Under the pieces are notes generated by a model that did no database searches, was not told the origin of the DNA, and worked only from the letters and a program-made list of their open reading frames with translations. The translations under genes were made by a program, and so were the position numbers. From an uncultured Spartobacteria bacterium (GTDB lineage Bacteria; Verrucomicrobiota; Verrucomicrobiia; Chthoniobacterales; Chthoniobacteraceae): a stretch of DNA of 32,743 nt. The stretch covers positions 1 through 32,743 of the forward strand of contig CAIYUV010000112.1 in the NCBI GenBank assembly GCA_903929475.1, read 5' to 3'. Shown in pieces: positions 1 through 32,743 of this stretch; within the stretch, counting starts at the first letter, position 1, and every line of letters starts with the position of its first letter.

Positions 1-309
1 TTCGACGTGCCCTTTGAGCACGCCATCTTCGGCGGCCCCGCCCGCAGCGAAAGCCGCAACTACTGGCTCCGCCGCGAACAAGCCGAGCCCGTCCTCATCC
101 CCGACATCTCCAGCTTTGGGGAAAAGGACAAAACCACCGGACAGCAAAACTGGGAGCAAGTCCCCGCTGGCACCGCCCTCGAAGGCCTCCTCCTTCCCAT
201 CCCGCCCGGAAAAGACTACCGCCTGCTCAAAGTCCTCACCCAACCCGCCACCCCCGACCAACTCGCCCGCCTCGGCAACGACCGCGCTCCGGTCTTTGTA
301 GTGTTATGA
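1..309 (+). CDS. C-terminal part of an unrecognised protein (5' end outside window)
   Basis: The reading frame is open from the first base of the window and ends at a TGA at 307-309. A GTG lies at 7, but the frame continues upstream of it, so this is most likely the C-terminal ~102 residues of a longer protein and not a gene starting here. The visible part is rich in Pro, Gly and Ala and has no membrane segment or motif I recognise. Base composition is GC-rich, like the bulk of the window and unlike the AT-richer genes that follow. This marks the left edge of the putative island beginning around 310. No function is assigned. Confidence 0.55.
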   Translation, partial: FDVPFEHAIFGGPARSESRNYWLRREQAEPVLIPDISSFGEKDKTTGQQNWEQVPAGTALEGLLLPIPPGKDYRLLKVLTQPATPDQLARLGNDRAPVFVVL

Positions 310-508
310 AGAGACAACAGGGACAGCCTTGCTCTCCCAATTTACACTCGCCAAGAGGGGAGCAAAGACGGAGGATTATAAACTAATTCTATGAGTATTT
401 TACACCCACGAACAGGGCGCGTGCAAACGAGCGAATCCCCACTCCTCTGGCCTCCACGCAGGTGATGCCAAGATACATTTCGCGACCTCAGAAAGGACAC
501 CATTACCC

Positions 509-757
509 ATGCAAAATGCAAAAAATCTGACTGACCCTTCTTCATCCGAGGAAACGTTCAGGCGCTGTATTGGTGCCGCGCTTGTCTTTCTGAAAACAAA
601 TCCATCGATCCGAAACTCAAAACTGCGCGAAATCACCGGCATCGAATACGATCAGGCAATCATCTTCTTTAACCGCGCCATTCAGGAGAAGATTTTGGTG
701 CGCAAGGGCCACGCCAGCGGCACTCACTATATCCTCCCCAACCGGAGCAATGAATAA
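509..757 (+). CDS. Small winged-helix-like protein upstream of the methyltransferase
   Basis: An 82-residue protein starting at ATG 509, with a purine-rich GAAAGGA about 11 nt upstream. The pattern of a charged helix (NSKLREITGIEYDQA), a second helix (IIFFNRAIQEKILVRKG) and a short hairpin ending in THYIL resembles a small winged helix-turn-helix DNA-binding fold. It sits 21 bp before the methyltransferase gene on the same strand and is AT-rich like its neighbours, so it probably belongs to the same transcription unit. By analogy with controller proteins of restriction-modification systems it could regulate the module, but it lacks the classical Xre-type HTH of C proteins. It could instead be a DNA-recognition accessory. 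The fold is judged by eye only. Confidence 0.6.
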   Translation: MQNAKNLTDPSSSEETFRRCIGAALVFLKTNPSIRNSKLREITGIEYDQAIIFFNRAIQEKILVRKGHASGTHYILPNRSNE

Positions 758-778
758 CATCTTTAACCAACTTAAAAT

Positions 779-1981
779 ATGGCGAACAGAAATCTAACAA
801 GTGCCAAAAGGGCAAAAAACGATGAGTTTTACACGCAATACGCCGATATTCAGAAAGAGATTGAGGCATATCTTGAATTCGACGCCGATGCATTTCGCGG
901 CAAGGTGGTTTATTGTAATTGCGACGATCCTTATGAGAGCAATTTTTTTCGATATTTTGTGCTCAACTTCAACAAGCTTGGATTGAAACAGCTCATCACG
1001 ACCAGTTACAAACCCTCACCGGTAGCCAACACACAACTGGAGTTGTATGGCGATGACCAAACTCTCCCAAATTCAAAAGGCCGCCCTAAAATAAGTGCCA
1101 ATAAATTCCTCATCAATGAAGTGCATAAAATTGGCAGCGAAAGCGAGTTCAACTTGATGGCTGTGGCCAAGAAGTTAAAGGCAAACAAAAACAACGAATG
1201 GACGCCACTTGATGGCGACGGCGACTTCCGCAGTGATGAATGTATAAGTCTGCTCAAGCAAACTGACATCGTGGTAACAAATCCGCCATTCTCCTTGTTC
1301 CGCGAATACGTTAAGCAGCTTTTTGATTACAACAAAAAGTTTGTGATTATCGGCAACAAGAATGCCATCACTTACAAGGAAACCTTTCCGTTAATTAAAT
1401 CGAACAGGATGTGGGTTGGCACAACAAGCTTCAATAAGGACTTGTTATTTATATCGCCGGAAAAAGTCGAACCTACGAAAATGCCAAAGACCGCAACACG
1501 AATCGTCGATGGTGTTGCATACTTACGATCACCATCAATTTGGCTCACCAATCTCGACCACGGACGCCGTCATCAGCCATTACCACTAATGACGATGAAG
1601 GAGAATTTGAAATACAGTAAGCACAAAGAAATTAAAGGTAAAACAAAGTATTCCAAATACGACAATTACGATGCCATAGAAGTGCCATTTACAGATGCGA
1701 TCCCGAGCGACTATAGCGGAGCCATGGGCGTGCCAGTCAGTTTTTTGGATAAATATAATCCTGATCAGTTCGAAATTTTGGGAACCAGCGATAATGGTCT
1801 AGTTGATGATAAATTCAAAACGACTCCGGGGTTAACAAAGAAATTCGTCGTTGATTATTACGCAGCGGGCGGCACGGGGGCATATAAGGAAGGTAATCCA
1901 ACGGCCGGTATTTATGAGAATAACGTAGCCAAGATGGCGTATAAGCGCATTTTTATTAAACACAAAAAACCCACCAAATGA
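779..1981 (+). CDS. EcoRI-family adenine-specific DNA methyltransferase
   Basis: A 400-residue protein. Its N-terminus ([20 protein letters not shown], then [16 protein letters not shown]) closely resembles M.EcoRI as I remember it, including the DEFYTQY and VYCNCDDP stretches. A catalytic motif IV NPPF of N6-adenine methyltransferases lies near residue 168 ([14 protein letters not shown]). The family transfers a methyl group from S-adenosylmethionine to adenine N6 in a specific DNA site and so protects host DNA. It is somewhat longer than M.EcoRI (about 325 aa). The stop overlaps the next gene's start (ATGA at 1978-1981), implying translational coupling to the DUF262-HNH protein. There is no clear Shine-Dalgarno; the leader is A-rich. 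It is AT-richer than the core genes here, consistent with transfer. The recognition site cannot be deduced. Confidence 0.9.
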
Positions 1982-3147
1982 CACCAACTTTAAAAATCGA
2001 CATCACAGTCAAAGCAATTTGCGACGGGTTTGTTTACAACGAACTGGAAGGCAAAGGGCTTTTCGGTTTGTCTGGAAAGCTGACTATACAGCCGGAGTAT
2101 CAGCGCAACTATATCTATGCTTCCGACGGCGGCAAAAGAGAGACTGCGGTCATTGAATCAGCCCTCAAAGGCTATCCGCTTGGGTTGATATATTTTAACA
2201 AGTTGAACGATGGCAGCCTCGAAGTATTAGACGGGCAACAGCGCATCACCAGCCTTGGTCGTTTTGTGACTGGAAAATTTGCCATCAAAGATGACGACGG
2301 GAATGAGCAATATTTCGGCGGCATGGCAAAAGATAAGATAGCCAAGATATTGGAAACAAAGCTGACTATTTATGAATGCGAAGGCGAGGAAACCGAAATC
2401 AAGCAATGGTTCAAAACCATCAACATTGCCGGGGTTCCGCTCAATGAGCAGGAATTGCTAAACGCAATCTATTCTGGTCCGTTTGTGACGCTGGGCAAGG
2501 CAGAGTTCAGCAACAGTCAAAATGCCAACATCCAGAAATGGAGCGCCTTTATTCGTGGCAGCGCTAATCGACAGGATTTTTTGGAACGGGCTTTGGATTG
2601 GGTGAGCCAAGGCAATATCAGCGATTACATGAGCAAGCATCGCAAAGATAAAAACATCAAAGAGCTTAAAACCTATTTCAACACCGTCATTGACTGGATT
2701 GAGAGCGTGTTTCCCGATGCTGAAAGCGAGATGTGCGGTCTGGAGTGGGGTCGGCTTTACGAAGAATACCACACGAAAGCCTACAATCCCGCAAAGGTAT
2801 TAGCGGACGTGCAAAAGCTCTACTGCGATTCCTACGTCAAAAACCGCAGGGGCATTTACGAATATATTCTCGGGGGATCTAAGGATACAAAATTGCTGGA
2901 TGTCCGAGTCTTTGATGAGGCTACGAAAAAATCCGTTTTTGCAACCCAGTCTAAAAAGGCTGAATCAAAAGATGAATCAAACTGTCCGCTTTGTGCCCTC
3001 GGGCATGACGCCAATAAAACAAAGATATGGAAGCTTGCCGAAATGGATGCCGACCATGTAGCTGCGTGGAGCAAGGGCGGTGCGACAAATGTCAAAAACT
3101 GCGAAATGTTGTGCAAAACACACAATAGGGCAAAAGGAAATAGATAG
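1978..3147 (+). CDS. DUF262 (GmrS/ParB-like) protein with C-terminal HNH nuclease
   Basis: A 389-residue protein whose start overlaps the methyltransferase stop by four bases. The N-terminal third has DUF262 hallmarks: PEYQRNYIY near residue 40, then [12 protein letters not shown], then the signature [10 protein letters not shown] near residue 86. DUF262 domains drive NTP-dependent restriction in GmrSD, BrxU and SspE. The last ~55 residues form a zinc-containing HNH nuclease: a CPLC pair, [12 protein letters not shown], an Asn, and [12 protein letters not shown]. The combination suggests a nuclease, and its coupling to an EcoRI-type methyltransferase suggests the restriction partner of a modification enzyme. 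A modification-dependent (type IV-like) mode is the main alternative. It differs from GmrSD and SspE, which carry DUF1524-type HNH domains. Domain calls are strong; the role is inferred. Confidence 0.87.
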
Positions 3148-3187
3148 AGTATTCTTAACTTAATGGTGTGGAAATAGGGGCATCTAG

Positions 3188-3218
3188 GAATGGCACTCAA
3201 TAGAAAAGAGTGCCATTC
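3188..3218. terminator. Hairpin between convergent genes
   Basis: A perfect 11-bp inverted repeat (GAATGGCACTC ... GAGTGCCATTC) with a 9-nt A-rich loop lies between the stop of the DUF262-HNH gene and the stop of the convergent RelA/SpoT gene. The 3' T tract is weak (TTGT), so it may work poorly as an intrinsic terminator. Its position suits a shared, bidirectional transcription end. Confidence 0.55.
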
Positions 3219-3308
3219 TTGTCAGTCCCTACTTCCTAACGACATCAAAAGAGGAAATCTTTCGGCAGGAGGAAGAGTATAAAAAACAGAGGGCGACGAG
3301 GAAAAGGG

Positions 3309-3857
3309 CTAGATATATTCGTCCCCAACAACGCGCGTCACATATCCGGCGAATTTGTTGGTATCTAAAAAATAGTTTGGATACGCGGCCCTAAGAGCGG
3401 CGACTGATTCTACCGAAACAAGCACAGCGTCTTTATTGTCACCACGAATCTTCTCCTCGATTTCCAAGTAGTCTTGAGATGCCCGATCTAGAAGTTTTGA
3501 AGGATAGCCAGTAATTTTGATGGTTTTATTTGCAGCATCCAAAACCATCAAAAAGTAATGAGCATTTGGGGGCGCTGTATCAAGTTGCTGCAATGCCGAT
3601 CCGTATGTTTGTAATCTGGACCGAACGTCTAGCGATTGTGCATACTGTCTTACCTCTTTTCTGATGTCATCTATGTTATCAGGAATGCCGGGGACTTTGG
3701 GTGTGTTTTCAATATGAGCCAGCACTCCCGACATTAGCGCAAAAAACCTCAGCCAATCTCTTTCACCTTGGCTCGATTTCAACGCCTGCCGAATGAATGT
3801 TCCCACCGTTTCTACTGCGGTTGCCCAAACGTGCTGCATTTGCGATCTGAGCTGCAC
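3309..3857 (-). CDS. C-terminal fragment of the RelA/SpoT-domain protein
   Basis: This is the in-frame continuation after the TAA. The nearest possible restart is a GTG at 3857 with no visible ribosome-binding site, so separate translation is doubtful. It starts inside the EVQLRSQMQHVWA block and continues with the alpha-helical region (TVGTFIRQALKSSQGERDWLR) and a C-terminal domain ending in AAYPNYFLDTNKF, as in intact relatives. It ends at a TAG at 3309-3311. Confidence 0.5.
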   Translation of the reverse strand: MQLRSQMQHVWATAVETVGTFIRQALKSSQGERDWLRFFALMSGVLAHIENTPKVPGIPDNIDDIRKEVRQYAQSLDVRSRLQTYGSALQQLDTAPPNAHYFLMVLDAANKTIKITGYPSKLLDRASQDYLEIEEKIRGDNKDAVLVSVESVAALRAAYPNYFLDTNKFAGYVTRVVGDEYI

Positions 3858-3863
3858 TTCGAT

Positions 3864-4340
3864 TTATAGGCCATTGTAGGTAGTTTTTCGCTCACTGATG
3901 TAGCGATAAACTAAATGGACGCCACGGTAGCCAGAAGACTTGGGCGATTTTATGTAATCATCGCAATTTGAAAGCTTGTGACGAATTCGACTCGAAAGAA
4001 ACTTTTTCGCAAGGATTTCGACCTCTGAAACTCCTCTCATTACAGCGCGGCATCCTCCTATGTCCTGCATCATGGAAAGTCGCATAGAGGGGAATCTCTC
4101 AAGTTTTGCCGTGATAGAAGATAGCCTCTTTATCCGTTGAGCAATAATGCACTCGGGATCAATAATTCGCGCCCGCTTTCGCAAACTATCTTGAAATATG
4201 TTCAGAGGGTAATTGTGGGCAGATCGCCAGTTCCCGATGATTTCAAGAGATTGGAGCATGGAGCCCATGTCCTCGGACACGAGATCGCTGCCTGCCCTAT
4301 CTACTTGGGTTTTTGAATACCGAGGGACTGCCCATGCCAT
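3864..4340 (-). CDS. N-terminal fragment of the RelA/SpoT-domain protein
   Basis: This is the open part of the interrupted gene before the TAA. The frame can be extended to a codon at 4382, but the residues upstream of MAWAVPRYSK do not look like the family, so ATG 4340 is preferred. It holds the substrate-binding half of the synthetase domain (KLERFPSMRL, MQDIGGCRAV, GYRGVHLVYRY) and ends at YNGL, just before the block with the catalytic Glu. The fragment should therefore be inactive on its own. Confidence 0.6.
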   Translation of the reverse strand: MAWAVPRYSKTQVDRAGSDLVSEDMGSMLQSLEIIGNWRSAHNYPLNIFQDSLRKRARIIDPECIIAQRIKRLSSITAKLERFPSMRLSMMQDIGGCRAVMRGVSEVEILAKKFLSSRIRHKLSNCDDYIKSPKSSGYRGVHLVYRYISERKTTYNGL

Positions 4341-4791
4341 ACAGCGACAAAATACAGGGCGGGCAGCAGCCTTGGAAATCAAAATTTATGGAATCATTCC
4401 ACATTTTTAACCACTCCGCCCCGTCACGGGTTTCTATCTCTGTTGTTTCCATGTGTGTTTTAAGTATATAATTACCCTGATTTCGGGCAGTTCCGTTGGG
4501 GCTCATTGGGCGAATGGTGCGTGTCATTGCGCATCCTCAGGGACTCATTTTCGGCGTTCGGGTTGAGGCGTTCTTGCTTATAACAGGCTTTTCATTTGCT
4601 TATGGGGTGAGTGGGCGGATGTTGGAGCCATGAATACGAAACCCTGTTCATCACGGCCCCGTCGGGGCAGGCTTTGGCGCTGAGGATGTGGGAGCGTTGC
4701 CGGGGGCGGTAGGTTTGGCAGGTCGGGCGAAGGGTTTTTTCGGGGAAAAGGCGGGTTCTTCTCTGTTGGGCGGGGTTTCCGTAGCGTCGGA
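4341..4791. other. Non-coding stretch between the island and the palindrome array
   Basis: I find no convincing gene here. The minus-strand frame 4297-4527 has no recognisable content and mostly overlaps the N-terminus of the RelA/SpoT gene. An AT-rich patch around 4455-4480 (AAGTATATAATTACC) is the likeliest place for a promoter of the minus-strand RelA/SpoT gene, but no clean -35/-10 pair is evident. Composition turns from AT-rich to GC-rich at about 4560-4620, which I take as the right edge of the transferred segment. Confidence 0.4.
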
Positions 4792-5116
4792 GGAACATTC
4801 CTCTTTGAAGAAGGAACATTCCTTTTTGCGTTTGGAACATTCCTCTTTGAAGAAGGAACATTCCTTTCTGCATTTGGAACATTCCTCTTTGAGGAAGGAA
4901 CATTCCTTTTCGCGTTTGGAACATTCCTCTTTGCACAAGGAATGTTCCTCCAAGGCTGCGGAAGGTTCCAAGATGGCTCGGGAGGCTTTCACGATGGCGA
5001 TGGAGGGCGCGTCCCAGCGGGAGGAAAGGGCGACTTTTTGTGAGGTGAACGCTTTGCGCCGGTGGGGGTCGGGTTTCCCGGCTCCCTGCGGACAGTTCGA
5101 GAAAAACACAACATAG
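4688..5116 (+). CDS. Doubtful ORF spanning the 21-bp repeats (heptad-repeat peptide)
   Basis: A 142-codon frame from GTG 4688 translates the 21-bp array as a perfect heptad pattern (EHSSLKK, EHSFLRL, repeated). The unit length is divisible by three and contains no stop, so other frames and the opposite strand stay open as well (a GMFLLQR-type repeat on the minus strand). There is no ribosome-binding site, signal peptide or known domain, and the parts outside the array are low complexity. It ends 12 bp before the fibronectin-III gene. I think the DNA repeat is more likely the functional entity, but a coiled-coil-like peptide cannot be excluded. Confidence 0.2.
   Translation: MGALPGAVGLAGRAKGFFGEKAGSSLLGGVSVASEEHSSLKKEHSFLRLEHSSLKKEHSFLHLEHSSLRKEHSFSRLEHSSLHKECSSKAAEGSKMAREAFTMAMEGASQREERATFCEVNALRRWGSGFPAPCGQFEKNTT
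4792..4990. repeat. Phased array of GGAACATTCC palindromes, 21-bp period
   Basis: GGAACATTCC begins at 4792, 4813, 4834, 4855, 4876, 4897 and 4918. The reverse-complement form GGAATGTTCC follows at 4939, and degenerate units start at 4960 (GGAAGGTTCC) and 4981. Spacing is exactly 21 bp, with a 42-bp higher-order alternation of two spacer types (TCTTTGAAGAA-like and TTTTGCGTTT-like). The core is a near-palindrome centred on CA/TT. The array lies directly upstream of the fibronectin-III gene at 5129. Confidence 0.95.
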
Positions 5117-5128
5117 AAACCCAAAAAC

Positions 5129-5770
5129 ATGAAACCAAATGCAGCACAGTTAAGGGTCTCGCTCGGCTTTGCCGAAGCATCAGACCACATCGTCGAGGGC
5201 GTCGCAGGTGATGTCCTCGATAATCTATGGGGGAATCCGAATTTCAGTTCGGTGCCCTTCCCATCCACCACGCTGGCAGCCGCCCGCAATGAATTCCTGC
5301 AAGCCATGGCTGACATGGCACAGGGAGGCACGGCGGCGACAGCGGAAAAGAACAACAAGCGGGAGGCGCTCCTCGTAGTGCTTCGCCAGCTCGCCAGCTA
5401 CGTGCAGGACAACTGCGCCAACGACCTCGCCAAGCTGCTTTCCAGTGGCTTCGAGGCGGTGAGCACGAGCCGCACACGCGAGCCGCTGGTCACTCCGCTC
5501 ATCAAGGAAATCGTGAACGGAAACTCCGGCCAGCTCATCGTGAAAGTGACGCCGGTGAAAAACGCGAAGAGTTACGAAGTGCGCATCGCCATAGTCGCCC
5601 CCGGCGGTGCGACAGGCCCGTTCCAAATCGCAGGTGTTTTCACCGACTCGCGCCAGATGATCGTGGAGGACTTGACGCCCGGCACGACCTACATGGTGCA
5701 AGTCAGCGCCATCGGCGGAAGCACCGGCCAGAGCGGCTGGAGTGACCCCGTCATCCACATGTGCATGTGA
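5129..5770 (+). CDS. Fibronectin type III domain protein
   Basis: A 213-residue protein from ATG 5129; the leader is A-rich without a clear Shine-Dalgarno. The N-terminal ~125 residues are helical (LAAARNEFLQAMADMAQGG, then NNKREALLVVLRQLASYVQD, then NDLAKLLSSGFEAV). They resemble the conserved helical region of a PVC and Bacteroidetes family that ends in a fibronectin-III domain. The C-terminal ~85 residues are that Fn3 domain (KVTPVKNAKSYEVRI ... VEDLTPGTTYMVQVSAIGG ... SGWSDPV). There is no signal peptide or membrane segment, so its location is unclear. Function is unknown; Fn3 domains usually mediate protein or polysaccharide contacts. A strong terminator follows, and the palindrome array lies just upstream. 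It is GC-rich, like the core genome. Confidence 0.82.
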   Translation: MKPNAAQLRVSLGFAEASDHIVEGVAGDVLDNLWGNPNFSSVPFPSTTLAAARNEFLQAMADMAQGGTAATAEKNNKREALLVVLRQLASYVQDNCANDLAKLLSSGFEAVSTSRTREPLVTPLIKEIVNGNSGQLIVKVTPVKNAKSYEVRIAIVAPGGATGPFQIAGVFTDSRQMIVEDLTPGTTYMVQVSAIGGSTGQSGWSDPVIHMCM

Positions 5771-5816
5771 ACGGCGGAGGAAGCTCCGTCTGCGATCCCA
5801 CCGCCCGCAATTCACC

Positions 5817-5852
5817 AAGCCGCACGGCTCGCGCTGTGCGGCTTTGTTTTTT
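5817..5852 (+). terminator. Intrinsic terminator after the fibronectin-III gene
   Basis: AAGCCGCAC and GTGCGGCTT form a 9-bp GC-rich stem around a 10-nt loop, followed by TGTTTTTT. It lies 47 bp after the Fn3 stop codon and has the classical form. Confidence 0.85.
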
Positions 5853-5995
5853 CCAGCGATGACGAGGGCGGCGAAAGAGATTGCGTGTCACATTTTCAAA
5901 ATCTGCGCTATGGGTGGACGGATGCCTTCTTCAAGAATTGTCAGCTTTGTGCATGGAATACTCCGCCGCGTTCGGAATCATGCGCTTTCCCTTCT

Positions 5996-7012
5996 GTGAG
6001 ACGCGCCTTTCTGTGGCTATTTCAATTCGCAGCCACCGCGGCATTGCTGTGGTGGGTGTTTCACGATCCGTCGAAACAGCAGGCACTCCGAAATGCGGTC
6101 GAACACGCCGACTATCTGTGGCTCGCGGGCGGCGTGGCGGCGTATGGGGTTTTTGAAATTCTCGCGGGCATCCGCTGGCAAATCCTGCTGCGCGTGCAGG
6201 GTATCCGCATCTCGTGGTGGCGGCTTTACGGGCTGCTGATGGTGGGGCTTTTCTTCTCGCTCTTCATCCCCGGCGGCACCGGCGGCGATTTGGTGAAAGG
6301 CTACTATCTTTTAAAGGAAGCGCCCATAGGTCGGCGCACCTCCGCCGCGCTCAGTGTGGTGATGGATCGGTTGCTCGGCCTGCTTGGTGTCGCGGTGCTC
6401 ACGGGCACCGTCACCGCGCTGCGCTGGGACTGGCTCACGTCCGATCCGCTCAGCAAAAATTTCGTCCTCACCGGACTCGGCATCCTCGGCGTGTGTGTCT
6501 CGGGAATGCTGCTCGCGGGCATCGTCTCCGCCGCACGTCTCGTGCATCGCCTGCCGGAAAAAATGCCGGGGCGCAATTTCCTCGCCAGTGTCTCCGGCGC
6601 GTATTCGCTCTACGGTCGTGCATGGCTGGCCACGCTGGCAGCCATCATCATTTCCATCTGCGCACACTGCGCGCACTACACGACGTTCTGGTGCGCCGCG
6701 CGCTCGATAGATTCATCCGGCCCGCGCAAGCCCACGGCCATAGAACTCTACTCGGCGCTCCCCATCATCGAAACCGTCGCCGCACTTCCCATCACCCCCG
6801 GCGGACTCGGCACACGCGAAAAAGCATTCGACGACATCCTCACGCGCCTCGCCGATCTCTCCGACGGAATCGCGCCGTCCATTTCCATGCTCGGCTATTT
6901 CTGCATCGCATTCTGGGGTGTCATCGGCGGCTTCTTTTATTTGTTTTACCGCCCGAGCCGTCAGCAGCGCATTGCAGAACTCGCTGTTTCAAAAAACACA
7001 CTCTCACGCTGA
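5996..7012 (+). CDS. Lysylphosphatidylglycerol synthase TM-region/flippase-like membrane protein
   Basis: An integral membrane protein of the UPF0104/LPG_synthase_TM family. Several hydrophobic segments are visible (FLWLFQFAATAALLWWVF, GLLMVGLFFSLFIPGGTGGD, LGLLGVAVLTGTVTAL, AWLATLAAIIISICAHC), with the family signatures PGGTGGDLVKGYYL, VVMDRLLGLLG and LPITPGGLGTREKAF. Relatives without the synthase domain are thought to move or anchor lipid-linked substrates; the substrate here is unknown. I prefer the GTG at 5996, which puts the first membrane helix at the N-terminus and gives 338 residues. The frame also opens at a GTG at 5885, adding a hydrophilic stretch foreign to the family. Its TGA overlaps the ATG of the RibD-C gene by one base. 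Confidence 0.82.
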   Translation: MRRAFLWLFQFAATAALLWWVFHDPSKQQALRNAVEHADYLWLAGGVAAYGVFEILAGIRWQILLRVQGIRISWWRLYGLLMVGLFFSLFIPGGTGGDLVKGYYLLKEAPIGRRTSAALSVVMDRLLGLLGVAVLTGTVTALRWDWLTSDPLSKNFVLTGLGILGVCVSGMLLAGIVSAARLVHRLPEKMPGRNFLASVSGAYSLYGRAWLATLAAIIISICAHCAHYTTFWCAARSIDSSGPRKPTAIELYSALPIIETVAALPITPGGLGTREKAFDDILTRLADLSDGIAPSISMLGYFCIAFWGVIGGFFYLFYRPSRQQRIAELAVSKNTLSR

Positions 7013-7728
7013 TGCCCGCGAAATCTTCCCAATCCGCAACCGCAGTGCTCCCCCGCCCTTTCGTCACCGCAAACTTCGCCATCACCGCCGACGGACGCAT
7101 CTCCACGCGCAACCTCACGCCCGCGACTTTCTCCAGCCCGCGCGACAAACGCCGCCTCCTCGAAATCCGTTCCGGATGCGACGCCATCCTCGTCGGCGCA
7201 CGCACACTCTCCGCCGATTCGATGAAACTCGGCATCCCCGCCGACCTTCGTGCCGCACGCGAAAAACGACGCAAGGCCGCATGGCCGCTGCGAGTCATCG
7301 TCAGCAACACCGGCCGCCTCGACGCACGCGCACCATTTTTCACATCCGGCCTGCCAATGCCCGTCGTCTTCACCACGCGGAAAATCACCACGCGCAACTG
7401 CACCGCGCTCACCGGCCTCTGCGACCTCTACCTCCACCTCGCCGAGAAAGTGAACCTTTCTGCCGCACTCGCCACGCTCCGCGAAGACTACGGCATCAAA
7501 CGCCTCGTCTGCGAAGGCGGCGGCACGCTCCTGCGCGCATTGCTCGTCGCCGATCTCGTGGACGAACTCCACGTCACACTCTGCCCGCGCATTTTCGGCG
7601 GAACCAAAGCACCCACACTCACCGGAATCGCCGGCGAATTCCTCCCGCGCAGCACACAACTCCGCCTCACAGAAATGCTCCCCGTCGGCGACGAATGTTT
7701 CACCCGCTGGCGAGTCGTCCGCGCTTGA
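7012..7728 (+). CDS. RibD C-terminal-type (dihydrofolate reductase-fold) reductase
   Basis: A 238-residue protein starting at the ATG embedded in the upstream gene's stop (TGATG at 7010-7014). It matches the stand-alone RibD C-terminal domain: FVTANFAITADGRIST near the N-terminus, SGCDAILVGARTLSADS, then KRLVCEGGGTLLRALL, then DELHVTLCPRIFGG. This fold reduces 5-amino-6-ribosylamino-uracil phosphate with NADPH in riboflavin synthesis, but many single-domain members have other pyrimidine or pterin-like substrates. No deaminase domain is present, so it is not a complete RibD. No other riboflavin gene or FMN riboswitch is visible nearby. It is probably cytoplasmic and co-translated with the membrane protein. 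The exact substrate is uncertain. Confidence 0.85.
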   Translation: MPAKSSQSATAVLPRPFVTANFAITADGRISTRNLTPATFSSPRDKRRLLEIRSGCDAILVGARTLSADSMKLGIPADLRAAREKRRKAAWPLRVIVSNTGRLDARAPFFTSGLPMPVVFTTRKITTRNCTALTGLCDLYLHLAEKVNLSAALATLREDYGIKRLVCEGGGTLLRALLVADLVDELHVTLCPRIFGGTKAPTLTGIAGEFLPRSTQLRLTEMLPVGDECFTRWRVVRA

Positions 7729-7737
7729 GCATCCCGC

Positions 7738-8739
7738 TCACTCCTCCGACTTTTTCGTCCGGCGGAAGAATGGTTTCTCCACGTATTCGTAGTGGTCGGG
7801 GGCGATCTCGTGCGCGGTTTTGAAATGCACCTTGGCTACGCGCATGAGCACCTCCGGGCCATGCTTGGCGACGAGTTCGCGAGCTGTCGTCTTCACCGCT
7901 GGCGACACACCGCGCTGAAGCTCCGCTCCGATGTCATTCCCCGCAGCACGCAGCCAGTCAATGAACCGCTCCCGCGCAAGGATGGACGCCGCAGCCACCG
8001 CCACATCGCTCTCCGCCTTCGTGCGCGCATCGAGCTGGATGGCCTTTCCTTTTTCAGAAAATGCGCGGCGAATCAACGATGCGTCCGCAAATTTATCGCT
8101 CAGCGCGCGCGGGCAATCGGGACGCTGATCCAGCAAATGCTCGATCACTTTCGCGTGTCCCCATCCGAGCATCCGGTTGAGGTTGCCGAACTTTTTGTAG
8201 AGCGCGTTGTATTTCTCCGGCGCGAGCGTGATGCTCGAAAACGCAGCGCCGCGCGTCGAGCGAATCACCCGGCTCAACTCGCGGATGCGCGCGTCGCTCG
8301 TGATGCGCTTGCTGTCCATGATGCCCGCCTCCATCAGCGCCCGCGTGCTTTCCGGCTCCGTGTAGCAACCCGCAATCACCAGCGGCCCGAAAAAATCCCC
8401 CTTCCCGCTTTCATCCACACCGATGTGTGGCTCGAACATTTCCGGGTTGTTCACCTCCTCGTAGCCCAGCCGCGCCTCCCCTAGCACCTCCGGCTCCAGC
8501 GTGAACTGCACAAACTCCTGCGTCCCCCGCCCCTGCACGACCACCTTCGGCCCCTTCTCATACACCGCGACCGTCAGTTTATCCTTCTGCGCAAAGAAAA
8601 TCATGTAAGGCCGCACATCGAACTTCCATCCCGTCTCGCTCAACACCGCGCGAAGTTTCTGAGCCTGCGGCAAAGTCAGCGCGCACGTGTGAATCGTGAT
8701 CGGTTTCGGCCCGGCGTCTTCGTCTTTTTTCTTCGGCAT
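7738..8739 (-). CDS. rnhC: Ribonuclease HIII
   Basis: A 333-residue protein. RNase HIII removes the RNA strand of RNA-DNA hybrids during replication and R-loop processing. The N-terminal ~95 residues look like the TBP-like substrate-binding domain specific to HIII (QAQKLRAVLSETGWKFDVRP, IFFAQKDKLTVAVYEKG). The catalytic domain begins with GVDESGKGDFFGPLVIAG, which carries the first Asp and the Glu and distinguishes HIII from HII. It continues with GIMDSKRI and AESDVAVAAASILAR, which contain the other acidic residues. Length fits the family. It starts at ATG 8739 and is convergent with the RibD-C gene, whose stop is 9 bp away. It lies 54 bp downstream of the giant surface-protein locus on the same strand. 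Confidence 0.94.
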   Translation of the reverse strand: MPKKKDEDAGPKPITIHTCALTLPQAQKLRAVLSETGWKFDVRPYMIFFAQKDKLTVAVYEKGPKVVVQGRGTQEFVQFTLEPEVLGEARLGYEEVNNPEMFEPHIGVDESGKGDFFGPLVIAGCYTEPESTRALMEAGIMDSKRITSDARIRELSRVIRSTRGAAFSSITLAPEKYNALYKKFGNLNRMLGWGHAKVIEHLLDQRPDCPRALSDKFADASLIRRAFSEKGKAIQLDARTKAESDVAVAAASILARERFIDWLRAAGNDIGAELQRGVSPAVKTTARELVAKHGPEVLMRVAKVHFKTAHEIAPDHYEYVEKPFFRRTKKSEE

Positions 8740-8793
8740 GAAAGTGCCGCACTCTGCGCGAGCCGACGCCTTTGAGGAAATGGAAAAGCGCTG

Positions 8794-11700
8794 CTATGCG
8801 ACTTTGAATCGTCCGTCGGTTGTCACGTTCGGGAATGCTGCGCCGATTTTTGGTTTCGCTGTGAACTTGCCCGTGGCGAAGTAGCTGGCCCCGTCGGCGC
8901 TGCCTTTCACAATCAGCGAGGCAATTTTGCTAGTAATCGTAGGCGTGATTCCGAGCAGCGTGTCGTCGTTGTCTTTGAGTATCGCATTCGTCGTGGAGAG
9001 GCCCGCCGCGATGGTGCTGGCGATGACATCGCGACCAATGCTCACGGGGCCGATGCTGCCTGCGGCGAATGTGTCGGTGTTCGCACCGGTTCCGCCAAGT
9101 GCAGCGTCCGCACCGAGGCTGGCACCGGCGAGGATGAGCGAATTGCTCACGTCCCTAGCCACGGCTAGCACGGCGATTTTCGATGCGGTGATTAGTGCGT
9201 TCTGGATCGATCCGCCATTTCCAGCCTTGTCGGCTTTCACCCCTACTGCGCCGAGCGCGCCGAGCAATGTCACATCGCCGATGAGGCTGCCGCCCGTGAC
9301 TGCAAGTGCATTGAGCGCGGCGACTTTACCGAGCGCAGCGGCTGCACCCGTGGCGGTGATGCTGCCGGAGAAATCTCCACCAACGAGCGTGACCGCACCG
9401 AAGCTGCGCCCAGTGATTGCGCCACTGATTGCGCCGCCTGTGCCGAGTTTATTTTCCTTCACCGTGATGTCGCCGACGTTGCCAGTAACGACCACGCTAC
9501 CAGCAAGGCTGCCGCCGGTAATGGCGAGTGAGGCAAGGCCTTTCATTTTACCGACTGCCGCGCTGCTCCCGATGAATCCGCCGAATCCGCCACCCGTAAT
9601 TTTGATCGCGCCGATGGTGGTGCCTGTGAGCTGGCCGTTGAGCGCGCCGTTCTTGACGGTGACGCTGGTGATTTTTCCAGTGGCATCAATGTCACCCTCC
9701 AGCCCGCCGCCGATGATTACCGCGCCGATGCTGCCGACGCTCCACTGGCTGGGATTCACGCCGCCTTTTACCGTCACGGGGCCGACGGCTCCTGCGATGG
9801 TCAAATCCGCGTCCATCGCACCAGCCGTCGTCTTGAGCATGCCGAGCACTGGGGCTGTGATGCTCGCGTCACCGATGCTCGCGGCGAGCACCGATACGAT
9901 GGGTGCGCCGAGTGTGAAAACAGCATCATCCGCGATGTTGCGTGCGGTGAGATTGAGTTTGGTTTTTCCAAGGGCAGTGCCGCCCGCTGTGATTCCGGGC
10001 ACAGCGACAATCGCATCGGCGGGCACAATATCGCGCACGCTCACAGTGCCCACCATGCCGCTGGCGACGATCCCATTCACGGTGAGGTCGCTCGCCTTCG
10101 CGGTGAATGAGCCGAGATCACCGGTCACATGAATGTCGCCGATGCTCACGATGCCGTCGCCATCCGGAAGCTTGTCTGCATCGGGGCCGTCCTTCGCGCG
10201 TTTCACTGCAACGGTGACTTTTGAAGCCTTCGTCGAGCCGGTGAGGAAAATCTGATCAATCGTTCCTTTGCCATCGTTGTCGGGATCGAGCAACGAGACG
10301 TTGAGCGTGCCGGGGCCGGTGAGCGCGATGGTGTAGGTGTCGCCGTCTTCGTCGGTGAAGACGCGCAACTTCGCACCATCCTTGTTCGAGATGAGCGTGG
10401 GCGCAACGACGGTGATGGTGGCGTCGGGCAGCGCGCCGAGGGTTTCAGTGTTACCCGCGTTGTCGTTCGCAGCACTGAAGAATTTGTAGGTGTGTCCGAC
10501 TTCGCCGGTGAAACGCGCGCCACTCAGCGTGGAGTTCGCGAGGAACATGAGCAGCGGGCCATCGTTGTCGCGGTAGAGGATGTTCGTATCGGAAAGCCCG
10601 GAGCCATTCATCTCGTCGGCGCTCGTCCAGTGCACTGCGAAACTTGTGCGACTGGTGGTGCTGGCTGTGCCGCCCGCAAAGGCGGTAATGGCGCTCGTGG
10701 GAGCGAGTGAATCAATCGTGTTATGGACGGCCGGCGTGTTGATCGCGGCCTCGGTGTCGAAGACGATGGTCGCCTGTGCATCTATGCGCGCGCCGCTGAT
10801 GAGAGTGGATTTTGGCAGCACGGAATAAGTGAGGTAACCGTCTCCCTGCGGGCTTGTGATATTCGCAGGAAGGAAGCCGCTGAACGGGTCGAGTGGAATG
10901 TCACCAGTCGCCGGATCAATCGAAGTATAGGTCACGCTCAGCGCGCCGGTGATCGTGTTGAAGGTCGCGTCCACGTCCACGTAGATGCCGAGACTGGCGC
11001 GCTGATCCACACGCTGGTGGAATGTCTGCCCGCCGTCGGCGTCTGTCACTTTTGTATCGCCCCAGCCGAATGTGCCGAAGTTGAACGATGTGAAATCGAG
11101 ATCGCTGTCGAGCGTCTGCGTGATCGTCACCACTTGCGCTGGCGCGCTGGCGTCCGGCTTGTTTTCAAAGAGGATCGTGAAGCCGTAGGCACCTGCATTT
11201 GCGCCGAGGAAACCATCGAAACGCACGGGCTGCGTGGTCACGTCCGAAAGCACATCCGCACCGAATCCATGCGGCGCGAGAATATTGTTGGGATCGCCCG
11301 GTGTGACGGTTTCCATGATCTTCTGGAGCCAAATCGGCATGGGTGGTTCTGTCTGCGGGCGGCCATCGTGCAGCGCCCATTCCTCGTGGTCTTTCAACCA
11401 CTGGTCGAGGCGCGCCTTGTCACCGAGGTGCTTGGCGAGTTGCTGGAGTTCCTGAGGCGTGGGCGGCTCGTGAGAGTTGGTATTTTTGAGAAAATCCTTC
11501 GCCTCGGGTTTGTTGGCGTTGATGCGTGTCTGGCGTCCAAAGCTCGGATCGTTCGGCCCGCCGACTTCGCTGTTCGGGTCGCGCGGTGTGTCGAGGATGC
11601 CCGCTTTTTGTAGTGCAAATTCGCCGAGCTTCCCGACGTTTCGCAGGCTGAGCTTGAAGGTGTAGGATTCCGTTTTTGAAGCATTACCGGGAGGAGTGGG

Positions 11701-14376
11701 GATTTTTAACTTCGGCCCGAAGGAACCGCTCGCGCCAGTGAAGTCACCGGTGTTTGGATCAATAGTTGCGGAGGCTGAAACTGGACCAAGGCCAGCAGTG
11801 ACATTCGTCGAGTGCCCCTCAAATGAAGTGCTGCCGCCAGCTTGGAATCCAGCGCCAAGGGAGGCACCGTTGCCATAGGCCGGGCTGACGTAGAGGCCGG
11901 AATCGAGGATCGTATTGCCAAGCGTAGTGAGCCAGCTGTCGCCAGGGTTGCTTTGATTGCCGATGTAGAGGCCGCCGGAAAGCGAGACGCCGCCGATGGG
12001 AGTGAATGCCTCGGCTCCTGCACCGACATAGACGCCGAATTCATCCAGTCCGCTCGGGTCGCTCGTCATCACGGGCGAGTTTGCTGCGTAGCGGTAGAAG
12101 TTCTGACCGCCGGAGAGGAAGCGCGCGGGATCGTTTTGCTGGAAGCGGCCCAGCGAAGCGTCGTAGCTGCGGCTGCCCATCACGTAGAGGCCGCTGCCCG
12201 CATCGAGGACGCCGAATTTTCCACCGTAGGTAAAACGATTGGCGACCGTCTCACTGCTCACGGTTTTGTCGCCAAATGGCGTGTAACTGTATTCGTTCAG
12301 CACCGCGCCGCCATTGCCGGTGAGTTCCACGGCGTTGCCGGTAAAGTCGAAGTTGTAATACGCCGAATCGCCAGCCGCTGCGATGCGAGATTCGAGGCCG
12401 AGACCGTTCGTATAGTGGGCGACGAGTGCGCCGCCCGCGTTGTATTCGGCGAAGACGCCGCCAAGCGTGTCTTGCAGCAACTCGGTGCGCACGCCGTCGC
12501 GCGTCTCGGCGATGCGCGTGCCGTTCGCGTCGTATTCGTAGCCGAGCGTGCCAGTGGGCGAGATCACACTCACAAGGCGACCCTCCGTATCGTAGGTGTA
12601 GTGCGTGGTTCCGCCGGGCGTGGTTTTTGAAATCATGCTCCCACGCGCATCGTAGGCGTAGGTCGTGGTGCCAGCGGTGAGGACTTCGTTGACGTTGTTA
12701 CTCGTGTAATTTGTAGGCGTGCCATTCACGCTGGAAGTCGTGCGATTTCCCGCCGCATCGTAGGCGTAGGTGAGTGTGGTGCCATTCGGCAGCGAGACAT
12801 TCGTGAGCTGACCGGTGGCGTCATAGCCGTAAGTCGTGAGGCCGGCTTGCGATTGAGCGCTCACGATGCGCCCGGCTTTGTCGTAGCTGTAGGTGAAGCT
12901 CTCGGTGACACCTCCGCCCGGCGCGGCGTGGACGATAGACGTGGACTGCCCGGCGGCGTTGTAGGCGTAGGTGGTGGTGGTGCCGTTGCCCTGTGTTTCC
13001 GTGCTGAGGCGGCCCAGCGCGTCGTAGGCGTAGGTGACGATGGTCGTGTCGCTCGTATCGCTCACGCGGGCGAGTCGGCCCAGTGCATCGTAGCTGTAGC
13101 GTTGCTTGAAGCCGTCCTGATCGGTCGTCTCGGTGCGACGGCCTGCTGAGTCGTAGGCGTAGGTGATGAATTTTCCCGATGGGTAAGTGACCTTCGTAAC
13201 GTGATCATTCGCGTCGTAAGTGTAGCTCGTGGTGGTCGTGGATGCGCCGACGACGTGTGCAGCGGAGAGGATGTTGTGATGCGCGTCGTAGGTGTAGTCC
13301 ACGTGCGAGCCATCCGGCAGCGTCTTGCTCGTGAGCAGGTCATGCGTGTCGTAGGTGAAAGACGTGAGCCCGCCGAGTTCGTCGCGCAGTGTGGCGAGGC
13401 GACCTTGCGAGTCATAGGTCTTGGCGAGGGTCGTGTTGTCCGGGCGCGTTTGCAGAGTCTCGTTGCCATGAACGTCGTAGGCAAAATGTGTGGAGTATCC
13501 GCGTGCATCCGCGATGCCGAGGAGCCGCTGTGGACCACCGCCTATGTCGAACGCGACGCGGTGGCCGAGCGCGTCCACGGTTCCTGTGATGTCGTCACCA
13601 TTGTAAAGAGCGCGAGTCACCGCACCGTCCGCACCGGTGCTGGAGAGCAGACGGTCACCGATACTGTAGAACTGACTGAACGTGCGCCCGAGCGGATCCA
13701 CAATGCGGGCGACGTTGCCATTGAGATCGTAAGAATAGCGCGTGCTCTGCGACAGCGCGTTCGTCTCCGTGGCTGTGCCAGTGCTGTCGTAGGTGTAATT
13801 CACCGCCTGTGCGCCGCCGTCGCGTTCCGTGTGGCTCAGGCGACCGCGCGCGTCGTAGGTCAGGAAATCGTGGGTGCCGTCGGGATAGGTCACCGAGGCG
13901 ATGGCGTGGTTCCGCTGCGCAGTGCTGCCGGTCACGTAGGTGTAGCTCGTTGTGCCGTTCAAATCCGAAATGCTCAGTAAATGTTCGCCCGCCGCATCGT
14001 AGGTGTAGTTCGTCACACGTCCGACAACATCGGTCTCCTGCGTGATGCGGCCCTGCGCGTTGTAGGCAAAAGCCACACTGTCGCCGTTCGTCTGCGTGAG
14101 GGAAGTCACACGTCCGCTCACGTCATAGCCCGCCGTGGTGCGTTCGCCATTCGCAGCCTCCACATAGTCCAACCGCAAGTCGCCAGAACGGAATTTCGTC
14201 ACTGTCCCATCGCGTTCCGTCAGCGTGAAAGAACCGTCGTTCCCGCGCACAAGCACTCCGCTTTCACCAGCCACGCCGGAGAAACTGCCATTGGCATTGT
14301 GGATGAAGGGCCGGTAGTCGTTGCCAATTTGCACGGCGGCATTGCCTGCCGTGTCGAGTGTCACGAGCATTTCCAT
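8794..14376 (-). CDS. RHS/YD-repeat C-terminal fragment of the giant surface protein
   Basis: An 1860-codon frame directly after the TAG; its ATG at 14376 is probably an internal Met. Residues ~60-775 are RHS/YD repeats (YDAAGNRTTS, YDALGRLARVSD, YTYDTEGRLVSV and many more) ending in a core, SYDASLGRFQQNDPARF ... YAANSPVMTSDPSG. Known RHS proteins form a hollow shell and often release a C-terminal toxin. Here ~1085 residues follow: a Gly-rich part, a domain containing GFTILFENK, TLDSDLDFTSFNFG and SIDPATG (around residues 960-1260), an Ig-like stretch, a DEDGDTYTIALTGPG block, and Gly/Ala/Val/Ile-rich beta-repeats. I recognise no nuclease or toxin tip. Export is inferred from the LESR N-terminus encoded upstream. 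Confidence 0.75.
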   Translation of the reverse strand: MEMLVTLDTAGNAAVQIGNDYRPFIHNANGSFSGVAGESGVLVRGNDGSFTLTERDGTVTKFRSGDLRLDYVEAANGERTTAGYDVSGRVTSLTQTNGDSVAFAYNAQGRITQETDVVGRVTNYTYDAAGEHLLSISDLNGTTSYTYVTGSTAQRNHAIASVTYPDGTHDFLTYDARGRLSHTERDGGAQAVNYTYDSTGTATETNALSQSTRYSYDLNGNVARIVDPLGRTFSQFYSIGDRLLSSTGADGAVTRALYNGDDITGTVDALGHRVAFDIGGGPQRLLGIADARGYSTHFAYDVHGNETLQTRPDNTTLAKTYDSQGRLATLRDELGGLTSFTYDTHDLLTSKTLPDGSHVDYTYDAHHNILSAAHVVGASTTTTSYTYDANDHVTKVTYPSGKFITYAYDSAGRRTETTDQDGFKQRYSYDALGRLARVSDTSDTTIVTYAYDALGRLSTETQGNGTTTTYAYNAAGQSTSIVHAAPGGGVTESFTYSYDKAGRIVSAQSQAGLTTYGYDATGQLTNVSLPNGTTLTYAYDAAGNRTTSSVNGTPTNYTSNNVNEVLTAGTTTYAYDARGSMISKTTPGGTTHYTYDTEGRLVSVISPTGTLGYEYDANGTRIAETRDGVRTELLQDTLGGVFAEYNAGGALVAHYTNGLGLESRIAAAGDSAYYNFDFTGNAVELTGNGGAVLNEYSYTPFGDKTVSSETVANRFTYGGKFGVLDAGSGLYVMGSRSYDASLGRFQQNDPARFLSGGQNFYRYAANSPVMTSDPSGLDEFGVYVGAGAEAFTPIGGVSLSGGLYIGNQSNPGDSWLTTLGNTILDSGLYVSPAYGNGASLGAGFQAGGSTSFEGHSTNVTAGLGPVSASATIDPNTGDFTGASGSFGPKLKIPTPPGNASKTESYTFKLSLRNVGKLGEFALQKAGILDTPRDPNSEVGGPNDPSFGRQTRINANKPEAKDFLKNTNSHEPPTPQELQQLAKHLGDKARLDQWLKDHEEWALHDGRPQTEPPMPIWLQKIMETVTPGDPNNILAPHGFGADVLSDVTTQPVRFDGFLGANAGAYGFTILFENKPDASAPAQVVTITQTLDSDLDFTSFNFGTFGWGDTKVTDADGGQTFHQRVDQRASLGIYVDVDATFNTITGALSVTYTSIDPATGDIPLDPFSGFLPANITSPQGDGYLTYSVLPKSTLISGARIDAQATIVFDTEAAINTPAVHNTIDSLAPTSAITAFAGGTASTTSRTSFAVHWTSADEMNGSGLSDTNILYRDNDGPLLMFLANSTLSGARFTGEVGHTYKFFSAANDNAGNTETLGALPDATITVVAPTLISNKDGAKLRVFTDEDGDTYTIALTGPGTLNVSLLDPDNDGKGTIDQIFLTGSTKASKVTVAVKRAKDGPDADKLPDGDGIVSIGDIHVTGDLGSFTAKASDLTVNGIVASGMVGTVSVRDIVPADAIVAVPGITAGGTALGKTKLNLTARNIADDAVFTLGAPIVSVLAASIGDASITAPVLGMLKTTAGAMDADLTIAGAVGPVTVKGGVNPSQWSVGSIGAVIIGGGLEGDIDATGKITSVTVKNGALNGQLTGTTIGAIKITGGGFGGFIGSSAAVGKMKGLASLAITGGSLAGSVVVTGNVGDITVKENKLGTGGAISGAITGRSFGAVTLVGGDFSGSITATGAAAALGKVAALNALAVTGGSLIGDVTLLGALGAVGVKADKAGNGGSIQNALITASKIAVLAVARDVSNSLILAGASLGADAALGGTGANTDTFAAGSIGPVSIGRDVIASTIAAGLSTTNAILKDNDDTLLGITPTITSKIASLIVKGSADGASYFATGKFTAKPKIGAAFPNVTTDGRFKVA

Positions 14377-15003
14377 CTAGCCCGCGCTGCCGCGACCGTA
14401 AATGCCGAGTGCATTGCGGTCGGTGATGTTGCCATAGTCGGAAGCCTTGAGCAGTTCGTAGTGAATGAGCGTGTCCACTTTCGCCACGCGCTGCCCGAGC
14501 AGGCTGAGGTGCGTCGCATCCGCCGCGAGCACGTCGCGCAGCGAGGCGGTGTTCGTGCCGACTTGCGTTTTAAAATTGGCAAACGTCCCCGCCCACGCAT
14601 CTGCGCCCATCCGCACCGGGCGCAATGTCTGGCTCTGGGCGTCCCAGTCCAACAAGTCATTCGTCGAACCCACGGGGAAGAGATCGAAGTGCGAGTAAAA
14701 ATGCGGGCCCACGCGGATGGGCTCGTAGAGCACTTCGATGCGCCCGTGCGCACCCGGAGCGAGAATGCCCGCCGGGCCATCGGAGCTGATCGCCATCACC
14801 TCGAAGATGTCGTTTTCAAAACCCTCGTCCGTCGTCAGGCGGAACTTGGCATTGTCGCTCATCAGCGTGAGAAACTGCGCCGGGATGTCCGTCTCTCCCG
14901 TGTTCGAGTATTCAATCACCGCACTCACACCACGGAATGGCGGGCGACCCACGTTGGGCACAACGAGATTGTAGCTGAATGTGCCCGCCTTACCGTGATT
15001 CAC
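14377..15003 (-). CDS. Linker fragment of the giant surface protein before the RHS region
   Basis: The frame resumes after the 10-bp duplication (VNHGKAGTFSYNLVV) and ends at the TAG at 14377-14379. The ~208 residues include IEYSNTGETDIPAQFLTL and LAPGAHGRIEVLYEP, typical of the extracellular linker that precedes RHS shells in large PVC proteins. They end in LGIYGRGSAG, where a Trp-containing block normally opens the RHS region. The annotated start would be a GTG inside the duplication, so this is not an independent gene. Confidence 0.6.
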   Translation of the reverse strand: MNHGKAGTFSYNLVVPNVGRPPFRGVSAVIEYSNTGETDIPAQFLTLMSDNAKFRLTTDEGFENDIFEVMAISSDGPAGILAPGAHGRIEVLYEPIRVGPHFYSHFDLFPVGSTNDLLDWDAQSQTLRPVRMGADAWAGTFANFKTQVGTNTASLRDVLAADATHLSLLGQRVAKVDTLIHYELLKASDYGNITDRNALGIYGRGSAG

Positions 15004-18000
15004 CGTGATTCACCGTGAAAGCGCCGGGCAGCGTGGCCTGTGTCGCGCCGTCGCTGGCGCGAACGTCGTAGCTGCCGAGGCCGAGACTGTGCAAATCGAA
15101 CGTCACCCATGCCGTGGCACCATCCACAAAAGTGACGCTGCTCGCGGGCTGCACGGTGCCTCCGGAGACGAGACTGAAAGTCGTTGACGGAGTGAAAAGC
15201 GAGCCCCGGATAATCGTGGTGACGCTCCCGAGATCGGAGCCGTGATTCAGCGAAAGAGCCGCCGCGCCAAATGGCAGCCCCTTCGCAGTGAGTGTGAAAT
15301 TTTGCCCGCCCGCCGCCGCTTCGCGCCCGTGTAGCAGGACGTAAAATGTGCCAAAGCCGCCGTCGTAGCGCGTAATGTCCGCCGAAGTCTGGCTGAGTGA
15401 AAAATCCTTCGCGTCAAAAGTCGCCAACGTAGGCACATCATTCCGCTGGATATAAAGCTCAGCCTCGCCTGCTAGCGCGTAGAGTGCGTGAAAATTTGGC
15501 GTCTGTCCCGTCGGCAAGTCCACACGGAAATACAAGTCCTGCCCGGCGGCGATGGTGCCATTGAGAGCCACGTCCGGCGTGAGCGCGGGCACGCTCAACG
15601 AAAAGGTCGCGGCACTCGCCCCGGTGTTATTCGTGCGGTCACGGTCAGGCACATTACCGCGACTGTCGGCGATGACGATGACGTGATAATACCCGTCCAC
15701 TGCTCCCGGCAGCGGAGCAGTGAGTGAGCCGTTGTAACTCGTGTGCCCGGCGAGCGCTCCGGTGTGCGTCACGCGCCCGATGAGCTTGTCGCTCGCATCG
15801 AAAGTGCCGTCCAACGAGAGATAGACCGAGTCCGTCCACGAGCTTGCCAGCGTGATGGCGTCGCTCGTGTTTTCGATCGTATAGTTCACGGTAAAATTCT
15901 GCCCCGCCGTGCCGCTCGCACCGCTGGTGACTGCCGTCGTCGTGAGATCGCTTGCATCGATGAGCGCGGTGAGAACGAGGTTCGTATCGCCGAGCACGGG
16001 ATCGAAGGCCGTCACACGCCCGATACGCGGTTGGTCGTATTCGGCAAAAAATCCAGTGCGCGAGGTGAACGTCATCAGCGTGAATTGCTGCCCCGTGAGC
16101 GGCCCGTAGCCATTTGCCAGCTCCACGCCCGCCGTGCCCGCGAGCGTCGCAACGCCGGAGATGTTTAATTTTCCAAACGCCCCGGTCGCAGGCGTGCCGC
16201 CAATGACGAAGAGCACCTCACCGCTGGCCGTATTCGTAAAACCAGCGCCCGCCGTGACTGTCGTGCTCGCGCCGATGCGGAGCAAACCGGAGTTCGTAAA
16301 ATTCGCAGTGAAGCCGCGCGATGCGCCGTCGAGGAATTCCAACGTGCCGCTGTTTTGCGAGAGCGTGGTGCCGAGACCCACGAAGTTCGCATTGCCATGC
16401 AGGCGGATCGTTCCCGCGTTCGTCGTGAGCGTGGGTGAGCTGAGGTCCAGCGTCGCGCCCGCCGCCACATCCCACGTCCCGCCGGCGAGCGTGCTGCCGG
16501 AGATTTGCGCCACGGCGGAGAGCACGAGCGAGCCGCTCTCGACTTCCACGGTGCCGAGATTTGAAAACGGAACGCCGCCCGTGAAGAACTGCCCGGAGCC
16601 GCTGTGGCGGAAAATTCCGCCCGTCTCCACCACCAGCCCCACACCCGCGTAATTGCGAAATTGGTAGCCATTGGCGCTATTCACGGTGTGGAAAAGACCG
16701 CCGTCCTGCACCCGCAACTCCGCATTCGCCGAGGTGAAATCGAGATACGCAGTGCCATTCACGATCACGCCCTTGTTGAGCAGCAGCGTGTTGAGATTTG
16801 GCTGACTGTCGTCAATCTGGATCGTGCCGAGATTCGTCCACGTCCCGCCCGATAGATTCGCATCCCCGCCCCACGAAAAAATGCCGGGATCAAAATTCAG
16901 CGCCGCATCCGCGCCCGCCGAGAGCGTGCCTGCGCCAAAGCGCACCGTGCCTGGGCCCGCGCTGCTGAGCTTGCCATTCACCGCGAGGCTCGTGCCATCG
17001 AGGTAGAGCGTCTTACCCGCCGCGACCGTGAAAATCGCGTTCGTGAGCGAACCGCCACTGTTGAGTTGGATGTAGCTCTCTGTGACGTCCACCGTGCCGC
17101 CGGTGACGTTGATGGGCACGCCGCCCGTGAAGAAATAGCCGGTTCCGCTATGCCGAAAAATGCCACCGTCCTCCACGAAAACACCCGGCCCGCCGTAGTT
17201 GCGGAATTGGTAGCCAGCACCCGTATTTGCTGTGTCGAAAACACCGCCATTGAGCATCCGCAATTTACCACCTGCGGTGAAATCCAAATAAGCATCACCC
17301 TCGGTAATCGTGCCCAGATTAACCAGCTCGGTGTTGAGGTTCGGCTGCCCATCCGGGATCTGGATCGTGCCCGTATTCGTCCACGTCCCGCCCGAGAGAT
17401 TCGCATCCCCACCCCACGAAAAAATGCCCGTCGAAAAACTCAGTGTCGCATTCACACCCGCCGTCAGCGTGCCCGCGCCAAATCGCACCGTGCCTGCACC
17501 CGTGCCCGTCAGCGTGCCGTTCACCGTCTGGCTCGTGCCATCCAGATAGAACGTTTTACCCGCCGCCACCGAAAAAATCGCGTTATCCAAAGTCCCGCTG
17601 GTATTGAACTGAATGTAGCTATCCGTGATCGCCACCGTCCCGCCGTGAATGTTAATCGGCACGCTGCCCGCGAGAAAATAGCCGCTCCCGCTGTGGCGCA
17701 AAACGCCACCACTTTCCACCGTCAAACCCGGCCCGCCATAGTTCCGAAATTGGTAGCCAGCACCCGTATTGGTGATGTCGAAAAGCCCGCCATTCAGCAC
17801 ATGCACTTCACCGCCCCCGTTAAAATCTAAATACGCCTCGCCCTCGGTGATCGTCCCCGCATTGATCAGCAGCGTATTGAGGTTCGGCTGCCCATCCGGG
17901 ATCTGGATCGCGCCCGTATTCGTCCACGTCCCGCCCGAGAGATTCGCATCGTTGCCCCACGAAAACTGTCCCGCCGGAAAATTCAGCGTCACATTCGTCC

Positions 18001-19012
18001 CCGCCGTCAACGTGCCGGTGGCAAAGCGCACCGTGCCAGCACCAGTGCCGCTCAGCGTGCCATTCACCGTGAGATCCGCGCCATCCAAATAGAGGGTCTT
18101 ACCCGCCGAAACCACAAAACTCGTATTCGTCAAAGTCCCGCTGCTATTGAGCTGGAGCGATCTCCCAGTCACCTCCACCGTCCCACCGAGAATGTTAATC
18201 GGCACGCCGCCCGTGAGGAAATAGCCGGTTCCGCTATGCCGAAAAGTGCCGCCGTTTTCCACCGTCAAACCCGGCCCGCCGTAGTTCCGAAATTGGTAGC
18301 CGTCGCTCGTATTGGCGATGTCGAAAAGCCCGCCATTCAGCACATGCACCTCACCGCCACTGTAGAAATCCAAATACGCATTCCCCTGTGTGATCGTCCC
18401 CGCATTATTCAGCCGCGTATACAAATTCGGCTCGTTATCCGCGATCTGGATCGTCCCGGTATTCGTGAACACAGCACCCGCGAGCGTCGCATCCCCTCCC
18501 CACGAAAAAAGTCCCGCCGGAAAATTTAGCGTCACATTCGTCCCCGCCGTCAACGTGCCGGTGGCAAAGCGCACCGTGCCAGCACCAGTGCCGCTCAGCG
18601 TGCCATTCAGCGTATGCGTCGTCCCATCCAGCAAGAGCGTCGCGCCCGCCGAAACCGCAAAACTCGCATCCGTCAAAATGCCGCCGCTATTCATCTGGAA
18701 CACGCTCGCCGTAACATCCACGAGCCCCCCCGTCACATTCACCGGCACGCCGCCCGTAAAAAAACTACTCGCTCCGCTGTGCCGCAAAACGCCCCCACTT
18801 TCCACCGTCACTCCCGGCCCACCGTAATTCCGAAACTGGTAGCCAGCACTCGGATTCGCCACATCGAAAAGCCCGCCGCCCAGCACATGCACTTCCCCGC
18901 CCCCGTAGAAATCCAAATACGCATCCCCCTGCGTGATCGTCCCCGCATCCAGCAACGTGCCTGTGAGATTCGGCTGCCCCCCAGCAATCAAGAGCACGCC
19001 CTCATTCCGCAC
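14990..19012 (-). CDS. Repeat-rich middle fragment of the giant surface protein
   Basis: A 1340-codon open frame whose apparent GTG start at 19012 is simply the first codon after the poly-G frameshift. Residues 1 to ~850 are tandem 181-residue repeats containing NAGTITEG-AYLDF, GGEVHVLNGGLFD, GYQFRNYGGPG, RHSGSGYF, AGKT-YLDG and GTGAGTVRF. Around residues 1040-1140 is a CARDB-like domain (VNYTIENTSD ... VYLSLDGTFDASDKLIG ... VPDRDRTNN). A PPC-like stretch (DLYFRVDLPTGQ, LYIQRNDVPTL, YVLLHGREAAAGG) and an IPT-like stretch follow. The frame stops right after the 10-bp duplication at GAFTVNHGESR. A beta-helical, cell-surface structure is likely. Confidence 0.7.
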   Translation of the reverse strand: MRNEGVLLIAGGQPNLTGTLLDAGTITQGDAYLDFYGGGEVHVLGGGLFDVANPSAGYQFRNYGGPGVTVESGGVLRHSGASSFFTGGVPVNVTGGLVDVTASVFQMNSGGILTDASFAVSAGATLLLDGTTHTLNGTLSGTGAGTVRFATGTLTAGTNVTLNFPAGLFSWGGDATLAGAVFTNTGTIQIADNEPNLYTRLNNAGTITQGNAYLDFYSGGEVHVLNGGLFDIANTSDGYQFRNYGGPGLTVENGGTFRHSGTGYFLTGGVPINILGGTVEVTGRSLQLNSSGTLTNTSFVVSAGKTLYLDGADLTVNGTLSGTGAGTVRFATGTLTAGTNVTLNFPAGQFSWGNDANLSGGTWTNTGAIQIPDGQPNLNTLLINAGTITEGEAYLDFNGGGEVHVLNGGLFDITNTGAGYQFRNYGGPGLTVESGGVLRHSGSGYFLAGSVPINIHGGTVAITDSYIQFNTSGTLDNAIFSVAAGKTFYLDGTSQTVNGTLTGTGAGTVRFGAGTLTAGVNATLSFSTGIFSWGGDANLSGGTWTNTGTIQIPDGQPNLNTELVNLGTITEGDAYLDFTAGGKLRMLNGGVFDTANTGAGYQFRNYGGPGVFVEDGGIFRHSGTGYFFTGGVPINVTGGTVDVTESYIQLNSGGSLTNAIFTVAAGKTLYLDGTSLAVNGKLSSAGPGTVRFGAGTLSAGADAALNFDPGIFSWGGDANLSGGTWTNLGTIQIDDSQPNLNTLLLNKGVIVNGTAYLDFTSANAELRVQDGGLFHTVNSANGYQFRNYAGVGLVVETGGIFRHSGSGQFFTGGVPFSNLGTVEVESGSLVLSAVAQISGSTLAGGTWDVAAGATLDLSSPTLTTNAGTIRLHGNANFVGLGTTLSQNSGTLEFLDGASRGFTANFTNSGLLRIGASTTVTAGAGFTNTASGEVLFVIGGTPATGAFGKLNISGVATLAGTAGVELANGYGPLTGQQFTLMTFTSRTGFFAEYDQPRIGRVTAFDPVLGDTNLVLTALIDASDLTTTAVTSGASGTAGQNFTVNYTIENTSDAITLASSWTDSVYLSLDGTFDASDKLIGRVTHTGALAGHTSYNGSLTAPLPGAVDGYYHVIVIADSRGNVPDRDRTNNTGASAATFSLSVPALTPDVALNGTIAAGQDLYFRVDLPTGQTPNFHALYALAGEAELYIQRNDVPTLATFDAKDFSLSQTSADITRYDGGFGTFYVLLHGREAAAGGQNFTLTAKGLPFGAAALSLNHGSDLGSVTTIIRGSLFTPSTTFSLVSGGTVQPASSVTFVDGATAWVTFDLHSLGLGSYDVRASDGATQATLPGAFTVNHGESR
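14992..15011. repeat. 10-bp tandem duplication causing a frameshift
   Basis: ACCGTGATTC occurs twice in direct succession at 14992-15001 and 15002-15011. On the coding (minus) strand, removing one copy turns GAFTVNHGESR-stop into GAFTVNHGKAGTFSYN, which joins the two neighbouring frames without a gap. Confidence 0.93.
16797..19000 (-). repeat. Tandem 543-bp (181-residue) coding repeats
   Basis: The anchor TTCGGCTG (or a close variant) with a following (A/G)TCTGGATCG recurs at 16797, 17340, 17883, 18426 and 18969, exactly 543 bp apart. Adjacent copies are very similar at DNA level over long blocks, for example the block containing CCCGCCGTAGTTCCGAAATTGG. A diverged further copy lies below 16797. 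This supports recent expansion by duplication and makes the region prone to recombination and to assembly collapse. Confidence 0.93.
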
Positions 19013-19443
19013 CGTCCCCCCCCCAGCGTCGCATCGCCGGAGATCGAACTCGTCCCCGTCAACGTCACCAGCGTCGTTGCCGTCAGCGTGGCATTGCTCA
19101 CATCCAAATGCGAAATCGTCGAGCTCAGTGCCACACTCAGGGAGCCACCCGTCATTTGCAGCACATCATCGCCGATCACATTTAGCGAGTTCACCGCAAA
19201 GGCTCCACTATCAATCAGCACCAACGTCGCGCCTGCGTGATTAATCGTCACATCATCCCCCATACCCGGCACCGCACCGCCACTCCAATTTCCAGCGACA
19301 TTCCAGTTTCCTCCCGAAGCTCCAGTCCACGAAACGGCGGCAGGTGCGATGCGGGATTCCAGTGGTTCGCAGACTGAGTAGCGGCGAGTGCGTGCGATGC
19401 CACGGCGGGCGCGGCGTGGGTGTGTAGCGATTTCTAGTTTCAT
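18988..19443 (-). CDS. N-terminal fragment of the giant surface protein (LESR-type leader)
   Basis: From ATG 19443 (MKLEIATHPRRARRG); a TTG at 19452 is a worse start because it leaves no room for the GGAGG. The fragment has an Arg-rich leader, the CEPLESRIAPA signature, then WTGASGGNWNVAGNWSGG, a motif common at the start of autotransporter-like beta-helix proteins, and IGDDVLQMTGG. After GDATLGGG the frame runs out of phase at the G tract and stops 30 bases later at a TGA. About 152 residues, of which the last eight or so are frameshifted. If translated alone it would be an exported stub. Confidence 0.65.
   Translation of the reverse strand: MKLEIATHPRRARRGIARTRRYSVCEPLESRIAPAAVSWTGASGGNWNVAGNWSGGAVPGMGDDVTINHAGATLVLIDSGAFAVNSLNVIGDDVLQMTGGSLSVALSSTISHLDVSNATLTATTLVTLTGTSSISGDATLGGGRCGMRACS
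19016..19024. repeat. Homopolymeric C9 (G9 on the coding strand)
   Basis: Nine identical bases lie early in the giant gene. With ten Gs the protein would read GDATLGGGTVRNEGV, matching the length and pattern of the internal repeats (GDANLSGGTWTNTGT). With nine, the frame ends after about eight further codons. Confidence 0.92.
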
Positions 19444-19452
19444 AAAAAACAA

Positions 19453-19457
19453 CCTCC
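19453..19457 (-). promoter_or_regulatory. Shine-Dalgarno of the giant surface-protein gene
   Basis: On the minus strand GGAGG is followed by nine bases (TTGTTTTTT) and then ATG at 19443. This is one of the few clear ribosome-binding sites in the window. It decides for the ATG over the TTG three codons upstream, which lies inside the spacer. Confidence 0.7.
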
Positions 19458-19538
19458 CGAGATTAAAGTCCAGCTATGAGAGAACCATCCCACCAGCACT
19501 GCAACCTATATTTACACCTGCAACGGCGCGATTCTATT

Positions 19539-20123
19539 CTACCTCCGCTCTTTATAAATGATGTCCACTGCCAGCCCGGCGGCGAGCAGCAGCGGGGCGG
19601 CTTCGGAGGGCGCATCGGGAGCGAGTGAAATCATATAATTGTCGGCGCTCGTGAACAGCTCCTTGCCGATGCCTGCCCACTTCTTGGTCACGACGCCCAA
19701 TTCGACGCCGCCCTTTGTTGTGAATTTAAAATTCCAGCCTTTCCAATCCCCCTTCAACAACGCCACTTCATTGTCCGCTGCGTCATGCACAATAAAAGCG
19801 CCGCCGATGCTGAATATCTTGCTCTTGAAATAGCCGATGAGTTGCCCGTCCGTGCCGAGCACATCCACGCGCGCACGGAAAAAATGCACACCTCGCCGAA
19901 TCGTGAGCAACGGCGGCAGTCCGTCGCCTTCGCGGATCACAATTTTCGTCGGCATGAGCGCCTTGTTGATCAGCAGACGCATGAACTTCACCAATCCGCT
20001 CACCTCCTCGCGGGCGATACCAATCGGCTGTTTCGTCTCCGGGTCGAGGATGTCGTAGGTGTCTGTGAGCTTCAATATGCCAGCGTGTTCCTTTATGAAA
20101 AATGAGCGGCGGTCGGTGAGCAT
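19539..20123 (-). CDS. LURP-one-related/scramblase-like protein
   Basis: A 194-residue protein from ATG 20123 (MLTDRRSFFIKEHAGILKLT). The frame is open further upstream, but that would overlap mutY and adds residues not like the family. Pattern DTYDILDPETKQPIG, then LTIRRGVHFFRARVDVLG, GQLIGYFKSKIFSIGGAFIV, ALLKGDWKGWNFKF and GVVTKKWAGIGKELFTSADNY is that of the LURP-one/scramblase beta-barrel fold (Tubby-like). A hydrophobic C-terminal segment (AAPLLLAAGLAVDIIYKE) resembles the membrane-anchoring tail of that superfamily. Bacterial function is unknown. It is divergent from mutY, with only 52 bp between the starts, so their promoters must lie close together or overlap. It has no signal peptide. 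Confidence 0.78.
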   Translation of the reverse strand: MLTDRRSFFIKEHAGILKLTDTYDILDPETKQPIGIAREEVSGLVKFMRLLINKALMPTKIVIREGDGLPPLLTIRRGVHFFRARVDVLGTDGQLIGYFKSKIFSIGGAFIVHDAADNEVALLKGDWKGWNFKFTTKGGVELGVVTKKWAGIGKELFTSADNYMISLAPDAPSEAAPLLLAAGLAVDIIYKERR

Positions 20124-20175
20124 AATAGGATTTGGATTTGGAATGTCGTGCAATGCGCGGCAATGAGCGTCTGCC

Positions 20176-21186
20176 ATGTCGCGCAAACCACCGCAACTCT
20201 CATTCTCCCCTGCGGCACTCCGTCGCGCACTCACTGCATGGTTTGCGAAAAATGCGCGCGACCTGCCGTGGCGGCGCACTCGCGATCCCTACGCTATTTT
20301 TGTTTCCGAGTTGATGCTCCAGCAGACGCAGGTCGTCACGGTGCTGCCTTACTACGCGCGCTGGCTCGCGCGGTTTCCGGATTTTTTTGCACTCGCGGAA
20401 GCCGACGAGAGCGAGGTGCTCGCGGTGTGGCAGGGACTCGGCTACTACTCCCGCGCCCGCAATCTCCATCGCGCCGCACGTCATGTCGTCGCGCATCACG
20501 ATGGCGAAATGCCAAGCGACCCGACGCTCATCCGCGCATTGCCGGGCGTCGGGAGATATACGGCGGGCGCTGTTGCGAGCTTCGCCTTCGAGCTGCCGGA
20601 GCCGCTCGTAGATGCAAACGTCGCCCGCGTTCTCGCACGGCTGATGGCTCTCGTTACGCCGATTGATACCACCGCAGGCCAGCACGCGCTGTGGACCGCC
20701 GCCGAATCACTCGTCCCGAAAAAGGGCGCGCGCATTTTCAACTCCGCGCTGATGGAACTCGGTGCGCTCGTCTGCACACCACGCGCACCGCGCTGCGATA
20801 AATGTCCCATCCGCACGCACTGCCGCGCTTACAAAAATGGAAACGCCGAGACTTTCCCCCACAAAAAGCAACGGCGGAAAACCGTCGCGCTCGCCGAGCA
20901 CAGCGCATGGATCGTCTCGAAAGGCCGCATCCTTCTCGAACAACAATCCGGCCCTCGTTGGCGTGGACTTTGGAAACTCCCGCAACTCCCCGCCGCACCT
21001 CCAGCCGAGCCGTTGCTCACGCTTGATTATCCATTCACCCACCACCGCGTGACGCTCGCGATCTACAAACAGCCAGCGCCAAGTCCGCTCAGCGAAAACC
21101 ACGCGTGGCACCCGCTTTCGAAGCTCGCCGAAATCCCCCTCGCCGCTCCACACCGCCGGGCTATTCAACGACTCACTGCAAAGTAA
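20176..21186 (+). CDS. mutY: A/G-specific adenine DNA glycosylase
   Basis: A 336-residue protein. MutY removes adenine mispaired with 8-oxoguanine, preventing G:C to T:A transversions. Visible features in order: WRRTRDPYAIFVSELMLQQTQV with the catalytic Glu near residue 44, the helix-hairpin-helix LPGVGRYTAGAVASFAF, LVDANVARVLAR with the catalytic Asp, and the iron-sulfur ligands CTPRAPRCDKCPIRTHC (Cys-X6-Cys-X2-Cys-X5-Cys). The C-terminal NUDIX-like domain for 8-oxoG recognition contains RWRGLWKLPQLP and FTHHRVTLAIY. Length is normal. It is followed 49 bp later by cysS on the same strand. Confidence 0.95.
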   Translation: MSRKPPQLSFSPAALRRALTAWFAKNARDLPWRRTRDPYAIFVSELMLQQTQVVTVLPYYARWLARFPDFFALAEADESEVLAVWQGLGYYSRARNLHRAARHVVAHHDGEMPSDPTLIRALPGVGRYTAGAVASFAFELPEPLVDANVARVLARLMALVTPIDTTAGQHALWTAAESLVPKKGARIFNSALMELGALVCTPRAPRCDKCPIRTHCRAYKNGNAETFPHKKQRRKTVALAEHSAWIVSKGRILLEQQSGPRWRGLWKLPQLPAAPPAEPLLTLDYPFTHHRVTLAIYKQPAPSPLSENHAWHPLSKLAEIPLAAPHRRAIQRLTAK

Positions 21187-21235
21187 CACAGCGCCCTTGC
21201 CCTCTCGCGCCTACTGCGGCAAAAACCTGCGTCCA

Positions 21236-22633
21236 ATGTCTGTCCGATTTTTCGACACCTACACGCGTCAGCTCGAAACTTTCACGCCGCAAGACCCTGC
21301 GGCGGTGAAGCTCTACACGTGCGGGCCGACGGTTTATAATTTCGCCCACATCGGAAATTTCCGCGCTTACATCTTCGAGGATTTGCTCCAGCGGCATCTG
21401 GAAGCTCGCGGCTACGGCGTCCTTCGCGTGATGAATCTCACGGACGTGGACGACAAAACCATCCGCGGCTGCCGCCAGCTCGGTGTGCGACTCGCGGAGT
21501 TCACGAAAAAATTTAAGGACGCGTTCTTCGACGACCTCGCGACGCTGCGCATCAAGCGCGCGCAGCATTTCCCGGCGGCGACGGATTATGTGGAGCAGAT
21601 GATCGAGATGATCCGCGTGCTCATGGACAAGGGCGTGGCGTATCAGGCCGAGGACAAGTCACTCTATTTCCGCATCGGAAAATTCGCCGACTACGGAAAG
21701 CTGGCGCACCTCAATCTCGAAGAATTGCGCCCGAGCGGACGCATCCAGAGCGACGAATACGAAAAGGAAAGTATCGGCGATTTTGCGCTGTGGAAGGCGT
21801 GGGATGAAAACGACGGCGACGTGCGCTGGGATTCGCCGTGGGGGCCGGGGCGTCCGGGCTGGCACATCGAGTGCAGCGCGATGGCGACCGCGCTACTCGG
21901 GCCGGAGTTGGACATTCACTGCGGCGGTGTGGACAATATTTTCCCGCATCACGAAGCGGAAATCGCGCAGAGCGAATGCGTGACCGGACGGAAGTTCGTG
22001 CGGACGTGGCTGCACTGCGCACATCTCATGGTGGAAGGTGAGAAGATGTCGAAGAGCGCAGGCAACTTTTACACGCTGCGCGACCTCATCGAGAAGGGCT
22101 GGTCTGGACGCGAAATCCGCTACGCTCTGCTGACGGTGAATTACCGCCTGCCGCTAAATTTCACCTTCGACGGACTCGCGGGCGCACGCAGTGCGCTCGG
22201 ACGGATTGACGAATGGGTGGTCCGACTCACGGAGCGGAGCAAGGATGCTTCAACGCCGGTCGCAGACGCGGTGGATTTTTCCGCCCACACCGAGCGTTTC
22301 TTCACCGCGCTGGATGATGATCTGAACATCAGCGGAGCAATGGGGCAGCTCTTTGATCTCATCCGCGAAAGCAACCGCGCGATGGATGCTGGAAAATTCA
22401 ACGCCACTAGTGCGGCCATGCTGCTCGTGCAGTGGGAGCGCATCAATAGCGTGCTCGGTTTTGAGCGCGATGCGGTGGCGATTCCGGCGGAAGTGCTGAT
22501 GCTCGTCGAGCAGCGACAGGCTGCGCGTGCTGCGAAGAATTGGGCCGAGAGCGACCGCCTGCGCGATGCCATCGCGGAACTCGGCTGGATCGTGAAGGAC
22601 ACCAAGGACGGCGCGAAACTCACCGCGCGCTAG
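21236..22633 (+). CDS. cysS: Cysteinyl-tRNA synthetase
   Basis: A 465-residue protein from ATG 21236 (MSVRFFDTYTRQ). The frame also opens 13 codons earlier, but that leader is not part of the family. Class I synthetase signatures are present: YTCGPTVYN with a zinc-binding Cys, FAHIGNFRAY (HIGH-type motif), GWHIECSAMA and HCGGVDNIFPHHEAEIAQSE supplying the other zinc ligands, and EKMSKSAGNFYTLRDL (KMSKS loop). The C-terminal DALR-type helical domain and anticodon-binding end (RQAARAAKNWAESDRLRDAI ... GWIVKDTKDG) are complete. It charges tRNA-Cys in the cytoplasm. It ends with TAG. Confidence 0.96.
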   Translation: MSVRFFDTYTRQLETFTPQDPAAVKLYTCGPTVYNFAHIGNFRAYIFEDLLQRHLEARGYGVLRVMNLTDVDDKTIRGCRQLGVRLAEFTKKFKDAFFDDLATLRIKRAQHFPAATDYVEQMIEMIRVLMDKGVAYQAEDKSLYFRIGKFADYGKLAHLNLEELRPSGRIQSDEYEKESIGDFALWKAWDENDGDVRWDSPWGPGRPGWHIECSAMATALLGPELDIHCGGVDNIFPHHEAEIAQSECVTGRKFVRTWLHCAHLMVEGEKMSKSAGNFYTLRDLIEKGWSGREIRYALLTVNYRLPLNFTFDGLAGARSALGRIDEWVVRLTERSKDASTPVADAVDFSAHTERFFTALDDDLNISGAMGQLFDLIRESNRAMDAGKFNATSAAMLLVQWERINSVLGFERDAVAIPAEVLMLVEQRQAARAAKNWAESDRLRDAIAELGWIVKDTKDGAKLTAR

Positions 22634-22690
22634 CCCCGTCCCGTTCCCCTAAGTGTGTGAATAGGTCGTTGGAATCCGGCGGCGCTTGCG

Positions 22691-22815
22691 CAAGGAGCGG
22701 CGACATTCTTGTCGCCGACCTCGCTACGTGAAGCGTCACTTTTCCCATACGCGACTACAAAAAGTGAGGCGCTGCGCGCGATTGTGGACGGCGACAGGAA
22801 TGTCGCCGCTCCTTG
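22691..22815. repeat. REP/BIME- or MITE-like nested inverted repeat
   Basis: Two 26-bp arms (22691-22716 and 22790-22815) are reverse complements with one mismatch. Each arm has its own small hairpin (GGCGACA ... TGTCGCC). Inside lies a second imperfect inverted pair (AGCGTCACTTTT near 22731 and AAAAGTGAGGCGCT near 22760). The element of about 125 bp fills the space between cysS and the convergent gene at 22858. No target-site duplication is obvious. REP-associated transposases commonly mobilise elements of this type; none is in this window. Confidence 0.85.
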
Positions 22816-22857
22816 AAACCCGCGCTCCGTTTTACCAATCTCTATTGCGAGATAGTT

Positions 22858-23682
22858 TTATTGCTTCGGTGCGGCGGGCGTTTTCTTCGCGGCGTTTTCT
22901 TCTTTCACCGGCGGCTTTGCTTTGTCGTCTGGCTTGGCTGGCTCTGCTGGTTTTTCCGGCGCTGGCTTTTCGTCTTCTTTCAACTCTTCATCAAACACCA
23001 CTTCCTCCTTCGGCGGTGCCTCGCCGGATATCCCTGCGTCGTCGAAAAAGATCACGCCGTTTGTCTCGCCCTCCTGCGGCGGCGTATCCCAAAACCATGT
23101 CACTTTGATGAACGCCGCATCGTCCGGTGACTTCACGTTGGCGAAATACTCGTTCCATTGCGCCGCTGTGAAAACCGGCTTGCGGAGTTTTGATCCGGGT
23201 ATCGGCTGCACTTTCCAGACGACCTCGCCCGTCTGCTCCTCCTTGTCGGCCATGAACCAATCAATGCGCAACTTGAGATACGGCAGCCGCTGATCGAGCG
23301 CCACCGGTTCCTTTTTTGCGATGCGCCCCCAGATCGAAACGCGATATGGTTTTCCCGGAAACACGGGGATGAAGTCGCTCGAAAGCTGCGTGCTCACCAG
23401 CGGCTTCGTGAGTTTGTTGAACTCGACATACATGCACTGGCGTCCGGTGCGCGAAATCTCATTAGTCAGACCAAGGATGAGCTTGCCGCCCTCCGCATCG
23501 GCCTTGTCGGTAAAAGTGATCCACTCCGCGTTCATCGCGCTTTTTGACACGTCCGCGCCTTCGCTGCGCGGCTTGCGGCGCGTCACCGGCGGCCACTCGA
23601 AACTGCCGCTTTCGAGCAACTGACCGGCAAAACTGGATGCACACAATGCAATGAGCATTGCGAAGACGGGACGGGTTTTCAT
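22858..23682 (-). CDS. Secreted protein with carbohydrate-binding-like domain and charged tail
   Basis: A 274-residue protein from ATG 23682. The upstream extension to 23754 was rejected because the signal peptide (MKTRPVFAMLIALCASSFAG) starts here. The mature part opens with LLESGSFEWPP, then MYVEFNKLTKPL, FIPVFPGKPYRVSIWGRI, KVTWFWDTPP and GVIFFDDAGISGE. This resembles the jelly-roll carbohydrate-binding modules that begin with NGSFE and end with a beta-strand containing Asp-Asp. The last ~60 residues are Lys/Pro/Glu-rich (EKPAEPAKPDDKAKPP), probably a disordered or wall-interacting tail. No catalytic domain is present. The ligand is unknown. It is divergent from the next gene. Confidence 0.72.
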   Translation of the reverse strand: MKTRPVFAMLIALCASSFAGQLLESGSFEWPPVTRRKPRSEGADVSKSAMNAEWITFTDKADAEGGKLILGLTNEISRTGRQCMYVEFNKLTKPLVSTQLSSDFIPVFPGKPYRVSIWGRIAKKEPVALDQRLPYLKLRIDWFMADKEEQTGEVVWKVQPIPGSKLRKPVFTAAQWNEYFANVKSPDDAAFIKVTWFWDTPPQEGETNGVIFFDDAGISGEAPPKEEVVFDEELKEDEKPAPEKPAEPAKPDDKAKPPVKEENAAKKTPAAPKQ

Positions 23683-23783
23683 TGCTGCCAATGTGGTGCG
23701 TGTGCGCAAAAAGTGCGAGAGCAGTTTCACGTTTAAAAAATTTCCACTCGTCACTAGTCACCCCTCGCCACTAACTTCCCGCC

Positions 23784-24581
23784 ATGCTTCGTCGCTCCCT
23801 GCTCATCGCACTACTCGCCGGTGGAACCGCCCTTCGCGCGGACGACGCGCCCGCGCCGCTCACCAAGGAAGAGATCGCCTCGGTTGCGAGCGGCGAGGTC
23901 ATTTCCATGCCCATGCCAGGCGAGTTGTTCGCCGCGCTCGGCAAGGCGGGAAGGCCGGACTGGAGCGCGATGCTGCGCAAATCGCCGGCGGGCGCATTCA
24001 CGAGCCGCCAGCAAATCGCGCTCAATCTCGGCGCGCTCATCGCCGATGGATACCTCGCCGTCGAGGCGCAGGATGCACAGCAGGTGAAGAACGTCTCAAA
24101 AGACATCAAGTCACTGGCGAAGGGACTCGGCGTCGAACAGGATCTGATCAATCGCGGCAACAGCATCATTGATTTTGCCGAGAAGGGAAAATGGGACACC
24201 CTCAAAGAGGAACTCGAAGCCACGCAAAACGAAGTCGTCGCCGCGATGCGGGCGCATCAGGATCAGGAACTGGTCATTTTCGTGATGCTCGGCGGGTGGC
24301 TTCGCGGCACGGAAGTCGTGAGCGGCTATTTTGCGGCGCACTATAGCGAAGCGGGGGCTCGGGTGCTGCGGCAGCCGGCGGTCGTCGAGCACTTCATCCA
24401 GCAACTCGGCGCCATGCCTCCGAAACTCACCAATACGCCGGTCGTTTCGGGCGTCCGCACAGCGCTCATGGAGATTAAAAATGCGCTCGCTTTCAGCACC
24501 ACAGGCACGCCGCGCGAGGAGGACGTGAAAAAGCTCACCGAACTCGCAGCCGGTGCCATGAAAATCATCTCCACCAAATGA
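23784..24581 (+). CDS. Secreted protein of unknown function
   Basis: A 265-residue protein with a signal peptide (MLRRSLLIALLAGGTALRAD). The mature part is mostly helical: RQQIALNLGALIADGYLAVEA, DIKSLAKGLGVEQDLINRGNSI, and DTLKEELEATQNEVVAAMR. A hydrophobic stretch LVIFVMLGGWLRGTEVVSGYFA lies in the middle. I know similar periplasmic proteins in this phylum but cannot name a function. Its ATG at 23784 has no strong ribosome-binding site. The stop overlaps the next gene's start (ATGA), so the two are probably co-translated and act together in the periplasm. Confidence 0.75.
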   Translation: MLRRSLLIALLAGGTALRADDAPAPLTKEEIASVASGEVISMPMPGELFAALGKAGRPDWSAMLRKSPAGAFTSRQQIALNLGALIADGYLAVEAQDAQQVKNVSKDIKSLAKGLGVEQDLINRGNSIIDFAEKGKWDTLKEELEATQNEVVAAMRAHQDQELVIFVMLGGWLRGTEVVSGYFAAHYSEAGARVLRQPAVVEHFIQQLGAMPPKLTNTPVVSGVRTALMEIKNALAFSTTGTPREEDVKKLTELAAGAMKIISTK

Positions 24582-25000
24582 AACGCACCGCACTCGCGCT
24601 CATCGTTCTAGCCTCCACGCTCACCGCCGCACCGGACGATGACCGCGTGGCTGCACGCCGCATCGCGCTCGATCTCGCAGGCGCGTGGAGCAACGACGGC
24701 TTCAAGCTGCGCGACGGCCACTGGAGCGGCACGTTCAAGCCCGGCGAGGCGAAACTCGTGCAGGTGAACCTCTACGCCGGCAACCAGTATTGGTTCACGC
24801 TCGGCGCTACGGACAAGGCGAAGAAAGTCGCCGTGAGTATTTTTGACGAAAATGGAAAAGCCGTCGCTTTCCAACGGCATGAAGATGGTGCTCGTGCCGC
24901 GGCGGGTTTTGCTCCGACGAGCAGCGGGCCTTACATCGTAAAAGTCGAGGAGCTTGACGGCCTGCCCGCCGCGTTCGCGCTCGTCTATTCCTACAAATAA
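24578..25000 (+). CDS. Small secreted beta-rich protein
   Basis: A 140-residue protein with signal peptide MKRTALALIVLASTLTAA. The rest resembles a pre-peptidase-C-like beta-sandwich: GTFKPGEAKLVQVNLYAGNQ, YWFTLGATDKAKKVAVSIFD, FAPTSSGPYIVKVEELDG. Such domains sit on secreted proteins, but this one stands alone. It overlaps the preceding gene by four bases and its stop directly abuts the ATG of the ACT-domain gene, which gives a tight three-gene run. The specific role is unknown. Confidence 0.72.
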   Translation: MKRTALALIVLASTLTAAPDDDRVAARRIALDLAGAWSNDGFKLRDGHWSGTFKPGEAKLVQVNLYAGNQYWFTLGATDKAKKVAVSIFDENGKAVAFQRHEDGARAAAGFAPTSSGPYIVKVEELDGLPAAFALVYSYK

Positions 25001-25483
25001 ATGCCCGCCAAAATGCCACCGACAAAGCGCAGCGAGACGGCGGAAAAGCCGGGCCGCAGACCCGTCGTGCAGTTCAGCATTTTCCTCCGCAACAAAGTCG
25101 GCGCGTTGCTCGACGTGGTGCGGATCCTCGGTGAACACCATGTCTCCGTGCTCGCAACGAGCATCGAGTCGAGCGCAGACACCGCCATCGTCCGCATCAT
25201 CGTGAGCGACCCTGAGAGCGTCGAGGGTGTCTTTCATCTCAACAACATCGCATATTCCTCCTGCCATCTCGTCGTAGCCGAATTGAGGGAGGCCGCGCAA
25301 TTCGGCGAACTCCTCTCCGCGCTGCTCGCCGCCGAGGTGAATATCTTCGGCTCCTACGTCCTCCTCAACCGCCCGAACGACAACCCCGTCCTCGCACTCC
25401 ACGTCGAGGACAACGACTGCGCCGAGTCCGTTCTCCGCTCCAGCGGATTCCGACTGCTGGATCAAGGTGACATTTCGCGCTGA
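25001..25483 (+). CDS. ACT-domain protein
   Basis: A 160-residue cytoplasmic protein made of two ACT-like modules. The first (residues ~22-90) is classical: VVQFSIFLRNKVGALLDVVR, ILGEHHVSVLATSIE, then ADTAIVRIIVSDPE. The second (~95-160) is more diverged: LLSALLAAEVNIFGSYVLL, then PVLALHVEDNDCAESVLRSS. ACT domains bind amino acids or other small ligands and regulate enzymes in trans. There is no catalytic domain. Its start follows the preceding TAA immediately, so it is probably translated from the same mRNA as two secreted proteins, which is an odd partnership. Confidence 0.82.
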   Translation: MPAKMPPTKRSETAEKPGRRPVVQFSIFLRNKVGALLDVVRILGEHHVSVLATSIESSADTAIVRIIVSDPESVEGVFHLNNIAYSSCHLVVAELREAAQFGELLSALLAAEVNIFGSYVLLNRPNDNPVLALHVEDNDCAESVLRSSGFRLLDQGDISR

Positions 25484-25492
25484 GCGCGAAAA

Positions 25493-26077
25493 TCAGCGTC
25501 CCGCCTGCGCCACTTCCACCGCCGGTTGCTGTGGCTGCGGCAAATCCAGCGGGCGATCCACGATGTCCACCACCGCACCTTCGCCGACGATGTCGAAAAG
25601 CTCGATGACATCCCTCGACCGCATCCGGATGCAGCCGAAGCTCGCCGGATGGCCGATGCGCCATTCCTCCGGCGTGCCGTGAATGTAGATCATCCGCGAA
25701 TATGAACTGCGATTTTCCCGTTCCATTCCTTCGAGCCAGAGGATGCGCGAAACGATGGGGTCGCGCCCCGGCGAATTCACCGGGACGATCTCGCCCGTCG
25801 GCCTGCGGCTCTTGATCTTCATCCCTGCGGGCAGACCGCCGCCGATCTTCTTCGCGATCTCGTGCCGGCCGAGCGGCGTGCCATTCGTCCCCGGACGGCA
25901 GCTTACGCAAAAGCGCGAGGTGGAAACGTCATACACACGAGTCAGTTCGCCCTTCGTGTAGAGCGCCATCCTCTGCTCCGGCACGCTGACGACCATCGTG
26001 TGGATGCGATCCTTCGCGCACGACGCGAAAAAGAAAACCACGACCACGCTGAACAAACGGAAAATTTGGTGAAACAC
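25493..26077 (-). CDS. L,D-transpeptidase (YkuD) lipoprotein
   Basis: A YkuD-fold enzyme that would crosslink peptidoglycan or attach proteins to it in the periplasm. The motif IHGTPEEWRIGHPASFGCIRM carries the conserved His and the catalytic Cys of SxGCxR. The N-terminal block VVSVPEQRMALYTKGE is typical of the domain. The open frame extends upstream into the NfeD coding region, including its Thr/Pro repeats, so the long version is an artefact. A GTG at 26077 gives a 194-residue protein whose N-terminus (FHQIFRLFSVVVVFFFASC) is a good lipoprotein signal with the lipidated Cys near residue 20. It is convergent with the ACT-domain gene (9 bp apart) and divergent from NfeD. Start confidence is moderate. 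Confidence 0.86.
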   Translation of the reverse strand: MFHQIFRLFSVVVVFFFASCAKDRIHTMVVSVPEQRMALYTKGELTRVYDVSTSRFCVSCRPGTNGTPLGRHEIAKKIGGGLPAGMKIKSRRPTGEIVPVNSPGRDPIVSRILWLEGMERENRSSYSRMIYIHGTPEEWRIGHPASFGCIRMRSRDVIELFDIVGEGAVVDIVDRPLDLPQPQQPAVEVAQAGR

Positions 26078-26162
26078 AGCGCGCGAAAGTATCCACGACA
26101 ACCCGTCGCGCAACTCCGCGTTTTCCCTTGAGCCAGCGACCAAGAGCGACGATCCTCCCCGT

Positions 26163-27707
26163 ATGAAAATACGGCTCTGGCTCATCTCCCTCCTTCTCGT
26201 CGTCAGCCCACTCATGGCGGTAAATAAAATGCCGCCCGCCTCCGTCACCCCGGTCGGCACGCCTGCCACAACGCCTGCCACAACGCCTGCCACAACGCCT
26301 GCCACAACGCCTGCCACAACGCCTGCCACAACGCCAGTCGCAGCACCGGCAATCGCACCAACTGCAACACCAGCCACTCCGCCCATCGTCACCACCATCA
26401 GCACAGCCGGCGGCCCTGTGTTCGTCATCCCGATTCATGGGAAAGTCGGCGAAGCGCAATTCTGTTTTCTGCGTCGTGCATTAAAGGAAGCGCAGAGTGC
26501 AAGCGCCAGTGCGGTCATTCTCGACGTGGACACCTTCGGCGGAGACGTGGATTCAGCGATGGATGAAATGGACGCCCTTCTCGCCACGCGCATCCCAACC
26601 ATCGCCTACGTCAATACAAAGGCCATCTCCGCCGGCTCGCTCATTTCTCTCGCAGCAAAACGCATCTATATGCACCCGAACGCCGTCATCGGCGCGTCCG
26701 CAGTCGTCGGCGGCGAGGGCGAAGATTTAAGAGAAACGATGAAGGAGAAAAGCACCTCGATGGTCGTTGCGAAGGCGCGAGGCACGGCGAAAACAAACGG
26801 ACACCCCGAGGATGTCGCCGAGGCATTTGTCCGAAAAGAAAGCGAACTGAAGCGCGGCGAAGTGAGCCTGGATACGAAGGACACGCTCCTCACCCTCAAT
26901 GCCGCCGACGCAACAAAGCTCTACGACGGTCAGCCGCTTCTCGCAGCAGGCACCGCCGAGGATCTCGACAGCCTGATGAAAGTCGCCGGCCTCACCGGCT
27001 TAGTGCGTCACGTCGAGCCAAGCGGATTTGAATCCATAGCATCATGGCTCATCACCTTTGCGCCACTGCTCCTCGGCATCGCAATCACCTGTGCCTACAT
27101 CGAAATGAAGGCACCCGGATTTGGCCTTCCCGGCATCACATCACTGATCTGCTTCGGGCTGTTTTTCAGCGCGCACTTCATCGCCGGACTTGCCGGATGG
27201 GAATCCGCTGTCGTCTTCGTCATCGGATTCACGCTGGTCATCTGCGAAGTTTTCCTTCATCCGGGAACCATCATCCCGGGCCTCATCGGCGTCCTCCTCA
27301 TGCTCGGCTCGCTCGTCTGGGCGATGGTGGATCACTGGCCGGGAACACCCGCATTTCCTTCGAGCAAGGAACTCGAACGCCCCATGCTAAACATCATCTC
27401 CGCGATGATCGGCAGCGGCATCGCCATGGCGCTTGTTGCAAAATATCTTCCGAAGATACCCCTCTTCAACCGCCTCATCTTGAGCGCCGCATCCGCAGGA
27501 GGGCCCGCAATTACGATCCCGGTCGTCAATCTTACCGTTCAAGTCGGCGAAACCGGCACCGCGACCACCACGCTTCGGCCGTCGGGAAAAGCCACCTTCG
27601 GCTCCGCAGTCCATGATGTTGTCACAAACGGCGACTTCATTTCGGTCGGCACCAAAGTGCGCGTCGTGAGCACCGACGGAATGCGCGTGGTCGTCGAGGC
27701 GGCGTAA
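26163..27707 (+). CDS. NfeD-family membrane serine protease (ClpP-class plus OB domain)
   Basis: A 514-residue protein. After a signal peptide ([19 protein letters not shown]) comes a Thr/Pro/Ala-rich linker encoded by a 12-bp repeat. Then a ClpP/SppA-like protease domain: [40 protein letters not shown] with the nucleophile Ser, and [14 protein letters not shown]. Next are four or five membrane helices ([39 protein letters not shown] and others) and a C-terminal NfeD OB-fold ([20 protein letters not shown] ... [11 protein letters not shown]). This is the long NfeD1b type, thought to act in membrane protein quality control, often with an SPFH protein. No SPFH gene is adjacent here. It is convergent with the PilT-like gene. 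Confidence 0.92.
26261..26332 (+). repeat. Six 12-bp repeats encoding a Thr/Pro/Ala linker
   Basis: GCCTGCCACAAC or its phase equivalent starts at 26261 and every 12 bp to 26321, giving six near-identical copies that encode repeated TPAT. It lies between the signal peptide and protease domain of the NfeD protein. Copy-number change would alter linker length without breaking the frame. Confidence 0.93.
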
Positions 27708-27731
27708 CGCGCAACGCTACTGAATCCCGGC

Positions 27732-29234
27732 TCAGATTTTGATTTTGAGATTCAGCGGCCCGCTGGCTGTTGAGGCCTGTTGTGCAGCGGCAGCTTCGGC
27801 GGCCTTTTTCGCACGTTCCTCCTCCTCGTGCGCCGCGATCTTGAAGGAGTGCTCGCCGGAGTCATCCTTACCCATCGTCTTTTTCTGTCGGTCGAGCATC
27901 TGCTTCATCTTCGTTTTGTTCACGGCGAGCAGCATCGTCGTCTCCTCCGTAATCGTATGCTGTTCATACAACTCGCAGAGACTTTGCTCAAATGTGCACC
28001 AACCGTCCTGCCGCGCGAGACTGATGATCTCGTGTAAATTGCGCACATCATTTTCGCCGAGTTGCACCGCCTCGCGGGAGCGCATGTTGTTACCCATGAT
28101 TTCCGCCACCATCACGCGGCCTCCGCCGACTTTCGGCGCAAGGCGCTGACTCACCACCCATCGCAACGTCTCCGCCAGTCGCTCGCGCACCTGGCTTTCC
28201 TCCTCCTTGCTGAACATACCGAGCACGCGGTTGATGGACTGCGCCGCGCTGATCGTGCGCAGCGTGGACAAAACCAGATGGCCCGTCTCAGCCGCCGTCA
28301 GCGCGATCTCCATTGTCTCACGGTCGCGGATTTCGCCGACGAGAATCACTTTGGGTGCCTGACGAAGCGCCGCGCGAAGTCCCATCGCAAACGTCGAGAA
28401 ATCCTTTCCCATCTCGCGCTGGCAGAAAGTTCCCATCTTGTGCGGATGCAAAAATTCCACTGGGTCCTCGAGAGTCACGATGTGAATGGCTGACTTCTCG
28501 TTCAGCTCGTTCATCATCGCCGCAAGTGTCGTCGTCTTGCCGCTGCCAGTCGCGCCCGTGACGAAAATGAGGCCCGTCTTTTCCTGCATCATCCGCTGGA
28601 AAACCGGCGGCAATTTCAGGTCTGCCATCGTCGGGATTTTTGTGTTCAGTTTCCGCAGCACCATCGCAAACGTGCCCTTTTGCTTGAAGATGTTGACGCG
28701 GAAACGTGCGAGGCCTTCAACGGAATAGCTGCAGTCGCACGAGCCGGTGTTGCGCAAATCGTCGAGCAACCGCTGTTGCTCCCCCACTATGGAATGCGCC
28801 AGCCCCTCCGTCTGCTGCGGCGTGAATGCCGGCGAATAATGCGTTCCGTCCACGGGCATGAGTTTTCCATGGTTTTCCACCTGCGGCGGACGTCCCGCCA
28901 TGAAAAACAAATCGCTCACGCCATCGCCTATCACGAGCATCGCGCGCAGCAAATCATCAATCGCGAGACAGGGTGCTGAAAACACCGGCATCCGTGAATC
29001 GCCGATAGCCGGGGTGGCTGGGGCATTTGTCGAAACACGCATTGCAGTATTCATCTGTGATGCCGCCGGGGCGTTCGCGACCGGTCTTATCGAGGAGGGC
29101 GCAGGAGAGTGGGGCAAAGTTTGAGGGCGTTGCACAGCGGTTCGCTGTGCGGTTGCAACAGTTGCGCCTGCACCATTGGCTGCACCCGCGTTCGGAGACG
29201 TAATGATCCGTCCTTTTTCGTCGTAGAGTGGCAT
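27732..29234 (-). CDS. PilT-like type IV pilus retraction ATPase with long N-terminal extension
   Basis: A 500-residue cytoplasmic secretion ATPase. The first ~85 residues are A/P/T-rich and probably disordered. A PilT-type N-domain follows (DLLRAMLVIGDGVSDLFFMA, GLARFRVNIFKQKG), then Walker A GATGSGKTTT, an Asp box IVTLEDPVEFLH, Walker B VILVGEIRD and AAETGHLVLS. The position of the usual His-box TLHT reads TLRT. The C-terminus is charged and Ala-rich (HEEEERAKKAAEAAAAQQ). PilT disassembles pilins to retract pili, giving twitching motility. No pilin or PilB gene is in the window. ATG 29234 has no strong ribosome-binding site; the gene follows the LolD-like gene by 79 bp on the same strand. 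Confidence 0.88.
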   Translation of the reverse strand: MPLYDEKGRIITSPNAGAANGAGATVATAQRTAVQRPQTLPHSPAPSSIRPVANAPAASQMNTAMRVSTNAPATPAIGDSRMPVFSAPCLAIDDLLRAMLVIGDGVSDLFFMAGRPPQVENHGKLMPVDGTHYSPAFTPQQTEGLAHSIVGEQQRLLDDLRNTGSCDCSYSVEGLARFRVNIFKQKGTFAMVLRKLNTKIPTMADLKLPPVFQRMMQEKTGLIFVTGATGSGKTTTLAAMMNELNEKSAIHIVTLEDPVEFLHPHKMGTFCQREMGKDFSTFAMGLRAALRQAPKVILVGEIRDRETMEIALTAAETGHLVLSTLRTISAAQSINRVLGMFSKEEESQVRERLAETLRWVVSQRLAPKVGGGRVMVAEIMGNNMRSREAVQLGENDVRNLHEIISLARQDGWCTFEQSLCELYEQHTITEETTMLLAVNKTKMKQMLDRQKKTMGKDDSGEHSFKIAAHEEEERAKKAAEAAAAQQASTASGPLNLKIKI

Positions 29235-29313
29235 ATTCAGGCCCGCACCTATGGCAGGTTCCGTGCCTTCGTTTGTCCCGCAGGGAATTTGTTACCAATA
29301 AATCTCGCAGGGC

Positions 29314-29976
29314 CTACGCGATTCTTCCGTCGTGAATCTCCAGCATCCGGTCGCCGCGCTTGGCGAGTTGTGTGTCGTGGGTGACGACGATGAGCGTTTT
29401 GCCTTCGGATTTCACAAGCTCCAGCAGCAGTTCCACGATGGTGCCGCCGGTTTTTGAATCGAGGTTGCCAGTCGGTTCGTCGGCGAAAATCACACGCGGA
29501 TTGTTGATGAGCGCCCTCGCGATGGCCGCGCGCTGCTGTTCGCCGCCGCTGAGTTCGCCGGGCAATTGCTGGAGACGGTCGCCGAGTCCCACGCGCACGA
29601 GCGCAGCCTCGGCGGCGGCGCGGTCGGGCTTACCGCCGATCATCGCGGGGAGCATCACGTTTTCGAGCGCGGTGAGTTCCGGGAGCAGATGGTAGGCTTG
29701 GAAGACGAAGCCGAAAGCGGTGTTGCGCAGCTTTGCCAGTGCGTCCTCGCCCTGCGCGTAGAGGCTCTGCTTTTCGTAAAAGACCTCGCCCTTCTCAGGA
29801 CGCTCCAGCCCAGCGAGTGTGTAGAGCAGCGTGCTTTTTCCCGCACCGCTCGCACCGCAGAGGAAGACGGATTCGCCCGCAGCGATTTCCAGCGTGATGC
29901 CGCGCAGCACTTCGATGGTGCGTTTGCCCATGAGAAAGGAACGGCGAAGGTCGCGAGCGGAAATGTGGGCTGTCAT
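29314..29976 (-). CDS. lolD: LolD-like ABC transporter ATP-binding protein
   Basis: A 220-residue ATPase from ATG 29976 (MTAHISARDLRRSF). The frame opens 50 codons upstream, but that part overlaps the leader of the divergent gene and is not family-like. Complete ABC motifs: Walker A CGASGAGKST, Q-loop FVFQAYHLLPELTALENV, signature LSGGEQQRAAIARAL, Walker B RVIFADEP with TGNLDS, and H-loop VVTHD. The MacB/LolD-type sequence suggests it powers lipoprotein release from the inner membrane. MacB or FtsE-like export is the alternative. No LolC/E permease is in the window; the partner may lie elsewhere on the chromosome. Confidence 0.88.
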   Translation of the reverse strand: MTAHISARDLRRSFLMGKRTIEVLRGITLEIAAGESVFLCGASGAGKSTLLYTLAGLERPEKGEVFYEKQSLYAQGEDALAKLRNTAFGFVFQAYHLLPELTALENVMLPAMIGGKPDRAAAEAALVRVGLGDRLQQLPGELSGGEQQRAAIARALINNPRVIFADEPTGNLDSKTGGTIVELLLELVKSEGKTLIVVTHDTQLAKRGDRMLEIHDGRIA

Positions 29977-30095
29977 ACGAAGGGCGCGGACGCTAACGGC
30001 GAGAACCACGCGGGGCAACCACGGCGTGATGCCCCGCACTTTCCCAAGCAATAGCACCTCTAAGCTTCCGCTCACTTCTCGTATATCCCGCCTGT

Positions 30096-30908
30096 ATGAA
30101 TCGCATCCTCGCCATCCTCTCCACATCCATCGTCCTCGTCGCTTTCGCCGAAGACAAACCCGAGCCTCTCGGTTTTCAAAACACGCCGCTCATCCCCGGC
30201 ACGAAATGGCATGTGAATGACGGCGAGCGTCCGCAGCCGAAAATCGTCACGCCCGGCGAGCCCAGCACGCAGGCGAAAGCGGGCACTGCTCCCAGCGATG
30301 CGGTCGTTCTTTTCGACGGCACGGATGTCAGCAAGTGGCGCAAGGCAAACGGCAAGCCCGCTGAGTGGAAGGTCGAGAACGGCTACATGGAGGTAACGCA
30401 CACAGGCGACATCTGGACGCGTGAAGAGTTCGGGCCGGACGTGCAGTTGCACCTCGAGTTCGCCACACCGCCGCCACCGACAAAAGGCCACGGGCAGTTC
30501 CGCGGAAACAGCGGCTGCTTTCTCTACGGTCGCTACGAAATCCAAATCCTCGACAGCTACGAAAACAAGACCTACCCCGACGGACAGGCCTCCGCCATCT
30601 ACGCCCAGATGCCCCCGCTCGTGAACGCCTCACGCAAACCCGGCGAGTGGCAGACCTACGACATCGTTTTTGAAGGCCCGCGCTTCAACGCCGATGGCAC
30701 CGTCGCCAAGCCCGCCGTAGCCACCGTGCATCACAACGGCGTGCTCACGCAAAACCACACCGTCCTCATCGGCCACACGCCTCCGCGTGAAGTGGGCAAA
30801 TACACCAAGCACGGCGAAAAAGGCCCCATCAAACTCCAGGACCACGGCGACCCAATGCACTTCCGCAACATCTGGATCCGCGAAGTGAAGCCCGTGGACT
30901 CGCAGTAA
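30096..30908 (+). CDS. Secreted DUF1080 (3-keto-disaccharide hydrolase-like) protein, copy 1
   Basis: A 270-residue protein with signal peptide MNRILAILSTSIVLVAFA. The DUF1080 concanavalin-like beta-sandwich starts near residue 68: VVLFDGTDVSKWRKANG, EWKVENGYMEV, then EEFGPDVQLHLEFATP, RGNSGCFLYGRYEIQILDSY, and the end [21 protein letters not shown]. The family binds and hydrolyses oligosaccharides, including 3-keto-glucosides, and is strongly expanded in PVC bacteria. It probably acts in the periplasm or outside the cell on plant or algal sugars. It is closely similar to the next gene, including the leader (CTCGTATATCCCGCCT before ATG), so the pair arose by tandem duplication. No Shine-Dalgarno is visible. 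Confidence 0.92.
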   Translation: MNRILAILSTSIVLVAFAEDKPEPLGFQNTPLIPGTKWHVNDGERPQPKIVTPGEPSTQAKAGTAPSDAVVLFDGTDVSKWRKANGKPAEWKVENGYMEVTHTGDIWTREEFGPDVQLHLEFATPPPPTKGHGQFRGNSGCFLYGRYEIQILDSYENKTYPDGQASAIYAQMPPLVNASRKPGEWQTYDIVFEGPRFNADGTVAKPAVATVHHNGVLTQNHTVLIGHTPPREVGKYTKHGEKGPIKLQDHGDPMHFRNIWIREVKPVDSQ

Positions 30909-30938
30909 TAACCAGCCTCACCTTTTTGAACCGCAGGT

Positions 30939-30993
30939 GTGACTGGTGACTGGTGATTAGTGACTGGTAGGACGCCCACCAGTCACCAGTCAC
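30939..30993. repeat. Perfect 17-bp inverted repeat between the DUF1080 copies
   Basis: GTGACTGGTGACTGGTG (30939-30955) is exactly complemented at 30977-30993. The 21-nt spacer contains a further direct copy of GTGACTGGT. The hairpin sits after the stop of copy 1 and ahead of the leader of copy 2, without a T tract. A related TCACTAGTCAC run is found around 23746-23770 upstream of another gene pair. Confidence 0.85.
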
Positions 30994-31055
30994 CTCCTAT
31001 TTTCCCAAATAAGACTTCCCTAAGTTTTCCCCATCTACTCGTATATCCCGCCTCT

Positions 31056-31862
31056 ATGAATCGCATCCTCACCATCCTCTCCGCATCCATCGCCACCGTC
31101 GCTTTTGCCGACGACAAACCCGCGCACCCGCTCGGTTATCAGGACACGCCCATCATCCCCGGCACCAAGTGGCACGTGCATGACGGCGAGCGCCCGCAGC
31201 CCAAAGTCGTCACGCCCGGCGAACCCAGCACACAGGCCAAAGTCGGCACCGCACCCAGCGACGCAGTCGTCCTATTCGACGGCAAGGACGTGAGCAAATG
31301 GCAGAAGGGAAAAGGCCAGGACGCCACGTGGAAAGTCGAGAACGGTTACATGGAAGTCCACGGCGGCGACATCATGACCCGCGAAGAATTCGGCCCCGAC
31401 GTCCAGTTGCACGTCGAATTCGCCACCCCGCCCGCCTCCGGCAACGGCCAGGGCCGCGGCAACAGCGGCGTCTTCCTTTACGGCCGCTACGAAATCCAAG
31501 TCCTCGACAGCTACCAAAACCCCACCTACCCCGACGGCCAAGCCACCGCCATCTACGGCCAGACGCCCCCGCTCGTGAACGCCTCCCTCAAGCCCGGCGA
31601 ATGGCAGACCTACGACATCATCTTTGAAGGCCCGCGCTTCAACGAAGACGGCACCGTCGCCAAGCAAGCCATCGCCACCGTCCTCCACAACGGCGTCGTC
31701 ACGCAAAACCACACCATCATCACCGGCGAAACCCCGCACCGCGCCATCGGCACCTACCACAAACACGGCGAAAAAGGCCCCATCAAACTTCAGGATCACG
31801 GCAATCCCATGCACTACCGCAACCTCTGGATCCGCGAACTCAAACCCGTGGACTCGCAGTAA
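31056..31862 (+). CDS. Secreted DUF1080 protein, copy 2
   Basis: A 268-residue paralogue of the preceding gene, from ATG 31056 with signal peptide MNRILTILSASIATVAFA. The 32-codon upstream extension of the frame lies in the intergenic hairpin and was rejected. The same domain order is present: VVLFDGKDVSKWQKGKG, TWKVENGYMEVHGGD, RGNSGVFLYGRYEIQVLDSY, PLVNASLKPGEWQTYDIIFE, and the end [20 protein letters not shown]. Differences are scattered, so the copies have diverged and are both intact. A strong terminator follows. It is the better match to the downstream remnant. Confidence 0.92.
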   Translation: MNRILTILSASIATVAFADDKPAHPLGYQDTPIIPGTKWHVHDGERPQPKVVTPGEPSTQAKVGTAPSDAVVLFDGKDVSKWQKGKGQDATWKVENGYMEVHGGDIMTREEFGPDVQLHVEFATPPASGNGQGRGNSGVFLYGRYEIQVLDSYQNPTYPDGQATAIYGQTPPLVNASLKPGEWQTYDIIFEGPRFNEDGTVAKQAIATVLHNGVVTQNHTIITGETPHRAIGTYHKHGEKGPIKLQDHGNPMHYRNLWIRELKPVDSQ

Positions 31863-31883
31863 CCACCCACTTCAAACCCGAGA

Positions 31884-31920
31884 AAGGAGCGGCGGCTAAA
31901 AACCACCGCTCCTTTTTCTT
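31884..31920 (+). terminator. Intrinsic terminator after DUF1080 copy 2
   Basis: AAAGGAGCGGCGG and CCACCGCTCCTTT form a 13-bp stem with one G-A type mismatch and a 7-nt A-rich loop, followed by TTCT with further Ts. A copy of its left arm and loop reappears at the right end of the window after the DUF1080 remnant. Confidence 0.85.
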
Positions 31921-31943
31921 TGGTCAGCTTCTTTCGATGGATG

Positions 31944-32243
31944 CTACTCCACGGAGAAATACTCCGGCGTGATTTCACGCGCGCCGTGGAGAACACGGAT
32001 GAGTTGAATGCCGTCGCTCACTGGCCGGTAGAATATCAGATAGTTCCCGACTGGAAAGATGCGAAGGTTCGGAGCCAGTTCGTCAGCACTGCGGCCTAGC
32101 AGCGGATGGATGGCAAGAGTTTCAAGTTTCGCGTCGAATTGATGCAAAAGCTGCTCGGCGGCGTCTGCATTTTTCGGGGCGATGAAGTGCCAGATTTCTT
32201 CATAGTCGAGACGCGACTCCTGCGTGCGGTAGATGCCCGGCAT
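31944..32243 (-). CDS. ParE/RelE-superfamily toxin
   Basis: A 99-residue protein with the compact RelE/ParE fold: RLDYEEIWHFIAPKNADAAE, QLLHQFDAKLETLAIHPLLG, RIFPVGNYLIFYRPVSDG, and IQLIRVLHGAREI. The conserved end IRVLHGAR is typical of ParE, whose members poison DNA gyrase; RelE-type mRNA cleavage is less likely because the catalytic basic triad is not evident. It starts 5 bp after the stop of the upstream RHH antitoxin gene on the same strand, the usual antitoxin-first order. The pair lies between DUF1080 copy 2 and a DUF1080 remnant. Confidence 0.87.
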   Translation of the reverse strand: MPGIYRTQESRLDYEEIWHFIAPKNADAAEQLLHQFDAKLETLAIHPLLGRSADELAPNLRIFPVGNYLIFYRPVSDGIQLIRVLHGAREITPEYFSVE

Positions 32244-32248
32244 TGGCG

Positions 32249-32527
32249 CTAATTGGCAGCCTGCATCGCGGCGAGTTTCTTTCGTCCCTCGGCAACAATG
32301 TCCTGCGCGGAAAATTGGACAAACTCCCCGCGATCCGCCTGCTCGATACCGACCTGCACCTTGGCACGGAGTGCGGCAATGCGCTGCTCGCGGACGTTCT
32401 CGCGCACCTTCAATTCCGAGAGCGCCTCGGCCACCGCTTCGCTTTTGGTGAGAAACCGCCCGGACTTCACGATCTCATCTAGGAAGTGCTCGTCCTCGTC
32501 CCGGAGTGTGATTGCGACTGTTGTCAT
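32249..32527 (-). CDS. ParD-like ribbon-helix-helix antitoxin
   Basis: A 92-residue protein from ATG 32527 ([20 protein letters not shown]). The longer frame to 32629 runs into the DUF1080 remnant and was rejected. The N-terminal ~45 residues form a ribbon-helix-helix DNA-binding domain: a short beta-strand, then [20 protein letters not shown] and ALSELKVRE. The acidic C-terminal part ([20 protein letters not shown]) would wrap the toxin. ParD proteins neutralise ParE and repress their own promoter, which here should lie around 32530-32560 in the AT-richer bases before the start. Confidence 0.85.
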
Positions 32528-32561
32528 GCGGGCAATATACCACGCAGCATTCTCGAATTGC

Positions 32562-32705
32562 AAGGGCACCGACCAGACACACCGGCAGGTGAATGCCTCG
32601 CTCAAGCACGGCGAAAAAGGCCCCATCAAACTCCAGGATCACGGCAACCCCATGCACTACCGCAACCTCTGGATCCGCGAACTGAAACCCGTGGACTCGC
32701 AATAA
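32562..32705 (+). pseudogene. Internally deleted remnant of a third DUF1080 copy
   Basis: ACCAGACACACCGGCAGGTG resembles the stretch of copy 2 encoding GQTPPLV and is followed by VNASLK. The sequence then jumps straight to [20 protein letters not shown] and ends with VDSQ and TAA. The missing ~60 codons lie between two short direct repeats (CGGCGAA in CCCGGCGAA and CACGGCGAA) of copy 2, so deletion by short-repeat recombination is likely. The 5' part of the gene is absent and the ParDE pair stands in its place. Confidence 0.85.
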
Positions 32706-32724
32706 AAAACCACTTCAAAACGAG

Positions 32725-32743
32725 AAAGGAGCGGCGGCTAAAA
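32725..32743 (+). terminator. Left half of a second copy of the DUF1080 terminator (cut by window end)
   Basis: AAAGGAGCGGCGGCTAAAA repeats the left arm and loop of the terminator at 31884. The preceding bases (CCACTTCAAAACGAG) also match the region after copy 2. The duplicated segment therefore included the 3' flank; the right arm lies outside the window. Confidence 0.7.

Follow-up and report, generated by a model that had tools for sequence, protein, structure and literature searches.

Plasmid-origin iterons are direct repeats of ~17–22 bp whose cooperative binding is lost on a half-helical-turn shift (PMC4980987). In ToxIN loci, tandem repeats precede the gene for a small protein, a hairpin separates the two, and the repeat varies by cluster (PMC8860590). 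REP and BIME sequences are extragenic palindromes of 20–40 bp dispersed in bacterial genomes (PMC3733652); REPs lie mainly 3' of genes, form consensus families within a genome and are in some cases linked to tyrosine transposases. Bacterial intergenic minisatellites (VNTRs) are head-to-tail repeats of variable copy number. Here we describe a 21-bp repeat array in a 32,743-nucleotide stretch (the window) of an uncultured Spartobacteria bacterium (Verrucomicrobiota), for which, by analogy, the iteron array would be the nearest known working principle and the type III toxin–antitoxin locus the nearest layout. The array appears to be one copy of an undescribed, non-protein-coding DNA element that lies just upstream of a small fibronectin type III (Fn3) gene in three phyla (Verrucomicrobiota, Acidobacteriota and Bacteroidota) and that appears to keep its two-helical-turn spacing while its letters change by locus. 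No description of the element was found in the family libraries and the open-licence literature; an earlier account elsewhere is possible.

Between positions 4792 and 4969, units follow one another in exact 21-bp steps: seven copies of GGAACATTCC (exact starts at 4792, 4813, 4834, 4855, 4876, 4897 and 4918), one of the reverse complement GGAATGTTCC (4939) and one of GGAAGGTTCC (4960). Sites with at most one mismatch to the motif number 11 in the window against 2.4 expected, a count reached by none of 100 shuffles. TRF describes the array as 7.6 copies of period 21 (71% matches) or 3.8 copies of period 42 (90% matches) and follows degenerate 21-bp units past the canonical ones, gene-ward to ~4998. 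Pattern counts and TRF thus bear out what an earlier note had read from the letters, namely near-palindromes every 21 bp with a 42-bp higher order and one reverse-complement unit; its remark that the array can be translated in several frames on both strands also holds, five of the six reading frames being open throughout. The dyads of this array are bond-centred on GGAA-CA-TTCC, with a base-centred one 10.5 bp off. The letters themselves are peculiar to the locus: the array sequence has no second occurrence in its own genome, the GGAANNTTCC triplet at 21-bp spacing is absent from 146 relatives, and GGAACATTCC arrays as a dispersed exact motif were rejected, the exact-motif search having matched the window locus alone. 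The recurring feature is the 21-bp dyad architecture, not the letters. The parts of the element in the window are:

4568–4690 (+): conserved segment 5' of the array; 76–80% identity over 103–123 bp to the own-genome copies C217 and C138, at the equivalent position relative to their arrays
4630–4683 (+): micro-ORF of 17 codons, MNTKPCSSRPRRGRLWR and a stop, in three copies (C112, C217 and C138)
4714–4781 (+): second conserved flank, directly 5' of the array; 82–87% identity to C216 and C180 in alignment
4792–4949 (no strand): 21-bp dyad array with a GGAACATTCC core, 7.5 units and a 42-bp higher order (TRF and pattern counts)
4950–5012 (no strand): 21-bp units in degenerate form, on the gene side of the array (GGAAGGTTCC, GGAGGCTTTC and others; TRF 4954–4998, period 21, and sequence)
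5031–5091 (+): conserved block in the array–gene interval, common to most own-genome copies and to the solo loci C180 and C216
5129–5770 (+): Fn3-family gene, 213 aa, helical N-terminal domain and one fibronectin type III domain (Pfam, AlphaFold2, Foldseek)
5817–5844 (+): intrinsic-terminator-like hairpin at the 3' end of the repeated element; 12-bp stem, then a T-run

The 213-aa protein matches Pfam fn3 (PF00041) with 27.3 bits against a cut-off of 25 (E = 4e-6), and 20 of 29 family members match fn3 at E <= 0.01. AlphaFold2 predicts for the window protein a helical N-terminal domain and an Fn3 sandwich (pLDDT 90), with the relative placement of the two domains uncertain (pTM 0.52). Foldseek and other structure searches, viral structures included, matched the Fn3 half alone; the N-terminal domain by itself gave no match in the PDB with E < 0.001, NCBIfam held no good model for the protein, and Pfam and the structure searches returned no recognised DNA-binding domain. 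Many Verrucomicrobiota members carry an in-frame N-terminal segment, WDGxDxQGNPLRWDTPGLTWDG, 5' of the start used in the window, where the matching stretch is cut off by a stop; the array lies 5' of this segment. Judged by its sequence, the block at 5031–5091, which reads ...CEVNALRRWGSGFPAPCGQFE..., is likely a relic of that segment; it also contains a stem-loop, GGGGGTCGG-GTTTC-CCGGCTCCC, at 5064–5086. Assignment to a defence system was rejected, PADLOC having returned a single weak match.

With a relaxed pattern, other 21-bp dyad arrays were found in the same genome, and one of them, at C90, lies directly 5' of a second, frameshifted Fn3-family gene; we therefore gathered the family by protein alone and examined the upstream regions. 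Approximately 100 non-redundant relatives of the downstream Fn3 gene were picked solely by protein similarity, the contig scan using alignment A2, since the wider A1 was too diverse. Protein matches number ~9 in the window's own genome and are present in 32 of 197 relatives; the scan of genome contigs yielded 66 loci, distributed over Verrucomicrobiota, Acidobacteriota and a single Bacteroidota genome, and more Bacteroidota members were added separately. No relatives were found in 72,556 plasmid and 50,697 phage records. Many of the loci stem from metagenome assemblies that are fragmented. One of them, L145, belongs to a bin titled 'Klebsiella pneumoniae' with an Fn3 locus close to the Verrucomicrobiota ones, and the title is probably wrong.

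A 21-bp tandem array lies upstream of nearly all own-genome copies and of most others, with a unit that differs per locus. Calling an array at a score of at least 25 in a 1-kb region across non-redundant loci, we found arrays in 64 of 96 upstream regions (56 of these 64 having exactly 21, 42 or 63 as their best lag), against 8 of 95 downstream and 1 of 52 far-upstream control regions; about one-third of family members are without a clear array. The best lag within the range 16–27 is 21 in 70 of 74 regions, that within 36–48 is 42 in 66 of 72, and TRF found 81 arrays whose period is a multiple of 21 in 98 kb of upstream sequence, compared with 10 in 512 kb elsewhere. The position directly upstream of an Fn3 gene, which the earlier note had reported for this one array, is thus general across three phyla, with a different unit sequence each time. 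With regard to its question of whether arrays of the motif always precede Fn3 genes, an array stands before 64 of 96 genes of the family, and the letters occur nowhere else in exact form; the random placement that it had named as the contrary outcome was not found. Upstream of the family we also often observed 7- and 8-bp microsatellites (for example, GCGTTCC and GAAGGAT) at about −580 to −860 relative to the Fn3 gene, in loci L080, L089, L108, L116, L126, L129 and L150.

The units tend to read the same on both strands, so that each contains two dyad centres, 10.5 bp from one another. In the arms, at offsets 2–9 counted from the base-centred dyad, bases are paired more often than expected from permutation; the three central bases and the two opposite ones are free. 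Across 65 arrays the dyad symmetry reaches a Stouffer z of 18 (8.4 in Bacteroidota alone), with the window's array by itself borderline (P = 0.06); because related loci and the units within an array are not independent, these z-scores overstate certainty, and the permutation nulls retain composition and repeat structure but not dinucleotides. When units were aligned on their dyads by rotation, a Verrucomicrobiota consensus emerged, TCCGTGTCGGACAAAGCTTTC, or about TCCG-nnn-CGGACAAAGnCTTTn, with 5.5 bits of information compared with 3.15 ± 0.09 in column-permuted arrays. Learned on Verrucomicrobiota, it was recovered in held-out Acidobacteriota arrays (Stouffer 6.5) but not in Bacteroidota arrays (0.7), which keep the period and dyads alone; all three phyla thus have the dyads and the period in common, but only two the degenerate sequence. 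Lags of 21 and 42, dyad symmetry and consensus together support the same-face arrangement of palindromes on B-DNA that had been suggested from the window alone, in the form of helically phased dyads acting at the DNA level. Intrinsic bending was not supported, a 10.5-bp A/T periodicity being absent, and the 21-bp units carry a mild period-7 A/T harmonic.

Among own-genome copies, homology runs from ~120 bp before the gene to ~75 bp after it, where the terminator-like hairpin lies, and resumes 5' of the array. The hairpin is common to copies C55, C217, C174 and C90, and inter-copy homology stops nearby. The second flank (4714–4781) recurs also at C200 and at the array-only loci C216 and C180; the differences in the micro-ORF among C112, C217 and C138 are, judged by eye, mostly synonymous, and a conserved micro-ORF was looked for but not found in lineages other than the window's. 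Flanks and gene are kept and the array between them is strongly diverged, with the arrays of copies that have a common flank alignable in register by eye, and across the family array similarity increases with protein identity (Mantel P = 0.003), on which grounds we consider the arrays to be inherited with the gene and to drift by within-locus homogenisation. In the close relative G007 (C59, L300), the sequence matches the window only from 5837 onward, at the right end of the element, with 90% identity downstream; a clean empty site was rejected there, since the left side is unrelated, which makes the junction a breakpoint and not a clean site of insertion. Several contigs of the window's genome end within such arrays. 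The contig pairs C90/C132 and C289/C138 (G000) have their ends inside arrays, and each pair is probably one assembly-broken locus.

The array is thus a hereditary companion of the Fn3 gene family, situated in its 5' region, with DNA-level constraint on period and dyad symmetry and with letters free to drift through within-array homogenisation. We give an even chance to the reading that a 21-bp dyad array and a small helical-plus-Fn3 gene make up an element dispersed in the chromosome, that the array is its variable part, and that the array serves as a phased binding platform. On such a platform a protein would sit on one unit after the next along the same face of the helix; this putative binder, probably dimeric because its sites are dyads, could control or organise the downstream Fn3 gene. 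The locus-specific unit sequence would be hard for one sequence-specific factor; the binder might be the Fn3 protein itself or a partner, and a nucleoid protein that reads shape and tolerates changed letters is a further candidate. By analogy the array would work most like an iteron-like phased binding-site array in the 5' region of the Fn3 gene: its direct repeats are likewise phased near two helical turns, as the lags of 21 and 42 indicate. Unlike iterons, however, the arrays are chromosomal, occur in up to ~10 copies per genome, have locus-specific sequences and consist of 2–20 dyad units, and unlike an iteron origin they have no adjacent Rep gene but an Fn3 gene as companion, from a family absent from the plasmid and phage collections.

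A wider proposition, which we hold somewhat more tentatively, is that of a widespread undescribed element in at least three phyla, in which a helical-Fn3 protein is paired with a self-homogenising array whose geometry rather than sequence is inherited, and in which the protein or a partner would recognise the shape of the array or co-evolve with it. If true, a gene family known only for its Fn3 domain has a DNA-geometry partner invisible to gene callers and domain searches, and the array would be a bacterial case of non-coding DNA under selection for its period and symmetry but with changing letters. The element might also account for 21-bp minisatellites that have so far gone unplaced and for the breaks between contigs in assemblies of Verrucomicrobiota.

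A serious rival to the phased platform, possible if on the doubtful side, is that the array travels with a multicopy Fn3 element as a satellite, selfish or neutral, expanded and homogenised by slippage of hairpin-forming single strands, so that period and dyads would reflect its mode of growth and no function. Such growth fits the homogenisation within arrays and the rapid divergence between loci, the hairpin-prone single strands that dyads imply, the array-only loci (C216 has the unit of C55, and that of C180 is related to C200) and the pseudogenised copies (a frameshift in C90, an internal deletion in C200 and a stop in the array of C174). It fits less well with the other tandem repeats at family loci, which have different periods and less symmetry (21-bp arrays are more dyad-symmetric than other tandem arrays in the same loci, P = 0.0035), and with a period of 21 kept in three phyla and nearly always 5' of one gene family. 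Compensatory double changes in the arms, at 111 of 218 compared with about one-third expected, also speak against it, although the units that they come from are not independent. The arrays share with VNTRs their head-to-tail repeats of variable copy number and differ in having one period and a dyad symmetry that follow a single gene family through three phyla. Unlike REPs, the arrays are upstream, sequence-variable and period-locked, with locus-specific units in place of one genome-wide, mostly downstream consensus, and no transposase was observed next to the window's copy.

A type III toxin–antitoxin-like locus, with the repeats as processed antitoxin RNA and the Fn3 protein as toxin, is very improbable. 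Its layout is shared to the extent that tandem repeats lie directly 5' of a small protein gene with a stem-loop between them in own-genome copies (a sigma-70 scan recognised no promoter), and the repeat sequence is locus-specific, as in ToxI clusters (PMC8860590). Arms paired in RNA predict that sense-strand G.U should be commoner than A.C, yet G.T and A.C mismatches in the paired arms number 364 and 342 (per-array P = 0.86; a cruder earlier wobble count gave 289 versus 214, with the arrays split 23 to 23), and folding energies, computed without pseudoknots, did not differ between the two strands (P = 0.78). Because neither wobble pairs nor folding energies show a strand bias, the dyads are not sense-RNA stems, and sense-RNA hairpins were rejected. 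Rfam returned no family at gathering score, with sub-threshold microRNA matches alone. The protein, for its part, is of a different fold, helical plus Fn3, with Pfam matching fn3 only and Foldseek Fn3 domains only, and without a match to a ToxN/AbiQ-type endoribonuclease; the repeats are 21-bp dyads, up to ~20 units, rather than ToxIN's pseudoknot repeats.

Likewise highly unlikely is a coding array, translated into a heptad (coiled-coil) leader protein that is coupled to the Fn3 gene. In the window's own lineage a frame stays open through most arrays, ending ~12–20 bp before the Fn3 start with a conserved tail, and this frame is open in 7 of 9 arrays, so that translation may occur there; in arrays of other lineages the Fn3 frame is open no more often than expected (22 of 56, expectation 23.7), and no frame is preferred. 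Within-array variation shows codon-position bias at P < 0.05 in only 1 of 49 arrays, open frames are as common on the sense as on the antisense strand (66 versus 63), some family arrays have no sense frame open, and some have higher-order units of 40, 41, 43 or 62 bp, which are near whole helical turns and not multiples of three. On these grounds a protein-coding array was rejected, and the coiled-coil minisatellite that the earlier note had listed among its options was not supported; the single conserved frame with mostly synonymous changes, which it had named as contrary to a DNA-level reading, was not found. The array behaves neither as coding sequence nor as folded sense RNA; an element acting at the DNA level is favoured by the absence of wobble bias and codon-position bias and by those higher-order units that are not divisible by three.

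Several other features of the window were recorded. Just left of the element, at 779–3147 (+), an EcoRI-type adenine methylase (Pfam EcoRI_methylase, 397 bits) is followed by a GmrSD_N/HNH nuclease-like gene, and the pair is probably a restriction–modification system by its domain content. At 3309–4382 (−), a small RelA/SpoT-domain protein (172 aa) adjoins a 182-aa ORF of unknown function, in what could be a toxSAS-like toxin–antitoxin pair. A 10-bp repeat, ACCGTGATTC, is present in 2.7 copies at 14992–15018, where the minus-strand ORFs 14377–15003 and 14990–19012 overlap; slippage or a frameshift at this site may split a very large gene. A perfect 12-bp tandem repeat at 26259–26335 encodes TPAT-type repeats near the N-terminus of ORF 26163–27707, with the other strand also open. 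Finally, two similar tandem genes at 30096–32705 end in ...[ND]PMH[FY]RN[IL]WIRE[VL]KPVDSQ, with a stray third copy of the tail at ~32600–32705.
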